This document shows, piece after piece, positions 1 to 64,000 of a stretch of 64,000 nt of DNA (its first letter is position 1; each line of letters starts with the position of its first letter). The position numbers were made by a program, and so were the translations under genes. Under the pieces are notes generated by a model. The model was not told the origin of the DNA. It saw nothing but the letters and a program-made list of their open reading frames with translations, and made no database searches. The DNA comes from Methanoculleus sp. (GTDB lineage: Archaea > Halobacteriota > Methanomicrobia > Methanomicrobiales > Methanoculleaceae). The stretch spans positions 1 through 64,000 of the forward strand of contig NZ_JAJGBK010000029.1 of NCBI RefSeq assembly GCF_020696975.1, written 5' to 3'.

Positions 1-507
1 GGTACGGAGGTTAAGGGACACCTCTCCGGTCAGAGTTTCATGGCTCTGCATGCCGGCGGTGTTTCGGGCGGAAAGATCGTCGGAGCCCAGGGAGCCATCC
101 CGTTCATCGAGAACCTCTCCGATGAGGCGATCAAGCGCTTCCAGGACCAGGTCGAGATGGTCAACATCATGGAAAGCGAGGACATGGGCACCATCAAGGC
201 CAAGATCGACGAACTCAAGGCCAGAGACCCCGGTGCGTTCGGCGCAGAACCCATGGTTGTCGAAGTCAAGGAAGCGGGCGGCGGTGCGGCAGAAGTTGCC
301 GTTGCAGGCGCTAACCCGCAGTTCCTTGAGATCGAGGAGCGGCTTAATGCCATCGAGGAGAGGATCGAGTTCGTCGATGCCGAGATCGCTCAGCGCGTCG
401 GAAGAAAGATCGGGCGCGATGTCGGCATCCTGTACGGACTGGTCGCAGGTTTGATTGTATTCATGATGTTGTTGGTATTACTGCCCAAATTGATTGGGTA
501 CCTGTAA
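1..507 (+). CDS. mtrA: Tetrahydromethanopterin S-methyltransferase subunit MtrA (3' part), fused to an MtrG-like domain
   Basis: The 5' end lies outside the window. The first ~85 visible residues match the cobamide-binding MtrA domain ([31 protein letters not shown]). A short Ala/Gly/Glu linker follows with no stop, then a ~65-residue segment of MtrG type: an acidic coiled-coil stretch ([20 protein letters not shown]), the motif [21 protein letters not shown], and one C-terminal membrane helix. In the family, MtrA carries the corrinoid that takes the methyl group from methyl-H4MPT and passes it to coenzyme M, coupled to sodium export. The native MtrA anchor seems to have been replaced by MtrG. 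No separate mtrF or mtrG lies before mtrH, which starts 16 bases later. Confidence 0.85.
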
Positions 508-523
508 AGGAGGATTGGCGAAT

Positions 524-1561
524 ATGTTCAAATTCGAAAAAGAGCAGACGGTACACGACTTTAATGGTACCAAGATCGGCGGGCAGCCTGGAGAATACCC
601 GACCGTGCTCGGTGCATCCATCTTCTACAACAAGCACGAAGTTGTACTGGATGACCACACTGGAAAGATTGACAAGGCAAAGGCAGAAGCACTCTGGAAC
701 CGCTGCCAGGAACTCTCGGATATTACCGGCATTCCGCACTTCATCCAGATGATCGCCGAGTACGGCGAGGCTTTCGACAGTTACATCGACTGGTTCTGCA
801 GCATCGATGACAAGACCGCGTTCCTGATGGACTCGTCGGCACCCACGGCGCTCGCGCACGCCTGCGAGTACGTCACCGAAGCGGGTGTCGCCGACCGTGC
901 GATCTACAACTCGATCAACGGCTCGATCCTGCCCGAGAACATCGAGGCACTGGCGAAGAGCGACGTGAATGCAGCAATCGTCCTCGCCTTTAACCCCGGC
1001 GACCCGTCGGTCTCCGGCCGTGAGAAGGTTCTGGTCGAGGGCGGCGTCGCCGGCCAGGAGATGGGTATGCTCGAGATCGCGGAGAAGTGCGGCATCACCC
1101 GCCCGATCCTCGACACCGCGGCGACCCCGCTCGGTCTCGGCTCCGGTGGCTCGTACCGTGAGATCCTCGCCTGCAAAGCTATCCACGGTCTCCCCACCGG
1201 TGGTGCGTACCACAACATGACCGTCTCCTGGACCTGGCTGAAGCGCTGGAAGGGAACGAAGAAGACCCCCTCGCAGCAGCTCGCCGGCCTCGAGGGCAAA
1301 CAGGGTCTCGTTGAGCAGCTCACGCACCACTACCTCGGCGGCACGGACGGTATGCGCCAGGCGGCCTGGTCTGCACCCGATATCGGCTGCAACATGATTG
1401 CAAGCACGCTCGGTGCCGACCTCATCATGTACGGCCCGATCGAGAATGTCGAGGCGATGATCACCGCTCAGGCCTACTCCGATATCGTTATCCTGGAAGC
1501 GGTGCGTGACCTCGGCATCGAGCCTCAGGTGGACACCCACCCGTTCTTCAGGCTCATTTAA
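524..1561 (+). CDS. mtrH: Tetrahydromethanopterin S-methyltransferase subunit H
   Basis: This 345-residue soluble subunit transfers the methyl group from methyl-tetrahydromethanopterin to the corrinoid of MtrA. Family signatures are visible: the start MFKFEKEQTV, the segment IGGQPGEYPTVLGASIFY, TIM-barrel-type stretches such as DSSAPTALAHACEYVTEAG, and the end DTHPFFRLI. The ATG at 524 is chosen because AGGAGG sits seven to eight bases upstream; the open frame extends a few codons further back without support. It is the last gene of the mtr operon here, followed at once by a poly-T tract. Confidence 0.95.
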   Translation: MFKFEKEQTVHDFNGTKIGGQPGEYPTVLGASIFYNKHEVVLDDHTGKIDKAKAEALWNRCQELSDITGIPHFIQMIAEYGEAFDSYIDWFCSIDDKTAFLMDSSAPTALAHACEYVTEAGVADRAIYNSINGSILPENIEALAKSDVNAAIVLAFNPGDPSVSGREKVLVEGGVAGQEMGMLEIAEKCGITRPILDTAATPLGLGSGGSYREILACKAIHGLPTGGAYHNMTVSWTWLKRWKGTKKTPSQQLAGLEGKQGLVEQLTHHYLGGTDGMRQAAWSAPDIGCNMIASTLGADLIMYGPIENVEAMITAQAYSDIVILEAVRDLGIEPQVDTHPFFRLI

Positions 1562-1564
1562 ACC

Positions 1565-1573
1565 CTTTTTTTT
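1565..1573 (+). terminator. Poly-T terminator of the mtr operon
   Basis: A run of eight to nine T residues starts four bases after the mtrH stop. This is the usual archaeal intrinsic termination signal and no hairpin is needed. It fits the end of the mtr transcript. Confidence 0.6.
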
Positions 1574-1706
1574 GCAGTTCCGGTGAACGGTATTCGTCCC
1601 CCCGCTCTGAGGAGGGGCTGCGCCCGTGTAAACCGGTTTACCCTGAATTGATGGCTTTAGTAATAACTATACATTGGCGAGCCCTATACCAGATCATCAG
1701 GCGCCT

Positions 1707-2405
1707 ATGAAGCTGATTACCGTTGCAGGCCCCCCATCTTCGGGGAAGACCTCTGTTATCCTCAAAACCATCGCAGCTCTCGGGCTGCCCCCGGGGAGCG
1801 TGGGCGTCGTGAAGTTCGACTCGCTCACCTCCTTCGACCACCAGCGCTACGATGAACAGAAGATACCCAACCAGACTGCTTTTGCCGGAAAGATCTGTCC
1901 GGACCACCATTTCGTCAGCAACGTCGAAGGGGCGGTCGAATGGGGCATGAAGAAGGGGTTGTCGGTTCTCGTCACGGAGAGCGCAGGGCTCTGCAACCGG
2001 TGCTCGCCCTACGTGAACGGCATCTTATCGGTCTGTGTCATCGACAACCTCTCCGGCATCAACACCCCGCGGAAGATCGGCCCGATGCTGAAGTATGCCG
2101 ATATCGTCGTTGTCACGAAAGGGGATGTGGTCTCCCAGGCGGAGCGCGAGGTCTTCGCCTTCAACATCCGTGAGGTGAATGCATCGGCAACGGTTCTCTT
2201 CGTGAACGGGATCACCGGCCAGGGAGCGTTTATGCTTGCCCGCCACTGGCAGGATACACTGGATATCCGGACACTTCGCGACCGTAAACTCAGGTTCACG
2301 ATGCCTGCCGCCATCTGTTCCTACTGCACCGGCGAGACCCTCATCGGGGAGATGTACCAGATGGGGATGGTCAAAAGGATGGAGTTTGACGATGAAAGCC
2401 CCTGA
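1707..2405 (+). CDS. HypB/CooC-like P-loop GTPase with two CxxC motifs
   Basis: This 232-residue protein begins with a Walker A motif (GPPSSGKTS) about 9 residues from the start. A Walker-B-like segment, VTESAGLCNRCSPY, carries a CxxC. TKGD stands in the position of the NKxD guanine-specificity motif, and a second CxxC (ICSYCTGE) lies near the C-terminus. The fold is that of HypB/UreG-type metallochaperone GTPases, and the four cysteines suggest bound metal. ATG 1707 is preferred over an upstream TTG at 1674 because the P-loop then lies where the family has it. It overlaps the next gene by 14 bases and heads a three-gene operon with an ABC ATPase and a DUF364 protein. The substrate is unknown; metal delivery is an inference. 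Confidence 0.75.
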   Translation: MKLITVAGPPSSGKTSVILKTIAALGLPPGSVGVVKFDSLTSFDHQRYDEQKIPNQTAFAGKICPDHHFVSNVEGAVEWGMKKGLSVLVTESAGLCNRCSPYVNGILSVCVIDNLSGINTPRKIGPMLKYADIVVVTKGDVVSQAEREVFAFNIREVNASATVLFVNGITGQGAFMLARHWQDTLDIRTLRDRKLRFTMPAAICSYCTGETLIGEMYQMGMVKRMEFDDESP

Positions 2406-3426
2406 CTATGTTGCAGAGGTCTCGTCGGTGCCAATCGGCGATATCCTTCGCCGTTATCCTCTTGCGGTTGATTACCTCGCCAACATACGGCTGGTTGGGG
2501 TTGATGAAACAAAGACGCTTCCCGAGATCCTGGAAAACGTCGATGAGGATATGCTTGAGGAGTTCGGGCTTGACCGCGAGGAGGTTATATTCCATTTCAG
2601 TGCATTTCTTGAGGCATTCTCGCGAATGGAAGAGTCTATCGAGACGATCTCCTCAATCACGATCCTCGGCTGGCGAGACAAGGCGGGGAGGCCCGAGATG
2701 CTTGAACTGACGGTGACACCCGGCGAGGTCGTGAGCATTGTCGGTCCCACCGGCTCGGGAAAGAGCAGGCTGCTTGAAGATATCGAATGCCTTGCCCAGC
2801 GCGACACGCCGACTGCAAGACAGATCCTCATCAACGGTTCGGTCCCTGATCTCGATAAGAGATTCTCTACCGGGGGGAAGCTGGTAGCCCAGCTCTCGCA
2901 GAACATGAACTTCGTCATGGACTTAACGGTGCAGGAATTTCTGGAGATGCATGCAAAAAGCCGGATGATCCCGGACTCCGCCGCGGTTGTAGAGAAGTGT
3001 TTTGCGGTCGCCAATTCATTGGCAGGGGAGAAGTTCACCCTGGATACGAAAGTCACCCAGCTCTCCGGGGGGCAGTCGCGGTCGCTGATGATCGCCGACA
3101 CCGCTCTCTTGAGTTCATCCCCGATCATCCTCATCGACGAGCTGGAGAATGCAGGAATCGACCGGCGGGAGGCGATCGAGATCCTCGTCGGCAACGAGAA
3201 GATCGTCCTCATGTCGACGCACGACCCGCTTCTTGCCCTCCGTGCCGACAAGCGGATCGTCATCAGAAACGGAGGCGTGACAAAAGTGATCGAAACGACC
3301 GCGGAAGAGGAGCAGACACTGCATAAGATCGAGGCGATTGATTCTGCCCTCCTTGTTATCCGCAACCAGCTCCGGAGAGGGGAGATCGTTACAGAAGAGA
3401 GCATTCCGGAATTTCAGGAGAGATGA
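2392..3426 (+). CDS. ABC-type ATPase with an N-terminal DUF1858/ScdA-like helical domain
   Basis: This 344-residue protein has a ~75-residue helical N-terminus (IGDILRRYPLAVDYLANIRL) resembling DUF1858/ScdA-N-type domains but without their cysteine. An ABC nucleotide-binding domain follows: Walker A GPTGSGKS, Q-loop region QLSQNMNF, signature LSGGQSRS, Walker B IILIDELE, and switch histidine in MSTHD. There are no membrane segments and no permease gene nearby, so it is unlikely to be a transporter by itself. It sits between the HypB-like GTPase (14-base overlap) and the DUF364 gene (next start two bases after the stop). This argues for one complex or pathway, perhaps cofactor or metal-centre assembly. 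The function is not known to me. Confidence 0.75.
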   Translation: MKAPDYVAEVSSVPIGDILRRYPLAVDYLANIRLVGVDETKTLPEILENVDEDMLEEFGLDREEVIFHFSAFLEAFSRMEESIETISSITILGWRDKAGRPEMLELTVTPGEVVSIVGPTGSGKSRLLEDIECLAQRDTPTARQILINGSVPDLDKRFSTGGKLVAQLSQNMNFVMDLTVQEFLEMHAKSRMIPDSAAVVEKCFAVANSLAGEKFTLDTKVTQLSGGQSRSLMIADTALLSSSPIILIDELENAGIDRREAIEILVGNEKIVLMSTHDPLLALRADKRIVIRNGGVTKVIETTAEEEQTLHKIEAIDSALLVIRNQLRRGEIVTEESIPEFQER

Positions 3427-3427
3427 T

Positions 3428-4192
3428 ATGTGGGAATTATACAATGCGTTGATCGAAGGGATCCCCGACGACATTATCGTTGAAGATATGGTCCTCGGCG
3501 GGGAACTGACGTATGTTGAGGCGAACGGCGGCATCGGTATCGCTGGATACCGGTATTATATCCAGCGCGCCCCGATGATGACCGAAAACAGGATCGGGAA
3601 ACCGTTGAAAGAGGTGGCCGGGTGTGTGAAGTCCTGGAATCTGTGGGAAGCATCGATCGGCAACGCGGCGATCAACGCGTGGTACAATCATCCAGATACT
3701 GCCAGGAGAGCGGGGATCGAGGTTGCAGAGAAGAAACGGGTCGAGGAACGGCTGAAAGACCCGTTCATCAAGTCCCAGAATCTTGTAAAGGGGAAGAAAG
3801 TCTGTGTTGTCGGTCATTTCCCGTTCCTTGAGAAGTTGATCGCCCCCGTCTGTGACCTGAGTATCGTTGAGTGGGACCCCGAGGAGGGAGATTACCCGTA
3901 CTCGGCCTGCGAGTACCTGCTGCCGGAGTCCGATTATGTGTTCCTGACCTGTGGCGCTCTCGGCGACAAAAGCATGCCGCGGCTCCTCGAACTCTCGGAG
4001 AACGCAGAGAGAGTGACGATCGTGGGCCCGGGAACTCCCCTCTCTTCGGTCTTCTTCGATTACAGCGTCTCCGATCTCTCGGGTTTTGTCGCAACCGATG
4101 CTGCACTCGCCAAACGGATTCTTGCAGGAGCGGAAAGCCGGAGGATCTTCGGGGCAGGGATGAAGGTGCAGTATCTTCGAGGCGAGGTTTGA
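3428..4192 (+). CDS. DUF4213/DUF364 family protein
   Basis: This 254-residue protein shows the two parts of this family: an N-terminal region (about 1-105) with YVEANGGIGIAGYRYY and the conserved SWNLWEASIGNAAINAWYN, and a C-terminal Rossmann-like region (about 110-254) with KKVCVVGHFPFLEK, IVEWDPEEGDYPYSACEYLLPESDYV and TIVGPGTPLSS. A structurally studied member of the family was proposed to chelate heavy metals; that is family knowledge and not visible here. It is the last gene of the operon with the GTPase and the ATPase, two bases after the ATPase stop. Confidence 0.8.
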   Translation: MWELYNALIEGIPDDIIVEDMVLGGELTYVEANGGIGIAGYRYYIQRAPMMTENRIGKPLKEVAGCVKSWNLWEASIGNAAINAWYNHPDTARRAGIEVAEKKRVEERLKDPFIKSQNLVKGKKVCVVGHFPFLEKLIAPVCDLSIVEWDPEEGDYPYSACEYLLPESDYVFLTCGALGDKSMPRLLELSENAERVTIVGPGTPLSSVFFDYSVSDLSGFVATDAALAKRILAGAESRRIFGAGMKVQYLRGEV

Positions 4193-4310
4193 GGGGGGTT
4201 GCGGCGCCTTTTTTGCTTTGATGAAAGTGCTGAGGAAAAAGGAGCGGGCGCCGGACAACTCAGTTTTCGAGATGAACACCCCTGCCTCCATCCCATAAAG
4301 AGACGTGTAG

Positions 4311-4391
4311 CCCCCACCCCACCCGCGCTTCACGCTCCTCCCCCGCCCGTGAGGGGCGGGGGCAGTCATGGCGATACCCTATGGAAGGCCG
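4311..4391. repeat. Non-coding repeat, copy 1, with GC hairpin
   Basis: The unit runs from a C-rich start (ccccaccccacccgcgctt), through CACGCTCCTCCCC and a perfect hairpin (CCCCGCCC, loop GTGA, GGGGCGGGG), to GGCAGTCATGGCGATA and AAGGCCGT. The copy at 4560-4687 shares the same order of blocks. Confidence 0.65.
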
Positions 4392-4559
4392 TATCCTCCA
4401 GGGCGAGCCGGGGTTTCACCGTTTCTCCAGCACCTCCCGTGCAGTGGACCGTGGGGGTGTCCTCCTTGGGGGAGGGGCCGACGGGGAGGGGGCGTGTCCC
4501 CTCCCCTGTCTCTATCGTCATACTTCAGGTGCTCAAGACCCAGATCTGAGAACTGTTGC

Positions 4560-4687
4560 CCCCACCCCACCCACGCTTCGCGCTCCTCCCCGCACCTTCG
4601 GTGCTTCAACTCCTGCCCTTCGGCCAGTCGTTCCCCGCCCGCAAGGGGCGGCGGCAGTGCGTGGCGATAGTCACGGGGAAGCCGTGC
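4560..4687. repeat. Non-coding repeat, copy 2
   Basis: It repeats the block order of copy 1 (CCCCACCCCACCCACGCTT, CGCTCCTCCCC, a CCCCGCCC-GCAA-GGGGCGG hairpin, GGCAGTGCGTGGCGATA, AAGCCGT). About 45 bases are inserted in the middle, which themselves form a short hairpin around GCACCTTCGGTGC. Confidence 0.65.
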
Positions 4688-4744
4688 ATGGTTCTTTTCC
4701 AAACAGCGCCATTCTCAAAGACGATCGGAGGACATATCAGAGCG

Positions 4745-4876
4745 ATGGACATCTTTCAGTTTGCGAGCAACTTCATCGAGGCTAAAAAGGGCATGGCGCC
4801 AGCGATGAGGGAAGGTATTACGGATCGAATATGGACCTGGAAGGAGCTCTTGACATCATTTTCAGTTATAACTTAG
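4745..4876 (+). pseudogene. Remnant of a transposase/integrase C-terminus
   Basis: A 43-codon stretch (SNFIEAKKGMAPAMREGI, then DRIWTWKELL) resembles the C-terminal end of DDE integrase-type transposases, where a motif like FYNFIRPHxxLGGxTPAxAAG is followed by a Trp-rich WxWxxLL segment. No catalytic part is found upstream, where the repeats begin. It is therefore read as a decayed insertion-sequence end. The match is short and made from memory. Confidence 0.4.
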
Positions 4877-4999
4877 AGCACTACCCGGACAGGAGGGTCT
4901 GTCGATACCCTATAACCAATTCTGGAGCTGTTGGAGTGATCGCCCCCTTGGAAAATGCCCGCATCACCCTTGCCCGCTGCTGATCACGTTTTTCGGCGC

Positions 5000-5311
5000 T
5001 CATAGGGCCGGGGTGTGATCTTCAAGGCAACCCGGGGAAGAGGGGTAGATCTCGTCCAGAGTGCGTGCCCGAGAGTCCTCAAAGACCTCGTCGGCGTACC
5101 ATTTCGTATCAATGGCCAGGAAACTCATAAGAATAGGGATGGTATCGTTCCCTTTCTCCGTAAGTTCCCATTCAACGACCCGCGGACATTCCCTGACGAT
5201 CCCCGCCCGGATGAACCCGCCCTCCCCAAGTTCGCGCAGCCACATGATGAGGACACGCGAGGTCAGGCCGGGAAGAGAATGCCGGATCCGGTTAACTTGA
5301 TTTACGTTCTG
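5000..5311 (-). pseudogene. Truncated HxlR-family transcriptional regulator
   Basis: The frame encodes the C-terminal two thirds of an HxlR-type winged helix: NRIRHSLPGLTSRVL, then LRELGEGGFIRAG, PRVVEWELTEKGNDTIPIL and KWYADEVFEDSRART. The N-terminal part with the usual effector Cys and first helices is missing. Similarity stops near 5311, about 35 bases from the edge of the duplicated element at 5347. No start codon precedes the similarity; the first ATG (5245) lies inside the recognition helix. It is probably non-functional. A 40-codon frame of unknown meaning overlaps its stop (ATGA) and runs on to about 4880. Confidence 0.75.
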
Positions 5312-5346
5312 GAGCGGGCGGCCGACGGCGGTGTGAGGGTACGATC

Positions 5347-5675
5347 CGATCTCCGCCGTTCGGCGCGGCGCCCGGTTCGAGGCTGTGGTGGCCTAGTTTT
5401 GATCTGGAACCGATCGGAGAGGCCCGACGTGTAGATGCGTGTCACAGAAAAGGTATATAGAAGAACGTTGACGTCTCCATTGTGGATACCGAAATCGGTA
5501 TCCCGAGATGCGCGGGGTCGCCCATCCACGGTTCACGGCCGGATGACGCACCCCGCATGCCCGGAGGCAAAAGGAATGTACACATTCCGTGTACTTAAAC
5601 ATGTCCCTCTTCTGCCTCCGGGAGAAAGCGGAGGAAATGTCAATGAATGGAAAACTAGGAATGCGGGCATTCTCC
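5347..5675. repeat. Duplicated promoter/leader element, copy A
   Basis: This 330 bp stretch is similar along its whole length to 6705-7038. Shared blocks include GCCGTTCGGCGCGGC, GTGTCACAGAAA followed by a TATA-like ggtatata, CCGGATGA, CCCGGAGGCAAA, CGTACTTAAAC, CTCTTCTGCC and the first codons of a small secreted-protein gene (ATG 5643). The frame is not conserved between copies (a stop follows GTCACAGAAATGGTA in copy B), so the conservation is not for protein over most of its length. An inverted repeat, GATACCGA-AA-TCGGTATC, lies inside. Confidence 0.75.
5485..5502. promoter_or_regulatory. Inverted repeat within the leader element
   Basis: GATACCGA, two spacer bases, TCGGTATC is a perfect 8-base inverted repeat about 30 bases downstream of a TATA-like sequence (near 5450). 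Copy B keeps it imperfectly (GGATACCGGGATTGGCATCC). Position and symmetry suit an operator or a small RNA hairpin. Confidence 0.4.
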
Positions 5676-5741
5676 GGTACGAAGATTTCAGAACACAGAT
5701 TCTCCTCGGTGAGGTTCCGAGGTACAATTAACCTTTTTTTT

Positions 5742-6596
5742 ATGACGAGAAGTATCACCCTCCTGGCGCTCGGGCTCATCCTTGCGGTGATCGTCTGCAG
5801 TATCCCTGCAGGTGCGGTGGTGACGCCCCTCCCCGGGCAGGGGAACCAGACGGGAATTTTGTTTGGGGTCCACCCGAATGCGAAGACCAACGAGACGATC
5901 ACCGCGTTCATCGCCGAGCACGGGGAGATCTGGTGGCATGAGGGTGCGTACAATCACACGCATAAGTACGTGTACGTCGTGCCGGCGAACGCCTGCGAAG
6001 AACAGCTCGTCTACTTAAACCGGATAGCCGACGAACACGGCGGCGAACAGTCCATCGAGCAGATCTGGATCATCGGCTGCGATGAAGCGCTGCCCCGGGC
6101 TGCGGAGCTCACATTCCCGAAGATTTTTGCGAAGTATCCGGCGCTCAGCAACGACAGAGAGCTGCGGTCGTACGTCGAGAATCAATCCCCGGGCCGGTAC
6201 GAAGAGTTCAAGACCGGGTCTTCTCGGGCGCAGGTCTGTTTCATCAACGATACGGGGGTTTTCACGGAGTACATCGTCGACCTCTCGGGCGGAGAGATCG
6301 TCTCCACGACGTACGTCTCGGAAGAGGACCTGCCGGTCAACAAGTCCGCAGCAACGGCGCAGGCCTTCTCCGGGAAGCCCCCGGACGCCCGTGTCGAGAA
6401 TATCGTGCTACGGGCCTACGATGACACCATCGTCTGGGAGGTTACGGTCCGGGCCGGTTCGAAGGCTGATGTCGTGCAGGTCCCCGCGGACCCGGCATCC
6501 GGTCATCCGCCCTGGACGGCAACACCAGGGTTTGGAGCGGTCGTTGCTGTTTGTGGTATCGGAATGGGTATTGTTCTGTGTCGGAAGCGACGATAG
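5742..6596 (+). CDS. Secreted PGF-CTERM surface protein, function unknown
   Basis: This 284-residue protein begins with a clear signal peptide (MTRSITLLALGLILAVIV, cleavage after about AGA). The middle is soluble, with several Asn glycosylation sequons (NQT, NET, NHT, NKS) and no domain I recognise. It ends with PGFGAVVAVCGIGMGIVLCRKRR type anchoring: a PGF motif, a hydrophobic helix and a basic tail. This is the sorting signal cleaved by archaeosortase A before lipid attachment. The frame is open back to ATG 5643, the start that matches the duplicated element. That would put 33 residues before the signal peptide, so ATG 5742, directly after a T8 run, is preferred. The start is uncertain. Confidence 0.75.
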   Translation: MTRSITLLALGLILAVIVCSIPAGAVVTPLPGQGNQTGILFGVHPNAKTNETITAFIAEHGEIWWHEGAYNHTHKYVYVVPANACEEQLVYLNRIADEHGGEQSIEQIWIIGCDEALPRAAELTFPKIFAKYPALSNDRELRSYVENQSPGRYEEFKTGSSRAQVCFINDTGVFTEYIVDLSGGEIVSTTYVSEEDLPVNKSAATAQAFSGKPPDARVENIVLRAYDDTIVWEVTVRAGSKADVVQVPADPASGHPPWTATPGFGAVVAVCGIGMGIVLCRKRR

Positions 6597-6704
6597 GGGG
6601 CGGGAGCAACATGGCTGCGAACGCCCCGCTCGCACGGGGGAGGTCTCGCATTTTGTCTTCCGAAGTGTACCAAATTTTGAGCCCGAATGTCGAGTTTCTT
6701 GTGC
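6597..6704. other. Short intergenic stretch
   Basis: It lies between the PGF-CTERM gene and copy B of the leader element. No gene or clear signal is seen. Confidence 0.5.
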
Positions 6705-7038
6705 CCGATCCCCGCCGTCCGGCGCGGCACCCGTTTCAGGCCATGTGGACCCTTTTTTGCGGCGGATCGATCGGACGAACCGGATGAGTTGATGCATGTC
6801 ACAGAAATGGTATAGAGAAAAACGCTTACGCCTCCATCACGGATACCGGGATTGGCATCCCGAAATGTCTGGGATCCCCCCAGCCACGGTTGACGCCCGG
6901 ATGAAGAACCCCACAAACCCGGAGGCAAATAGGTGTTATGCGTTCTGCGTACTTAAACGTATGCCTCTTCTGCCCCCCGGGAACAGAAACACGGAGGTCG
7001 AATAGATGAAAGCAAAAACTGGACTGCAGGTATTCTCC
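6705..7038. repeat. Duplicated promoter/leader element, copy B
   Basis: This is the partner of 5347-5675, almost collinear (offset 1358 bases at the left end, 1363 at the right). It carries the same TATA-like box after GTCACAGAAA, the same TACTTAAAC box about 55 bases before the ATG at 7006, and the same start of a secreted-protein gene. In copy A that coding start runs into an unrelated gene. In copy B it leads into a short frame. Confidence 0.75.
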
Positions 7039-7203
7039 ATGCTCCTGGCAGTGCTGTTGGTGAACGTGGGGGTTGTGTCTGCGGTGAGTACAGAGAGTGT
7101 AGAAAATGTATCGCAGGGTTGGTTCGACACGCTCAATCACCAGAGCTCATTGTCATTTAATACGCAACTATTCAGGGCACCCGATGAACCGCCATCGGCA
7201 TGA
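7006..7203 (+). CDS. Small secreted protein or remnant of a larger one
   Basis: The 65-codon frame starts with a good signal peptide (MKAKTGLQVFSMLLAVLLVN, cleavage after about VSA) followed by only ~38 polar residues and a stop. GGAGGTCG lies 5-12 bases upstream of the ATG, so translation is likely. No family is recognised. The abrupt end and the shared upstream element suggest either a very small exported protein or the 5' remnant of a longer surface protein. Confidence 0.45.
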   Translation: MKAKTGLQVFSMLLAVLLVNVGVVSAVSTESVENVSQGWFDTLNHQSSLSFNTQLFRAPDEPPSA

Positions 7204-7462
7204 GGGATTTCCCTTGGAACGCCCCTTTCAATTCTGACAGCACCGGGCGGTCGTGTTTCTTGACCGTCGATATGAATTCCCTGACCCTGTAGAAATTCAT
7301 AGCTCACTCTTCACTCCGGAGGTCTTCTGTTTCAGTTTCAATTTAGATATCATAATAAAAAGATCTTTTGGTTGGGCTGAATAGTTACGAACCGTCAACC
7401 TTCGCACACAGTAAATTGCTGCCCTGTGCCCCGTAAGGGGCCCCGGCAGCAAGCCCCCTGCG

Positions 7463-8443
7463 TTAGCGGAGGGTAGTTGATGGCAGTTCGATATTCCCGA
7501 CGATCCTGAGTTTCCCGCCTTCGAGGTAATGGAGGACTGCCGTATCGCCGGGAAGATAGACAAGGTCTTTTTCCAGCGCAAGCGTGAGCGTGGGCTGCCG
7601 CCAGTCTCCGTCGTCCCGCACCGCTTCCACCCGCGCCGGGATGAACTGCATCCAGTGGCCGATATGAAGCACCGTCCCCGCCGTGAGCGGGGAGGGCCAG
7701 TATCGGACCAAGGTGGCCCGTGCTTCAAGGTTTGACCGGGCCTGGATCGCAGGGTCGTCCGAGAGGACATACCCGCGGTCGAGGTCGTCGGACTCGATGT
7801 TCTTGAGCGCGAGCCCTACACGGTCGCCCTCGGCAGCCCAGTCGAAGTCATCGTCATGCTTCTGGATGGACCGGACCGTGGCCGTCTTCTCTCCCGGGTA
7901 GACCTTCAATGTGTCGTGCTTCTTGATCCCGCCCCGGACCACGCCGCCGAGGATGACCGTCCCGATGCCGCGGACGTTGAAGTGGTGATCGATCGGGATC
8001 GTTCCCACGGCACCGGCCCCGGGCTGGACCGAGGGGCGGGCATGCGCTTCGCCAAGCAGGCGGTCGCGGAGCGCAATCGGGTCTTCGTCTACGAACTCAT
8101 AGCGTTCGAGCACTGTTCCCCGGAGAAGCGGCGCGACCCCATCGGGGGTTAAGTAGTTCTGGAGGATGATGTAGCCCTGCTCCACCCCGACCTCGTCGAG
8201 CATCAGCACCCATTCCCCGAGCGTCGGGGTGATCTCGCTCACCACGATGAGAACCGCATCCGCCATCGACGCGGCATAAAAGAGCGGGGCCAGCCGCTCG
8301 GGATACCGTGTCGGTTCGATGATGGTGACGGTATCCTCGCCCTTCTTGAGGTTATAGAACGTGATATCGGAGGCCGTGCCTTTCTTCCCGAGGTCTTTCG
8401 CGTAACCCACGGGTCCCAGCACGGCAACATTCAGATTGCCCAT
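7463..8443 (-). CDS. EF-Tu/SelB-like protein with a degenerate GTPase domain
   Basis: This 326-residue protein has the architecture of translation elongation factors. An N-terminal ~150 residues are related to the G domain, and a domain-2 beta barrel is easy to see (FNVRGIGTVILGGVVRGGIKK, then TLKVYPGEKTATVRSIQ and DRVGLALKNI). A third barrel follows, with RATLVRYWPSPLTAGTVLHIG. The G1 motif GHVDHGKT of true SelB/EF-Tu is replaced by GPVGYAKDLG, and no DxxG or NKxD is apparent. GTP hydrolysis therefore seems lost. It resembles the SelB-like proteins of methanogens that lack selenocysteine. The role is unknown. It is followed by GC-rich inverted repeats (about 7430-7470). Confidence 0.7.
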   Translation of the reverse strand: MGNLNVAVLGPVGYAKDLGKKGTASDITFYNLKKGEDTVTIIEPTRYPERLAPLFYAASMADAVLIVVSEITPTLGEWVLMLDEVGVEQGYIILQNYLTPDGVAPLLRGTVLERYEFVDEDPIALRDRLLGEAHARPSVQPGAGAVGTIPIDHHFNVRGIGTVILGGVVRGGIKKHDTLKVYPGEKTATVRSIQKHDDDFDWAAEGDRVGLALKNIESDDLDRGYVLSDDPAIQARSNLEARATLVRYWPSPLTAGTVLHIGHWMQFIPARVEAVRDDGDWRQPTLTLALEKDLVYLPGDTAVLHYLEGGKLRIVGNIELPSTTLR

Positions 8444-8532
8444 ATCTGATCTCTTGGTTATCCAGGGGTATGAGGTTTACTCAGGCGTTCCTGACGGCGT
8501 ATCCCGCAGATCCTCAGGTTCCTTCTCAAATG

Positions 8533-8946
8533 TCAGAAACGAATGGAGCGCCCGATCAACCGTTCCACGGCCGCGCGGAATTCCCGGAACTGCTTTGAGA
8601 TTTCCGGGCCGGCAGATCCCGGATAAGCGTTCGCGCCCCGGACAACAGCGGAATGCCCGTCCATCTCCAGCCGCAGGTGCCAATAGGTGACGTCACAGCA
8701 GGAATGGGCGGAGACGTACTCCGGCTCCCACGCCCGAACCCCGAGCCGATCGACGGTCTCCCGAAACCGCGCCCACTCTTCGGGGGCAGGAGACGCCTCC
8801 ATCACCACCCCCGAGTAGCCGCCGGCACTCGCCCACTCGTAGAGGAGCCGGCCGTTCCGGCCGTCCACGAGCCTGACATAGAGGGACGGCCCGACGCTCC
8901 CACCGATATAGAACTCAAACACCTCCGGGGCCCCACCGCTGCGCAT
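8533..8946 (-). CDS. Hypothetical protein
   Basis: This 137-residue soluble protein is not one I recognise. It is rich in Arg, Glu and Trp, has a mid-protein Cys pair (SAHSCCDVTYWHL) and no signal peptide or membrane segment. It starts seven bases downstream of the end of the ECF permease gene on the same strand, so it is probably the last gene of that operon. Codon use matches its neighbours. Confidence 0.65.
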   Translation of the reverse strand: MRSGGAPEVFEFYIGGSVGPSLYVRLVDGRNGRLLYEWASAGGYSGVVMEASPAPEEWARFRETVDRLGVRAWEPEYVSAHSCCDVTYWHLRLEMDGHSAVVRGANAYPGSAGPEISKQFREFRAAVERLIGRSIRF

Positions 8947-8953
8947 AATCAGG

Positions 8954-9739
8954 TTATACGACCAGCACGGCCAAATACCCTGCGACGAGAAGGCTCATGC
9001 AGCAGATCCCGGCAACATCGGCCCTGCCGGGAGCAACGTCACGCATCGGCGTCCTGGCGCCTGAGCGGTAGCCTCGAAGGTCGATGGTCAGCCCGAGGAC
9101 CGTGGCTTTCCCGAGGGAGTTTGAGACCAGGGGGATGATGATGGGGAAGAGTCCCCGGATCTTCCCGGCAGGTCCTCTTCCCGGGTTGTAGGCGCGGGCG
9201 AGCTGCGCCTCGTGGATGCGCTTCCCCTCAAGTTGCAGACTCGGGATGAACCGGAGTGCTATCAGGAGCATGAGCGTGTAGTCGACGGGCATCCGGAGAC
9301 GGTCCATGAGATGGACGAGATCGCGCGGCTGGGTGGATATGACCAGGAGCTGGAAGGCAAAGAGCATCGCGGCGAACCGAAGCGACATCGCGAGCGCAAG
9401 GCCGATCGCCCCCACTGTGACGGGAAAGGCCCCGCCGATCACCGGGACCGACGGCGGGACCAGGTAACCGAGGATCTCGCCGTTCTGGACGGTAAAGATG
9501 GTGAGGATAAGCAGGCTTGCCGCGAGCGAGACGAGCAGGGGCACCTGCCGGAGAAGGTCGCGGCCAAGCCCACCTGCTACCGCTACGGCCACGACCGCCC
9601 CGGCAAGGCCCGCAAGGGGCAGGGTATCGCTCGTCAGCACCGCAAGGGCCACGACGACGGCCGCAAAGATCAGTTTGGTGAGCGGGTGGAGGCGGTGAAA
9701 GACGCTCTCCCGGATGACGTACTGCATAATCTCGGACAT
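8954..9739 (-). CDS. ecfT: ECF transporter transmembrane (T) component
   Basis: This 261-residue protein has the start FHRLHPLTKLI, several membrane helices and the two cytoplasmic coupling motifs that bind the ATPases: ARA in EAQLARAYNPGRG and LRGYRSGARTP near the C-terminus (CbiQ/EcfT family). It forms the energising core of a vitamin or cobalt/nickel-type ECF importer with the adjacent fused ATPase and S component. The start at 9739 is supported by a strong GAGGAGG seven bases upstream. That sequence lies inside the end of the ATPase gene, so the genes overlap by 70 bases. Confidence 0.9.
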   Translation of the reverse strand: MSEIMQYVIRESVFHRLHPLTKLIFAAVVVALAVLTSDTLPLAGLAGAVVAVAVAGGLGRDLLRQVPLLVSLAASLLILTIFTVQNGEILGYLVPPSVPVIGGAFPVTVGAIGLALAMSLRFAAMLFAFQLLVISTQPRDLVHLMDRLRMPVDYTLMLLIALRFIPSLQLEGKRIHEAQLARAYNPGRGPAGKIRGLFPIIIPLVSNSLGKATVLGLTIDLRGYRSGARTPMRDVAPGRADVAGICCMSLLVAGYLAVLVV

Positions 9740-11193
9740 GGTTCCTCCTCATAGGTTCTGCTGTCACGGATGACTCTTCCCTGTTCCATCCTGACGATGC
9801 GATCTGCATACTCCGCCCCGAGACGCATATCGTGCGTCACCATGACGATCGTGTGGCCGTCCTGCCGCAGGCGGCCGAGGATCTCCATGACCCCCACCGA
9901 TTCGCGGGCGTCGAGCCCGGTCGTGGGCTCGTCGAGCACGATGACCTTCGGCTTCATGGCGATGACGCAGGCGATCGCCAGGCGCTGCCGCTCGCCCCGC
10001 GAGAGCGAGCGCGGGTAGGCCGTCTTCCGGTGGAGAAGGCCCACCTCGCGAAGGGCCGCATCGACCGGCTCCTCCGAAGCGCCGGGGTCGATGTTCTTGA
10101 GGCCGAACGCCACCTCGTCCGCCACGGTCTCGGCAAAGAGCATGGTGTCTGGGTTCTGGAAGACGAGGCCCACATGACGCGCGAGTTCCGCTATCGGGAC
10201 GGTTGCGGCGTCGAGGCCGTCGACAGTGACGCTGCCTTCGGTCGGGCGGAGCAGCCCGTTGAAGTGCTTGACGAGCGTCGTCTTCCCGGATCCGTTTTCC
10301 CCGGCCACGGCCACGATCTCTCCGGAAGCGACATCGAGGTCGAGGCCCCGTATGGCCGTGACACCATCATAGCGGTGGACGAGCCCCCGGACGGATATGA
10401 CGGGGACTCCAGGGGAGGCTGCCGGTGCGGGGAGGCGTGCTCTTCCGCCTGCAAGCTGCTCCTGGACGGACTCCTGCATCATCTCCGCGGGAGACCCGAC
10501 CCTTGCGATCGCTCCGTCTTCGACGACGACCATCCTGTCCGCGATGGCGGCAAGCTCGCCGAGTTTCTGCTCGACGATGAGCACGGCGGTGCCCTCGCCG
10601 GAGAGCCTTTGGAGGAGAGCGGATACCGCAGCGGTCGCCTCCGTGTCCAGTTCGGCGGTGGGTTCGTCGAGGATCAGGATCTTCGTGCCGAGCGCGATGG
10701 TTGCGGCGATGGCGACCCGCTGTTTCTGCCCCCCGGAGAGGGTGTGCGGCGCACGGTCCGCAAGATCGGCGATCCCGGTCGCCTCCATCACCTCGTGGAG
10801 CCTCCGCTGCATCTCCTCCCGGGAGAGGCCGAGGTTCTCGAGGCCGGACGCAACCTCCTCCTCGACGGTCGTGAAGATGAGCTGGGCGTCGGCGTCGTCG
10901 AAGACCACCCCGAGGTGCCTCCCGATCTCGCCCATATTCCGGTAGTCCCGGACGTTTCTGCCGAGGAGGGTGATCGCACCCCGGAGCGTGCCGCCGTACT
11001 CGTGGTGGAGGATGCCTGACGCCGCAAGGCAGAGCGTCGTCTTCCCTGCCCCGGTCGGGCCTGTGACGAAGACGATCTCCCCCTTCGCGATGGCGAGGCT
11101 GATACCGCTAAGTGCCGGCGTCTCCGATCCGGGGTAGGTATAGGAAATATCTCGAAGAGAGAGGGCGGTCTCCCGCCCGGTCTCAGGACTCAT
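9670..11193 (-). CDS. ecfA: ECF transporter ATPase, two ABC domains fused
   Basis: This 507-residue protein contains two complete ABC domains, equivalent to EcfA1 and EcfA2. Domain one (about 8-245): Walker A GPTGAGKTT, signature LSGGQKQR, Walker B ILILDEPTAELD. Domain two (about 268-490): Walker A GENGSGKTT, signature LSRGERQR, Walker B VIVLDEPTTGLD. The last ~35 residues are unlike ABC ATPases and are encoded where the frame runs over the start of ecfT, so the tail is probably a by-product of the overlap. The start at 11193 (MSPETGRETALSL) lies within the end of the S-component gene. Confidence 0.9.
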   Translation of the reverse strand: MSPETGRETALSLRDISYTYPGSETPALSGISLAIAKGEIVFVTGPTGAGKTTLCLAASGILHHEYGGTLRGAITLLGRNVRDYRNMGEIGRHLGVVFDDADAQLIFTTVEEEVASGLENLGLSREEMQRRLHEVMEATGIADLADRAPHTLSGGQKQRVAIAATIALGTKILILDEPTAELDTEATAAVSALLQRLSGEGTAVLIVEQKLGELAAIADRMVVVEDGAIARVGSPAEMMQESVQEQLAGGRARLPAPAASPGVPVISVRGLVHRYDGVTAIRGLDLDVASGEIVAVAGENGSGKTTLVKHFNGLLRPTEGSVTVDGLDAATVPIAELARHVGLVFQNPDTMLFAETVADEVAFGLKNIDPGASEEPVDAALREVGLLHRKTAYPRSLSRGERQRLAIACVIAMKPKVIVLDEPTTGLDARESVGVMEILGRLRQDGHTIVMVTHDMRLGAEYADRIVRMEQGRVIRDSRTYEEEPCPRLCSTSSGRASFTASTRSPN

Positions 11194-11749
11194 CGACCAG
11201 CCTCGCATCCCGCGCCGGAGCCGTCTGCCGCGTACCCCGCATCAGGGCCCGCGATGCCGGCATCTCGAGCGCCAGGGCGACGGCGGCGTTGACCCCCGCC
11301 GTGATCAGGACGATCGGCACGGTGACCGCGAGGAACGCCTCGAGCGTCCCGAACTTGTCAAGGACGGTCGGGGCCACGGCGAGGATGGAGATGAAGATGA
11401 ACGAGAAACCGCTCGCGAAGGTGGCCAGAAGTGTCGTCACCGCCGGGGCGAGGATGAACCGCTCCCGCAGCATCATATACGTCCCGAGACAGACAACCGC
11501 ACCGATGGGTTCGCTGACAAGGTTCGCGGGCGGGAAGATTGAGTGACTGAGGAGGGCACAGATGATACCCGCAACGACGCCGATCCCGAGCGCCTCCCTG
11601 AACGTAGGCACGACAAGGATGATGGCGAGGCTATAGAAGGCGATCACAAGGTTCGATACGATGGGGCCGGGGATCAGGAGCGACATGTACCTGATGATGG
11701 CCCCGACGGCAAGAAGTATGCCGATGATTGCAATATCTCTCGATTTCAT
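11183..11749 (-). CDS. ECF transporter substrate-binding S component
   Basis: This 188-residue membrane protein (start MKSRDIAIIGILLAVGAIIRY) has about five to six helices and no enzyme motif. It has the size and topology of the substrate-capturing S component. It is the first gene of the operon S-AA-T and ends inside the ATPase gene. The substrate cannot be read from the sequence. A TGTACA-containing palindrome in its promoter resembles the site known for the archaeal tryptophan regulator TrpY, so a tryptophan-related substrate is one hypothesis. Confidence 0.75.
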   Translation of the reverse strand: MKSRDIAIIGILLAVGAIIRYMSLLIPGPIVSNLVIAFYSLAIILVVPTFREALGIGVVAGIICALLSHSIFPPANLVSEPIGAVVCLGTYMMLRERFILAPAVTTLLATFASGFSFIFISILAVAPTVLDKFGTLEAFLAVTVPIVLITAGVNAAVALALEMPASRALMRGTRQTAPARDARLVDES

Positions 11750-11902
11750 GGTATCAGTTTCACAGTTGGAGTTCGACGGGCGATTCGGTTTGAAAGATCA
11801 GTGCGTACGCCAGCGTGGCTGGGGGAGGGGCCAGAAGAATTCTCCAGGGATGCTCCTGATGAGGGGGGGTTGGATGGGAGATCCCGGTACCTCAATAAAC
11901 AT

Positions 11903-11924
11903 CATTGTACAAAATAATACATTG
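11903..11924 (-). promoter_or_regulatory. Palindromic operator in the ECF promoter
   Basis: CATTGTAC, six spacer bases, ATACATTG forms a 22-base imperfect palindrome (6 of 8 positions symmetrical) and contains TGTACA. It lies just downstream of a minus-strand TATA box, exactly where a repressor would block RNA polymerase. The regulator is unknown; TrpY-type proteins are known to bind TGTACA. Confidence 0.5.
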
Positions 11925-11925
11925 A

Positions 11926-11935
11926 AGTATAAATA
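11926..11935 (-). promoter_or_regulatory. TATA box of the ECF operon
   Basis: On the minus strand the sequence reads TTATTTATACTT, a good archaeal TATA box. A start site about 25 bases downstream (near 11904) would give a leader of about 155 nt before the S-component ATG. Confidence 0.55.
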
Positions 11936-12128
11936 ACTGCCTGGAACCAGGATCCAGGTCCGTCAACGCCGGGAGGACAGGAGCGTTACGATAGGCACCG
12001 CACCGCATCGCGGAGCGTTGTCGGGAACTCCGGCCCCGGGCTCGTCCCGGTGAACGTGAGACTGCTACAGGGGTGCATCGTGACGACAGAGGCTATCGGT
12101 GCGGCAGTCAATGACGAACCCGAGCCCG
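11936..12128. other. Intergenic region between the ECF promoter and the deacetylase-like gene
   Basis: No gene is seen. Together with 11750-11925, which holds the ECF leader and promoter, this is a gap of about 380 bases. No T-run, known RNA or repeat is recognised. Confidence 0.5.
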
Positions 12129-13121
12129 TCACATGAGGACGGCGCGCCCGCCGCTCCCGTACTCCTCCACGAGCAGCCGGGTGCTCGTCTTCGCCTCACC
12201 ACCTTCGGGGGTTGGGCGCGCTCCCTCAAGGGCGGCACATATCGCCCTGACCGCTGCGGCGTGCGACCGCCCGTAGCCCCCTTCGAGCACGAGGGCGAGC
12301 GCCGTGCAGCCCGCGTCCACCAGCATCCCGGTCAGGACCCCGAAGTCATCGGGACGAAGTTACATCGAGCCGAGCGGATCATCAAAAAGCGGGTCCTGGC
12401 CCGCCGATACTACCAGGAGGGCCGGCTTAAAGCCCCGGATCGCCGGGACGAAGACCTCCCGGAAGACCAGTGCATAATCGGCACCGGTCGAGCCTGCCGC
12501 AAGCGGGATGTTGATCGTATACCCGACGCCCGGGCCGGCGCCCTGCTCATCCGGCCACCCGGTCCCGGGGAAGGTTCCTGCCTGGTGCACCGAACAGTAG
12601 AGCACCCGGTCCGAGGTGTAAAACGCCGCCTGTGTCCCGTTCCCGTGGTGCAGGTCCCAATCAATGATCGCCACCCGGGCAACCTCCCGAAGCGCCTGTG
12701 CTGTTGCCACGGCAACGTTGTTGAAGAGGCAGAACCCCATTGCCCGGTCCGGCACGGCATGGTGCCCGGGCGGGCGGACCAGGGCAAACGAGTGTTCCCC
12801 GTCGAGCGCCCGCTCGACAGCCAGGATAGCAGCCCCTGCCGCATAGAGGGCCGCATCAAACGATCCGGAGGTGACATAGGTGTCGGGGTCGATGTAACAG
12901 GCCCGGCCGGGAGGGCACTCCTCGCAGAACGAGCGGATTGCCGTGATATGCCGGTGCGTATGCACCCGCGCCAGGTCATCGGGGGCTGCTTTTGTCGGGG
13001 CAATCCGGCGGGCATCGGCCGGCACACCGGTGAGGGCGGCCTCAAGGCGTGCCTGCGACTCAGGGTGCCCGGGATGGTCGTGGGCCCGGAAGAGATCGTC
13101 CGTCACGACCGAGTACGGCAT
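12129..13121 (-). pseudogene. Histone deacetylase-family protein interrupted by an in-frame TAA
   Basis: The frame encodes an HDAC/acetoin-utilisation-type amidohydrolase: start MPYSVVTDDLFRAHDHPGHPES, RPPGHHAV, the zinc and charge-relay segment IIDWDLHHGNGTQ, AGQDPLFDDPLGSM and the C-terminal LALVLEGGYGRSH. A TAA at 12360-12362 follows GSM directly, and the same frame continues with LRPDDFGVLTGMLV, which is the normal continuation of the family. The gene is therefore split by one nonsense codon about 75 codons before its end. The lost end holds the GGY segment that lines the active site. The start at 13121 is preferred to 13208, whose extra 29 residues are not family-like. A sequencing error cannot be excluded. 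Confidence 0.75.
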
Positions 13122-13435
13122 GATGATCGGAGGGGGGTTGCCGGCGCAGGATATGAATCTTGCCTGCCGGACGGGGATGATCCGGGGGGCGACAGGGGCA
13201 CTGACCACACTACGGTTGACCAGGCAGCTCCGGGTTCAGCCCCTAATCGAGAGAAACGGAACGCTGTTCGTGCATCGGAAATTACGCACCAGCACAGACG
13301 CAGGTGCCCCGGCAAAGGTATTTGAGGGGAGAGATGGAACTGTCAAATAAGAAGGCGGAGCATAGACCGCGTACAGGTAAAAAGAGGCTCCCCCGGAGAC
13401 CAGACCGATATTACATACCAAACCGGAGGGATAAG
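13122..13435. other. Divergent intergenic region
   Basis: The gap lies between the HDAC-like gene (minus) and the GyrI-like gene (plus). A strong GGAGGG precedes the latter. No clear TATA box, RNA or repeat is recognised. Confidence 0.4.
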
Positions 13436-13876
13436 ATGCCGAGAGTATCAGAGATCGAGGTTCTACGAAGAAGGGAGCAGCCCACCATATCGATCCGCAC
13501 CAGAACAAAAGTCGAGGATTTACCCGGGCTGATCGGCGAGAGTTACTGCAAAATGGGAGCCTACTTGAAGGAACTGGGCGAACTCCCATCAGACATTCCG
13601 TATGTGGCCTACCACAACATGGATATGCAAAACCTTGACGTAGAGATAGGGTTTCCCGTACCGAAGGCATTGCCGGCGAGGGGTGATATTCGCCCGGGTT
13701 TCATTCCGGAAGGCAACGTTGTCTTTTGCATGTACCGTGGCGCATACCGGGAGATGGCGGACTGGATAGTGAAAAACGGGCTTAAGCCTGCCGGCACCGC
13801 TTATGAATACTACTATAACGGGCCCGGGTATCCCAAGAGCGAACTGTTGACCATGATTGTTATGCCGGTAGCATAG
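13436..13876 (+). CDS. GyrI/AraC effector-binding-like small-molecule-binding protein
   Basis: This 146-residue protein matches the GyrI-like (SHS2) fold: start region EIEVLRRREQPTISIR, the segment PYVAYHNMDMQNLDVEIGFPV with the strand pattern of the ligand pocket, EGNVVFCMYRGAYREM, and the end TAYEYYYNGPGYPKSELLTMI. Conserved aromatic and Glu residues line the pocket in the family. There is no DNA-binding domain, so it is a stand-alone ligand-binding or hydrolase-type member. GGAGGG sits five bases before the ATG. Confidence 0.8.
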   Translation: MPRVSEIEVLRRREQPTISIRTRTKVEDLPGLIGESYCKMGAYLKELGELPSDIPYVAYHNMDMQNLDVEIGFPVPKALPARGDIRPGFIPEGNVVFCMYRGAYREMADWIVKNGLKPAGTAYEYYYNGPGYPKSELLTMIVMPVA

Positions 13877-14034
13877 GCAGCATCCTGGTGACCTGCCGCA
13901 TCCCGATAGACCGTTCTTGATTGTCAGATGAACCCGCACATGTTGCCGAAACCCGGACCGAGTCCTCCGGTTCGTCCACCACCTCCCCGATCGACCGGGT
14001 GCGCATTTATAGGAGGTGGCAGTAATGGGGGTGC

Positions 14035-15162
14035 ATGCCACCGTCCGGCGTGATCTCTCCATCATGCATTTATGCCTGTACCCGGTTTCGGGTGCGGAGG
14101 ACTACGCTCCTCCCTCATGAGGAGTACCTGCGGATCATGCGGATGAGCATACCGGAAGTCGTCGCCCACCTCAGTCACCGGGAGGATTACAGGCAGGAGA
14201 TCATGGATCTCGCGCATGACTATACCGGCGCCCAGCTCATCGAAGAGGCGGTAAACCGTAACCTGTCGCGGTCGTTCCGGCACGCCATGGCGATCGCTCC
14301 CGGCGACCTGCAGACCCTGACCATGGAATACCTCACCCGGTGGGATATCGCAAACGTCATGGCAATCCTGCGGGGCACTGTTCACCGTGTACCCCGGCAA
14401 CAGATCCGCGACCTCCTCATCCCGGCCGGCGAGATCGACAGCCCACTCCTCGACAACCTGCTCGACCAGCCGGACTGCGGTAGGGCTATCGAGGCCCTCC
14501 AGGGCTGGCGGCTCCATCCAATCCTTTCAGAGCACTACCAGGCCTGCGGGGAGCAGGGAGTCTTTGCCCGGTTTGAGAACGAACTCTACCGGCAATACTA
14601 TGCCGAACTGCTCAATCTCGGCACATCCGGATGCGGCGGGTGCCAGGAGCTGGTCGACTACCTCCGGTTCGAGATCGATATAACCAACATGAGAAACCTT
14701 CTCCGGCTTCACTGTGCAGAAGAGGCGTGCGACATCACGGTCATCGACCGGACCATGATCCCAGGCGGCCGGATCCCCACGAGCCTCTTCCGGCGGCTCT
14801 ACGGCATCGAGACGGAGGGGGAGTTCGTCAACGTCTTCCTGGAGACCGAGATCGCGCCGGTTCTCGCCCAGGCAGTGCGCGAACTCCGGCAGGATCCGGA
14901 CTTCTCCAGTGTTGACGCTGCAGAACTGGTCTGGCAGCGGTGGCACCAGCGCCGGCGACCCGTTCATGAGATCGAGATGGCAGTCACCCGCATCAGGCTC
15001 CACCAGATGGAGGCGCTCTCCCGGCGTCACCCGTTCTCAGTCCTGGCGGTGCTTGCATACCTGGAGCGGAAGAAGTACGAGGTCGCGAACCTGCGGGCAA
15101 TCGCACGAGGGAAAGCATTCGGTCTGCCATCCGAGCGGATATGGCAGTATATTGTCCTATAG
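14035..15162 (+). CDS. atpC: A-type (V-type) ATP synthase subunit C
   Basis: This 375-residue protein matches AhaC/NtpC, the central-stalk socket joining the rotor shaft to the membrane ring. Family-like stretches are LLPHEEYLRIMRMSIPEV, LIEEAVNRNLSRSF, YLTRWDIANVMAILRG, FEIDITNMRNLLRLH and the C-terminal KKYEVANLRAIARGKAFGL. The first ~12 residues are poorly conserved, so the start is uncertain. A strong AGGAGGT lies in front of an out-of-frame ATG at 14025. A TATA-like GCATTTATAGG near 14003 would give an almost leaderless message from 14035. It is followed ten bases later by subunit D, without F, A or B. Confidence 0.85.
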   Translation: MPPSGVISPSCIYACTRFRVRRTTLLPHEEYLRIMRMSIPEVVAHLSHREDYRQEIMDLAHDYTGAQLIEEAVNRNLSRSFRHAMAIAPGDLQTLTMEYLTRWDIANVMAILRGTVHRVPRQQIRDLLIPAGEIDSPLLDNLLDQPDCGRAIEALQGWRLHPILSEHYQACGEQGVFARFENELYRQYYAELLNLGTSGCGGCQELVDYLRFEIDITNMRNLLRLHCAEEACDITVIDRTMIPGGRIPTSLFRRLYGIETEGEFVNVFLETEIAPVLAQAVRELRQDPDFSSVDAAELVWQRWHQRRRPVHEIEMAVTRIRLHQMEALSRRHPFSVLAVLAYLERKKYEVANLRAIARGKAFGLPSERIWQYIVL

Positions 15163-15172
15163 GCGAGACAGC

Positions 15173-15817
15173 ATGCCGCCCGATGATATCAAACCCACCC
15201 GGTCCGGCCTCCTGGTCGTCAAGCGGCGGATGGCGCTCGCGGAACGGATACACCGCCTTTTATCCATGAAACTCGACGGCATGGTGCTGGAACTGACCAG
15301 ACTCACCGAGCAGGCAGCCCTGCACCGCAGGGAGCTCGAAGAGAAGTACACCGGGGCCCGGGAGATGGTGGCAGTCGCCGCCATGATGGAGGGGGGGACG
15401 GGAGTGCTCCTTGCGGCGCTCTCGGTGGAGGCTATCCCCACCTACACGGCCGGACACAAGAATGTCTTTGGCGTGCGGCTCCCCGACCTCGGACCGGTGA
15501 TGGTAAAAAAGACGCTCGATCAGCGGGGTTACGGTATCCTCGGGACATCGTCGGTCATCGATGACGCTGCCGATGCCTACGAGGACCTCCTTGAAGCCAT
15601 TATCACAAGCGCTGAACTCGAAGGCGGGGTTAAGCGCCTGCTCGACGAGATCGAGCGGACCCGGCGGCGGGTGAACGCGCTCGAGTTCAAGGTCATCCCG
15701 GAGCTTACACAGATACGCCGATTTATCGAGGACCAGCGCGACGAGATGGAACGGCAGGAGTGGACACGGCTCCGGCGCATTAAAAAGATAAAAGCAAAGA
15801 GGGCAAAGATGCCCTAA
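15173..15817 (+). CDS. atpD: A-type (V-type) ATP synthase subunit D
   Basis: This 214-residue coiled-coil rotor-shaft subunit has the family start IKPTRSGLLVVKRRMALAER, the mid segment SVEAIPTYTAGHKNVFGVRLP, and the long C-terminal helix RTRRRVNALEFKVIPEL. It lies ten bases after subunit C. In the usual archaeal operon C and D are separated by F, A and B, so this two-gene unit is an incomplete set. Its end overlaps the end of the convergent cmk gene by four bases. Confidence 0.9.
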   Translation: MPPDDIKPTRSGLLVVKRRMALAERIHRLLSMKLDGMVLELTRLTEQAALHRRELEEKYTGAREMVAVAAMMEGGTGVLLAALSVEAIPTYTAGHKNVFGVRLPDLGPVMVKKTLDQRGYGILGTSSVIDDAADAYEDLLEAIITSAELEGGVKRLLDEIERTRRRVNALEFKVIPELTQIRRFIEDQRDEMERQEWTRLRRIKKIKAKRAKMP

Positions 15818-16359
15818 GAGGTTTCGGTCTGCCGCCGCGCGAGGCACGCGATTGCGGCATCCACAATCGCACCGAGGGCATCTACGCCGAAGGTCTCAGA
15901 CGAGAGAACGATATCGTATGGCGAGAGGTCGCTGATATCAATATCATAGTAGTTCAGGTAGCGGGTTGCTTCCGAACGCTGCCGGTTCTCCGTGTAAACC
16001 CGGGCCCCCTCTTCGTCCATTCCATCACGGCCTGCGATCCGTTTTGCCCGGCAGGAGAGCGAGGCAGAAAGCCAGATCCGGAGATCGGCGTTCTCGATCA
16101 TCCGCCCGGAGAGCCGGCCTTCGACGATGATATTCTCGGTGCCCTCGCCGATCTCTTTCTGCCGGAGATCGATCATCCGGTCAACCGAGGGATCGTTCTC
16201 TGCGAACCTGCCGAACTCGGCAAGGTCCATGCCGTGCTCACGGGCGAGCTGACGGAAGACCTCTCCTGCGGATATGAGTTCAAGCCCGTACTTCCCGGCA
16301 AGGTACCGGGCGAGCGATGTGGTGCCACTTCCCGGCGGGCCGCTGATGGTGATCCGCAT
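15814..16359 (-). CDS. cmk: Cytidylate kinase, archaeal type
   Basis: This 181-residue P-loop kinase phosphorylates CMP and dCMP. The Walker A is GPPGSGTTS. ELISAGEVFRQLAREHGMDL, the LRQKEIGE segment, IIVEGRLSG and the lid region CRAKRIAGRDG are typical of archaeal Cmk. The start overlaps the stop of the DUF106 gene (TGATG). This gene ends the long ribosomal-SecY-adenylate kinase gene string and converges on atpD. Confidence 0.92.
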   Translation of the reverse strand: MRITISGPPGSGTTSLARYLAGKYGLELISAGEVFRQLAREHGMDLAEFGRFAENDPSVDRMIDLRQKEIGEGTENIIVEGRLSGRMIENADLRIWLSASLSCRAKRIAGRDGMDEEGARVYTENRQRSEATRYLNYYDIDISDLSPYDIVLSSETFGVDALGAIVDAAIACLARRQTETS

Positions 16360-16979
16360 CAGAGTCCTCCGATGTTGAGAGACTTCCTGATCACCTGGCT
16401 GATGGCCAGCGAACAGAGCATGTACCAGAGGATCCAGGCGGGGACAATCCAGAACGCAGAGGCCGAGAGACCGACGGTTCCGAGGAAGGGCATGACGATG
16501 CCGCTCGCGATGGTGGCCGGCGCGTCGATTGCCGGGAGCCGCAGGAGAAGCCAGAAGAAGATCGGCACCGTCAGCACGAGGATGATCGCCATCGGAGTAA
16601 ACTGCTGCCGGGAGATCTCAAGCTGGTCCTGCATCATCCGTTCCTGCTTGCCCTGGAGTTTCTTAATCTTCTTCTCGTCCCCGGAGAGCTGGGCCTCCCG
16701 GAACTCCTTCTGGAACGCCCGCATCTTCACCTGCGTCTCCTGCATCTTCTCGTAATCGATGGTGTACTTCTGGACCAGCGACGAGTACAGGCCCGTTATG
16801 CCGGAGAGGATCATGATCATGACGAAGAACGGTACGCCAAAGGTATCGATGAAGGGGCCCAGCACTACATCCATCGCCGAACCGACCGTCACCCGTATCC
16901 ATTCGATGCTGTATGAGAGCATCACGAGCATGGTAAAGACGAGGGCGATCGTCGGGCCGTGCTTCTTCAGGTCCACCAT
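16359..16979 (-). CDS. DUF106 membrane protein, YidC/Oxa1-like insertase
   Basis: This 206-residue protein has one N-terminal helix, a second helix, then a long charged coiled coil (about 75-125) with the family core KMQETQVKMRAFQKEFREAQ, followed by helices three and four. It belongs to the archaeal members of the Oxa1/YidC/Alb3 (EMC3) superfamily proposed to insert proteins into the membrane. Its place between adkA and cmk, in the same operon as secY, is the standard archaeal arrangement and fits a role in secretion. Confidence 0.88.
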   Translation of the reverse strand: MVDLKKHGPTIALVFTMLVMLSYSIEWIRVTVGSAMDVVLGPFIDTFGVPFFVMIMILSGITGLYSSLVQKYTIDYEKMQETQVKMRAFQKEFREAQLSGDEKKIKKLQGKQERMMQDQLEISRQQFTPMAIILVLTVPIFFWLLLRLPAIDAPATIASGIVMPFLGTVGLSASAFWIVPAWILWYMLCSLAISQVIRKSLNIGGL

Positions 16980-16985
16980 GTCAGG

Positions 16986-17570
16986 TTACCTCAGCGCACT
17001 CACCAGATCGTCGATGCCTCGTTCAAGCAGGAAGTTTTCGTTCTTGACGATCTTGATGGTGCAGCCGGTGTACATCGCATACGCCGCACTGATAGCGCGG
17101 TTGAACTCCTGGTGCTCGGCAATGGCCCGGGCTCCTTCCATATCGCGGACTCTTGAGGCGTCACCGAGCCGACGCATCAGGATCTGGTCCGGGTCGGTCT
17201 CCACCAGCACGATTACATCGGGCATCAGCTCGCGGAGCACCCACTCAGGCAGCCCTGCAAGGAACCCCGTCGGGGTCTTGACGCTGCTGTGGGTATCGAT
17301 GATGACGTTCGCATCTCCACTCATGGCGGCAATCCCTGAGGCAGCAGCCTGCTGGAGACGTTTCTGGACGTCCTTTCCAAGTTTTCGCATCTCATCGCGA
17401 TTCGAGACCAGGTTCTCCTTCATGGCTACATCAAACATGAACGTGCCGAAGTTGACGGCCTGATAGGCGACACCCTCGGCCGCCAGTCTCTCCATCGCAC
17501 CATTGATGACGGTGGTCTTCCCGACGCCGGGAACCCCCGTCACGACGACTTTCTTCCCCAAGTCTATCAC
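16986..17570 (-). CDS. adkA: Archaeal adenylate kinase
   Basis: This 194-residue archaeal-type adenylate kinase converts AMP and ATP to two ADP. It has the P-loop VTGVPGVGKTT, YQAVNFGTFM, and the segment NVIIDTHSSVKTPTGFLAGLP, characteristic of the trimeric archaeal enzyme and unlike bacterial Adk. It sits six bases upstream of the DUF106 gene. A gap of about 270 bases separates it from secY, wider than in most relatives. Confidence 0.93.
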   Translation of the reverse strand: MIDLGKKVVVTGVPGVGKTTVINGAMERLAAEGVAYQAVNFGTFMFDVAMKENLVSNRDEMRKLGKDVQKRLQQAAASGIAAMSGDANVIIDTHSSVKTPTGFLAGLPEWVLRELMPDVIVLVETDPDQILMRRLGDASRVRDMEGARAIAEHQEFNRAISAAYAMYTGCTIKIVKNENFLLERGIDDLVSALR

Positions 17571-17807
17571 TCCATTTAGAATATGGTTGCGTGTAAAATA
17601 AATCCGCGCATGAAGAGTAATTCCTTTCGGAATCTTTCCGGGCCCGGACGGCCCTGATGGGTGCCCGGGCGAAAAAGGGTGTTGAGTCGGGTTGGGAAAG
17701 GAGTAGATTTGGATGATGCACCTATCAACAGGGGTGCACTCGATCGAGAGGATTACACTCCAGTCGAAGCGAGCGCTTCGCGCCGCTTCTCCCGGAGTAA
17801 CTCCTCC

Positions 17808-17830
17808 GGCCCGACCCGCGAGGTCGGGCC
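17808..17830 (-). terminator. GC hairpin after secY
   Basis: GGCCCGACC, loop CGCGA, GGTCGGGCC is a perfect 9-base stem seven bases past the secY stop. The flanking sequence (GCGCTTCGCGCC, TTCTCCCGG) resembles the repeats at 4311 and 4560. It may therefore be a copy of that element and not a terminator. The rest of 17571-17837 shows nothing else. Confidence 0.4.
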
Positions 17831-17837
17831 TTCGGAC

Positions 17838-19271
17838 TTACTCCTTCCCAAAGAACCCGCGCATGAACGGGTACATCTCCATGATCTGCTGGCTTGCGAC
17901 CTCCTCGTAGAGCCGGTAAGTGATACTCACCGCAAGCAGCAGTCCCGTTCCGCCGACCGCTCCGATGACACCGAAGAGGTTCGCCACGACCGAGAGGATC
18001 CCGATGAACGCACCGCCGATGATGGTGATCCGCGGGATGTAGCGGTCGAGGTACTTCACAAGCACCTGCTCGTTCCGGCGGTAGCCGGGGATATGCATCC
18101 CGCTTCTCTGGATCTGCCGGGCCACGTCCTTTGAGTCGAGGCCTGCGGTCTTGACCCAGAAGAGCGCGAAGATCGCGCCTCCGACCACCATGACGGTGAT
18201 ATCGATACCCATTCTGAGAAGGATCTCCCAGGGGGCATGCCCGAGGTCGGTGAGCCACCACATCCAGTCCTGCGGCTGGTTGATGGGAGCGATATACCAC
18301 ATCAGGCCGTTGACCGGCACCTGTCCCTGGAACTCACCGAAGATGGTTATCCCGGCGTTCGAGAGGAACATCCCGATCATCTGGATGTTCGCCTGCAGCA
18401 CCCGGACCAGGATCATCGGCAGAACACTTGCGTAGATGAGCTTCACCGGGAACCGCGCGCGAGCACCGCGGACAGCGGTGTGTGCAAGCGGGATCTCGAT
18501 ACGGGTCGACTCCACGTAGACGATGACCATGAAGATCACGATCGTCGTGACCAGGGCGAGCAAGTCCGTGCCGAAGTATTCGAGGAAACTTGCTCCCGAC
18601 GTCCCTATGGCGAACAGCCGCGGGAAGAACCCGATCGGGAAGGGGTCAGTGCCCGTCTGCCAGTTCAGGAAGCCGTTCACGAGACCCTGCGAGACTCCTG
18701 CAACGATGAAGAGCCCCACGCCCGAACCGATACCCCACTTGGTCACGACCTCATCCATCAGCACCACCAGGAGGCCGCCTATGCAGACCTGGAGGAAGAT
18801 CAGGAGCGAGACCGTGAGCATATTCCCGCCGAAGAACTGCATCGCCACCGACGGGTCGGGCATCATCATCCCGCTCGCAACCATGGGGAACGCTTCGACG
18901 ATGATCATCACGAAGATGAGCATCTTCTGCAGGCCCATATACATGACCTGCCCACGTGCATCACTGGTATCGATCTGCAGGATTCCGGCGCCCTTGAGCA
19001 GCTGCAACACAATCGACGCGGTGACGATCGGCCCGATACCAAGATGCAGGAGCGAACCGCTCGCACCAGCAAGCAGGGCACGGTACATTCCAAAGAGATC
19101 CTGTGACTGTGGAGAGAGCCCAAAGATATCAATATTGGTCAATGAGAAGTAGAGAAGCAGGATTGCAAGCGTCCACAGGAGTTTATTCTTGAAGTGGACA
19201 TGCCCCTCCGGACTTCGGACTGCAGGCATCGCTGCAAGGATTGGTTCAAATCTATCCAGCAGATCTCCCAT
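17838..19271 (-). CDS. secY: Preprotein translocase subunit SecY
   Basis: This 477-residue channel subunit of the Sec translocon has ten predicted helices. Visible landmarks are the start LLDRFEPILAAMP, the plug region after TM1 (FGLSPQSQDLF), GIGPIVTASIVLQLL, RIEIPLAHTAVRGARARFPVK, and SGMHIPGYRRNEQVLVKYLDRYIP near the C-terminus, which holds the ribosome-contact loop. It follows L15 by 20 bases as the last part of the ribosomal operon. Confidence 0.97.
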   Translation of the reverse strand: MGDLLDRFEPILAAMPAVRSPEGHVHFKNKLLWTLAILLLYFSLTNIDIFGLSPQSQDLFGMYRALLAGASGSLLHLGIGPIVTASIVLQLLKGAGILQIDTSDARGQVMYMGLQKMLIFVMIIVEAFPMVASGMMMPDPSVAMQFFGGNMLTVSLLIFLQVCIGGLLVVLMDEVVTKWGIGSGVGLFIVAGVSQGLVNGFLNWQTGTDPFPIGFFPRLFAIGTSGASFLEYFGTDLLALVTTIVIFMVIVYVESTRIEIPLAHTAVRGARARFPVKLIYASVLPMILVRVLQANIQMIGMFLSNAGITIFGEFQGQVPVNGLMWYIAPINQPQDWMWWLTDLGHAPWEILLRMGIDITVMVVGGAIFALFWVKTAGLDSKDVARQIQRSGMHIPGYRRNEQVLVKYLDRYIPRITIIGGAFIGILSVVANLFGVIGAVGGTGLLLAVSITYRLYEEVASQQIMEMYPFMRGFFGKE

Positions 19272-19291
19272 GATTTCACCTGAAAAGAGGA

Positions 19292-19717
19292 TCAGACGGT
19301 CGTTGCCTGACCGCCCATCTCCTCAATTTTTGCCCGGGCCCGTTCTGAAAACTGCCGGGCAGAGATACTCATCTTGTGAGTGACTCTTCCGCCACCAAGT
19401 ACCTTGTCGATACCGAGTCCAGTGACGTCGAGGGCGATGAGGTCGCCCTCCTGGGAGGCAAGCCCCTCGCGGAGCAGCACCTCGGCCATCTGGTCGATCT
19501 CCCCTATATCGAGAGCAGATACCGGCACGGAAGTCTTGTTGACGAAACCGTGCTTGCCGTTGGATATCTCACCCTTCAGGTAGAAGTGGGAGAAGCGGTG
19601 GTCGCGCTGCCCGGCTCTACCCCGTCCACCCCTGTTGCCGGCGCCACGCCGGTTTTTGTGCGTGCCGCCGCCACAGGTCCGTGAACCCCTGTATTTGGTT
19701 CTCTTGTTTACGGGCAT
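19292..19717 (-). CDS. rpl15: Ribosomal protein uL15
   Basis: This 141-residue large-subunit protein has the archaeal N-terminus NKRTKYRGSRTCGGGTHKNRRG and the C-terminal VLGGGRVTHKMSISARQFS. The ATG at 19717 is preferred to the upstream GTG at 19726 because the family starts at MPVNKRTKYRG and AGGTGA is well placed before it. Confidence 0.96.
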   Translation of the reverse strand: MPVNKRTKYRGSRTCGGGTHKNRRGAGNRGGRGRAGQRDHRFSHFYLKGEISNGKHGFVNKTSVPVSALDIGEIDQMAEVLLREGLASQEGDLIALDVTGLGIDKVLGGGRVTHKMSISARQFSERARAKIEEMGGQATTV

Positions 19718-19722
19718 CAGTC

Positions 19723-20184
19723 TCACCTCATCTTGTAGAGGAGATCATTGATCTCCGGGCCATAGTAGCCGAGAGCCCCACCCTGCTGAAAGGTTCGCTT
19801 GATTGTTTTATAGCCCTTTCGTGGGGGATGCAGTCTCAGCACCGGCTTGATCTCCGCCAGATCGCGGAAAGTTATCTCACCGTTGCAGAGGGCCGCTGCG
19901 AACTCGTCAATGCCGGCATACGGGGTATGCGCACGGACGTAGTCATCGGTCAGCCGCTCGTCTCCCGTCAGGCGACCCCGGGTGCGCAGGAGGGTGGCCA
20001 GAGTATCCTGATCCACCTCGCCGTACGCCACGTAGTCCTTCACCTTGCGAATCATGCCCAGATACGCCGGGGTATCAGGCACGAGAACGCAGTGGTTGAT
20101 GTGGTGCAGACGGAGCATCTTTAAGGTGTCCTTGATCTCACGGTTGGTGTTGACCACGCCGCGCACCTGCACTATCGCGTACAT
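19723..20184 (-). CDS. rpl30: Ribosomal protein uL30
   Basis: This 153-residue archaeal long-form L30 has the start [38 protein letters not shown], and a C-terminal extension with RLHPPRKGYKTIKRTFQQGG. The ATG shares bases with the S5 stop codon (TGATG), showing translational coupling. Confidence 0.96.
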   Translation of the reverse strand: MYAIVQVRGVVNTNREIKDTLKMLRLHHINHCVLVPDTPAYLGMIRKVKDYVAYGEVDQDTLATLLRTRGRLTGDERLTDDYVRAHTPYAGIDEFAAALCNGEITFRDLAEIKPVLRLHPPRKGYKTIKRTFQQGGALGYYGPEINDLLYKMR

Positions 20185-20801
20185 CACTCATTCCCTCCGA
20201 TCCGGACGATATTCGTCTGCCGGAGTGCCTCAAACGTCGCCTTCGCGTAGTTGATCGTCGTCCGGGTCTGCCCCCGGTTGAAGGCCCAGACATCCTTGAT
20301 GCCTGCAAGCTGCAGGACCTTCTTCGGGATATCCCCGGTCACGAGGCCAATACCCTGCGGCGCGGGCTTCAGCGTCACCTTGACGCTTCCTGCCTTGCCG
20401 GTCACCTCGATGGGGATCGAGTGGGCGGTATCGCAACCACACTCCCAGCTCCCGCATCCCCTGGAGACCTTGATGAGATTCAGTTTTGCGTTTGCTATTG
20501 CTTTCTGGATCGCGTTACCGACCTGGGTGTCCTTGCCCTGGCCAAACCCGACATAGCCGTTCCGGTTGCCGACCACCACAACGGTGCGGAACTTCACACG
20601 GCGGCCCGAGTCGGTCATCCGCTGGACCATATTGATGTCCAGCACCTCGTCCTCCAGGTCGGGCACGAGGAAGTCGACGATCTGCGGCTCCTTGATTGGT
20701 CTACCGCTTGCGAGCACCTCATCAATACTGGTGATCTCGCCTGCGGCAACCTTGCGCCCGAGACCGGTGAGCGGAATCCATTCTTCCTGTACGTATGCCA
20801 T
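20184..20801 (-). CDS. rps5: Ribosomal protein uS5
   Basis: This 205-residue small-subunit protein has the double-stranded RNA-binding core [17 protein letters not shown] and the archaeal insertion [18 protein letters not shown], followed by [15 protein letters not shown]. It is essential for decoding fidelity. It follows L18 by one base. Confidence 0.97.
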
Positions 20802-20802
20802 G

Positions 20803-21330
20803 TCACACCAGCTCCTTCATGATGGCCTGAGCCACAGCCTCTACATTCGCCACCAGGTTGCCTGCCCGCTCGGGAGCATACCCGGCGATATGGGCACCTT
20901 TGAGCCGCTCTTCATCGGGGAGAATCGACTCGCCATAGGGGACATCGAGACCTCCGTCCACTGCCCCCTTGAGGGCGGCAAAGACACGCGCACCGGGTTT
21001 CGCCCGGGCGAGGCCGATGTCGAGGATCGCCTCATCGTACCCTGCATTCAACGCCTTGACCGCAAACAGCATCCCGGTCAGGTATGCCGCCGGGGTGCAC
21101 GCAGTCGTTCCCTCGTAGCCGAAATCGGCAAGTTCAGCCGAGTACGCAGCCACCAGGGTCCGGTCTCCCTCAATCTCGGGGACGACCAGTTGTACGATGA
21201 TCTGCCGGTTCGTCTTCCGGACGACCATCCTCGGCGTTCCCGATGACAGGAGCGACATCCGCTTGTAGTAATCAGTCTTGCCCTCGTGCCTCCTGCGGAA
21301 GGGCACGAAGTATCTTGGGCCGGTTGCCAT
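20803..21330 (-). CDS. rpl18: Ribosomal protein uL18
   Basis: This 175-residue 5S rRNA-binding protein of archaeal/eukaryotic L5/L18 type has the start [37 protein letters not shown], and [18 protein letters not shown]. The start overlaps the L19e stop. Confidence 0.96.
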
Positions 21331-21782
21331 TATTTCATCCTCCCTGCCATCGTCTCAACATGAGCCGTAAGATGCGATACACTCCGGAACTGACCTCCGG
21401 AAGCCCGCCGGTACATCACGCGATAGAGACTCCGTTCAATTGTGCCTTCGCTGCGCATCTCGCGCAGGACGCGACGCTGTGCCCGGATCTTCCTGATCCA
21501 GGACCGTTTGCTGGAACCCCGGGCACCAGCGGCACCCTTCCTCCGGCCCGGACCTTTCCGGTGGCCGTAGGAACGCTTCGCCATCCGCGCACGTGCTCTG
21601 CCACGGCTGTTCCCCTTGACAGGGTGCGCCCGGATCACGCCTTCCGCGACGAGTTCACGCAGGTCGCTTCTGGAGATGGCCGCCTCGATATCGGCCTGGC
21701 GTTCAGGATCGAACCAGACACGGTTGACGCCGCACTTGAGGATGGCGGCTGCCATTCGCTTCTGGCTGGCGAGATCACTCAT
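21330..21782 (-). CDS. rpl19e: Ribosomal protein eL19
   Basis: This 150-residue archaeal/eukaryotic protein has the start MSDLASQKRMAAAILKCG, RVWFDPERQADIEAAISR, VKGNSRGRARARMAKRSYG and GRRKGAAGAR. The very basic middle binds rRNA. The start lies inside the end of the L32e gene (8-base overlap). Confidence 0.96.
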   Translation of the reverse strand: MSDLASQKRMAAAILKCGVNRVWFDPERQADIEAAISRSDLRELVAEGVIRAHPVKGNSRGRARARMAKRSYGHRKGPGRRKGAAGARGSSKRSWIRKIRAQRRVLREMRSEGTIERSLYRVMYRRASGGQFRSVSHLTAHVETMAGRMK

Positions 21783-22206
21783 CCTCGTTCACCTCTTCTT
21801 CGGTTGCGACAGGTTCTTCAGCCGCACGGGTGAGGTCTTTTGCGTTGAGCACCTTGAGCCCCAGTTCCATGGCCCGCGTCTGGATCACTCCACGCTTCCT
21901 GTTGCCGACAGACCCGCCGATCCGGACAGCCTGAGTCTCGGGATTCAGTCCCGTAAGTTCCGCAGGCGTAAACACCCGCACTTCCTCATAGCCGCTCGGG
22001 TGCATTCCGCGGATCGCGGCAGGGCTTCCGTATCCCGGCCGGGGCAGAGCACCCTTTGCCTTGAACTGCGCTCTCTGCTTGCTCTGTAGACCACGCGGAC
22101 GCCGCCAGACATCCTCGAGTCTCGACTTGCGGTGCAATCCCCGCCTCTTGAAGGCAGGCTTGTTGTGCCGGGTGCGGACGCGGATCAATCTTCTTGTTTC
22201 GTCCAT
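21775..22206 (-). CDS. rpl32e: Ribosomal protein eL32
   Basis: This 143-residue archaeal/eukaryotic protein has the core RHNKPAFKRRGLHRKSRL, WRRPRGLQSKQR, YGSPAAIRGMHPSGYEEV and an acidic C-terminal tail. Two starts are possible: GTG 22215 (MKIMDE) or ATG 22206 (MDETRRL). The ATG is chosen because GTG 22215 overlaps the L6 stop and adds residues not usual in the family. Confidence 0.94.
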   Translation of the reverse strand: MDETRRLIRVRTRHNKPAFKRRGLHRKSRLEDVWRRPRGLQSKQRAQFKAKGALPRPGYGSPAAIRGMHPSGYEEVRVFTPAELTGLNPETQAVRIGGSVGNRKRGVIQTRAMELGLKVLNAKDLTRAAEEPVATEEEVNEDE

Positions 22207-22211
22207 TATTT

Positions 22212-22736
22212 TCACGCCCTCTCGGTGATGTAGATGCCGTCCTGGAACACCCGGGGATCGCGCTTCGTGATCCTGGTCGCGTGCTCGATGTTTGCGGCCG
22301 TGTTGCCCACCTTCTCCTTGTCGATACCGGTGAGAGTCACCTCATCGCTCCCAACCTTGACGGTGACGCCCTCGATGATCTTTGCTACCCGGGGCTGCTT
22401 CTCGCCAAGGAAGTTGTTGATCTCAAGGCGGTTGCCCTGAAGTTTCAGCTGGATCGGGAAGTGGCTGTAGACCACCTTCATGCGGTACTCGTAGCCTTCG
22501 GTGACACCCCGGAACATGCTCTTGACCAGGGCCTCAAGCGTCCCGCTCATGGCAAGGATCCGCTTCTTGTCGGATGCCGTGGCGACGACGACTTCACCGT
22601 CACCAACCGTGACATCAATCTGGGGGAAGCGCATGTCACGTACCAGTGTGCCCTTCGGTCCGGAGACCGTGAGCACGCTGCCTTCGAGCGTAGCGTTCAC
22701 ACCGGGAGGGATCTCAACCTGTCGTGTAATTCCCAT
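22212..22736 (-). CDS. rpl6: Ribosomal protein uL6
   Basis: This 174-residue protein of two L6 repeats has the start MGITRQVEIPPGVNATLEG, VSGPKGTLVRDMRF, YRMKVVYSHFPIQL and VGNTAANIEHATRITKRDPRVFQ. ATG 22736 is preferred to 22751 because GGAGGG sits seven bases in front of it and the family starts here. Confidence 0.96.
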   Translation of the reverse strand: MGITRQVEIPPGVNATLEGSVLTVSGPKGTLVRDMRFPQIDVTVGDGEVVVATASDKKRILAMSGTLEALVKSMFRGVTEGYEYRMKVVYSHFPIQLKLQGNRLEINNFLGEKQPRVAKIIEGVTVKVGSDEVTLTGIDKEKVGNTAANIEHATRITKRDPRVFQDGIYITERA

Positions 22737-22750
22737 ACTCTCGCCCTCCA

Positions 22751-23143
22751 TCAGTAGACGTATCCCAGCAGCTGCCCGCCGATACCCTGGCCCCGGGCCT
22801 CTTCGTGGGAGATGACTCCCTTCGAGGTGGAGACGATCAGGATGCCGAAGTTCTTTGCGGGGAGGTACTGCGACTCCCAGTATTCCATGTCAGCCATCGC
22901 CACCGGGAACCGGGGGGTGATGGCGCCACACTTATTGATCGTTCCGGTGAGCTGGACCCGGAACTGGCCGCCGCGGCCGTCGTCGATGAACTCGAAGCCG
23001 CCGATAAAGCCGTTTTCCTGCATGACGCGGAGCATTGCGCCGAGGAGCTTGCTGGCGGGTTCGACAATAACCTCGTTCTTTCCAGCATCGCCGGCATTCT
23101 TGATTGTGCTCATCGCATCAGCGATTGGATTCAGTCGTGCCAT
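22751..23143 (-). CDS. rps8: Ribosomal protein uS8
   Basis: This 130-residue 16S rRNA-binding protein has the start [21 protein letters not shown] and the C-terminal RNA-binding motif [20 protein letters not shown]. It follows the small S14 gene. Confidence 0.97.
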
Positions 23144-23155
23144 ATTCTCTAACCC

Positions 23156-23335
23156 CTAGTTCATCTTCTTAAAGCCCATTTTTCCAGCCCACTCGCGGAA
23201 ACACTGGCGGCAGAAGTAGATGCCGTACTTGCGCACAAGGCCCTGCTTCCGGCCACAGATGCGGCAAGCGTTCGCGCCACGGCCAAACTTCTTCTTGTTC
23301 TCGCTCACAGAAGGTGCGCCTGATTCTTCTGCCAT
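23156..23335 (-). CDS. rps14: Ribosomal protein uS14, zinc-binding form
   Basis: This is a 59-residue gene that short-ORF cut-offs miss. It reads [18 protein letters not shown], then [18 protein letters not shown] and [15 protein letters not shown]. The CxxC...CxxC set binds zinc as in archaeal and eukaryotic S14/S29. It lies between L5 (3 bases upstream) and S8 in the normal archaeal order. Confidence 0.96.
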
Positions 23336-23338
23336 ACC

Positions 23339-23842
23339 TTACACCTCCACCTGGTAGCGCTCGCGCATGAACGCGATGGCTGCCTCTTTATTCACTTTCT
23401 GGTCCGCCGGCAGTTTCCTGCGCTCGACACTCCGGCGCGCGATCCGCACGCCTTTGTACTCAAGCACCACGTTGATGTCCATGCCATAGATACCAATCAT
23501 CGGATCGTAGGACATGCCCGGGAAATCGGTATGCTCTTCGATACCGAACGAGACGTTGCCGGTCTGGTCAAACTGCGAGGGTGCGAGGCGCCGCTCAATG
23601 ATGTTGAGCGCGGTCTCGATGAACTTCTCAGCATTCTCCCGGCGCAGGGTGACCTTGCACCCGATAGGTGCGCCCTTCCGGATACCGAACGCCGGCTGGG
23701 TCCGCTTCGCGATGGTGCGGACGGATTTCTGGCCGGTGATCTGCCTCATGATATCCTCGGCCTTGACCAGCCGCTCACCGCTCTCTCCGACGCCCATGTG
23801 CACAACGACCTTATCGATGTAGATATCCTTCATTGCGCTCAT
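23339..23842 (-). CDS. rpl5: Ribosomal protein uL5
   Basis: This 167-residue 5S rRNA-binding protein has [53 protein letters not shown] and [16 protein letters not shown]. The start ATG overlaps the S4e stop (ATGA). A second in-frame ATG at 23833 is possible. Confidence 0.96.
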
Positions 23843-24567
23843 GCCGAGGCCTCCAGCTCAGGTGCAATCGCGGACCGGCCGACCATGAAGATGTACTCCT
23901 CAATGGTCTCGAACCGCTCGGCAGCCGCATCGTCCACGAGGATGACGCGGTTGGGGACGGAACTCGCGGTCCTGATGATCTCGACAATCCTGCCGACCTT
24001 CCCGGAGTGCTTTCCGCCGACGACCATGGCCACATTGCCTTCTTCGAAGGGGAAGTGGTCGATGATCTGGAACCGGCCGTCACCATCTGTTCCGAGGGTC
24101 ACAACGATGGAGTCTTTCGCCTTGTAGGTGTTGTCGGCGAGAATGTTTGCCCCGTATGCAAGGTTCAACTGGACCTTGCCGCCTTTGACGGTGGTCTTGT
24201 TCCGGATCTTGCAGAGCCGGGTCTTTGCGGACTCCGCCGGGATCTCGACGCCAACCAGGTTGCCCCGCTTGTCGAGCTGGATACGGTAGTGATTCCCGAG
24301 TTTCGGGATCGAGACGATATCAAAGACGCCAAGCCCCATCTGCGGGTCTCTGCAGGCCCGCCCATTGACGAGGACATCCCGCTGGTGCAGGATCTTCCGG
24401 ACCTCACTCGCGTTCTGTGCGAGGCCAATGTGCTCGCGGAGCCAGACCCCGACCGGCAGTGCGCCGGCGTTGTGGGGACCGGGAGCGGTCTTCATGACGA
24501 ATTTCTGTACTTTCTTCGGTATATGCCAGGACTCCGGCGCTACCAGTCGCTTAAGATATTTGGACAT
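23839..24567 (-). CDS. rps4e: Ribosomal protein eS4
   Basis: This 242-residue archaeal/eukaryotic S4e contains an S4 RNA-binding segment ([38 protein letters not shown]) and a KOW-like C-terminal part with [14 protein letters not shown]. It starts at the stop of L24. Confidence 0.96.
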
Positions 24568-24932
24568 TATGCTCCGCCTCCGAGTCTCTCTTCACGGAGT
24601 TTGTCTTTCAGGTTGAGCTTCGTGACCTGCACGTTCGAGGGGTCGACCGGCCGGGGAACCTCGGTTCCGTCCGCCTTCGTCACCATCACGCCGTGCACGA
24701 TCAGCCGGCACGTCTTCATGTCTACCGCATCGACGACACCTTCATCGCCGGCGAAATCTCCACGGAGCACCTTGACGGTGTCGCCCTTGACCACACGGGT
24801 CCTCCGGACGTTGTACTTTCCACGGAGTTCGGGGGCAAGCGATGCGGAGAGGAACCGGCCCCGGGTGTGGTTCGGTGCGTTGTAACGTGCCTTACGCTGT
24901 TTTCTCGGTTGTTTGCTTGCTATGCGTACCAT
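24567..24932 (-). CDS. rpl24: Ribosomal protein uL24
   Basis: This 121-residue protein has the start MVRIASKQPRKQRKARYNAP and the KOW motif VVKGDTVKVLRGDFAGDEG. It is one of the first proteins to bind 23S rRNA. Confidence 0.96.
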   Translation of the reverse strand: MVRIASKQPRKQRKARYNAPNHTRGRFLSASLAPELRGKYNVRRTRVVKGDTVKVLRGDFAGDEGVVDAVDMKTCRLIVHGVMVTKADGTEVPRPVDPSNVQVTKLNLKDKLREERLGGGA

Positions 24933-24945
24933 GCTTCACCACACC

Positions 24946-25344
24946 TTACACGATTATCGTCGCCATAGAGGCGATCTTCGGGAACCGCTCGGCGATCTCG
25001 CGGGGGACGGCACCCTTGATCTCGGTCCCCTTCGGCTCGCCGCGCTCGTTGACGAGCACCATGGCGTTGTCCTCAAACGAGAGCCGGATGCCGTTCGGGC
25101 GGCGGATCTCCTTCTTCTGCCGGATGACCACCGCTTTCTCGAGTTTCCTCCGCATATCGGGGGTGCCCTTCTTGACGCTCACGGTCGCGATGTCGCCGAC
25201 GCCCATGCAGGGCTGCCGCCGCCGGACACCGTGGTAACCGTCGACCGAGACGATCTCCACGAGCCGTGCGCCGGTGTTGTCGGAGCAGACCATCCGTGAG
25301 CCGGTGGCGAGGGCGCGCGGAATGGTCGACTGCATCGCCTTCAT
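24946..25344 (-). CDS. rpl14: Ribosomal protein uL14
   Basis: This 132-residue protein has [39 protein letters not shown] and [22 protein letters not shown]. The start ATG overlaps the S17 stop (ATGA). Confidence 0.97.
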
Positions 25345-25667
25345 TCCTTCATCACCTCAACCACGACAAAGTTCTTGGTCTTTGAAAGCGGCCTGCATTC
25401 TGCGATCCGGACCACATCACCCACACCCGCATTGAGGCAGGGCGTGCTGTGAGCATGATACCGGGACCGGCGTTTCTCGTACCGCTTGTATTTCTTGACG
25501 TAGTGGAGGAACTCACGCTCCACGACGACAGTACCGTTCATACGGTCGCTCACGACTTTGCCGGTAATCACCTGGCCGCGTACCGGCAAAGTGCCGTGAA
25601 ACGGACAATTTGCGTCCTCACATTCCGTTTCCGGAATGGGGACGTCCAACCCAATGTTTCGTGCCAT
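25341..25667 (-). CDS. rps17: Ribosomal protein uS17
   Basis: This 108-residue archaeal form has an N-terminal Cys pair ([15 protein letters not shown]), then [40 protein letters not shown] and [16 protein letters not shown]. It lies 13 bases after the RNase P subunit gene. Confidence 0.96.
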
Positions 25668-25680
25668 TATTCATCCTCGT

Positions 25681-25953
25681 TTATCTGATGCGCATACTGA
25701 TCCGCCGTTCGGGCTGTGCCTCCAGGCTCGACCCGTCAACATCGACGAGCGTGCCGTCAGGGAGCCGGATGCGGAATACGCTGAACCGTTTTGGTATCCG
25801 CTTCTCACCCCGCCCGGTCTGGATGATCAGGGTATTCCGGGTCTCATCAATGATGCGGCCCGATACCCCGACATGACCGGGGTTGCTTGCAGAGGCGACC
25901 AGAACGTCCAGGCCGATCAACTCGTGCCGCAGGACGTTCTGGGGCGAGATCAT
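25681..25953 (-). CDS. rnp1: Ribonuclease P protein component 1 (Rpp29 homologue)
   Basis: This 90-residue Sm-like barrel protein is a subunit of archaeal RNase P, which removes tRNA 5' leaders. Family-like stretches are NVLRHELIGLDVLVASASNP, GRIIDETRNTLIIQ and KRIPKRFSVFRI. Its place between L29 and S17 is conserved in archaea. The start overlaps the L29 stop. Confidence 0.93.
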   Translation of the reverse strand: MISPQNVLRHELIGLDVLVASASNPGHVGVSGRIIDETRNTLIIQTGRGEKRIPKRFSVFRIRLPDGTLVDVDGSSLEAQPERRISMRIR

Positions 25954-26153
25954 GCGTTCCTCCGTGCATTGCGCTCGGTCTGGATGCGCGCGATCGTTCT
26001 TTTAACCTCGCGGATCCTCCCGGGGTTCTCGGTGGCACCGCCGGCGCTGACTTTCCCCCGTTCCTGGATCAGTTCGAGGGAGAGTTTCTGCTCCTGCTCG
26101 AGAAGCTCGGTGTCGGAGAGCTGCTTCACTTCCTTTGCGCGAAAGATTGCCAT
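25950..26153 (-). CDS. rpl29: Ribosomal protein uL29
   Basis: This 67-residue two-helix protein has the start MAIFRAKEVKQLSDTELLEQ and the C-terminal GRIREVKRTIARIQTER. It starts one base after the S3 stop. Confidence 0.96.
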   Translation of the reverse strand: MAIFRAKEVKQLSDTELLEQEQKLSLELIQERGKVSAGGATENPGRIREVKRTIARIQTERNARRNA

Positions 26154-26858
26154 TTATCTCTCCTCCACGTACTCCTCTTCGGAGATCTCCTCGAGATCGG
26201 CCTCGAGTTCTTCCTCGCCAACCTCTTCGGGCTCGGGGATCTCGGCCGGGGCCGCCTTCGGCTGGGGCGGGAGAACCTCGAAGGTGTCGGGCAGCTTGGC
26301 ATCCGGCGGGACGATCTTGACCTGGACACCGATGGTTCCGAGTTTCTTGACCGCAATCGCGTAGCCGCTCTCAACGATCGTCTCGCTGGGCTCACCGCAG
26401 TGCTTGACGTAGCCTTCGATGAACTTCTGGGTCCGTGCCCGGGCACCGGTCAGTTTTCCGGCGACGATGACCTCACAGCCAAGCGCACCGGATTCCATGA
26501 CGCGGCGGATCGTGCTCTGTCCGGCCTTTCTGAAGTACCAGCCGCGCTCAAGGGCGTTTGCCAGCCGCTCAGCCATGATCTGGGCGTTGAAGTTGGGGTT
26601 CTGGATCTGCTGGACCTCCACCTGCGGGGACTCGATACCGTAGGTGGTGGCGAGGTCCTGGGTAAGCTGGCGAACCTGCTTGCCGCCCTTCCCGATCACG
26701 ATACCGGGTTTCTCCGCAAAGATGGTCACCTGGGTGCCAAGCGGCGTCCGGGTGATGTCCATGCCGCCGTATCCAGCACGCTTGAGTTCCTTGGTCAGGA
26801 ACTTCTCGACGCAGACGTTGCGTACGCCGTCAGTAATAAACTTCTTCTCAATTGCCAT
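26154..26858 (-). CDS. rps3: Ribosomal protein uS3
   Basis: This 234-residue protein has the start [20 protein letters not shown], the KH-domain motif IVIGKGGKQVRQL, and YVKHCGEPSETIVESGYAIA, followed by an acidic C-terminal tail (about 195-234, rich in Glu). The frame is open upstream, but ATG 26858 is the family start and overlaps the L22 stop by one base. Confidence 0.96.
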   Translation of the reverse strand: MAIEKKFITDGVRNVCVEKFLTKELKRAGYGGMDITRTPLGTQVTIFAEKPGIVIGKGGKQVRQLTQDLATTYGIESPQVEVQQIQNPNFNAQIMAERLANALERGWYFRKAGQSTIRRVMESGALGCEVIVAGKLTGARARTQKFIEGYVKHCGEPSETIVESGYAIAVKKLGTIGVQVKIVPPDAKLPDTFEVLPPQPKAAPAEIPEPEEVGEEELEADLEEISEEEYVEER

Positions 26859-27319
26859 TACGCCACCTCGGTCACGACGATCTCGATGTTCACAGTCTCC
26901 CTGCGCTTCGGGGTGGCGCGGCCCATTGCACGCGGGAAGAATGCCCGGAGACCACGGCCCGCGTTGGCGGCGACGTGGTCGATCCTGAGTTTCCCGGTAT
27001 CGAGGCCGATGTACTCCGCGTTCTTCTCGACAGACTCGAGCAGCCGGATGTATGCCTCCGCAGCCTTGACGGGGTACCGGCCTGCTGCCCACTTATCGAG
27101 GCCACGCTTGTGGGCGACGTTCCGGTTGAACCGCTTGAAGGGGATGGCCTTCTTCAGTTCAACCACATCGGCAAGGTATGCCCTCGCTTCGGTGGTGGTC
27201 ATGTTCCGGATGAACCTGGCAATCTCGATCGAGTGCTTGGGGGAGACGGGAAGTTCGTTCGCCTTTGCGCGAGCGACGTTCTCGCCCTCAATCTTTGCTG
27301 AATATTCTGTCCTTGCCAT
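26858..27319 (-). CDS. rpl22: Ribosomal protein uL22
   Basis: This 153-residue exit-tunnel protein of archaeal/eukaryotic L17/L22 type has the start [40 protein letters not shown] and [20 protein letters not shown]. Earlier starts (GTG 27328, ATG 27325) exist. ATG 27319 fits the family and follows AGTGATGG, a fair ribosome-binding match. Confidence 0.94.
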
Positions 27320-27324
27320 AGCCA

Positions 27325-27738
27325 TCACTTCAGCGGCACGTACTTACTCGACCGGGTTGCACCGATACCGGCGCTGCCGTGAGAGACTCTCCTGCGGGTC
27401 AGTGCAAACTCTCCAAGGTAATGGAAGACCGCCTCAGGCTGGATCTCCACTTTCTGGAACTCTTTCCCGTTGTGGATCTCGATCGTCTTCCCCACCATCT
27501 CAGGCATGACAATCATGTCACGCAGATGAGTGCGGATGGTTGCATCTCCCGACCGGACATCGGCGAGGAGTTTCTCGTGCTCCCGGGAGAGACCGCGGTC
27601 AAACTTCCTGCGTGCCCGGGACGGCATAATCGGCAGCAGCTCGGAGAGAGCCATCTGCTGCAGAGCCTCAACGGAGTGGCCGCGGTAGGTGAACTCCTCT
27701 CGCCGCCGCGGCATTCGCTTCTGTGTCTTCTTTGCCAT
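27325..27738 (-). CDS. rps19: Ribosomal protein uS19
   Basis: This 137-residue archaeal form has an N-terminal extension ([20 protein letters not shown]) and the conserved core [40 protein letters not shown] and SSKYVPLK. Confidence 0.97.
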
Positions 27739-27748
27739 GCTTCACCCC

Positions 27749-28468
27749 TCACTTCTTCCACTTGCCGGTTCTCCGGGCGGCAATATGCCCTACCTTCCTG
27801 CCGGGGGACGTTCCGTGTGACACGGTCTTCGGCCGTCCGCAGTGCTGGTGACCACCGCCACCGAACGGGTGGTCGATGACGTTCATGCAGACACCCTTGA
27901 CGCGGGGCCATCTCTCGGCGGAGGACCTGACGTGGAGGGCCTTCTTTCCTGCCTTGGCAAACGGTTTTTCGCCCCGTCCGCCACCAGCAACGATACCAAC
28001 GGTTGCCATACAGACGCCGTTGAACCACTTGTTCTTGCCGCTCGGCATCCTGATACCGACACGGCCGTCATCGGCCTTACCGATGACGAGGGCCTGGACA
28101 CCGCTCGAGCGGACGAACTTGCCGCCGTCGTTGGGCCTGGCTTCGATGTTACAGACGTACGCACCAACCGGGATCTCCCGGAGCGGCAGGGTGTTTCCGT
28201 TCTTCACGATGCCTCCCGGACCCCAGGAGACCGCATCCCCGACACCGAGCCCTTCGGTGGCAAGGGCGTATACCTTCTCGCCGCTCTCGAGTTTTACAAG
28301 AGCGATCGGGGCGTGACGGGCCGGGTCGTGCTCGATATCGACGACAATCCCGGAGACCAGAACGTCATTCTTTCCCATGTGCCGCAGGGCGGCCTTATAC
28401 CGGTGCGACGGTGCACGGTAAGACGGGCCGCCCTTTCCGCGGCTCTGTGCTATGATTCGATGTGCCAT
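27749..28468 (-). CDS. rpl2: Ribosomal protein uL2
   Basis: This 239-residue protein has the start MAHRIIAQSRGKGGPSYRAP, PVGAYVCNIEARPNDGGKFV, VRIPSGKNKW-type peptidyl-transferase-centre loop (GIRMPSGKNKWFNGVCMATV) and NVIDHPFGGGGHQHCGRPKT. The ATG at 28468 follows AAGGTGAG and is preferred to a GTG two codons upstream. Confidence 0.97.
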   Translation of the reverse strand: MAHRIIAQSRGKGGPSYRAPSHRYKAALRHMGKNDVLVSGIVVDIEHDPARHAPIALVKLESGEKVYALATEGLGVGDAVSWGPGGIVKNGNTLPLREIPVGAYVCNIEARPNDGGKFVRSSGVQALVIGKADDGRVGIRMPSGKNKWFNGVCMATVGIVAGGGRGEKPFAKAGKKALHVRSSAERWPRVKGVCMNVIDHPFGGGGHQHCGRPKTVSHGTSPGRKVGHIAARRTGKWKK

Positions 28469-28479
28469 CGTCACTCACC

Positions 28480-28728
28480 TTACATTATTCCCAGCCGGCT
28501 GAGAATCTCTTCAGCCGCCTTCTCGTCCGCAAACTTTACAATGGCCTTCTTCTCACCCTTCATGGTCATCATCGTGCGGACCTCGGCCACATCCTGCTCG
28601 AAGGCGGACTCCAGTTCGCGCTTGATGTCCTGCTTGGTGGCGTTCCTCTGCACGATAAACTGGAGCTTGTTCTCGCCCTCAAGCATCATCGTTGCTTTTT
28701 CAGTAACGAAGGGATATTTCAGTACCAT
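28480..28728 (-). CDS. rpl23: Ribosomal protein uL23
   Basis: This 82-residue exit-site protein has the start MVLKYPFVTEKATMMLEGEN, FIVQRNATKQDIKRELE and EVRTMMTMKGEKKAIVKF. In the family it docks the signal recognition particle. It overlaps the L4 end by ten bases. Confidence 0.97.
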   Translation of the reverse strand: MVLKYPFVTEKATMMLEGENKLQFIVQRNATKQDIKRELESAFEQDVAEVRTMMTMKGEKKAIVKFADEKAAEEILSRLGIM

Positions 28729-29474
28729 GAGAACTCCTCCAGTCTCCTGATTGCAGACTCCGTCCAGACCGTCAGGCGTCCTGCCTGCGTGCCGGGTGCC
28801 AGGAGTTCTGTGTTCAGCTGGTTGACCGCCACGGCATCGACGCCGGCAAGGTTCCGGGCCGCCCGGAGCGGCTCGCTCCCGGTGACGATGAGGATGCTCT
28901 TGCGCTGCTTGTAGCGGCGACCACGCATGGTGCCGCGCCCCGCACGGACCTTCCTGCTGTTCTTCGCCCGCTCGACATCGGCATAGACCCCGAGAGCGGA
29001 GAGCGCCGAGATGACGTCGCCAGTCCGGGTGACCTCCTCGAACCGGTCCTCAAAGACCAGCGGAAGCTCGCCCTCAAAGAGGTGCCCGCGGCCCCGGACA
29101 AGGTCCTGATAGGTGCTGGCTGCGACAGCGGATCTGAGAGCCTTCCGCTTCTCTTTCCGGTTGATATCCTTGACAAGGATCTTTGCGACCTTCGGGGGAT
29201 GCGCTGCACGCCCGCCGGTTGCCTGTGGTACCCGGGCCACTCTGCTGCCGTTCTTCAGACGGGGAACCTGAGCGACGCCCCGACCGCTACCCCAGGACTC
29301 TGCCGAGGTGCGTATGCCGGCATAGGGGTTTGTCCCATGCGGCTGGAACCGGGTGCTCTGGAGCGCGAGGACAGCCCGCTTAATCAGGTCGGGCCTGTAC
29401 TCTTCGTTAAAGATTTCGGGGAGATCGATCTCGTGGGCGATCTCGCCTGTCAGTGTTCGAACCTGTGCCTTCAT
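28719..29474 (-). CDS. rpl4: Ribosomal protein uL4
   Basis: This 251-residue archaeal/eukaryotic L4 has PEIFNEEYRPDLIKRAVLA, the tunnel loop GSGRGVAQVPRLKNGSRVAR, and VRAGRGTMRGRRYKQRKSIL. It is six bases downstream of L3. Confidence 0.97.
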   Translation of the reverse strand: MKAQVRTLTGEIAHEIDLPEIFNEEYRPDLIKRAVLALQSTRFQPHGTNPYAGIRTSAESWGSGRGVAQVPRLKNGSRVARVPQATGGRAAHPPKVAKILVKDINRKEKRKALRSAVAASTYQDLVRGRGHLFEGELPLVFEDRFEEVTRTGDVISALSALGVYADVERAKNSRKVRAGRGTMRGRRYKQRKSILIVTGSEPLRAARNLAGVDAVAVNQLNTELLAPGTQAGRLTVWTESAIRRLEEFSWY

Positions 29475-29480
29475 CGCTGC

Positions 29481-30494
29481 TCACCCCTGCATGCTCTGCG
29501 TGCTGACGAAGTTGATCGTCGGTACGCGGATGGTCTGCTCACCCTTCCGTATCGCGGGCCGAATCCGGACCAGCCGCTTGTTCGGCCCCGGGACGGAACC
29601 CTTGATCAGCACGTAAGGCCCACGCACAAGGCCGTAGTGGAGGAACCCGCCTGCCGGGGTTATCTCGTCGCCATTGGCGCCGATCTTTAAGATACGCTTG
29701 TTGAACTCGGTGCGCTGCTGGTAGCCCATCTGGCCCATCTGGGGCACCTGCCACCGGACGTGGTGCGGGTTCCAGGGACCGAGGTTGCCGATGTGGCGCT
29801 TTTTGCCGCCGCGAGAGTGTTTCCGCTTCCGGACCTGGACACCCCAGCGCTTGACGGGGCCTTCCGTACCCTTACCGGTGGTGACGGCAGTCACATCGAC
29901 AAATTCGCCGACCTCGAGGTTGCCGGAGATCGCAACCTCTTTCCCGAGGAGTTCCTCGGCGTAGGCGATCTGGTCGTCGAGGTTTCCGCCGGCAATCCGC
30001 ATCTCCATCAGGTCGGGGACCTTCTTCGGGACGCCGGTGAGTTCCATGGGACGCGTGTAGGCCAGGGCGTAGATCTCCGCGACCTTCCCTTCGCCGATGG
30101 CATCCTTGATGGCAGCAAGGGCAGCAGCGGTATCGTGATTCTTCGGAACGTTGACGCGGCGTGACAGTTCCTCGTCAAGGTCTGTTGTCCAGGCCTCGGT
30201 CAGTGCGTGCTTCCCGTAGGTGTCCTCGCTGTATGCGCGCACGCCTGCCACCCGCATGGGCGGAACCTCGACCACGGTCACTGGTACCATCACATCCTTG
30301 CCTTCAGTGGGGCTGCTCTTGTGGTCATCGACCATGATGACGTGAGTCATCCCCACCTTGTACCCTGCAAATCCCTGCATAGCCGGGGCTCCCGTGTACT
30401 CCGGCCATGAGCCGTATCGTGGAACCGGGCTTTTTGCCCGCTTTCTCGGGCTGTACGCGAGGGATCCTCTGCGTGGTCTGTTAATCTTCGGCAT
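29481..30494 (-). CDS. rpl3: Ribosomal protein uL3
   Basis: This 337-residue archaeal/eukaryotic-type L3 has [34 protein letters not shown], the loop [17 protein letters not shown], and HPHHVRWQ-like [20 protein letters not shown]. It is the first gene of the ribosomal operon. The nearest convincing promoter is about 610 bases upstream. Confidence 0.97.
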
Positions 30495-31103
30495 GTTTCA
30501 ATCAACCCTTCGTGCGTTGTAGTGTGATGCATCGACTGCAAGCCGACGCATGCGCCGAACCCCGTGCCGGATGTGCCGGCACGATCGGTCTTCGGGAGAA
30601 CCCGTAGACCCGGGGCAGGATATCGAACGCCACGCCGAAACGGCGTGGCGCGAAGGGAAACAGTTGATGGAGGTAGCGGAGATGAAGAATGCAGAGACGT
30701 TCGTCTCAGCACGATCCAATGCTCTCTCTCTCCGCTGCCGGCCCCGATAGTGCACCGGGCGCGCTCCAGTCGTCGCCAATAGATCCTGACTCTTTGACGC
30801 TTCCGGGAATCGTTTTCCCGAAACCGGGCGCGCTGCACTGGCGTTGGCCCAGCGTCTCGATCAGATCCAGCTCCTGTCATCCCGTTGTGACGAGCACAAC
30901 TCCGTATCGACATCGCCCTCCATGAGGAGGGTTCGACCTTCGCTTTGTCTGATACCTTCTACACCGCTCTGCCGCGGGTGTCTGATCCCCCTATGCTGCG
31001 GAACCAGAGAGGTTTCGGGAATTGGAGGCGCGTTCAGCGCCGGCCAACTCTCGAAACCAGGCAGAGTTGTGCAGAGCGGTTTCTTAAACATTACTTAAAG
31101 TGA
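30495..31103 (-). ncRNA. Long structured leader of the ribosomal operon, or separate RNA
   Basis: No protein gene is evident over about 600 bases. Read on the minus strand, the segment begins about 25 bases after a TATA box and ends at the L3 start. It holds several perfect hairpins: a 10-base closing stem (30963-30972 with 31071-31080), an inner stem (31011-31058), CCCTCC-ATGA-GGAGGG (near 30918-30934) and GTTGTG-ACGAG-CACAAC (30889-30905). I looked for RNase P, SRP and tRNA signatures and found none. It could be an operon leader with autoregulatory structure or an independent RNA. Confidence 0.4.
30963..31080 (-). ncRNA. Closed stem domain at the leader's 5' end
   Basis: ACCGCTCTGC (30963-30972) and GCAGAGCGGT (31071-31080) are perfect reverse complements and enclose 98 bases. 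These contain a second hairpin, GGTTTCG to CGAAACC with inner TTGG/CCAA and GGCGC-GTTCA-GCGCC pairings. With the TATA box at 31104-31113, the predicted minus-strand start falls almost exactly on the first base of the closing stem. That supports a transcript that folds at once. Confidence 0.45.
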
Positions 31104-31113
31104 GATATAAACC
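31104..31113 (-). promoter_or_regulatory. TATA box for the ribosomal operon leader
   Basis: On the minus strand the sequence is GGTTTATATC, a strong archaeal TATA box. No comparable box is seen closer to L3. The interval 31114-31326, between this box and the end of the Tfx-type gene, shows nothing further. Confidence 0.55.
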
Positions 31114-31326
31114 TTGTTATCGGATCTCACAGAAATTCGGACGAAACGGACATCTGCTGCAGATCAGGCAGCAGTTCCCCAAATAGAATGGTCCGGGGGA
31201 TGAACAAAGGGCTGCCATCATCCCGCTGGCAGGTACACGGCCGGGAGTCCCCTTCCGTGAAACTCCCCGGCAGGTATGACCGCTCCAGTGCGAGCCCGCG
31301 CGGGTGCGCGGGTGCGCGGACCAACG

Positions 31327-31731
31327 TCATCCGAAGTACAGGTCACCGTCCTGGTTGATGTAGACCTCAACATCTTCGCGGACCTGTCTGCCCCTGAACC
31401 GGTCGGGGTTGGCGTCCCGGAGCCTGTTTATGAGCGAAATTGTGTCGTATTTGACCTTTATCCCTATCTTCTCGGCCTCGGTATAGATAAGCTCGGGGAC
31501 CTTGAGCAGATCGAGGCCGCCCTGGAGCGTACAGAGGTGCGTAGCGTCAAGAGTATAGAGGAATTCGAGCGTCTCACGTGCGCGCGAGATGTTCTCGATA
31601 GCAGCCTTCTCGATGGTGCAGACGTTTGCCTTTGAGGTATGGATGATCTCTGCGATCTGTTGTTGGGTCAACCCTTTCTTCCGGTAGCGCAACACTTCCT
31701 TCTGGCGATCGGTAAGCAGACCTTGTTTCAT
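31327..31731 (-). CDS. tfx: Tfx-family DNA-binding regulator
   Basis: This 134-residue protein has an N-terminal helix-turn-helix (LTDRQKEVLRYRKKGLTQQQ, then IAEIIHTSKANVCTIEKAA) and a C-terminal acidic domain typical of archaeal Tfx proteins (ARETLEFLYTLDATHLCTL, KVPELIYTEAEKIGIKV). The Methanothermobacter founder binds near the fmdECB promoter. The start is ATG 31731, one codon after a TTG. A TATA box 20-29 bases upstream implies a leaderless message. It is divergent from mtd, so a role in controlling this methanogenesis gene is plausible but unproven. Confidence 0.88.
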   Translation of the reverse strand: MKQGLLTDRQKEVLRYRKKGLTQQQIAEIIHTSKANVCTIEKAAIENISRARETLEFLYTLDATHLCTLQGGLDLLKVPELIYTEAEKIGIKVKYDTISLINRLRDANPDRFRGRQVREDVEVYINQDGDLYFG

Positions 31732-31750
31732 CAAACATATATTGTCGGCA

Positions 31751-31760
31751 TAAATTTAAA
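31751..31760 (-). promoter_or_regulatory. TATA box of the Tfx-type gene
   Basis: The minus-strand sequence TTTAAATTTA lies about 20 bases before the ATG, so transcription would start at or next to the start codon. This implies a leaderless mRNA. Confidence 0.5.
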
Positions 31761-31816
31761 CACTTTTCCTTAACTACTCCTCACCCGGGTCGGATATTTA
31801 GGCCCATTTCAAAACG

Positions 31817-31824
31817 TTTATATG
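31817..31824 (+). promoter_or_regulatory. TATA box of mtd
   Basis: TTTATATG sits about 56 bases before the GTG start, giving a predicted leader of about 25 bases that contains the GAGGTG ribosome-binding site. It is the only strong box in the divergent region on this strand. Confidence 0.55.
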
Positions 31825-31872
31825 AGAACTTGGCGATACTATCGTGTTCTCAAATTTTGAGAGGTGTTTAAA

Positions 31873-32715
31873 GTGGTAGTTAAAGTAGGAATTGCGAAAC
31901 TGGGAAATATCGCCAGTGGTGTAATGGGTGAACTTCTTCTTGACGAGCGGGCTGACCGTGAGGATATCATCACCTTCATGGCAACCTCCGGCACGAAGCT
32001 GCAGCCCGAGGATATCGACCGCGTCGTCAGCAATATGAAGGCATGGGGCCCGGACTTCTGTATCGTGGTCTCCCCGAACGGCGTCCTCCCCGGACCCACC
32101 CAGGCCCGTGAGGACCTCGCGGCAGCCGGAATTCCCTGCGTCGTCATCACCGATGATGTCACCACCAAGAAGGAGCAGTTCGAGGCGCTCAAGGCGAGCA
32201 ACTTCGGCTACATCATCATGAAGGCCGACGCCATGATCGGCGCCCGCCGTGAGTTCCTTGACCCCATCGAGATGGCGGACTACAACGGAAACCTCGTCAA
32301 GGTGCTCGCCCTCACCGGCGCGTTCCGCAAGATGCAGATGGAACTCGACAAGGTGATCGACCAGGTGAAGGCAGGCAAGAAGGGCGCGGACCTCGCGCTC
32401 CCGAAGGTCGTCATGACCTCCGACAAGGCAGTCGATGGCGAGTTCAGCAACCCCTACGCGCTCGCGAAGGCCCGTGCCGCCTACGAGATCGCCCAGGCGG
32501 TCGCAGGCGTCAACGTCAAGGGCTGCTTCATGACGAAGGAGTGGGAGAAGTACATCCCGATCGTCGCGAGCGCCCACGAGATGATGCGCCAGGCCATGGT
32601 CCTCTGCGAGGAGGCACGCGACCTTGAGAAGGGCATGGACGCGGTCATCAGGAAGCCCCACAAGAAGACCGGCGAGATCGTCTCGAAGACCGCGCTCATC
32701 AGCAAGCCCGAGTAA
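31873..32715 (+). CDS. mtd: F420-dependent methylene-H4MPT dehydrogenase
   Basis: This 280-residue enzyme reduces methenyl-H4MPT to methylene-H4MPT with F420H2 in the CO2-reducing pathway. Family-like stretches are [50 protein letters not shown] and [15 protein letters not shown]. The GTG at 31873 is chosen over GTG 31864 because GAGGTG lies six bases upstream and the protein then begins MVVKVGI as in relatives. A T-run at about 32726-32738 follows the stop and probably ends the transcript. Confidence 0.96.
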
Positions 32716-32834
32716 ATCCAACACCACTTTTCTTTTTTACGACCGCTCTCGAACTGCCGTTACGCCAGTAACCCCCAGACGGTTCACCGGAAGGCATACA
32801 CGAGCCGGGGGAAGACCGCCGGGGAGAGAAGTGC

Positions 32835-33761
32835 CTAGTTTTTGCCCCGGAAAAGCGCGCCCAGGGTCTCGGGAAGCGTCAGGACGACCGGCTCCAGGTG
32901 CAGCCGCTCCATGAATGCCGAATCGCACATGGAGAGACTGTTCGGGTTTAGCCGTGCTATGAGGGAGCAGAAGGCGCGGTGTCCCCTTCCTGCATCGGGA
33001 GCGTCAAAGAAGATCGATGCGTTGAAGGCATGCGTACCGAGGGTCCGGTAGAACTCGACGATCCGGAGGATCCCCCGGGCAAGCGGCTCGATATACGGCC
33101 CGAACTCCTCAAGCGTCGATACCGGGAGGACCCCCCGCACCTCCCGCTCGCCAAGGGGGACGGGGTTTGCCGACCAGAAGATCTCGTCCTCAAAGAGGAA
33201 CCTCCCGGAGCATCGCTCGTGCTCCATCAGATCGTCCCAGTAGAAGCGGCCGTGATCGGCGAGATACCGGCGGCCGGCGGAGATATAGAGGTCCGCGAGC
33301 CGGGTAGGCTCCGGGTCGGCGATGCCCTGCAGGTGGGGATGAACGATGCTCGCGCCGGCCGACGGGAGGTAGTTCCAGTTGATGCTCGCGTAGCCCGAAG
33401 ACCGGGATAGGGCCTCTGCCGTGCCGGATAGAGCATCGGCGAGACATCGCGCATCGAACCGGCCGGTCGCGTGATCGGGCGTGATCACCGTGACTACGTG
33501 GCTCGTGGCAAAGGGGTAGAGGTTCGGGAACGTCACGCTCTCCCCACACCAGAGACGGCTGCCGTCCTCGAACGTCGGGGTGGAGGTATCTATGGCATCG
33601 GGGCAAAACGGGCAGCCCTCACGAGAAGAGGGCATGACAGGGGCAGAGTCGATATGCCGCTCGGCCCGGGAGGGGCTTATCCGGCACCGGATGCCGGTGA
33701 GGGACTCCCGGCGGTACTGAAGAACTCCCCGATCTGTCCGGGTCTCGTAGATGGTGAACAT
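32835..33761 (-). CDS. Galactose-1-phosphate uridylyltransferase-like protein (HIT superfamily)
   Basis: This 308-residue protein has the zinc motif CPFC near residue 52, a substrate region FPNLYPFATSHVVTVITPDH, and the active-site signature SIVHPHLQGI in the place of the HPHPQ motif of GalT. A second HIT-like half follows, with NASIFFDAPDAGRGHRAFC. The family transfers UMP between hexose 1-phosphates. In archaea the true substrate is often not known, so only the class is assigned. It is a single gene with no operon partner. Confidence 0.8.
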   Translation of the reverse strand: MFTIYETRTDRGVLQYRRESLTGIRCRISPSRAERHIDSAPVMPSSREGCPFCPDAIDTSTPTFEDGSRLWCGESVTFPNLYPFATSHVVTVITPDHATGRFDARCLADALSGTAEALSRSSGYASINWNYLPSAGASIVHPHLQGIADPEPTRLADLYISAGRRYLADHGRFYWDDLMEHERCSGRFLFEDEIFWSANPVPLGEREVRGVLPVSTLEEFGPYIEPLARGILRIVEFYRTLGTHAFNASIFFDAPDAGRGHRAFCSLIARLNPNSLSMCDSAFMERLHLEPVVLTLPETLGALFRGKN

Positions 33762-33937
33762 AACCTTTTGTACTCCGGTTGGCGCGCCGACCGTATAAAA
33801 CTCCGTACTGCCTGGGAGCGGTGAAGATCAGGGGCGCGGACAGGGTGCGGATCCGCCCGAACGGGAATGCCTGCAAAGTCAGGCTTTAGAAACTGTCCAG
33901 GTCTCGGGACAAAAAAAGTGATGAGTGTTTTCCGACC

Positions 33938-34930
33938 TTAGACGACGTACTTGCCGAGCAGGCGGATGGAGTTGGTCATGTCGGGGCCGAGCGGCGAGCC
34001 GAAGATGATCTGGGTAACTCCAGCCTTTGCGAGGTCTTCGCACTTCTGCTTGACCATGTCGGGGGTTCCGGCGATGGTGAAGGCGTCGATCTCCGCGTCG
34101 CCGACGAGTCCGCCGACGGTCTTGAAGTCGAAGCGGCCGAGCGCTTCCTTGATCTTCGCAACGTTGTCAAGGTTGAGGTTGTGGCGCTGGAGGAGCGCGG
34201 GCGGGGAGCCTGCGGCGATGAATGCGGCCACAATCTTTGCAGCGTTCCGGGCCTTCTTCTCGTCGTTGTCAATGGACATGGCGGTGTAGGCACCGACGTC
34301 GAACTTCTTCTTGCCGACTGCCTCCATGGCCTTCTTGATGATCGGGATGGCGACGTCGAAGTCCTTGGGGTTCGATGCGTTGATCAGAGCGCCGTCACCA
34401 ATCGTGCCGGCGAGCTCGAGTACCTTGGGTCCCTGGGCGCCGATGTAGACCGGGATGCCCTTCTTGCCGGGCAGGGTGACGCCGGTCAGCTTGGCACCGT
34501 CGTAGTCGAAGAACTCCAGGTTGCCGGTCTTCTTGACCTCTTCGCCGGCGAGGAGCTTCCTGATCTGCTCGACGCCTTCCTTCAGGTGGCCGACAGGCTT
34601 GACGGGGTCGATGGCGAGCTTGGGAAGCGTCGAGAGGTCACCGGGTCCGATACCGAGGACGGCACGTCCGTCGGAGATCTCGTTCAGGGTAGCCATGAAG
34701 GATGCGATGGCTGCCGGGGTGTCGGTGAACGTGTTCATGATGCCGGGCCCCATCTTGATCGAGTCAGTGTTTGCCGCGATCATGGCGAGGGTCGGGTATG
34801 CATGACGGTTGTTGTAGTGGTTGGTGATCCAAGCGTAGTCGATGTCCTTCGACTCTGCAAGCTTGGTGTAGTTCACCACCTGCTTGACGTTGATTGCTCC
34901 GGGCACAAATTCAATTCCATATGTAGTCAA
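33938..34930 (-). CDS. mer: F420-dependent methylene-H4MPT reductase
   Basis: This 330-residue TIM-barrel flavin-like F420 enzyme (bacterial luciferase superfamily) reduces methylene-H4MPT to methyl-H4MPT, the step before Mtr. Visible motifs are YGIEFVPGAINVKQVVNYTK, WITNHYNNRHAYPTLAMIA, GPGIMNTFTDTPAAIASFMA and AVLGIGPGDLSTLPKLAID. The start codon is TTG at 34928-34930. GAGGTG lies seven bases before it and the family begins at this residue. Minus-strand T-rich sequence at 33911-33919 follows the stop. Confidence 0.96.
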   Translation of the reverse strand: MTTYGIEFVPGAINVKQVVNYTKLAESKDIDYAWITNHYNNRHAYPTLAMIAANTDSIKMGPGIMNTFTDTPAAIASFMATLNEISDGRAVLGIGPGDLSTLPKLAIDPVKPVGHLKEGVEQIRKLLAGEEVKKTGNLEFFDYDGAKLTGVTLPGKKGIPVYIGAQGPKVLELAGTIGDGALINASNPKDFDVAIPIIKKAMEAVGKKKFDVGAYTAMSIDNDEKKARNAAKIVAAFIAAGSPPALLQRHNLNLDNVAKIKEALGRFDFKTVGGLVGDAEIDAFTIAGTPDMVKQKCEDLAKAGVTQIIFGSPLGPDMTNSIRLLGKYVV

Positions 34931-34966
34931 GGCTATACACCTCAGTGAGTAGTTACGTGCAGAGAG

Positions 34967-34978
34967 TTAAATATATTA
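34967..34978 (-). promoter_or_regulatory. TATA box of mer
   Basis: The minus-strand TAATATATTTAA is a strong TATA box. A start about 25 bases on gives a leader of about 15 bases that includes the GAGGTG site before the TTG start. The remaining interval to 35289 also holds the two TATA-like boxes of the FtsZ-like gene. Confidence 0.55.
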
Positions 34979-35114
34979 TCATTTTGTGCTCGCGAAACGA
35001 CACGCACCGCACAGGTAGTCCAAAATGGAGTGGTGTAACGTGTTCTCCAGGGCATTTGACAATTCTTCTCCCTTACCCTGCAGGAGCCCCCAGCCCGGCA
35101 AAATTAAACCGGAA

Positions 35115-35183
35115 TTTTTAAATAGATTGCATTTATGAGCGGGTACACTCCTGGCTCGCCGGAGACGTACAGAAATATATATG
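35115..35183 (+). promoter_or_regulatory. Two possible TATA boxes upstream of the FtsZ-like gene
   Basis: TTTTTAAATAG (35115-35125) and AAATATATATG (35173-35183) are both good boxes. The nearer one would give a leader of about 85 bases ending in AGGGAG before the ATG. Confidence 0.45.
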
Positions 35184-35289
35184 TTTGCCCGCCCACATAT
35201 TCATCAATAGTTTTGGGTGATATGCACGCTCGTTTCCGCGGCAAAGGTCACCCCGGGCATGCGAAGGTTCAGGGCAGGGAGTATACGGT

Positions 35290-37191
35290 ATGCGAGTGCT
35301 GGCAATCGGGTTGGGTGGCGCAGGGTCACGGGTTGTGGATAGCCTCTACGACCATGACCGGCGAAGCAAAGTCTGCTGCATGAACGCAGTAGCGATCGAT
35401 ATCGATCCGAACTCCCTCGTGCAGCTCCGTTACCTCCCGGACCCCGCGAGGATCTTCTTTCCGCAGATTGATATTGCAGGATCCGACGACATCACGAACG
35501 TGATCGACATCGAGGAGGTGATGACCCGGATCCAGAGCATGGATACGATGGAGATCGATGCCGTGCTGCTCTGCTGTGGGCTCGGCGGCAGTGTCATCGA
35601 CGTCGCGCCCCTCATCATCGGCGAACTCCGCAAGTCCTACGTGGAGCCGATCTTCGCGCTTGCCATCCTGCCGTGCCTGGATGAGGGGAAACGGGTCTCG
35701 GCCAAGGCTGCCGACGACCTCGACGCGCTCCAGGGACTCGTCGATGCCGTCATCCTCTTCGACAACGAGACGTGGTCGCAGAAGATCAGGGCGGCCGCAG
35801 TTGCAGCCGAGGCGGAGAATACCGGGATCGTGGATCAACTGCGCCGGAACCCGCTCTCCCGGGTCACCAACCCAAGAACCCACTATGGCATGCTCAACGA
35901 GAGGATTGCCCGTCAGGTCGGCCTGATTCTTCGAGCCGGAGAATTCAACGAATCCGGGCTTGATGTCGCGGAGATTGTCCTGGACGCGGGAGAGGTCCTC
36001 AATACCCTGAAAGGAAACGGTTTTGTCGCGGTCGGTTACGCTACCGAACGCCTGCCTGCCGGGTGGCTGGATCTCCTCCACCGGCGCCGGTCACTGAAGT
36101 ACTTCATCCAGGGCTCGCAGGAGAAAGCCGCCCGGATCGTCTCGCTCGCGAAGAAAGCGGTCTACGAAGAGGTATCGGTCCCCTGCGACCTCACCAGTGC
36201 CGACAAGGCGCTGGTGCTGATCGCCGGGCCTTCGGCCGAACTCTCGATGAAAGGGTTTCAGACTGTCAGGAAGTGGATCGACCGGAGCATCGCCGGCCTT
36301 GAGATGCGGTCCGGCGACTACCCGGTGAAGAACACGTCATATGTCGGGATCATCATCGTGCTTTCGGGGCTATTCAACATACCCCGTGTTGAGGAACTCC
36401 GGGAGATCCGGGTAGAGTACCGACTTGAATGTGAAGAAGAGCGACTGAGAGCCGAAGAGGAGGAGCGGCGGCGCGAGGAGGAGGCAGCCCGGGCGGCGGG
36501 CGCCGGAACTCCGGAGGAAGAACTCCAGTATGCTGCCTCTCCCCTTGAATCGGCGTTTCTGGAGGAGAGTGATTACATGGCGGAATCATCGATACCGGAG
36601 AGAGACGAGATGATCGCCCTGCCGGGCAGCAGCCAGGGCGATCTGAAGGGCAGGGATGATACCATCGAGATGCTTCCGAGAGCCGAGGCGAAACCAGACG
36701 ACGGGACGGTCATCCTCCCCCCAAAACAGGGAGGAAAGGAGATCGACCTCACCGGGTCCGCCTCAGTCACCGCATCGATGCCTGCACCAAAGAACTCCAC
36801 CTTCGGGCCAAAAGGGATCAGCATCGAGAAGACTGCCCCGAAAGACGATGCGGTAGTATACCCCACATCCTTGAAACCCGTCCAGCGCCCGAAGGACGGG
36901 ATCTTCGCGACCGATGCGGTCACACTGGATCGCGGGACGCAGCGGCCGAGCGATGGCGTCTTCGACAATCCCAACTTACGCATGCAGAGTGCGACCCCTG
37001 CACCGAAGGATACCCTGCTGAACCAGACCGACCGGGGATTCGGTCGCCCAAGCCCCCGCCCAAAGGAGGTTGACACGTCACGGGGAAGGCTTGAGGTGAT
37101 CGAACCGGCTGCCCGACCGGAGATCAGAAAAGAAGGGAAGAAGAAGCCGGAAGACGACACAGACGACGGTGGGATCACCTGGATCCGGTAG
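35290..37191 (+). CDS. Non-canonical FtsZ/tubulin-superfamily protein with long disordered tail
   Basis: This 633-residue protein has an N-terminal Rossmann start (MRVLAIGLGGAGSRVVDSL) and the FtsZ-like helix-strand order through LLCCGLGGSVIDVAPLIIGE and FALAILPCLDEGKR. A C-terminal domain (about 295-370) matches FtsZ's TSADKALVLIAGPSAELSM and YVGIIIVLSG. The tubulin signature GGGTGTG is replaced by CGLGGSVID, and the T7 catalytic Asp motif is not seen, so GTP hydrolysis is doubtful. After a charged coiled coil (about 375-400), about 220 residues are Pro/Lys/Asp-rich with repeated short motifs. AGGGAG precedes the ATG. Its 3' end overlaps nrpR by 17 bases. Confidence 0.75.
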   Translation: MRVLAIGLGGAGSRVVDSLYDHDRRSKVCCMNAVAIDIDPNSLVQLRYLPDPARIFFPQIDIAGSDDITNVIDIEEVMTRIQSMDTMEIDAVLLCCGLGGSVIDVAPLIIGELRKSYVEPIFALAILPCLDEGKRVSAKAADDLDALQGLVDAVILFDNETWSQKIRAAAVAAEAENTGIVDQLRRNPLSRVTNPRTHYGMLNERIARQVGLILRAGEFNESGLDVAEIVLDAGEVLNTLKGNGFVAVGYATERLPAGWLDLLHRRRSLKYFIQGSQEKAARIVSLAKKAVYEEVSVPCDLTSADKALVLIAGPSAELSMKGFQTVRKWIDRSIAGLEMRSGDYPVKNTSYVGIIIVLSGLFNIPRVEELREIRVEYRLECEEERLRAEEEERRREEEAARAAGAGTPEEELQYAASPLESAFLEESDYMAESSIPERDEMIALPGSSQGDLKGRDDTIEMLPRAEAKPDDGTVILPPKQGGKEIDLTGSASVTASMPAPKNSTFGPKGISIEKTAPKDDAVVYPTSLKPVQRPKDGIFATDAVTLDRGTQRPSDGVFDNPNLRMQSATPAPKDTLLNQTDRGFGRPSPRPKEVDTSRGRLEVIEPAARPEIRKEGKKKPEDDTDDGGITWIR

Positions 37192-38143
37192 CATCTGCAA
37201 TGCGCTCAAACGTTATGATGCCGGCACCGATCTCGGTCCTGATGACGTAGCCCTTCTCGATCGCGCTTCCCACCATATTCATGCCGGAAAAAGCGACGAC
37301 GGAGAGACGGTAGGGATGTTTTGGAAGGTTGAACTCCCCGATGCTTCCGCCGGCGGGGAAGACGAAACCCCACTCCCCCATCAGAGCGGTGGCCTCCTCG
37401 ACCTGATCCCGCGCGGGCGCAGGCACCGCGCGGACATTTGCAAGCCCTACGCCGGCCCGGGTTGTCACCAGCCGGTGGATTGAGGTGAGACCGGCGGATA
37501 TGAAGAGGTGGAGCGGATCGACCGACGTCCCCCGGTAGCCGATGAGATCGAGGAACCCGGCTGAACCGTTCTCATCGACGGCAATCCTGCCGGCATACTC
37601 AAGCCTCGCCGGTATGCCCATCTTCTGGAGGACACCGTCTAACGTGACGCTGCAAGCTGTCATGATCCCGACATGGCCGTCAGGTATACGGGGATCGGAA
37701 TCGACGATCCGGTAGGTGTTCAGGAATCCGTAGCCTGCCGCCGCCACCTCGCCGAAGGCTGCCGTGACCCCGTCAAGATCCTCCTCCCGCACAATGGAGA
37801 GGTTGTAGGCGATACTCCCCGTCCCGGTCGCCGGGTCGAAGGTGCTCCGGAAGGCGAGCTGTTCGAGCCTCGATATGATGAAGCCGATCCGCTCGTCGAC
37901 AAGCGCGCTCTCGCTCTCGGCGATCCCCGCTTCGGTAAGAATGCGCCCACGGTTCCCGACCTTCTCCGTAAACCCCGCTTCATCGAGATACTGGAGATAA
38001 TACTGGACGGCACGGTCACTCAGGACGAATCCTCGCTCGGCCATCTTCTCGCTCAACCGTTTCGCACCCTGGGGTTCGTGCGACTCCGCGAGGATGCGCA
38101 GGATCTCGAGGTACTTCCGTTCCGAACGGATCGAGGGGCTCAT
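37175..38143 (-). CDS. nrpR: Nitrogen-regulation repressor NrpR, single-domain type
   Basis: This 322-residue protein has an N-terminal winged helix (ERKYLEILRILAESHEPQGA, RAVQYYLQYLDEAGFTEKVG) followed by one NrpR (DUF128) regulatory domain (about 85-315) with YRIVDSDPRIPDGHVGIMTA, GYRGTSVDPLHLFISAGLTS and VVAFSGMNMVGSAIEKG. In methanogens NrpR represses nif and glnA promoters until 2-oxoglutarate binds. The ATG shares bases with the dcd stop, so the two are cotranscribed. Confidence 0.93.
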   Translation of the reverse strand: MSPSIRSERKYLEILRILAESHEPQGAKRLSEKMAERGFVLSDRAVQYYLQYLDEAGFTEKVGNRGRILTEAGIAESESALVDERIGFIISRLEQLAFRSTFDPATGTGSIAYNLSIVREEDLDGVTAAFGEVAAAGYGFLNTYRIVDSDPRIPDGHVGIMTACSVTLDGVLQKMGIPARLEYAGRIAVDENGSAGFLDLIGYRGTSVDPLHLFISAGLTSIHRLVTTRAGVGLANVRAVPAPARDQVEEATALMGEWGFVFPAGGSIGEFNLPKHPYRLSVVAFSGMNMVGSAIEKGYVIRTEIGAGIITFERIADATGSR

Positions 38144-38565
38144 CGGGTATGCACCACGCCCCGGCTATCCTGATACCGGCCCTCGTAGAGCCGGTCACCG
38201 TTCAATACTTCCTGAAGGATCATCTGCACGATCCGATCTCCTTTTGCAAGGCGGATCTCCTCGGTGCCGGCGTTTGTCAGGCAGAGCGTCAGCTGGCCCC
38301 GGAATCCCGGGTCCACGAACCCGCCGCCGAGGAGGGCGCCCCGACGGGCGAGCGAGGAGCGGCACCGGAGGGTTGCCGCAAGGTCTGCCGGGAGTTCCAC
38401 CCGCTCGATCGAGGGGACGAGGGTGCATGTCCCGCGCGGGAGCACGGTATCTTCGGCTGCCCGGAGGTCGTAAGAGGCGGGCTGCTGGGATGCGCTATGG
38501 TATGGCTCGATGACGAGGTCACCGTCCTGGAGACGGCGAACGATTTCGCTGGACGAGAGGATCAT
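38140..38565 (-). CDS. dcd: dCTP deaminase (possibly bifunctional dCTP deaminase/dUTPase)
   Basis: This 141-residue trimeric enzyme is of the dUTPase fold. It starts MILSSSEIVRRLQDGDLVIE, with SASQQPASYDLR, RCRSSLARRGALLGGGFVDP (active-site Arg-Ser-Ser and Gly-rich loop), GFRGQLTLCLTN and RIVQMILQEV. It is shorter than the ~190-residue bacterial Dcd and ends soon after the last core strand, so its exact class is open. ATG 38565 is chosen from several in-frame starts as the family start. The message is probably leaderless from a TATA-like sequence near 38590-38602, which may also serve the divergent tRNA. Confidence 0.88.
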   Translation of the reverse strand: MILSSSEIVRRLQDGDLVIEPYHSASQQPASYDLRAAEDTVLPRGTCTLVPSIERVELPADLAATLRCRSSLARRGALLGGGFVDPGFRGQLTLCLTNAGTEEIRLAKGDRIVQMILQEVLNGDRLYEGRYQDSRGVVHTR

Positions 38566-38620
38566 CGTATAAGGTACTGGCATAAAAACGCTTAATAACT
38601 TATGATGGAAACTCATGAGG

Positions 38621-38692
38621 GGACCTATGGGGTAGAGGACATCCTTTTGGGCTTCGAACCCAAGGACGCGGGTTCAATTCCCGCTGGGTCCG
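38621..38692 (+). tRNA. tRNA-Arg (anticodon TCG)
   Basis: The acceptor stem GGACCTA pairs with TGGGTCC, with discriminator G. The anticodon stem TTGGG/CCCAA encloses the loop CTTCGAA, giving anticodon TCG (reads CGA). The T arm is GCGGG-TTCAATT-CCCGC. There is no intron, and CCA is not encoded. It is 55 bases from the divergent dcd start. Confidence 0.92.
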
Positions 38693-38731
38693 TCATTTCT
38701 TTCGGGTGCGCGCGAGGCGCACTCCAAAAAA

Positions 38732-41695
38732 TTATGCAAGCCGGATATACGCAGCCTGCGGATCTCCTACCAGGATCGGATCGAGGAGCAACCAGGACTC
38801 TGGTGCGTCGTCGGCCGAGGCGCGTACCCGAATAATATACTCTCCCGGCGGGAGATCACGGACGTCGAGGCAGGAGTCAACCGCGGTTACGGCGCTGTCT
38901 GCGGTCAGGGTCTCGAACCCCAGCCAGGAGAAGCCGCCGTCGTTTGAGTACTCCACAATCTCGGTCACGGTCCCCGATCCGGTGTAACTCTGGTTCCAGG
39001 CGACGGTGAGGAACTCCAGCACCGGTTCTGCGCAGGTATAACGTGGGTCTGTGAGCGCGAGCGTCGCGGAACCCAGGCCCGTGTTATTGAGGTCCGGTTT
39101 GGCCGTGATGAAGGTGTCGGGCAGATCGAGTTCAGCCGCACCGTCGTTGAACGTGATCGTTGAACCCGGTCCGAAGACGTTGATGTTGCCGTCGGTGAGC
39201 ACCCGGAGGCGGAACGTCGCCTCCCAGACCTGGTCGAGGTGAACCGTACCGACGTCGAAATTCAGGGTGTGGTCGTCGTTCCAGTCATCGGTCTGGTTGA
39301 GGGTCTTTTTGGGGGTGATCACATAGGGTGGCGTCTTGTTCTCGACCCAGCTCTCGATGGTGGTCGATACCCCGTCCTCGTAGACGTAGGAGAAGACATC
39401 CGAACCGTTTCGGTACCCTTCGTTGACCTGTATTGTGCTGAAATTGAGGTTCATCCTGGTACCGACGCCGGCCTCGGTCTTGAGTTCGCCGGCGATACGT
39501 TTGTAGATATCAGTGAGCTCTTTTTCGCCGGAAGCGTGCTCATAAAAACCCCCGGTTGAGGATGCAAGTATCTGCATCGTCTCGTTGACTGTCGGGCCGG
39601 GCTTGTAAGCAAACGTGATCGTATAGAGTTTCACGCCATTGTCATCGGCAAATCGGGACATGTTTTGATTGGTGGACTCGCCGTCTTTGCACCTCCAGTA
39701 ATTTCTCCGGGCACTCCATTCGAGAGTGCCACCCAGACCATCGTAGTACCGATAGTGATCGGGCTCCAATTTGTTGCCGCTGAAACTGTAAGCATTCGAA
39801 GCATTTTCAGGATAGCCTGTCCCGTGCCCAAGCGGGCTCCCATCGTAGTTCCAGTCCCCATCGGTCATGACGACCACAGCCTTGACGGCTTCGGGTCGAT
39901 CCTGGTTCTCCTTCTGCATGAGGATGGCTTCATAAATTGCTCGCCGTAACTGTGTGGCACCGTCTGCCTTGAGACCGTCCAGGTTTGCGGTTACCCCTTC
40001 GAACGAGTCGCTCAGGTTGTTGTCCACCCTTGTCGAGGAGGAGAACGAAATGAGCCCGATGCGGTCCCAGTCAGGGTTCATCTGGCTGATGAATGTTTTT
40101 GCTGCAGTCTGTGCAGCCTTCATCCTCGTCTGGCCCACATCATTATTTCCCATACTCCCCGACCGGTCCACCACTAGCACCACGTCGATCGGGTCCGGCC
40201 GGAGTTCCCAGCCGTCGCCCTTCAGCCGGATCGTGACATCGGTTGTATCGTTCACCCCAACCGTCTCGTTGGAGACGCTTGTCTCTACCGAGAGATAGGG
40301 ATAATTTATCCAGGTCAGGGTGAGATTCCGGGTGACGCCCTCCCACGTCGCCCGGACGGTCGCCGTGCCCTTCGCGGCGGCGTCCCAGCCTTCCTCGCCC
40401 GGGCGGGCAAACTTACCCGGGTGGAACCTGACGATGGCATAGCCGTCGTCGCCGGTGGTGGCAGACATCTCATTTCGTCCCTCGGGCAGGAGGTACGGCG
40501 CCCCGGTCTGGGTGTAACTGCCAAAACGGATCGATCCGGTATCGATGGTAAACGTCACATCCTCTCCGGGAACCGGGTTCCCCTTGATGTCCATCACCTT
40601 GGCCCGGAGGTGCGAGACGGAACCGGCGTCGACATCCCGGCTCGGCATGGACTGGGGGCTCGCGGAGAGGAGCATGTCCACCGGGGCTGTGTGGATGAAC
40701 TCGACCTCCTGCGCTATCGTCACGCTCGCGTTGTCCACTGCCGTCGCGGTGATGTTGACCACACCGGTTGCGTCCTTCGGGCCGTAGAGGAGGCAGGCGA
40801 CGCCCGTGCTGTTCGTCGGGAGGACTACGCTCTCTCCAAGGGAGGTGTTGACCCGGATGTCGCGGCCGGCCGCCGGGTTGCCCCAGGTGTCGGAGAGCCG
40901 GTAAGTCAGAGTAAACGTGCTCTCGCCGTCGGCAGGCTGGTAGGGGACCGGATCGGCATCGGGGTCGACGGTGATGGCTATGCCGGTGGGAAGCCCGGTA
41001 GGCAGCCCGTGGATGGAGATGTAGCGGTCGACACTGCCGGGGAGGACAGTCATCCGGACGATGTTCTCGCCGATGATGCGATCGGTTCTGAGCTCCGCCC
41101 GGACAAAACCGGTTGCGTTGACCGACGGTTCAAGTATCGGCACCGATGCTCCCACGTCGTTGAAGAATACGGCATCGCCTTCGACCGAACCGACACTGAA
41201 GCGTACGGTCTCGGTGACCCGCCGGTCGTCCACCGGGTTGCCGTGCCGGTCGGCCACGCCTGCGACGATAGTGGTGGTATTGCCCGCGGTCACTTCGGAG
41301 TCGTAATGGAGGTGCGTGATGCGGGAGGGCAGGTCATGATCGATCTTCTGTTCAAACGTCCCCTCCGCCGCCCCCGCCCGGGCGGTGATCACGGCGTCGC
41401 CGCTCGTCCTGTTGACGGCAAACGTCGCGATGGCGGTTCCGGAGGCATTGGTGGTGACGGTCGCGGGCGCGAGACGGCCGTAGACCGGGTCGGCCGAGAG
41501 TGTCACGGTGCAGTTCGGAAGCGGCGCACCGCTCCCGTCAAGCACCTGCACGGTTATTCTGGCGGAGTCAGCCCCGTTCGCCACCAGCCAGTCGGTGTCG
41601 CTTGAGAGGATGATCTGCCCGGGATCTGCCGCACTCGCGACAGGAACGATCAGGCCAAGCAGGATCGTGAGGAGGAACACTTTCTGAAAATTCAT
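38732..41695 (-). CDS. Secreted surface protein with Big-type repeats and a VWA domain (paralogue 1)
   Basis: This 987-residue protein begins with a signal peptide (MNFQKVFLLTILLGLIVPVA, cleavage after about ASA). Three to four bacterial-Ig-like (invasin/Big) repeats span roughly 25-470, e.g. LLSASPQSMPSRDVDAGSVS. A von Willebrand A domain (about 500-740) has an intact MIDAS: DRSGS, the GATQLRR threonine and TDGD. A C-terminal beta-rich part ends LPPGEYIIRV. Many Asn sequons suggest glycosylation. There is no PGF-CTERM or final membrane helix, so attachment is unclear. It is nearly collinear with the gene at 42170-45172. Adhesion or protein binding is inferred. Confidence 0.8.
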   Translation of the reverse strand: MNFQKVFLLTILLGLIVPVASAADPGQIILSSDTDWLVANGADSARITVQVLDGSGAPLPNCTVTLSADPVYGRLAPATVTTNASGTAIATFAVNRTSGDAVITARAGAAEGTFEQKIDHDLPSRITHLHYDSEVTAGNTTTIVAGVADRHGNPVDDRRVTETVRFSVGSVEGDAVFFNDVGASVPILEPSVNATGFVRAELRTDRIIGENIVRMTVLPGSVDRYISIHGLPTGLPTGIAITVDPDADPVPYQPADGESTFTLTYRLSDTWGNPAAGRDIRVNTSLGESVVLPTNSTGVACLLYGPKDATGVVNITATAVDNASVTIAQEVEFIHTAPVDMLLSASPQSMPSRDVDAGSVSHLRAKVMDIKGNPVPGEDVTFTIDTGSIRFGSYTQTGAPYLLPEGRNEMSATTGDDGYAIVRFHPGKFARPGEEGWDAAAKGTATVRATWEGVTRNLTLTWINYPYLSVETSVSNETVGVNDTTDVTIRLKGDGWELRPDPIDVVLVVDRSGSMGNNDVGQTRMKAAQTAAKTFISQMNPDWDRIGLISFSSSTRVDNNLSDSFEGVTANLDGLKADGATQLRRAIYEAILMQKENQDRPEAVKAVVVMTDGDWNYDGSPLGHGTGYPENASNAYSFSGNKLEPDHYRYYDGLGGTLEWSARRNYWRCKDGESTNQNMSRFADDNGVKLYTITFAYKPGPTVNETMQILASSTGGFYEHASGEKELTDIYKRIAGELKTEAGVGTRMNLNFSTIQVNEGYRNGSDVFSYVYEDGVSTTIESWVENKTPPYVITPKKTLNQTDDWNDDHTLNFDVGTVHLDQVWEATFRLRVLTDGNINVFGPGSTITFNDGAAELDLPDTFITAKPDLNNTGLGSATLALTDPRYTCAEPVLEFLTVAWNQSYTGSGTVTEIVEYSNDGGFSWLGFETLTADSAVTAVDSCLDVRDLPPGEYIIRVRASADDAPESWLLLDPILVGDPQAAYIRLA

Positions 41696-42169
41696 GCTGA
41701 GATCAGAGAGCCGTGATCCTGCACATTATATATAATCATTCTCATTTGATTCGAATCGGCAGACGCCAATCCAAATCCCGATTTGCGCCCGGATGAGATT
41801 TATACAACAAATTAAAAAACATTTTCGATCAAAATGAGAGTAAAATATTGCACATACCACACAACAATAATATAGAGAATATTTGATCTAATTTTCACAC
41901 ATGCTGAGGCGCAAAATCAACGATAATTGCCCATGAATCACGACATAATATGAGATTATGCAGATTTAGTTTATAATATCCCCCTGTAGTGCAGCAAACA
42001 CTTCGTGAAGTTTAAATACAGGTTCGCGCAGGCAGTCGGGAGAGCGTCTGTGCAGGGCCCGGTAAGCCGGATGATCGCAAGAGAGAGGCAGGGGGTGCCC
42101 GGCAAAGTGGCGGGTATCCTGGAGGTCCCGCCGTTTTCAGGAGGGAGGCCTGAAAAAGGTGCGGAAGGG
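41696..42169. other. AT-rich intergenic region between the two VWA genes
   Basis: This 470-base gap is strikingly AT-rich from about 41720 to 42010, unlike the rest of the window. A palindromic TATA box (41725-41736) serves the downstream gene. AT-rich stretches (TTAAAAAACATTTTCGATC, ACAATAATATAGAGAAT) carry no gene I can see. 42010-42169 is GC-rich again and lies after the 42170 gene's stop. Confidence 0.6.
41725..41736 (-). promoter_or_regulatory. TATA box of VWA paralogue 1
   Basis: ATTATATATAAT is a self-complementary, strong TATA box 30-41 bases before the ATG at 41695, giving a very short leader. Confidence 0.55.
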
Positions 42170-45100
42170 TTACTGGACCAGTATGTAAGCGCTTCCGTTC
42201 GCCCCGACAGTCACTTCCTGGGACAGTCTGGCCGAGGCATCCCCTGTATCTGGCGCATAACCACAGACCCTGATGATGTAGTCGCCGGCCGGGAGGCCCC
42301 GCACATCCAGCGTAGACTCACCACCCGTAGTCCTGTTGGTAGCGCTGATACTGTCGAACTTCACCCAGGTGTACTCGTTGTCATTGGAGTAGAAGAGATC
42401 CTCCGTCACGGTATAGAGACCGGTGTAGTTGAGGTCCCAGGCGACCGGGAGGAATTCGGTGACTGGCTCAACGCCGGTGAAGCAAAGGTTGCTGATCTCA
42501 AGTTCCCGGAAGTCCATCCCGGTGTTGTTCAGGGGATAGGCCGTGATGAAGGTGTCGGGGAGGGAGAGTGTGTCGGTGCCGTTGTTGAACCTGATCGTCG
42601 AGCCCGGGCCGAAGACGTTGATGTTTCCTTCCTTCGTTACCCTGAGGCTGAACGTCGTCTCCCAGGTCTGGCCGAGGCGCACGGTGCCGATGTTGAAGTG
42701 GAGGTTGTGGTCGTCGTTCCAGTCGGCGGTCTGGTCGATGGTGTGCAAGGGAACGATCATATGGCGGCCGGTCTCATTATCGACCCAGCTCTCGATGGTC
42801 GTCGATACTCCGTTCATAGGAACGTAGTCAAAGACATCGGCCCCACACTCAAATCTCTCGTTCACCTCGACGTTTTCAAAGGCGATGTCCAGTTCGGTAT
42901 CGACACCGGCCTCGGTTCGGAGTTCGCCGGCGATGCGCGTGTAGATATCGGTGAGTTCGTCGCCATTCCGGGCATGTTCGTAAAACCCGCCGGTTGAGGA
43001 CGAGAGAATCTCCATCGTCTCGCTAACGATCTTATCGGGTTTATAGGCGAACGTGATCATGTAAAGTCTCACACCGTTGTCGCTCGCATACCGGGACATG
43101 TTCTGGTTGGTGGACTCGCCGTCGATGCAGTAATCATACTCACGGAAGTATCCTGAGAGGAAGTTTCGCTTATACCATTTTTCCCCCTCCAAAAGCGTCC
43201 CGCCAAGGCCGCCATAATACCGATAATGGTCGGGCTCCAACTCATTGCCACTGAACGAGTATACCCAGTCTGAACTCTCAGGATATCCCGTCCCGTGCCC
43301 GAGCGGGCTTCCATCGTAGTTCCAGTCGCCATCAGTCATGACGACGACGGCTTTGATGGCCCGGGGCCGGTCGGAACTCTCCTTCTGCATACGTATCGCC
43401 TCGTAGATACCCCGCCGGAGTTGTGTTGCGCCGTTCGCCTGAAGGGCATTCAGGTTGGCGGTAACTTCCTCAAACGAATCTCCCAGGTTGTTGTCCACCC
43501 TTGTCGAGGACGAGAATGAGACGAGACCGACACGATCCGTGGCGGGGTCCATCTGGCCGATGAACGTGGATGCCGCACTCTTTGCCGCAGCCATCCTTGA
43601 CGGGCGTACATCCTTTTCTGCCATACTTCCCGATCGGTCAATCACCAGCACCACGTCGATCGGGTCAGGCTGGAGCGCCCAGCCGTCACCCCGGAGACGG
43701 ATCGTGACATCGGTTGTGTTATCCACCGCAACCGTCTCAGGGGAGACCTCCGTCTCCACCGAGAGGTAGGGGTAGTTCTTCCAGGTCAGGATGATATCCC
43801 GGGTGACGTTTTCCCATGTGGCCCGGACGACTGCTGTACCGGTCGCGGTGTCACTCCACCCCTGCTCGCTTCTATCGATCGTGAACCTGCCCGGCCGGAA
43901 GTCAACAATCGCGGAGCCGTTGCCGTCGGTATAGGCCCATGTCTTTAGCAGTTCCGGCTCCAGGGTCTGGACATAGGGCGTGCAATTCACCGATACGATC
44001 TCAAACTCCACACGCTCGTCCTCGACGGGGTTCCCCCTCTCATCGATCACCTTCGCCCGGAGGTGCGAAACGGAACCATCGTTGACATCGCGGCTCGGCA
44101 TCGATTGGGGGCTCGCGGAGAGGAGCATGTTTACCGGCTCGGTACTGGTGAACTCCACCTCCTGCGATACGCTTACGCTCTCGTTCGTGGCTGCCGTGAC
44201 CACGATGGTCGCGATGCCAACAGAATCCTCAGGCCCGTAGGTGAACATCACCTGCCCATGGGAGTTGGAGGTGATAAGACGGCTCTCCCACCCATCGGGC
44301 TGGCCCACCCGTTCCATCGTGGCATTCACCCAGAGGCCCTGCTCGGCGGTGGGATTCCCGTACTCGTCATACAGGGTGCAGGTGAACGAGACCATCGTCC
44401 TTCCATCAGCCGGGACCGAACCACTGACCGGAACAACCACCTGTGTGATGCGGGATGGCAATCCCCCTACGCCATTGATGGAGATCTGCTGGCTCCCGAC
44501 CTCCGAAGCCGGTCGGATATAGACAAGGTTCTCCCCGGCCACCGTATCGACCCGGAGCATCACGGTGGCGTTCCCGTTCGCATCCACCGGCACGGTGATC
44601 TCATCCGCACCGTTGCTGAACACCGCCCCCGTGCCCCCCTCGATCATGCTCGCCGTGAAACGCACGTTTTCGGCTTCCTTCCGGTTGTCCACCACGTTCC
44701 CATACCCGTCCACCATCCGGACAACGATCTCCGTCGTTCCTCCGGCGGTCACATTTCGCTCGTGCCAGATGTTGGCGATCGCGCCTGGGGCTGCGTGATC
44801 GATCTGTTGGTTGACGCTCCCCGTCAGGGGCTCACTCATCCCCTCATGCGAGACCGTCGCCGTGATCGTCGCGGTCCCGCTCCGTGTTCCGGGTTTAAAG
44901 ACAGTCACCGCCTTTCCGTCGCCGTTCGTCACCGCCTGCACCGGCGAAACAGTCCCATCCGTGCCGTCCACTGCAAACTCAACGACAGCCCCCGGAACAG
45001 GGGTGCTGGTACCGTTCAGCACCTCAACCGTGATGGTTGAGGTCTCCTTGCTCCCTGCCGTCACCCACGGAGTGTCCGCAGTTATCGTGATACTATCCGG

Positions 45101-45172
45101 TATCGACGCTCCGGCCGGGACCGCAAAAAAAAGCAGCCCCACAACCAGACACGCATACGTCCAGGTCTTCAT
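42170..45172 (-). CDS. Secreted surface protein with Big-type repeats and a VWA domain (paralogue 2)
   Basis: This 1000-residue protein has the same plan as paralogue 1: a signal peptide (TYACLVVGLLFFAVPAGA), Ig-like repeats to about 480, a VWA domain with DRSGS, NGATQLRR and TDGD, and a C-terminal region with DVRGLPAGDYIIRV. Long stretches are almost identical between the two (SASPQSMPSRDV, SFSSSTRVDNNL, VVVMTDGDWNYDGSPLGHG). The N-terminal Ig-like repeats and the segment after GGTL differ, so the VWA core is conserved or gene-converted while the rest diverges. It has its own promoter. Confidence 0.8.
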   Translation of the reverse strand: MKTWTYACLVVGLLFFAVPAGASIPDSITITADTPWVTAGSKETSTITVEVLNGTSTPVPGAVVEFAVDGTDGTVSPVQAVTNGDGKAVTVFKPGTRSGTATITATVSHEGMSEPLTGSVNQQIDHAAPGAIANIWHERNVTAGGTTEIVVRMVDGYGNVVDNRKEAENVRFTASMIEGGTGAVFSNGADEITVPVDANGNATVMLRVDTVAGENLVYIRPASEVGSQQISINGVGGLPSRITQVVVPVSGSVPADGRTMVSFTCTLYDEYGNPTAEQGLWVNATMERVGQPDGWESRLITSNSHGQVMFTYGPEDSVGIATIVVTAATNESVSVSQEVEFTSTEPVNMLLSASPQSMPSRDVNDGSVSHLRAKVIDERGNPVEDERVEFEIVSVNCTPYVQTLEPELLKTWAYTDGNGSAIVDFRPGRFTIDRSEQGWSDTATGTAVVRATWENVTRDIILTWKNYPYLSVETEVSPETVAVDNTTDVTIRLRGDGWALQPDPIDVVLVIDRSGSMAEKDVRPSRMAAAKSAASTFIGQMDPATDRVGLVSFSSSTRVDNNLGDSFEEVTANLNALQANGATQLRRGIYEAIRMQKESSDRPRAIKAVVVMTDGDWNYDGSPLGHGTGYPESSDWVYSFSGNELEPDHYRYYGGLGGTLLEGEKWYKRNFLSGYFREYDYCIDGESTNQNMSRYASDNGVRLYMITFAYKPDKIVSETMEILSSSTGGFYEHARNGDELTDIYTRIAGELRTEAGVDTELDIAFENVEVNERFECGADVFDYVPMNGVSTTIESWVDNETGRHMIVPLHTIDQTADWNDDHNLHFNIGTVRLGQTWETTFSLRVTKEGNINVFGPGSTIRFNNGTDTLSLPDTFITAYPLNNTGMDFRELEISNLCFTGVEPVTEFLPVAWDLNYTGLYTVTEDLFYSNDNEYTWVKFDSISATNRTTGGESTLDVRGLPAGDYIIRVCGYAPDTGDASARLSQEVTVGANGSAYILVQ

Positions 45173-45200
45173 ACGTCACCGTATGTGGTCTTTGACGCAT

Positions 45201-45213
45201 TTTAGTATATAGT
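45201..45213 (-). promoter_or_regulatory. TATA box of VWA paralogue 2
   Basis: The minus-strand ACTATATACTAAA lies 29-41 bases before the ATG, the same spacing as in paralogue 1. The rest of 45214-45434 is AT-rich without a visible gene. Confidence 0.5.
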
Positions 45214-45434
45214 TGTTGCTAATTGTATTGAACCCAATTTGGGCCAGATACACGTATTAATCAAATTTATTCGCCGCCATCAGAGAAACATTCCCTATTA
45301 AGTTTTAAATTAAAATAAAAAATCCTGGCCCCGCCCCCTTGAAAAATAACATTTCTCGCAAGGATATAATCTTCGCAAATGTTCCAGAAGAACTGTCTGC
45401 CCAAAACCCCGGGAAAAAGAGTGATCAGGGAGGC

Positions 45435-46832
45435 CTACAGGCTGTCCCGTCCGCGTGACCTGCCGGAACTCTGCCCGGCCCGCCTCTGCCGCACGACAAA
45501 CACCACCGCGAGGATGATCGCGGCAACAACCCCGATGCCGGCGACAAGCATCCATACATTGAAGTTCTGCTCCATGACGAGCGGGATGGTGAACTCGGTC
45601 GTGCCGAGCGGGATCTCCTGGCTAACTGATATATTCCGGTAGCCGTCACGAGCGGCGGCGACGGCGTACATCTTGTTCGTGGCAAGCTCCGTCCTGAGGC
45701 ATCCCAGGCTGTCGGTCACCCCGACAACCTGACCGTCGATGACGATGACCGCATCGGCTATCGCCTTCCGGTCGGGACCCTCCGCGCGGATGGTCACGCT
45801 CGCCCGGTCATACTGGAGTTCGGCGACGATATCCTCCCCCTGTCCGGAGATCTGGCGCGTCTCGCTCCAGTCCATGTAGCCCGGTGCCCTCACCAGGATC
45901 TCGTAAGCCCCTGCATGGAGTTCGGAGAGGGCGAACCGGCCATACTGGTTGGTCTTGCCCTTGAGCGTCCCGTTGAGGTAGACTTCCGCACCCTCGATCG
46001 GTTTCGTCCCCTCGTCAAAGGCCGTTATCGAGAGCGGGTATGCAGATTTTGCAAGATCCGCCTGTATGAGTACAACGTCCGCATCGAGATAACGCTCCTC
46101 CTGATAGATCTGGTAATCCGGCGCCGTGACCCTGAAGGAGTACCTCTTCTCCCGCTGCAGGTTGAGCGGCAGCCTGCCGTCGTCATCGGTTGCCCCGGCG
46201 CGTGTACCGTCGACGAAGACCTCCGCGCCCTTGATCGGAGCAGAAGTCGCACTATCCCGGACCTGGACCGCCAGGAGGTCGCTCCTGAAGAGCCAGTACT
46301 GGACGGTTCTGCCGCCACTCTCCATCTGCACGGTCTTCGTGAGGTCGTAGTAGCCCGACGCGCGGATCTCGGCGTTGTAGACCGCGCCTGTCTTCACCGA
46401 GAAGTCGACGCTCCCGTCGCTCCCGGTGGTTCCCGAGGAGGGGGAGATCCCTTCGCCCTCAATGCGCACCAGGGCCCCGCGGATCGGCTCCAGGGTCGCC
46501 GAGTCGTAGAGTTCAAACGTGAGGATCTCGTCTTTGCGCGCCATATCGACAAAGATGCTGGTCCTGTCGGCATCGACGTAATCAACCCAGTCCTTGTATC
46601 CCGTCCTGACCACCTTCAGGCGCAGGTCCTTCTTCCCGGCGTGATAGTAGGAGTAGGTGCCGTCGGATGCGGTGCTTCCCACATAACTGCCATCGATATA
46701 CACAGAAGCGTCGACGAGCGCGCTACCGGTCTTTTCATCGGCCACGTTGATCCAGAGGGTGACCGCCTGCGCCGTGCAGCAGAGAAGGGCGCAGGAGAGA
46801 AGAAGAGCTATGGTGAGACGACGATGTGCCAT
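45435..46832 (-). CDS. Membrane-anchored protein with carboxypeptidase-regulatory/PEGA-like repeats
   Basis: This 465-residue protein has a signal peptide (LTIALLLSCALLCCTAQA). Five beta-sandwich repeats of about 75-80 residues each contain a signature like ALVDASVYIDGSYVGSTASD, APIKGAEVFVDGTRAGATDD, KPIEGAEVYLNGTLKGKTNQ or KAIADAVIVIDGQVVGVTDS. One transmembrane helix (WMLVAGIGVVAAIILAVVFV) and a basic Arg/Ser tail follow. It is a cell-surface protein with the domain outside. The binding partner is unknown. It lies on the same strand as AMP phosphorylase and the VWA genes but has its own spacing, so it is probably separately transcribed. Confidence 0.82.
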   Translation of the reverse strand: MAHRRLTIALLLSCALLCCTAQAVTLWINVADEKTGSALVDASVYIDGSYVGSTASDGTYSYYHAGKKDLRLKVVRTGYKDWVDYVDADRTSIFVDMARKDEILTFELYDSATLEPIRGALVRIEGEGISPSSGTTGSDGSVDFSVKTGAVYNAEIRASGYYDLTKTVQMESGGRTVQYWLFRSDLLAVQVRDSATSAPIKGAEVFVDGTRAGATDDDGRLPLNLQREKRYSFRVTAPDYQIYQEERYLDADVVLIQADLAKSAYPLSITAFDEGTKPIEGAEVYLNGTLKGKTNQYGRFALSELHAGAYEILVRAPGYMDWSETRQISGQGEDIVAELQYDRASVTIRAEGPDRKAIADAVIVIDGQVVGVTDSLGCLRTELATNKMYAVAAARDGYRNISVSQEIPLGTTEFTIPLVMEQNFNVWMLVAGIGVVAAIILAVVFVVRQRRAGQSSGRSRGRDSL

Positions 46833-46871
46833 GTTGGAGTGTACTGCGGCTAAAAATTTGAGTGCATCGGT

Positions 46872-48395
46872 TTACATCCAGCGCTCGGATGGAATTCGCT
46901 CAAGAACCATCCCTTCGACGACCACCGGCATCAACGTTCTGCCGACCTCGATTGCACGTTCAAGCCGCCATTCCCGCTCGGCGTAGATGGTGAAGATGGG
47001 GTCGCCCTTCCGGACGCGGGTCCCCTTCTTTGCATGGATGAGGAGCCCCGCGCCGTGGTCGTAGGGTGACCCCGCAAGCCGGGCGAGCGTGACGAGCGCG
47101 CTGTTGTTCAGTTCGATGACGTAGCCGTCCTGCGGAGCCCTCACTTCGAACCGGTACTCGCCGGGGACGATATCCTCGGCCTTCACCGTCGGGTCGCCGC
47201 CCTGGATCTCGATGATCTGGCGCATCTTCTCAAGCGCCTTGCCGCTCCGGAGGATCTCTGCAGCCACCTGGTAGCCCTGTCCCTGTGCGGCCTTCCCGGC
47301 CATCTCAAGCGCGATCCCCGCAAGGGACAGGCTCTTCTGGATCAGGGAGTTGGGCTCGGTCGCCCCCTCGAGGACGGCGAGCGCCTCCTGCACCTCGAGG
47401 CTCGGGCCGATGGTGTGGCCGACGAGCGACTCCCCGTAACTCAACGCGCACTCGACCCGCATGCCGAGCCGCTCCCCGAGCTCGATGAACTCACGGGCGA
47501 GCTTGCGTCCCTCCTGGGCAGTCGCGATCTTGGTGTTCCGGCCGACCGGGATATCGATGACCACGAGGTCGGCGCCGACGGCGAACTTCTTGGCCATGAC
47601 GCTCGCGATCATCTGGCCCCGGGCGTCGATCTTGAACGGGTACTCGTAGGTGATGATCTTGTCGTCGGCCGGAGCGATGTTCGTGGCTCCGCCCCAGACG
47701 ATGGCGCCGCCGACCTTCTCGGTCATCTGCTGCACTTCGAGCGCCGAGAACGAGACCGGCGCGAGGACCTCCATGAGGTCTGCGGTTCCGCCGGCGCCGG
47801 TGATGGCGCGGGAGCTGGTCTTGGGGATCCGAAGGCCGCTCGCGGCGATGATCGGGACGATCAGGAGGGTGATCTTGTTCCCGGGCACCCCTCCGATGGA
47901 GTGTTTATCGACGACGGGGTGCCGGGTGAACCGGAGGCGTTCCCCGGTATCGACCATGGCCCTCGTGAGGTGCTCGACCTCGTCCATGTCGAGGCCGTGG
48001 ATGTAGGACGCAGTGACGTAGGCGGTGATCTCGCCGGGCGAGAGGGTGTCGTTGACGATATCCTTGACGATATCCATGGTCTCGTCCTTCGTGAACCGGC
48101 CGCCGTCCATCTTCTTCTTGATGTGCAGGAGGGAGGCAGGCCGCTCGGCACTCCGGACCACGACAGGGGTTCCTTCGTCTACGGCGAGCGTGGCGTTCAG
48201 CGGCCGGTAGACACCGATGAGACCGGGCTCGATGAGCGAGCCGGTGGTGTCGACGTGGGCCTGGGCGGTCTTTCCCGTCGCTTCGTCGATGATCTGGACG
48301 CGGTCGCCGTCGCGGACCCGCATCTCCTGTGCGTCGGTGCAGTGGAGGAGGACCCCCTTGTTTGCGATGTCGAGAAGTTTCACTGTCAGCTTCAT
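46872..48395 (-). CDS. deoA: AMP phosphorylase
   Basis: This 507-residue protein is of the archaeal thymidine-phosphorylase-like family. It splits AMP with phosphate to ribose 1,5-bisphosphate and adenine, the first step of the pathway leading to type III Rubisco. The N-terminal ~85-residue extension ([19 protein letters not shown]) is the archaeal hallmark. The phosphate-binding region has [19 protein letters not shown], and [18 protein letters not shown] and [19 protein letters not shown] follow. A degenerate second copy of its N-terminus lies upstream at 49032-49240. Confidence 0.94.
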
Positions 48396-48572
48396 ACGCG
48401 TAACCCTATCCTACCTGAAATTGAGGGTTTGTACTACTTAAGGGCGGCAGGTCTGGGGGCCGGGTTGGGGAATCACAGGACGATAGAGCCAGTCGTCACT
48501 CGCAGCGGCACGACCTACCCGGCAGCGAAACGGATATCCTGCAGTGGAACCACTACTGAATGGGGGCATGGT

Positions 48573-48791
48573 GTGGGAAGACTTCGGGGAATCAAAGGTC
48601 ACGAGGCAGTGCGGGCCTTTGTGCGGGCAGGCGGCGTGATGCGGCAGGGAAAAGGCGATCATGTCAACATTAAAATGCCATCAGGAGCGATCATAACTCT
48701 GCCTTGGTCGAAGGAGTTAAAGATCGGGCTTCTTACGGCGGCAATAAAGAAAGCTGGTTTAACTGAGGAAGAGTTTCTCGCGTTACTTTAA
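48573..48791 (+). CDS. hicA: HicA-family mRNA interferase toxin
   Basis: This 72-residue double-stranded-RNA-binding-like fold protein reads MGRLRGIKGHEAVRAFVRAG, with the catalytic His in QGKGDHVNIKMPSG, and ends LLTAAIKKAGLTEEEFLALL. HicA cleaves mRNA when free of HicB. The start is GTG 48573; the frame is open upstream but only this start gives the family length. HicB follows 14 bases later. Confidence 0.85.
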   Translation: MGRLRGIKGHEAVRAFVRAGGVMRQGKGDHVNIKMPSGAIITLPWSKELKIGLLTAAIKKAGLTEEEFLALL

Positions 48792-48805
48792 ATAGGGTGC
48801 TTAAA

Positions 48806-49033
48806 ATGGAGTTTACTGTTGTGATCCAGAAGGCTGAAGAAGGAGGGTTCTGGGCAGAAGTCCCGGCGCTTCCCGGGTGCTACTCCCAGGGAGAGACAGT
48901 CGAGGAGACATTGGAGAACATCCGGGAAGCGATCGAAGGGCACGTGGAAGCGTTGCGGCAGGAGGGGCAGGGAGTTCCCCCGGAGGAAGACCTGATCATC
49001 GGCAGGGTCCGGGTCTCCGAAGGCGTGGCGTGA
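48806..49033 (+). CDS. hicB: HicB-family antitoxin
   Basis: This 75-residue partial RNase-H-like fold protein has FTVVIQKAEEGGFWAEVPAL, PGCYSQGETVEETLENIREA, and a short tail with VPPEEDLIIGRV. There is no C-terminal DNA-binding domain, so autoregulation would need another factor. ATG 48806 is preferred to GTG 48797. Its stop lies exactly where similarity to AMP phosphorylase begins on the other strand. Confidence 0.85.
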   Translation: MEFTVVIQKAEEGGFWAEVPALPGCYSQGETVEETLENIREAIEGHVEALRQEGQGVPPEEDLIIGRVRVSEGVA

Positions 49034-49240
49034 GCGGCCGGTAGACCCCGATGACGCCGGGCCCGATGAGCGAGCTGGTGGTGTCGACATGGGCCTGGGC
49101 AGTCTTTCCCGTCACTTTATCGGTGACCTCGAAACAGTCGCCGTCGCAGATCTGTATTTCTTTCGCGTCGGTGCTGTATGGCAGAGATCCATTCACTGCC
49201 ATTAGTGATCTAGCGTATATCGTCTCAACATACGGCCTCC
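49032..49240 (-). pseudogene. Degenerate N-terminal fragment of AMP phosphorylase
   Basis: On the minus strand the frame reads TIYARSLMAVNGSLPYSTDA, then [40 protein letters not shown] and YRPL. This aligns without gaps to residues about 3-68 of the intact gene at 46872-48395. DNA similarity is high (blocks such as CGGCCGGTAGAC and GTGGTGTCGAC) but clearly diverged. There is no start codon at the proper place, and the copy breaks off at the hicB stop. It is a relic. Confidence 0.8.
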
Positions 49241-49246
49241 TACCCC

Positions 49247-49684
49247 CTAAAGGGCCGCAGATTGCAGAAACTGTTCAATTTCGTCCCTGAAGAGAGAAAA
49301 GTCCTTGATATGCTCATTTAAGATCGAGAAGGCAAGTTCATCGTCGATTCTCCCGTAACGGTACGCCACAATGTTCCGGAATCCCTTAATTGCCTTCAGA
49401 TTCTGCCGCATTCCGGGTTCCAGCACCCCATGCTGCACGAGATTCTCAAGAATATCCTCATCAGTACCGGGGACTCCGAGATAGAGATCGGCGTTTAGGA
49501 TGGCACAGATATCGAAGATGTTTTCGATGGCATACTCAGTCCGTTTGTAGATGCCGTCCTTTACGATGCCGAGCCGCCTGAATTCGTCAGCTGAATCAGG
49601 GAGGTGATCTTTGACCATATCGATACTCTCCGCCATCTCTTCAAGATTGATGCGGATTATGGTATCCCTGACCTCATTCGTCAC
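49247..49684 (-). CDS. hepT: HepT-like HEPN (DUF86) protein with altered RX4H motif
   Basis: This 145-residue all-helical protein matches the HepT/DUF86 toxins: SADEFRRLGIVKDGIYKRTE, YAIENIFDICAILNADLYLG and FRNIVAYRYGRIDDEL. The active-site motif is normally RX4HXY, but here the His is Tyr (RNIVAYRY). A single C-to-T change would explain it (CAC to TAC). Its start overlaps the stop of the MntA gene by four bases, giving an antitoxin-toxin operon. Confidence 0.85.
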   Translation of the reverse strand: MTNEVRDTIIRINLEEMAESIDMVKDHLPDSADEFRRLGIVKDGIYKRTEYAIENIFDICAILNADLYLGVPGTDEDILENLVQHGVLEPGMRQNLKAIKGFRNIVAYRYGRIDDELAFSILNEHIKDFSLFRDEIEQFLQSAAL

Positions 49685-50067
49685 ACCATCGCCTCCTTGC
49701 CGATATAATCGTACAACCGATGTTTGAAGTCGTCGAAGTCACGGATCGTCCGGTACGCGACGTCGTAGACGAACCGCTCATCGGTGGAGTAGAGAACCCG
49801 TCCACGCAAGACCTCCATACGGACGTACAGCGGCAGGTGAGAGAAGATCTGGATGTCGTAGCGGTCGTCGGCGAGTTCAGAGAGCGCTGCAAGCCGAAAC
49901 CGGGCGGCCTCCTCGCGGTCTCCGTCGTAATAGATGCAAAGATCGATATCGGAATCATCTCTCGCCCGCCCGGCGGCGACGGAGCCGTAGAGGATGATGA
50001 AGCGGACCTTCGTAAACCCCTCGATAGCCTTGAGCCGCTTGAGGGCATGCCGGACGAACTTTTCCAT
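49681..50067 (-). CDS. mntA: MntA-like nucleotidyltransferase antitoxin
   Basis: This 128-residue minimal nucleotidyltransferase has the motif LYGSVAAGRARDDSDIDLCI, i.e. GSx10DxD with both metal-binding Asp residues intact. Family members add AMP to the Tyr of HepT's RX4HXY and so silence it. The start MEKFVRHALKRLKAIEGF at 50067 is preferred to 50076. Confidence 0.87.
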   Translation of the reverse strand: MEKFVRHALKRLKAIEGFTKVRFIILYGSVAAGRARDDSDIDLCIYYDGDREEAARFRLAALSELADDRYDIQIFSHLPLYVRMEVLRGRVLYSTDERFVYDVAYRTIRDFDDFKHRLYDYIGKEAMV

Positions 50068-50426
50068 TGCTCTCACCCCGGGGCGGGCCCGGAAATCCTC
50101 CCTGTTCTAGAGAGGGATGCTCGTGCATTAACGTTTCCCAAACCGCTCTCCTCCGCAAGATCGCACTCCGGACAACCGCTCTCTCCAAGAGGATAGATAC
50201 CGGGGTCCCGTGCTGGAGAGCGTCTGGCCGAACTCCTGCGCCGTGGTAGAGGACTTTGAGGCGTTGATGTCGGAGAAACGTCGGGCCGGGACTTCCTCTC
50301 AAACTCACGACCCCCGGCTGAGAAGACAATCATCATGGATTGTTTCATCGGGCTTTCTGCCCGCGTTCCCTCCCGTATCGTCCAGGTGATCGGATCAGGG
50401 ACTGCGCTTGATGAGAGTTCCGACAA
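50068..50426. other. Divergent intergenic region, left part
   Basis: Between mntA (minus) and the AbiEi-like gene (plus) no gene is supported. Open frames here lack family features. The right end holds the palindromic operators listed below. Confidence 0.45.
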
Positions 50427-50499
50427 CCTATCAGTGATAGGTAAGTAGCATTATCACAATTCAGGGATATATATCAGTGATAAGTTTAAATACATATCA
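50427..50499 (+). promoter_or_regulatory. Palindromic operators and TATA box of the AbiE-like operon
   Basis: CCTATCA-G-TGATAGG (50427-50441) is a perfect palindrome, and its core TATCAGTGATA recurs at 50472-50482. Half sites TATCAC occur near 50452 and at 50494-50499. A TATA box (TTTAAATA, 50485-50492) lies between the last two, 24-31 bases before the ATG. This is the layout of an autorepressed toxin-antitoxin promoter. Confidence 0.65.
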
Positions 50500-50515
50500 C
50501 TTTGAAGAGATACAT

Positions 50516-51535
50516 ATGACTCTGACAGACCGCTCCTCCGACGTCGTCGAGTTCATCCTGAATGCGCTTGACCTGCCGACCAGTCCGGAAATCCTCGATG
50601 TCGGCAACCTGTACGAGGTACTCGGCCAGGATCTCCCATTCCAGCCGGATATGATGCTCAAAGCGGGTGGGCGCCTCTACTTCATCGAAGTGGTATCGAG
50701 AGTAGCGTCGCTGGACACGATCGCAAGAATGCAACTTCTGCGGGAACTCTGGCGCCGAAAGGGCCAGGAGTTGCCGGAGCCGGTGTTGGTCATCGCCGCC
50801 AGGGCTATTCGCCCCCGGGAAGAGCAATTAGCCGAAAAACTTGATATCCTGGTGATTCGTCTCCCATGGAAACCGGATCTACCTCTCAAACATGAGTACA
50901 AGCCATCGAAAAGCAGGCTCACCACCGCAAAATCCTGGAAAATTGTATCCCGCCTGCTCAAAGAGAAGAGCACGTCCATCCGGCAGCTGGCACTACGGGA
51001 GGGCGTCTCTTACGGCTGGGCGCATAAGATCATCGGGGCGCTCATCGAGCAGGAGATCGTAGAGAGAAACGACAGTTACGTCCGGATCGTCGACGTAAAA
51101 AGACTCCTCAACGGTATTGCCTGGGAGCGGCCGATGAAGAACCTGCAGATCGCAGAAGTGCCGATAGACTTCAGCGAATCGATACCGGCAGCAAGGGATA
51201 TTTCATACATGCTGGAGAGACAGAAGATCCCGTTTGCCTTTACCGGTTACACCTCCGGCGGGCTTTACACCGGGTATGCTGTGCGCCAGGATGCAGTCAG
51301 TCTCTATCTTGAAGAGAAACATCTTGATCTCTTCGAGGAGTTCTTCAGTGGACCGTCTGGAGGCGGGATCCGGGCCTGGATATATGCGCCGGACAGGGAT
51401 GTATTTACCGATACCCAACAGATAGAGGGTATCACCATCGTATCCCCCGCTCAGGCCCTGCTTGACCTCGCAGGACTTGGTTACAGCGTGATGGACCTGA
51501 CGAAAGCCATGGTGGATAGGTATGCCGCCCTATAA
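50516..51535 (+). CDS. AbiEi-like antitoxin with an added N-terminal nuclease-like domain
   Basis: This 339-residue protein has three parts. Residues ~1-125 look like a PD-(D/E)XK-type fold (PDMMLKAGGRLYFIEVVSRV). Residues ~130-195 are a winged helix (STSIRQLALREGVSYGWAHK). Residues ~215-339 resemble the C-terminal domain of AbiEi antitoxins (KIPFAFTGYTSGGLYTGYAV, ITIVSPAQALLDLAGLGY). AbiEi proteins repress their operon through palindromes, and two lie in its promoter. ATG 50516 gives a nearly leaderless message. The stop overlaps the presumed start of the nucleotidyltransferase partner. Confidence 0.7.
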   Translation: MTLTDRSSDVVEFILNALDLPTSPEILDVGNLYEVLGQDLPFQPDMMLKAGGRLYFIEVVSRVASLDTIARMQLLRELWRRKGQELPEPVLVIAARAIRPREEQLAEKLDILVIRLPWKPDLPLKHEYKPSKSRLTTAKSWKIVSRLLKEKSTSIRQLALREGVSYGWAHKIIGALIEQEIVERNDSYVRIVDVKRLLNGIAWERPMKNLQIAEVPIDFSESIPAARDISYMLERQKIPFAFTGYTSGGLYTGYAVRQDAVSLYLEEKHLDLFEEFFSGPSGGGIRAWIYAPDRDVFTDTQQIEGITIVSPAQALLDLAGLGYSVMDLTKAMVDRYAAL

Positions 51536-52194
51536 TCCAAAACCAGGGTATCATCGAACGGTCGCTTGGTGAACTCAGGGTAATTGCAGAGTGGATCCAT
51601 GCACGAGGAGAAGACCCGGACAACCCTGAGGTCATCCTCATCGGTGGTTGGGCAGTGGACGCATACAATCCCTATCTCGGTTCGGTAGACATCGATCTCG
51701 TAACGACGGGTCGTATCAGGCGTACCCTGATGCACTATCTTCGTTCAGATCATGACTTCATGCCGGAACGTCAGATGAACGTCACAAAGAGCGTCGCGAA
51801 GATGACGCCTGCAGGGAAGATAATTCTGGATTTCGCCACGCGGGAGGCTCAGCAACCATTCGAAGGCAAACCGGAAGTGCTCTTCACCTTCGAGATCCTT
51901 TCCGGGAACACGTCAAGGAGGCTGATACGAGGCGGGGTCGAGATGTCGATCCCGACGCGTGCCATGCTTGTAATCCTCAAGATGAAGGCCGTGTGGGATC
52001 GCTCTTACCGGCTCGAACATGGTCTGTCGCACGATGAAGTCTGGGAGGAGGGGAAATTGGTCAAGGATTATGCGGATATCCTTGCACTCATCGATCCGGT
52101 GCATGGGGGACACGAACTTGATATTGAGTGTCTTGGTGAGCACCTTAACCGATATGACTTCCTGAGAGGTTGCATTAACACCTTCCCCGGGTGA
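51532..52194 (+). CDS. AbiEii-like nucleotidyltransferase, start codon apparently lost (ATA)
   Basis: The frame gives a 220-residue nucleotidyltransferase: N-terminal IIQNQGIIERSLGELRVIAE, the motif LIGGWAVDAYNPYLGSVDID with the DxD pair, and a helical C-terminal half. Similarity and coding character extend upstream of the first usable start (GTG 51655), to an ATA at 51532 that overlaps the partner's TAA as ATAA. An original ATGA overlap, the usual coupling signal, would have become ATAA by one G-to-A change. Starting at GTG 51655 would cut away half of the active site. The gene may be silent or start at ATA. Confidence 0.6.
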   Translation: MIQNQGIIERSLGELRVIAEWIHARGEDPDNPEVILIGGWAVDAYNPYLGSVDIDLVTTGRIRRTLMHYLRSDHDFMPERQMNVTKSVAKMTPAGKIILDFATREAQQPFEGKPEVLFTFEILSGNTSRRLIRGGVEMSIPTRAMLVILKMKAVWDRSYRLEHGLSHDEVWEEGKLVKDYADILALIDPVHGGHELDIECLGEHLNRYDFLRGCINTFPG

Positions 52195-52607
52195 ATGCGG
52201 CACACGAGCGATATGCGAGGATGGATAGGGCAGATGTCCGCCGCGTGTGCGATGATTTGCTCTCAATCCTCTGAAACAGGGGCACATGGGGCGGGCGGAA
52301 TGAAGGGGTGAGCCTGACCGGGGAGATAACTGTCATGAACTGTTCTATCGGGCATACTCCTCAATCCGTTCTATCGACTCGAGGATATGAATACATTTCT
52401 GGAGGAATGTCGTTCTTCTCAAACTCTGAATATCCTACCCGTCGTTCTCCGCGTGATGCGGTATTCATTACCCATACACCGCGGCATCACGCGTTTACAG
52501 AACCGGGAGGCCAAGAACCCTCCGGCATCGTGACACCGTCCCGTACCCAAAAAAATCGCTCAACAAAACAGAGACGAAACAAAAAATTAGGGTTGGTTAG
52601 TTAGGGT
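52195..52607. other. Intergenic region with A/T tracts
   Basis: There is no supported gene. A 98-codon frame at 52308-52604 has no family features. A-runs at 52549-52555 and 52581-52586 read as T-runs on the minus strand, just after the S-layer gene stop, and probably terminate it. Confidence 0.5.
52549..52586 (-). terminator. T-run terminators of the S-layer-like gene
   Basis: Two minus-strand T-runs (six and seven T) lie 22 to 59 bases after the stop codon, a tandem poly-T terminator as is common for highly expressed archaeal genes. Confidence 0.5.
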
Positions 52608-54890
52608 TTAGTCCCGACGAAGGACCAGGAAGGCAACCGCACCAAGGCCGGCAAGAGCAACAAGTGCTCCGAATCCGGGGGACTGGGTGGGGGTTGGCTC
52701 AGTGGTCGTGGTTCCGGTCGGGGTGGTCTCAGTGCCCGTCGGCGTCGTGGTCACGGTGGCCGTGGGCGTCGGCGCGGGGCCCTCAACTACGTTGAAGGAA
52801 CCGGTCGTGGACGTGTCGGCCTGGATGGACTCAACGGAAACGATGTACTGGTCGGGCCTGAAGCTGGTTGCGTCGACCTCGAAGGACCAGGTGTTCGCGG
52901 TCTCGCCCTGCTGGACGGTCACGCTGCCGGCGTCGCTGGAGAATCCGTTAGTCTCACCGGTCGTGCCAGGCTGGAACGCAGCGGAGGTCACCTCAACGAT
53001 CAGTTCTTCACCGGCGGCGATGTTCGTGGTGCCGGTGATCGTGAACGTGCTTCCTGCGGACTGGTCACCGATCGGGTCGATCCGGATCCAGGCGTTGTCG
53101 AGGAAGAAGGTGAGCTTCGTGTAGGCGTCGTTAACGTACGGAGACTCAAGAGCGTCGATCAGAGCGTTTGCTGCTTCGGATGCCTGGAGGTTCGTAAGCC
53201 GCGCTACGAACACATTATTAACACCAGTCTCGTTAGCCCTGAAAATGCTGTTGATGTTAGTCCCGGTACCCTGTTCAACTTCGAAAGCCGAACCCATCGG
53301 GTGCTGGACGACGACGAAGTACTGACCAGCTGTGAGGTCCTGGGTGATACTACCATCAAGTTCGAACTCGAAGCTGCCATCGGACTCAACATGCTCGTTC
53401 CGCACCTCTAAGTTCCCGGTGTTGGGGTCACCATAGAAGTTCTTGCCGAAGATCCAGATGTTCACTCCGGCTGTCGGGTTGCCCTGTGCAGTTCCGGTGA
53501 TCGTCACATCTTCACCCTTCGCAACGGTTGCGCTGCCCAGGGTCGCGGTGATGAATCCGGGCCGGAGCTGGACGGTGGCCGTGGCGTACTTGGCACCAGA
53601 GAGATCTCCTCTCGTCCGGTCGTCAGAGACGGCGTAGACGGTGTAACCGCCGGAAGTAAGAGCTCTTCTAATGTCGGCAGTATTCCACCGGTAGGACCAG
53701 GTGTCGTCAGCCTCGACATCCACATGGGTAGCCCCAACATCCCTTACCGAGTCCATATCCCCGGTAAGTCTGACACCGTCGTTTCCGAGGTTCGGGCCGG
53801 TCACAAAGAGGTAGACATCATTGCTGTCGGTGTTGGTTCCAGAGAGAACAATCTCTTCACCGACGTAGTAGGTACCGGTGCCGGACGTAGTGATGGTCAT
53901 TGCGCCCTGCTCAACCTTCACCCGAACTTCGTCATACTTGGTTTCGTCTTCCGAATCGGTGACACGGAGGGTGTAAGTTGCATCCCTTGTGCTCTGGTTG
54001 GTGATGAGCTCAACAGGCCGGGTACCGGCGGCAGTGGTCTCAACAGACACATTGGCGGCCGAGTTATTGATCACGCCAACCTGGTCCTCGCGGAACACAG
54101 GGGCGTTGTCGCCGGGGTTCCGGATTGTCAGGTAGTAGGTATGTTTGGACTCACCGGTGACGGTCACGGTGAAACTGTTACCGCGAACAACCGTGTCTTT
54201 GTTGGATTCGAGGGTAATCGACCCAGAACCAACCTCAAAGGTCACAGTGTTGGTGTCGAAGCCTGTACCAGTGAAATCGACGTCCTGGAGCACTCCCCTG
54301 GCAGTGTAGGTGCCGGTCGTGACATTAGTCAGATCGAGCATATCAGTGTGCCTATCGGTGACGAGCACGCCACTGAGATTCGCGTCCCCGAACTGCGTCA
54401 CTACGCCACCACCGGGGGTGGTAATCTCAATGTCCATTACAGCGTCGTTCCCAAGCCCCTCAAGGTTGTTGATGAGCCGGAAGCTGATAGGCTGCCCGCG
54501 GGTAACGGACTTGCCGTCCACTGAAGTGGTCCCCTGGTCCAGCACGACGTCGAGGCGCGACGAGGGGATATCAATGAGAACAGAGGTTCCGATTGCCTGG
54601 CCGGTCTCGTTGTAAGCATACCAGCGTCCGGTCGTGCTTCCAACACTAGCTGCAAGCAGATCGAAACTGCTAGGGCTGCCTACCCGGATGGTCTTCTGGT
54701 TCGATTCACCATAGGCAAATTCCAGAGTCCCGGTCGTAGCAGAGCCAAATACGCCTGTTAGGTTAAGGTTGTCTTCACCTACATAGATGGTGTTGCCATC
54801 TGCAACATCCCGCGCTGCCGCAGCCGGTGCAACGACCAGCGCGGCCACGAGGATCATGGCGACGACCATCAGTTTTGTCATACTCTTCAT
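52608..54890 (-). CDS. S-layer-like surface protein, PGF-CTERM
   Basis: This 760-residue protein has the signal peptide MKSMTKLMVVAMILVAALVV (cleavage after about AAA). The mature N-terminus VADGNTIYVGEDNLNLTGVF is typical of Methanomicrobiales S-layer-related proteins (DUF3821-like). Repeated beta domains with Asn sequons follow, then a Thr/Pro-rich linker and the PGF-CTERM anchor (SPGFGALVALAGLGAVAFLV then basic RRD). ATG 54890 is chosen because GGAGGT lies five bases upstream; an earlier in-frame start at 54914 has no site. Strong promoter, leader and terminators suit a highly expressed envelope protein. Confidence 0.85.
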   Translation of the reverse strand: MKSMTKLMVVAMILVAALVVAPAAAARDVADGNTIYVGEDNLNLTGVFGSATTGTLEFAYGESNQKTIRVGSPSSFDLLAASVGSTTGRWYAYNETGQAIGTSVLIDIPSSRLDVVLDQGTTSVDGKSVTRGQPISFRLINNLEGLGNDAVMDIEITTPGGGVVTQFGDANLSGVLVTDRHTDMLDLTNVTTGTYTARGVLQDVDFTGTGFDTNTVTFEVGSGSITLESNKDTVVRGNSFTVTVTGESKHTYYLTIRNPGDNAPVFREDQVGVINNSAANVSVETTAAGTRPVELITNQSTRDATYTLRVTDSEDETKYDEVRVKVEQGAMTITTSGTGTYYVGEEIVLSGTNTDSNDVYLFVTGPNLGNDGVRLTGDMDSVRDVGATHVDVEADDTWSYRWNTADIRRALTSGGYTVYAVSDDRTRGDLSGAKYATATVQLRPGFITATLGSATVAKGEDVTITGTAQGNPTAGVNIWIFGKNFYGDPNTGNLEVRNEHVESDGSFEFELDGSITQDLTAGQYFVVVQHPMGSAFEVEQGTGTNINSIFRANETGVNNVFVARLTNLQASEAANALIDALESPYVNDAYTKLTFFLDNAWIRIDPIGDQSAGSTFTITGTTNIAAGEELIVEVTSAAFQPGTTGETNGFSSDAGSVTVQQGETANTWSFEVDATSFRPDQYIVSVESIQADTSTTGSFNVVEGPAPTPTATVTTTPTGTETTPTGTTTTEPTPTQSPGFGALVALAGLGAVAFLVLRRD

Positions 54891-54994
54891 ACTATACCTC
54901 CATTGTGATGACATGAGGGAATGTGAACGCGAGGTACTCGACAGACGTCGAATACGGGTTCACCACGCTCTATACTCCGAATCACGGAATATGT

Positions 54995-55024
54995 CACAAT
55001 ATTTGTGGAACACTTAATATATCC
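54995..55024 (-). promoter_or_regulatory. TATA box and palindrome of the S-layer-like gene
   Basis: The minus-strand TATA box GGATATATTAAG (55014-55024 region) is followed about 20 bases on by CACAA-TAT-TTGTG (54995-55007), a perfect inverted repeat at the predicted start site. The leader to the ATG is about 105 bases. The remaining interval to 55386 is GC-rich and contains the thymidylate synthase promoter. Confidence 0.5.
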
Positions 55025-55327
55025 TTTGTGGTCGACCGGGGATCTGGCGTCTCCAAAAGGCACCACAATGCTGGAAAACGCCCTGAATACGCCAGGATTC
55101 CGCTTCATTCCCGGATCATCGGGGTTCATAGTTATACGAGGATAAAAACCTTACTCCGCGGAAAATAAAGAGCGCCCGGCCCCGTCGAGGCCCCATCCGC
55201 CTCCGTTGGCGCGTATTGCACCCGTGCACCCGCACCCGTGCGGCACCATACCGGGAGGGAGCGCCGGGTTGCCTGTCCCACCCGGACCCCGGGGCGGCAG
55301 CCCCCCGCGACCACCCGCCGGAGCATG

Positions 55328-55333
55328 TATATA
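55328..55333 (+). promoter_or_regulatory. TATA box of the thymidylate synthase gene
   Basis: TATATA in the context CATGTATATAGGG lies 59 bases before the ATG, predicting a leader of about 30 bases. No clear ribosome-binding site precedes the ATG. Confidence 0.5.
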
Positions 55334-55386
55334 GGGGACCGCTCCCAGTGGGGAGACTTTTCTCCCCGGCCGGCAAACTACTCTCT

Positions 55387-56160
55387 ATGCGGATCATTCG
55401 GGCCCCCACGCTCGCACGGGCACACGAACTGGCGGTCAGGACCGTCCTCGAGAAGGGATGGGTGCTGGAGACGGAGAACGACGAAGCAACGATCGAGTGC
55501 GAGGAGCTTGCGCTCGAGGTGGAGTCGCCGGAGACCGAGCCGATGGCAAGCCCCGCCTCCCGGTTCCAGAAGCGGTTCCTGGACGTTTACGCAGGAAACC
55601 TCCTGCATGGCTCCGATGCAAAGTTCGAGTACGACTACCACCGGCGGCTCTTCGACTGGGGCGAGATGCTCCGGGTCGCGCCGGAGGGGCGACCGGGTCA
55701 CTCCGTCCAGGAGGGACGCACGACGGAGGGCGAGGACGTCCACGTCGACCAGATCGCATACATCGCCCGGAAGCTCGCCTCCGCCGCAAACTCCCGGCGG
55801 GCGGTCGCGGTCACCTGGAACCCGGTTGTTGATGAGAACCTCGACGATTGCCCCTGCCTGCAGCTCGTCCAGTGCCTGCTGCGGGACGGGAAACTCCAGA
55901 TGAAGGTCGTCTTCCGGAGCAACGACATCCTGTCTGCCGCCGGCTCAAACATGTACGCGCTCGTGCGCCTCCAGAAGATGATCGCGGATGAACTCGGTGT
56001 CCCCTGCGGGCGCTACACCCACATCGCGCTCGTCCCCCACGTATATTACCGGCGGGATCTCAACGATATCGAACCCTTCTGCAGATCCGGGACTGAAATC
56101 CGGCCCGTTGCCGAGGTTTGCAGGGTGTGTGGAAAGTGCCCGCGCTCGTCTGAAGTATGA
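55387..56160 (+). CDS. thyA: Thymidylate synthase, methanogen type
   Basis: This 257-residue protein matches the archaeal ThyA-like family. The nucleophile region is NLDDCPCLQLVQCLLRDGKL, the phosphate-binding segment MKVVFRSNDILSAAGSNMYA, and the end HIALVPHVYYRRDLNDIE. It methylates dUMP to dTMP; in methanogens the C1 carrier is probably a methanopterin. The frame is open further upstream but ATG 55387 (MRIIRAPTLARAHELAV) is the family start. The C-terminal Cys-rich tail (CRVCGKC) is unusual and may bind metal. Confidence 0.9.
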   Translation: MRIIRAPTLARAHELAVRTVLEKGWVLETENDEATIECEELALEVESPETEPMASPASRFQKRFLDVYAGNLLHGSDAKFEYDYHRRLFDWGEMLRVAPEGRPGHSVQEGRTTEGEDVHVDQIAYIARKLASAANSRRAVAVTWNPVVDENLDDCPCLQLVQCLLRDGKLQMKVVFRSNDILSAAGSNMYALVRLQKMIADELGVPCGRYTHIALVPHVYYRRDLNDIEPFCRSGTEIRPVAEVCRVCGKCPRSSEV

Positions 56161-56218
56161 CCATAATCCGTCAGGTTAATTAGGAACTACAAACAACATT
56201 TTAGAGCGCAATCGTAAT

Positions 56219-56291
56219 AGCCCGGTAGTGTAGCGGTCAATCATGTGAGACTCTGGATCTCGCGACAGCAGTTCGAATCTGCTCCGGGCTA
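56219..56291 (+). tRNA. tRNA-Gln (anticodon CTG)
   Basis: The acceptor stem AGCCCGG pairs with CCGGGCT, with discriminator A. The anticodon stem-loop TGAGA-CTCTGGA-TCTCG gives anticodon CTG. The T arm is AGCAG-TTCGAAT-CTGCT. The A-U first pair is usual for tRNA-Gln. CCA is not encoded. Confidence 0.9.
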
Positions 56292-56338
56292 CTCGAATCT
56301 TCTTCTCCGATATTGCAACTCACACCGGAAGGCAGGTT

Positions 56339-57151
56339 ATGGCTGATTACAACCTCGGCGGCACCGTGCGGCTCAATGATCCCGAAACCCTCGCCCTGCT
56401 CGCCGCGCTCCATGACGAGGGTGCGATCCACCACATCCAGGTCCAGGCCGTCCCGCTGCCCCGGCGCGTCTTCCAAGATCACCTTGAGAGGGCCGTCGCC
56501 GCCGGCATCCCGGCCGTCATCCACGCGCCCCACCACGGCCACGGCGTCAACCCCTGTGCCCCGGCTGCCTACGACGACCGGCCAATCAAGGAGATCGAGG
56601 CATACATCGAGGAGGCGATGAGCCAGACGCTTGAGGTCGCCGACATCCTCGACGCGGAGACGATCGTCCTCCACGCCGGGCGTTATGAACCGGGCGGGCG
56701 TGCAACCGCGACGGAGACCTTCGCCGGGTTCCTCGACCGCCACTCTGATCCCCGGTTCGCGCTTGAGAATCTCCCCGCGGTCTACGCCGGCTACCCCCTC
56801 CTCGGGAACACCGCCGATGAACTCACAGCCCTTGCGGGCAAAAAGATCACCCGGTTCTGCCTTGACTTCCCCCACCTCGCCTGCACCGCGAACTACCGCG
56901 CCCTCTCCTTCCCGGAGGAACTCAAGCGGTTCGAGACCCTCGACGTGAGCCTCCACCACCTCTCAAACATTCGACGCGGCTCGATCACCGACGAGCACCT
57001 CGAACTCGACCACCCCGAGGGCGGGCTCGATCTCGCTGCCGTCATCTCCCGGCTCCGGCGGCACCCCGGCATCCCGACGACGCTCGAGTACAAGGAGGAC
57101 TCACCGGCGGTCTACGCCCGGCAGGTGCGGGTCTTTGCCGGGCTCTGGTGA
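56339..57151 (+). CDS. TIM-barrel protein of the sugar-phosphate isomerase/AP endonuclease 2 family
   Basis: This 270-residue protein has beta-strand ends with the metal-binding pattern of the endonuclease IV/xylose isomerase-like barrel: AVIHAPHHGHGVNP, ETIVLHAGRYEPGG, RFALENLPAVYAGYPLLG, RFCLDFPHLACTAN, VSLHHLSNIRRG and TTLEYKE. His, Glu and Asp ligands for a di- or tri-metal site are therefore present. It is shorter than endonuclease IV. The substrate cannot be read from the sequence. It starts 48 bases after the tRNA, with AAGGCAGG in front. Confidence 0.8.
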   Translation: MADYNLGGTVRLNDPETLALLAALHDEGAIHHIQVQAVPLPRRVFQDHLERAVAAGIPAVIHAPHHGHGVNPCAPAAYDDRPIKEIEAYIEEAMSQTLEVADILDAETIVLHAGRYEPGGRATATETFAGFLDRHSDPRFALENLPAVYAGYPLLGNTADELTALAGKKITRFCLDFPHLACTANYRALSFPEELKRFETLDVSLHHLSNIRRGSITDEHLELDHPEGGLDLAAVISRLRRHPGIPTTLEYKEDSPAVYARQVRVFAGLW

Positions 57152-57195
57152 TCCCCCGCCCCGGGAAATAGGAACCTCGCGGCGCTCTACCCTCC

Positions 57196-57948
57196 TCACG
57201 CCAGAAGCGCTGCGATGATCCCGGAGAGGAAGATCCCATCAAACGTCCCCGCCCCCCCGATGCTCGCCATCGGCGCCCCGAGGCCCGCGATATGGTGGAG
57301 GTTCAAGAGATCCGCCCCGATCAGGGTCCCGAGCGTCCCGCTCACGTAGGCGATGATCACCGATGAGCCCGGAACGCCGCCTGCAAAGAGCGAGAGGATG
57401 AGCGCCGCAAAGAGCGCCGCAAGCGGCGGGATGAAGAACGGTGTCGCGATCCCGAGCCCCGGGACAGGACGGGCGACGAGTTTTGTTACGACCGTCACGA
57501 CTGCGATCCCGATGAGGGCGAGCCCGAAGAGCAGGTAGCCGCCAATCACGACCGAGTCGTAGAGCAGATAGAGCGATATCAAGACAGGGATTATGGCGCC
57601 GCCGACGTTGACCGCGAGGACTGTCCGTGACACAGGCTGCGGGATGCGGTAAAGCCGCCCGTACATGGCGACGTAGCGGTCGTAGGCAGGCGACGCCGGC
57701 CGGCTTGTGAGCGTCCGGACGGGAATATTGATGAAACTCCCGATAAGCGTCAGGAGGAGGAGGAGGAGCGCCTGCCACCAGGAGAACCCGAGCCTCGCAA
57801 ACGTCGCCCCGATTGCCGAGAGAAAGAGGATCGGAAAGACGATGACGACAAGCCCGATGAGGATGAGCAGCCCGAAGAAGAGGAGGAGCATCAGGGGGGA
57901 GAACGGGTTGAAGACGACTCGGTCCATGCCGGAGGGTGTCCTCCCCAT
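57196..57948 (-). CDS. DUF1614 family membrane protein
   Basis: This 250-residue integral membrane protein has about seven helices. Conserved family segments are GSFINIPVRTLTS, VNVGGAIIPVLISLYLL, and GSSVIIAYVSGTLGTLIGAD then MASIGGAGTFDGIFLSGIIA. The function is unknown for the family. It follows the FlpA gene on the other side by 12 bases, same strand, opposite in origin to the TIM-barrel gene with which it converges. Confidence 0.83.
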   Translation of the reverse strand: MGRTPSGMDRVVFNPFSPLMLLLFFGLLILIGLVVIVFPILFLSAIGATFARLGFSWWQALLLLLLTLIGSFINIPVRTLTSRPASPAYDRYVAMYGRLYRIPQPVSRTVLAVNVGGAIIPVLISLYLLYDSVVIGGYLLFGLALIGIAVVTVVTKLVARPVPGLGIATPFFIPPLAALFAALILSLFAGGVPGSSVIIAYVSGTLGTLIGADLLNLHHIAGLGAPMASIGGAGTFDGIFLSGIIAALLA

Positions 57949-57960
57949 CTATATTATATG

Positions 57961-58563
57961 CTACCTCGAACGCGAGCAGACGATCGCGGCATGGTCCTGG
58001 TGATAGGGCTCGAGCCACCGAACGTCCACGACATCAAGGCGCCGCTCAAGCCCCTCCCGGGCCTCCGCGAGGACCTCGGCCGGGTCCCGCCGGACATCCA
58101 CGCTCCGGGTCTTGAGCATCAGGACAAGGTGCCCTCCGGGTTTGAGGAAGACGAGGTTACGCTCCGCGATCTCGACCTGGTTCGGCTGCGCCACGTCCTG
58201 GTAGACCAGGTCCACCGCCTCCATGAACGGCGCATACTCCTCCGGCCTTCCCGCGTCGGCCATGATCGGGACGATGTTCTTCCTCCGGCGGGCCACCTCA
58301 AGGAGGTCCTGCATCGGCCGGGGCGCAAACTCCACCGCGTAGACGGTCTCAACGTAGTCGGCGACGTGCGAGACCGTGGTCCCATTCGCCGCACCGAGGT
58401 AGAGCACCCGCATCTCCGGCGTGAGTTCCACCCCGCCGCCGAGGGTGTAGAGTGCCGCAAACTTGCTCCGGTAGGGGTCCCAGACCCGGTAGCCATCGAG
58501 CGTCCGCTCCCCGTAGACCCCGCCCTCGCCGGCCGAGACCAGCACGTTCCCGAGCCAGATCAT
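57961..58563 (-). CDS. flpA: Fibrillarin-like RNA 2'-O-methyltransferase
   Basis: This 200-residue catalytic subunit of the box C/D ribonucleoprotein has YRVWDPYRSKFAALYTLGG, the AdoMet motif VLYLGAANGTTVSHVADYV, VYAVEFAPRPMQDLL, DLVYQDVAQPNQVEI and HLVLMLKTRSVDV. It uses guide RNAs to methylate rRNA and tRNA. The start overlaps the end of the Nop5 gene by four bases, the conserved archaeal pair. Confidence 0.95.
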   Translation of the reverse strand: MIWLGNVLVSAGEGGVYGERTLDGYRVWDPYRSKFAALYTLGGGVELTPEMRVLYLGAANGTTVSHVADYVETVYAVEFAPRPMQDLLEVARRRKNIVPIMADAGRPEEYAPFMEAVDLVYQDVAQPNQVEIAERNLVFLKPGGHLVLMLKTRSVDVRRDPAEVLAEAREGLERRLDVVDVRWLEPYHQDHAAIVCSRSR

Positions 58564-59420
58564 GCCGTAACCCCCGCCTCGTCGATCCGAGCCTGGGCGT
58601 CGTTCAGGAACTCCGGCACCGCCTCTCCCCGGTAATAGTCGAGCCGGGCGGCGATGGCGAGCTTCGCCGCGAGCACCCGGGCCACCCTTCCGCGGACCTC
58701 TTTTGGTGCGTTATGGACCCGTCGGTGCTGGAAGATGATCCCGTGTTTCGGCGGCGGCGACCCGCCCCGGAGGTGCGAGAAGAGCGCCCGCTCCGAGCCG
58801 AGGACCTGGATGGTGCTCCCCGGCATCCTCGCAAGCGTGGCAAGCCCCCCCGCCCGGGAGAGGAGCCGGGCCGCGACCAGCCCGCCGATGAGGGCGCTCG
58901 TGTTCGGCATCACCTCGTCGGCCCGGGCCGAGACCTCCCGCATCAGGCGGCTCCGTGTCCCGGCGAGCCGCTCGATCTCGCCGGCGACGTCAGAAAGACC
59001 CCCCCGAGCCCCTTTGCGGACGATCCCGAGCATCTTCTTTGCCGGGAGCGAGCGGTACTTCCGGGAGAACGAAGGGTTCGTGACCTGGTACCACTCCGCG
59101 GCACGTTCCTGGAGGAGGTTGATGACGTTATCGAGCTCGTCGAGCATCCGGACCATCTGGAGGAGCTCGACGTCCCGGGCCTGGTATGATTGGGCAATCT
59201 TTTGCCGGGCAAGGGCGGTAGAGACCGCACGGAGCAGGTCGACGTACTCCTCGCGGGTCCGGGCGACCCCGCAGTCCCGGGCAACCTCCCAGTCAATGGG
59301 AACGTATGACTCCATACCGGTGCGGAGCACGGCAGCCCGTTCTGCGAGCGCAGCCGGATCGGTGCCGGCAGCCCGGCACCCACTCTCGTCGACGTCTCCG
59401 AACCAGTAACGCTGTAGCAT
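58560..59420 (-). CDS. nop5: Nop5 (Nop56/58-like) box C/D RNP core protein
   Basis: This 286-residue scaffold binds fibrillarin with its N-terminal part and L7Ae plus guide RNA with the Nop domain. Visible signatures are DNVINLLQERAAEWYQV, MPNTSALIGGLVAARLLSRA, STIQVLGSERALFSHLRGG and PKHGIIFQHRRVHN. It is about 100 residues shorter than many archaeal homologues, mainly in the N-terminal domain and the missing Lys/Glu-rich tail. A TATA-like CTTATATC lies 23-30 bases upstream. Confidence 0.93.
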   Translation of the reverse strand: MLQRYWFGDVDESGCRAAGTDPAALAERAAVLRTGMESYVPIDWEVARDCGVARTREEYVDLLRAVSTALARQKIAQSYQARDVELLQMVRMLDELDNVINLLQERAAEWYQVTNPSFSRKYRSLPAKKMLGIVRKGARGGLSDVAGEIERLAGTRSRLMREVSARADEVMPNTSALIGGLVAARLLSRAGGLATLARMPGSTIQVLGSERALFSHLRGGSPPPKHGIIFQHRRVHNAPKEVRGRVARVLAAKLAIAARLDYYRGEAVPEFLNDAQARIDEAGVTA

Positions 59421-59453
59421 GGTACGGTATTGGGGGTCAGTTGATATAAGACG

Positions 59454-60728
59454 TCAGGCCAGGCCGAATGAGTAGGCCATCACCGGGACCATGATCGCCC
59501 CCATGCAGTAGACCCTGCGGATGTTCACCAGGGCCGGGACGTAACCGACGGCTGTTGCGAGCAGGAGGACGAGCACCCCGAACGGGCCGCAGAGGAAGAG
59601 GGAGAGGAGTGCGACGAAGGCGATGACGGTCTGGTTTAACCGCGTGACGTTCACGCCGGAGAACCACGCGGCCATCGAGGAGAGGCGGACCGTCAGGAGG
59701 TAGGCGCCAACCGCGGCTATCACGCCCGCGAGGAGGATGGCCGTCGCCGGCGGAATCTCCTCAAGCGCCCCAATCGCCGCCATCACCCCGCTCCGCGTCC
59801 GGGATATGGCGTAGAACGCCGCAAGCCCGAGGAAGGCGTTCACGGTGTTCGCGGCGCTGGTCGCAAGGATGTACTCCCGGGGGTTGGAGTCGTAGCCGAC
59901 GACGGACGTCAGGAGCGCGTTTGCCGTAGCGCTCGAGAGTCCCGGGAGCCAGCCGACGAGAGCACCGGCAGCCGAGCCGAGGAGGGAGCCCCGGGGAAGA
60001 GCGCCCGCGGGGAGGTCGATCCCCGAGAAGTGCTGTTCCGGCATCGCACCGTGCGACGCCTTGAGGAGGACCGCGATCCCGAAGAGGCCGGAGAGGAGCG
60101 GCATCAGCACCCCGGACTCCCCGCCCGTCGGCCAGGCGAGGAAGGAGTAGCCGAGAGAGAAGAGACCGAGAATCCCGGATACCGCAAAGACCGCGAGCGC
60201 CCACCCCGGCGACTCCGAGACGACAATGAGGTAGCCGGCGACGGCGAGGATGACAAGACCGATCCCCCAGTCGATCGCCGGCTGGAGCGCGGGGAGGAAG
60301 AGGATGAAAGCGAGCGCGAGCGGGAGGGAGAGGACGACGCCGAGAGCGCTCCCGAGGGCCGATATCCGGACGGCCTCCTCACCCCGCCCGTCAAGGCAGA
60401 GGGCGTGCGCGGGGAGGACCGCAAGCGAGGTGTCGGCGTCGGGGATGCCGAGGAAGGTGCCCGGGACGTTATCGAGGAACGTATGCGTAACGAGGGTGGA
60501 GAACATGGCCGAGGCGATGAAGACCGGGTCGAACCAGGCGAGCAGCAGCGCCTGGAGCGAGAGGAGAAGACCCGCCACGGTGTTTGCATGGATCCCGGGG
60601 ACAAGACCGCTCACGGCTCCGCAGCCGATCCCGACCGCGGTCCCGAGCACGATACTCACGAGCACGTTTACTAACGGTCGGAGCGGCCGGGGATAAACCA
60701 ACCGAATTGCGTCCCCCGATACAGTCAT
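59454..60728 (-). CDS. Archaeal TctA-like (DUF112) membrane protein
   Basis: This 424-residue protein has about 11-12 helices and two-fold internal symmetry with the family loops GAVSGLVPGIHANTVAGLLL, then DNVPGTFLGIPDADTSLAVL, and GALVGWLPGLSSATANALL. TctA proteins are the large subunit of tripartite tricarboxylate carriers, but archaeal members lack the partners, and none is here. The substrate is unknown. It is divergent from hemD. Confidence 0.8.
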   Translation of the reverse strand: MTVSGDAIRLVYPRPLRPLVNVLVSIVLGTAVGIGCGAVSGLVPGIHANTVAGLLLSLQALLLAWFDPVFIASAMFSTLVTHTFLDNVPGTFLGIPDADTSLAVLPAHALCLDGRGEEAVRISALGSALGVVLSLPLALAFILFLPALQPAIDWGIGLVILAVAGYLIVVSESPGWALAVFAVSGILGLFSLGYSFLAWPTGGESGVLMPLLSGLFGIAVLLKASHGAMPEQHFSGIDLPAGALPRGSLLGSAAGALVGWLPGLSSATANALLTSVVGYDSNPREYILATSAANTVNAFLGLAAFYAISRTRSGVMAAIGALEEIPPATAILLAGVIAAVGAYLLTVRLSSMAAWFSGVNVTRLNQTVIAFVALLSLFLCGPFGVLVLLLATAVGYVPALVNIRRVYCMGAIMVPVMAYSFGLA

Positions 60729-60754
60729 ATTCCACCGGGGCGAAGGTAGTAGCG

Positions 60755-61435
60755 ATGAAGATCGCCATCACCCGGCTCGAAGATAAGGCAGCGGGCGACC
60801 GCGCCCTCTGCGCCACGTACGGCCACGACTGCTACACGGTCTCGCCGCTCCGGGCAGAACTGCGGATGGAGAGGGTCGATACGTTCGTCGAGGCCGTCCA
60901 CCAGGGCGAGTTCGACTGCCTCTTCTTCTCAAGCGCGCTCCCGGCGGCAATCGTCGGACCGAGGCTTGAGCGGTGGCCCCGGGTGATCGCCATCGGGCCA
61001 AAGACCGCCGAGGTCCTCAGGGAATCCGGGATCGAGGCGGAGGTCCTCCCCTCGTTCTACTCCCGGGACTTCGTCCCCTACCTCGGTGACTGGCTCCGGG
61101 GCCGGACGGTCGGGATCCCGCGGGCCGATGTCCCGAATCCGGGCCTCCTTGAGGCGATCGCCGCAACGGGAGGGACTGTCCGGGAGGAACGGGTCTATGC
61201 CCTCATGCCCACCGGGACCGAGCTCGCGCTTGACGCCGCCGACGCAATCCTCTTCACGAGCGCCATGTCCTACCGCGAGGCCCGGTGGCAGCCCCGCGGC
61301 GACCTCCTCCTCATCGCGATCGGCGATATCACCGCCGATGCCATGCGGGCCGGCGGGCACCCCCCGACGGTCGTCGGGGACGGATCGCTCGCAGGAACCC
61401 TTGATGCGCTGAACCGCTACCAGGAGAGCCGGTGA
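60755..61435 (+). CDS. hemD: Uroporphyrinogen-III synthase
   Basis: This 226-residue two-domain HemD cyclises hydroxymethylbilane with inversion of ring D. It feeds the corrinoid of Mtr and coenzyme F430 in methanogens. Segments: KIAITRLEDKAAGDRALCA, FDCLFFSSALPAA, VIAIGPKTAEVLRESGIEAE, and ADAILFTSAMSYREA near the end, with IAIGDITADAMRAGG. Sequence conservation in this family is low, but length and pattern fit well. Its stop overlaps the GTG of cbf5. Confidence 0.87.
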   Translation: MKIAITRLEDKAAGDRALCATYGHDCYTVSPLRAELRMERVDTFVEAVHQGEFDCLFFSSALPAAIVGPRLERWPRVIAIGPKTAEVLRESGIEAEVLPSFYSRDFVPYLGDWLRGRTVGIPRADVPNPGLLEAIAATGGTVREERVYALMPTGTELALDAADAILFTSAMSYREARWQPRGDLLLIAIGDITADAMRAGGHPPTVVGDGSLAGTLDALNRYQESR

Positions 61436-62349
61436 GAGCGTTGAACAGCGGGGAAGACTTCATACCGGAATCCGGGATCGTCGTCATCGACAAACCCCGG
61501 GGGCCGAGCAGCCACCAGGTGACCGCGTGGGTCGGTGATATCCTCGGGCGGCGGGTAGGCCACGCCGGGACGCTCGATCCCCAGGTATCCGGCGTGCTCA
61601 TCGTCATGTTCGGCAACGCCGTCCGGCTCGCTCCCGTCCTCCTTTCGCACAACAAGGAGTATGTCTGCTTGATGAGACTCCACGGCGACGCCTCACGCGA
61701 GGCCGTGGACCGTGTGGCGGCGGAGTTCGTCGGCCGGGTTTACCAGCGGCCGCCCAAGAAGAGCGCGGTGAAGCGGAGCCTCCGGATCCGGAAGATCCAG
61801 GAGCTGGAGGTCCTCGATATGGAAGAGAGGCTCGTCCTCTTTCGGGTCCGGTGCGACGCCGGGACTTACATACGGACGCTCTGCATCCACATGGGCTATG
61901 CCATCGGGACCTGCGGTCACATGCAGGAACTCCGGCGGATACGCTCGGGCCCGTTCAACGAGACCGCCGCCGTCACGCTCCACGAGCTCGCCGATGCCGC
62001 GGAAGCGGCCCGGGACGGCGACCCCACCCACCTTCGGCGGATGATCCTCCCCCCGGGAGCCGCCGTCGCAGACCTCGCAAAAGTCGTCATCCGCGATACC
62101 GCAATCGACGCAGTCTGCCGCGGCGCGGTCCTCGCCGGGGTGGGGATCACGGCAAAAGAGGGCGGGTTTGCGAAGGGCGAGACGGTCGCGATCATGACAG
62201 GGCGCGGTGAACTGGTGGGGCTCGGAAAAGCCCTCGTCAGTTCGTCGGGGTTAAAACCAGGAGAGCCCGGGCTCGTCATCGCCCCCACCACCGTCCTGAT
62301 GCGGCCCGGCACCTACCCGCGGGGCTGGAAGGTGCACGCGAGGGAGTAA
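61432..62349 (+). CDS. cbf5: Cbf5, tRNA/rRNA pseudouridine synthase of box H/ACA RNPs
   Basis: This 305-residue protein has the TruB catalytic motif VGHAGTLDPQVSGVLIV (catalytic Asp in TLDP), YQRPPKKSAVKRSLRIR, DAGTYIRTLCIHMGYAIG and a C-terminal PUA domain (about 225-300) with GAVLAGVGITAKEGGFAKGE. It makes guide-directed pseudouridines in rRNA and Psi55 in tRNA. The GTG start overlaps the hemD stop (GTGA). Confidence 0.95.
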   Translation: MRALNSGEDFIPESGIVVIDKPRGPSSHQVTAWVGDILGRRVGHAGTLDPQVSGVLIVMFGNAVRLAPVLLSHNKEYVCLMRLHGDASREAVDRVAAEFVGRVYQRPPKKSAVKRSLRIRKIQELEVLDMEERLVLFRVRCDAGTYIRTLCIHMGYAIGTCGHMQELRRIRSGPFNETAAVTLHELADAAEAARDGDPTHLRRMILPPGAAVADLAKVVIRDTAIDAVCRGAVLAGVGITAKEGGFAKGETVAIMTGRGELVGLGKALVSSSGLKPGEPGLVIAPTTVLMRPGTYPRGWKVHARE

Positions 62350-62412
62350 TGGTGCGCGACCCGGGGGATATTATTAATAGAGTATCCCGCCAACTAATGA
62401 TGCACATTCTGT

Positions 62413-62499
62413 GCTGAGGTAGTCTAGACCGGTAGGGCGCGGGCCTGGAAAGCCCGTGGGGCGTTGAGCCCCTCGGGAGTTCAAATCTCCCCCTCAGCG
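62413..62499 (+). tRNA. tRNA-Ser (anticodon GGA)
   Basis: This is an 87-base class II tRNA. The acceptor GCTGAGG pairs with CCTCAGC, with discriminator G. The anticodon loop CTGGAAA in stem CGGGC/GCCCG gives GGA. The long variable arm is GGGCGTTGAGCCCC, and the T arm is GGGAG-TTCAAAT-CTCCC. A TATA-like TTATTAATAG lies about 40 bases upstream and a T-rich stretch follows. Confidence 0.93.
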
Positions 62500-62838
62500 T
62501 TATTATTTTGTTCAACCTGTTGAGCACCTGTTTCCAGAACGGTTTAGTTTTAGGGCATAATCGCACGCGACGTTGACTGCTACAGGTCGTGCTCAAGCCC
62601 TGCAATGCAGAGTACGGCGCTATAATGAAGTTGCTCTAAAGACTTCCCCCGGGATATCGCCGCGTCGGGAGCGGCTGCCTGTACGTGCGATGGTTCGCTA
62701 GAACCGGAGCTTGAGAAACTCGAAGAGTCTCAATTGAGGGATGAAAGGGGCATCCAGGTGAACGGCGGGTACATGAGCATCAAAAGGTACCTGCACCATG
62801 TTAGAGGTTGGTCGCGGGCGTATGCGCTTTTGAGCGAC
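62500..62838. other. Gene-free region after tRNA-Ser
   Basis: After a T-rich stretch that probably terminates the tRNA, about 320 bases hold no gene I can support. No repeat of the tRNA 3' end is seen in the remaining window, so an integrated element is not demonstrated. Confidence 0.45.
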
Positions 62839-63408
62839 CTAGAAGATGTTACAGCGATACATCGGTATCGTGTTCTTCCTTTTGGTTTTCAAGGCCCTGT
62901 GGAATCCAAATTTGTCGTAAAACGATTCGGCATCGGGTTTGGCATCGACAGTGAGAACACAACATCCAGAATATTTTGACACGGTTGTCGCTATCGATCG
63001 TATCACAGTCAACATGGCTCGCCCAACACCTCTCCCCTCGTATTCCTGGTGTGTAGCGAACCGGGCGATCTTGATTGCAGGATAATAGGAGTAAGTATAC
63101 CAATCCTTGTCGTCTTCAGGATCGATATCCTTCTTGATGATGCTGTCATTAAGGAGCGAAAAGTATCCAACGCACTTTCCCTTGTATATGGCAAGATATG
63201 TAACGGCAACGTGGGCATCCTGATTCTTCAATGCATCAACGGTTAGATAGTCGATCAATTCCTGGTGTGCACAGAAGAACGACAGAGTATCACGATTAGC
63301 GGTGAGGCGTTCAAATGATAAATCCGATAGAGGTATCTTTGGCAACCCGGCATCCGTGGTCGTAGGAGAGTCTATTGGGGGCATCTCGATCGTGTAAGAA
63401 TAGGCCAC
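62839..63408 (-). CDS. GNAT-family N-acetyltransferase
   Basis: This 189-residue acetyltransferase has the acetyl-CoA binding motif A as YEGRGVGRAMLTVIRSIA (R/QxxGxG/A), the preceding strand YYPAIKIARFATHQ and the C-terminal FYDKFGFHRALKTKRKNTI. The long polar N-terminus may start later, at ATG 63384. It lies 14 bases downstream of a 53-codon gene on the same strand, the arrangement of GNAT toxins with small antitoxins. Lower GC than the neighbours hints at acquisition. Confidence 0.8.
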   Translation of the reverse strand: MAYSYTIEMPPIDSPTTTDAGLPKIPLSDLSFERLTANRDTLSFFCAHQELIDYLTVDALKNQDAHVAVTYLAIYKGKCVGYFSLLNDSIIKKDIDPEDDKDWYTYSYYPAIKIARFATHQEYEGRGVGRAMLTVIRSIATTVSKYSGCCVLTVDAKPDAESFYDKFGFHRALKTKRKNTIPMYRCNIF

Positions 63409-63422
63409 CGAGGGGTGCTTCT

Positions 63423-63584
63423 CTAGCGGATAGATCTCACAAGTTCTTCTCCATGGTTACGTACCCAGCGGGTCATCTCCCGCCCTTCCGGAGTGTCATA
63501 CCGGTCGGGATCCGCCATGTACTTCTCAAAACGGCGGGCATCATCGCCTTCGAGATGGAGACCTAATTCAATCTTCTGGGCCAT
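63423..63584 (-). CDS. Small protein preceding the GNAT gene, possible antitoxin
   Basis: This 53-residue gene is below common ORF cut-offs: MAQKIELGLHLEGDDARRFE, then KYMADPDRYDTPEGREMTRW and VRNHGEELVRSIR. It is acidic-basic and helical. GAGATGA lies about five bases upstream of the ATG. A strong TATA box is 55-64 bases upstream. Its place in front of a GNAT gene suggests a toxin-antitoxin pair, but I do not recognise its family. Confidence 0.55.
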   Translation of the reverse strand: MAQKIELGLHLEGDDARRFEKYMADPDRYDTPEGREMTRWVRNHGEELVRSIR

Positions 63585-63638
63585 ATCAATTTCATCTCCG
63601 CGTAATTTCAGGTATGTTATGATATGCTATCCGCCATC

Positions 63639-63648
63639 ATATAAATAC
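63639..63648 (-). promoter_or_regulatory. TATA box of the small gene/GNAT operon
   Basis: The minus-strand GTATTTATAT is a strong TATA box, predicting a start near 63617 and a leader of about 30 bases. The interval 63649-63884 shows no supported gene. Confidence 0.5.
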
Positions 63649-63884
63649 ACATTTAGTATCTCCCGACCTCTCAGACCGCGTCGGCTGCTCTACAGTGAGC
63701 GATTTGACAGGGGCGATCAGATCTTCGGCGACGGAAGCCATCCGGGGGGTTGCGGAGGCCAGGGCCGGCCGCCTATACACCCTGAAGGAGGCACGTGCCG
63801 CGTTGCAGGCGGTATGACGCAGGAAAAATGGCTTGCTGAGGTTATTTTTATAAATCCAGAAGACCGGATCCTGGAACCCTCGCA

Positions 63885-64000
63885 TCAGAAGGATATCCCG
63901 GCCATCATCAGGGCAAAGAGCACCAGGTCATAGACAGTGTGGGTGATCGCCGACGTCGTGGTGTTCGAGTACTGCCGGATATAGGCAAAGACAATCCCTG
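63885..64000 (-). CDS. CPBP-type intramembrane protease, C-terminal part
   Basis: Only the last 37 codons are in the window: GIVFAYIRQYSNTTTSAITH, then TVYDLVLFALMMAGISF. This matches the final conserved block of CPBP (CAAX/Abi) membrane metalloproteases, where a helix with His followed by aliphatic and N/D residues supplies a metal ligand. The rest lies beyond the right edge, so the call is tentative. Confidence 0.55.
   Translation of the reverse strand, partial: GIVFAYIRQYSNTTTSAITHTVYDLVLFALMMAGISF

Follow-up and report, generated by a model that had tools for sequence, protein, structure and literature searches.

The L3-L4-L23-L2 ribosomal operon of this Methanoculleus genome is preceded by a long untranslated start that, judging from comparison with its relatives, is a real and conserved folded RNA. 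We consider it probable that the core of this leader once lay inside the PF02598 gene heading the operon and now acts in cis as an autoregulatory untranslated leader of L3-L4-L23-L2. The broader proposition, which we also favor but with somewhat less assurance, is that an RNA control element located in phase inside an rRNA-methyltransferase gene across the archaeal phylum persisted as an untranslated leader each time the gene was lost, which would have happened repeatedly. All coordinates refer to the window, the whole stretch of 64,000 nucleotides that was analysed.

Promoter and extent of the leader

The ribosomal genes are encoded on the minus strand and run leftwards in the order L3, L4, L23, L2. 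Together with the elements upstream of them, they are located as follows:

31327-31734, minus strand: Tfx-family DNA-binding gene, upstream of the leader on the same strand
31104-31111, minus strand: promoter TATA box of the leader, TTTATATC, the top-scoring TATA-like site from 31326 to L3
31080-31085, minus strand: predicted transcript start region with the conserved AAGAAACC, ~25 nt past the TATA box
29481-30494, minus strand: ribosomal protein L3 (PF00297, E 1.2e-91)
28719-29474, minus strand: ribosomal protein L4 (PF00573, E 8e-39)
28480-28728, minus strand: ribosomal protein L23 (PF00276)
27749-28474, minus strand: ribosomal protein L2 (PF03947 and PF00181)

The Tfx-family gene is divergent from mtd (methylene-tetrahydromethanopterin dehydrogenase, 31864-32715, plus strand), and other genera of Methanomicrobiales likewise have the Tfx gene upstream of L3. 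The initial annotation placed the only good promoter about 610 bases before L3, which a TATA scan of the minus strand from 31326 to L3 bears out, yielding a single good TATA-like site, TTTATATC at 31111 (7/8, against 6/8 for the runner-up). The 619 nt upstream of L3 were matched in 33 of 35 Methanoculleus genomes at 69-82% identity, and the TATA box is near-invariant across 33 leaders of the genus. Together with the next 35 bases it ranks among the best-conserved parts of the gap upstream of L3, with a mean pairwise identity of 0.94 in the genus versus 0.55 just upstream. Transcription presumably starts at 31080-31085, and one genome-wide search returned no other copy of the AAGAAACC start downstream of TTATAT. 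In most families of Methanomicrobiales the leaders (those of Methanoregula, Methanolinea and others) display a conserved start GGAAGCC(U/G)AUAUGAGG after the TATA box, a similar version of which occurs in the relatives that carry the PF02598 gene.

Comparison within Methanoculleus revealed no open frame kept across relatives in the ~590 nt before L3. A small upstream ORF at 30861-30922 (ATG GAG GGC...) was rejected, its ATG not being conserved, as were frames of 93 and 188 amino acids, which are closed in relatives. The leader folds with an energy of -287.6 kcal/mol, compared with -227.2 +/- 6.8 kcal/mol for dinucleotide shuffles (z = -8.9).

An order-wide core and its presumed ligand

The initial annotation recognised no known RNA signature in the leader. 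The Rfam comparison contradicts this, as RF03135 (L4-Archaeoglobi) matches 30786-30864 on the minus strand over its full length (model positions 1-85), with 49.5 bits against a gathering cut-off of 34.5. The match precedes L3-L4-L23-L2 and shares their strand, and its structure is supported by covariation, both in the order-wide counts from non-coding leaders and in the synonymous test in coding lineages described below. The host is a Methanoculleus and not a member of the Archaeoglobi; the taxon is a label, outside the model itself. Among 393 sampled genomes of the phylum, 203 carry RF03135 above the cut-off, in single copy each among the matches listed. Other Rfam leader families gave no match in the leader up to E = 5; matches to human lncRNAs fell below their cut-off and were dismissed as chance.

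Alignment of leaders across the order demonstrates that conservation extends beyond the Rfam motif, starting ~50 nt before it and stopping ~20 nt after it. The elements of this region are:

30916-30931, minus strand: hairpin CCCUCC-UCAU-GGAGGG ahead of the core, from the fold; region identity 0.84 in the genus
30764-30914, minus strand: core element (model R3), 151 nt, found in 203 of 231 Methanomicrobiales genomes and in 131 of the 135 good-quality ones
30884-30900, minus strand: P0 hairpin GUUGUG-CUCGU-CACAAC, with compensatory changes in 5 of 7 pairs, 94% paired
30861-30868, minus strand: P1 5' arm GGAUCUGA, partner of 30781-30789, 96% paired, 6 of 9 pairs invariant
30786-30864, minus strand: RF03135 motif (49.5 bits), by homology a remnant of the segment of a PF02598 SPOUT methyltransferase gene that encodes the OB fold; within PF02598 in 39/39 genomes elsewhere
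30781-30789, minus strand: P1 3' arm UCAGGAUCU with one bulged G, from the covariation alignment

The core structure comprises 29 pairs (P0, extended P1, inner P1, P2 and the base of P3), with 93.0% of cells paired. Covariation was assessed on 36 leaders that contain no coding frame, in which 79 cells are changed on both sides, compared with 22.8 +/- 4.3 in shuffles. When the partner positions are slid, pairing falls to 34-44%. The P0 arms GUUGUG/CACAAC are replaced in other genera by GUGGUG/CACCAC and GCCGUGC/GCACGGC. P1 is the most conserved helix and offers little covariation evidence because it is mostly invariant. Within Methanoculleus, identity reaches 0.96 for P0 and the linker, 0.87 for the Rfam motif and 0.96 for the 3' hairpin, with 0.74 at the fourfold sites of L3. 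Model R3 has one copy per genome among the genomes listed, except for one with two (genome G373, contigs C65:579-727 and C67:49564-49703), where duplication or a mixed assembly is possible. The proposal that the leader is long and structured and probably holds an autoregulatory site is thereby well supported, as the leader contains a predicted ribosomal-leader family whose fold is kept through the whole order; the conservation of stems in relatives, suggested earlier as a check, likewise speaks for a leader.

A cis-acting ribosomal-protein leader is the best reading of the core because of its position, its single copy, the conservation of both loops and stems, and its membership of a published family. 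In this scheme, a surplus ribosomal protein of the operon (L4 being the published guess) would bind the core and lead to less L3 translation or less operon transcript. RF03135 was described as a predicted L4 leader of Archaeoglobi and rated borderline by Eckert and Weinberg 2020 (PMC7247131), where L4 was proposed as ligand by analogy to bacteria. L4 is hence the presumed ligand here by precedent only, and a regulatory RNA responding to something else, be it L3, L23, L2, another factor or no protein at all, is a serious possibility, although we lean slightly away from it. As argued in that paper, no operon product other than L4 has an established leader in other lineages, which favors L4. On the other side, the core shows no likeness to the 23S rRNA of this genome, with no motif match and a local alignment no better than shuffled. 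Mimicry of 23S rRNA was rejected on these grounds and thus gives no clue to the ligand. A literature search on archaeal L4 autoregulation returned nothing usable.

Between the core and L3, the leader contains the following elements:

30742-30759, minus strand: P4 hairpin CCCGGUGCACUAUCGGGG
30673-30740, minus strand: P5 long hairpin GGCAGCGGAGA...UCUCCGCUACC, recurring in Methanoculleus folds by eye
30652-30670, minus strand: CCAUCAACUGUUUCCCUUC, conserved in the genus and complementary to the L3 ribosome-binding region
30495-30511, minus strand: L3 ribosome-binding region GAAGGGUUGAUUGAAAC, identity 0.95 in the genus, with similar sequence in relatives

By eye, the P4 hairpin (CCGGUGCAC...GGGG) downstream of the core recurs in other lineages with altered stem letters, including within the ORFs of gene-bearing relatives. 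The segment at 30652-30670 is a candidate output switch, which might act by sequestering the ribosome-binding site. The indication for this is weak: CCAUCAACUGUUUCCCUUC is the best partner of the L3 ribosome-binding region in only 8 of 25 species, versus 13% with shuffled sites, and the switch is given little weight for that reason.

The 5' domain

At its 5' end, the leader is predicted to form a second structured unit:

30951-31082, minus strand: 5' domain, 132 nt, three-way junction; 52 pairs, 80.7% of cells paired
31080-31078 with 30956-30954, minus strand: closing helix ACC/GGU
31075-31069 with 30964-30958, minus strand: closing helix UCUGCAC/GUGUAGA
31066-31060 with 30973-30967, minus strand: closing helix CUCUGCC/GGCAGAG

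Across 29 Methanoculleus sequences, 61 cells of this domain are changed on both sides, compared with 27.6 +/- 5.1 in shuffles. Helix 2 is 90% paired with six pairs changed on both sides, and the junction holds two covarying hairpins. The 118-base domain delineated in the initial annotation is therefore real and covaries within the genus, but its closing stem differs from the conserved one. The perfect 10-base stem proposed there (ACCGCUCUGC at 31080-31071 with GCAGAGCGGU at 30972-30963) is present in the sequence and adjoins the expected 5' end; in the same 29 sequences, however, no cell has both sides changed and its pairing is no better than in shuffles. We rejected this stem for want of covariation; the conserved closing helix nests the same arms differently.

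Could the 5' domain be a separate functional RNA, such as a second protein site, a stability element or a processed non-coding RNA? Its covariation is independent, its start coincides with the expected 5' end, and it goes unrecognised outside the genus: model R2, built on the domain, matches Methanoculleus at 70-136 bits and returns no match outside it at E<=1. Even so, 5'-terminal pairing of leaders across the order is stronger with their own partners (mean -26.6 kcal/mol) than with swapped ones (-21.4 kcal/mol), and other genera have a 5'-terminal helix. The domain is also predicted to share promoter and transcript with the rest of the leader, and the stretch from the domain to L3 showed no terminator-like site on the minus strand. 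We regard a separate RNA as rather unlikely, and an independent non-coding RNA within the leader found no specific support.

Origin in a methyltransferase gene and relation to known systems

At 20 loci from families of the phylum other than this one, L3 is directly preceded by a long ORF that contains the motif and encodes ...REGVVVKVGSDGRVWVDVG.... This ORF corresponds to PF02598, the COG2106 SPOUT methyltransferase, which carries an OB-fold insert (PMC1829167). The presence of COG2106 genes in archaeal ribosomal operons has been described before, with a proposed role in making m3U in 23S rRNA (PMC2584109). In all 39 genomes whose coordinates were compared, RF03135 is located inside PF02598, with identical strand and codon phase. 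PF02598 is present in only 4 of 232 Methanomicrobiales genomes; a profile search gave no match in the genome studied here, where no conserved open frame encodes the domain. For the 228 of 232 Methanomicrobiales missing PF02598/COG2106, the m3U modification may be absent or the work of another enzyme.

The four gene-bearing Methanomicrobiales possess an intact ORF that contains the complete RNA element, P0 included, with ...taccgagaaggagttgtgctcagtcacaacgggatgatagacgtaGGATCTGAC... reading QYREGVVLSHNGMIDVGSD. In the gene-less members the frame is broken by stops and by frameshifts, the P1-to-P1' distances taking all three values modulo 3, while the RNA fold persists. Relic translation of gene-less leaders, e.g. 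GSDQDAWVDVRATSPFPLLQ up to a stop, reveals their PF02598 ancestry, and model R3, which was built without coding sequence, detects the coding homologues in other classes (best E about 1e-11). Gene-bearing relatives also resemble gene-less ones around the promoter and at the predicted start of the transcript (GGAAACCGUUAUGGGG...). Taken as homology, this means that the leader core is a remnant of the vanished PF02598 gene, and that the same fold still resides in the message of that gene in most related archaea. In a tree of L3 and L4, the gene-less lineages do not form one clade; four changes are required, and the AU test gives p = 0.041 against one clade. This moderate tree support suggests several losses of PF02598, with the RNA retained each time.

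The RNA constraint is detectable inside the gene as well. With protein and codon pool kept in synonymous shuffles, all 51 motif windows in PF02598 genes are more stable than the shuffle mean (mean z -2.9). In a control on 20 genes, the motif window has a mean z of -3.2, compared with -1.0 +/- 1.3 for other windows of the same genes. The motif in PF02598 genes is more stable than synonymous recoding predicts. At loci L096, L101 and L110 the P4 hairpin (UUCUGGUGCACACCAGAA) is formed inside the ORF too, by FWCTPE/FRCTPE codons, and the embedded RNA may therefore reach further 3' than RF03135. Since RF03135, in the genomes sampled from outside Methanomicrobiales, consistently falls within the coding sequence of PF02598, both its taxonomic label and its presumed untranslated status need revision.

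Although the core is homologous to PF02598 coding sequence and the RF03135 matches elsewhere all keep coding phase, it is highly improbable that the core is merely a decaying methyltransferase pseudogene and RF03135 a reflection of protein-coding conservation: the fold outlasted the frame, showing 79 compensatory cells where shuffles give 22.8, the core is better conserved than the L3 fourfold sites, the element is still present after gene loss in 131 of the order's 135 good-quality genomes, and the structure within the gene exceeds synonymous expectation. Equally hard to credit is that the methyltransferase itself used the element as a substrate or as a site of autoregulation. Its place in the OB-fold-coding part of the enzyme's own message could speak for this, but its retention in almost every member of the enzyme-less Methanomicrobiales is at odds with it.

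Retention of the core after decay of the gene points instead to a regulatory RNA that outlived its host protein gene. We hypothesize that the PF02598 gene headed the operon and carried the RNA control element within its coding sequence; in Methanomicrobiales the gene would have decayed, probably more than once, with selection keeping the fold, which became a plain leader. As the element would be part of translated RNA in gene-bearing archaea, regulation in them may work through translational coupling or through the stability of the message. Haloferax volcanii, a laboratory organism included among the controls, carries both RF03135 and the PF02598 gene; if the hypothesis is right, regulation by an RNA buried in coding sequence could be tested directly in it.

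If this reading is correct, a borderline archaeal ribosomal leader becomes a phylum-wide element overlapping a protein gene, and the gene loss in Methanomicrobiales represents a natural experiment parting RNA constraint from protein constraint. It would also be a caution that coding sequence may harbor RNA families found close to ribosomal operons of archaea.

Compared with the published RF03135 leader, which it matches over the full length at 30786-30864 and in its position ahead of the same operon, the element described here belongs to Methanomicrobiales, is larger (5' P0 hairpin, longer P1, more 3' hairpins) and is preceded by a genus-specific 5' domain. The main text of PMC7247131 makes no mention of a location within a protein gene. 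With the PF02598/COG2106 gene, the leader core shares homology in sequence and position to the OB-fold-coding segment; it differs in being non-coding, with the frame lost and the gene absent from this genome. The bacterial S10-operon leader is bound by L4. The same operon logic would apply here if L4 is the ligand, but this leader has no Rfam match to the S10 leader. In Methanococcus vannielii, the control site of ribosomal protein L1 lies within its own coding message. The gene-bearing relatives would resemble this system in having a ribosomal-protein control site in a coding region, yet protein, operon and structure differ, and the host gene in M. vannielii is the regulated gene. In being a ribosomal leader of a described family, the element is ordinary; what is uncommon is that this leader, by its homology, is RNA that survived the loss of its gene, and that elsewhere in the phylum it still lies within coding sequence.
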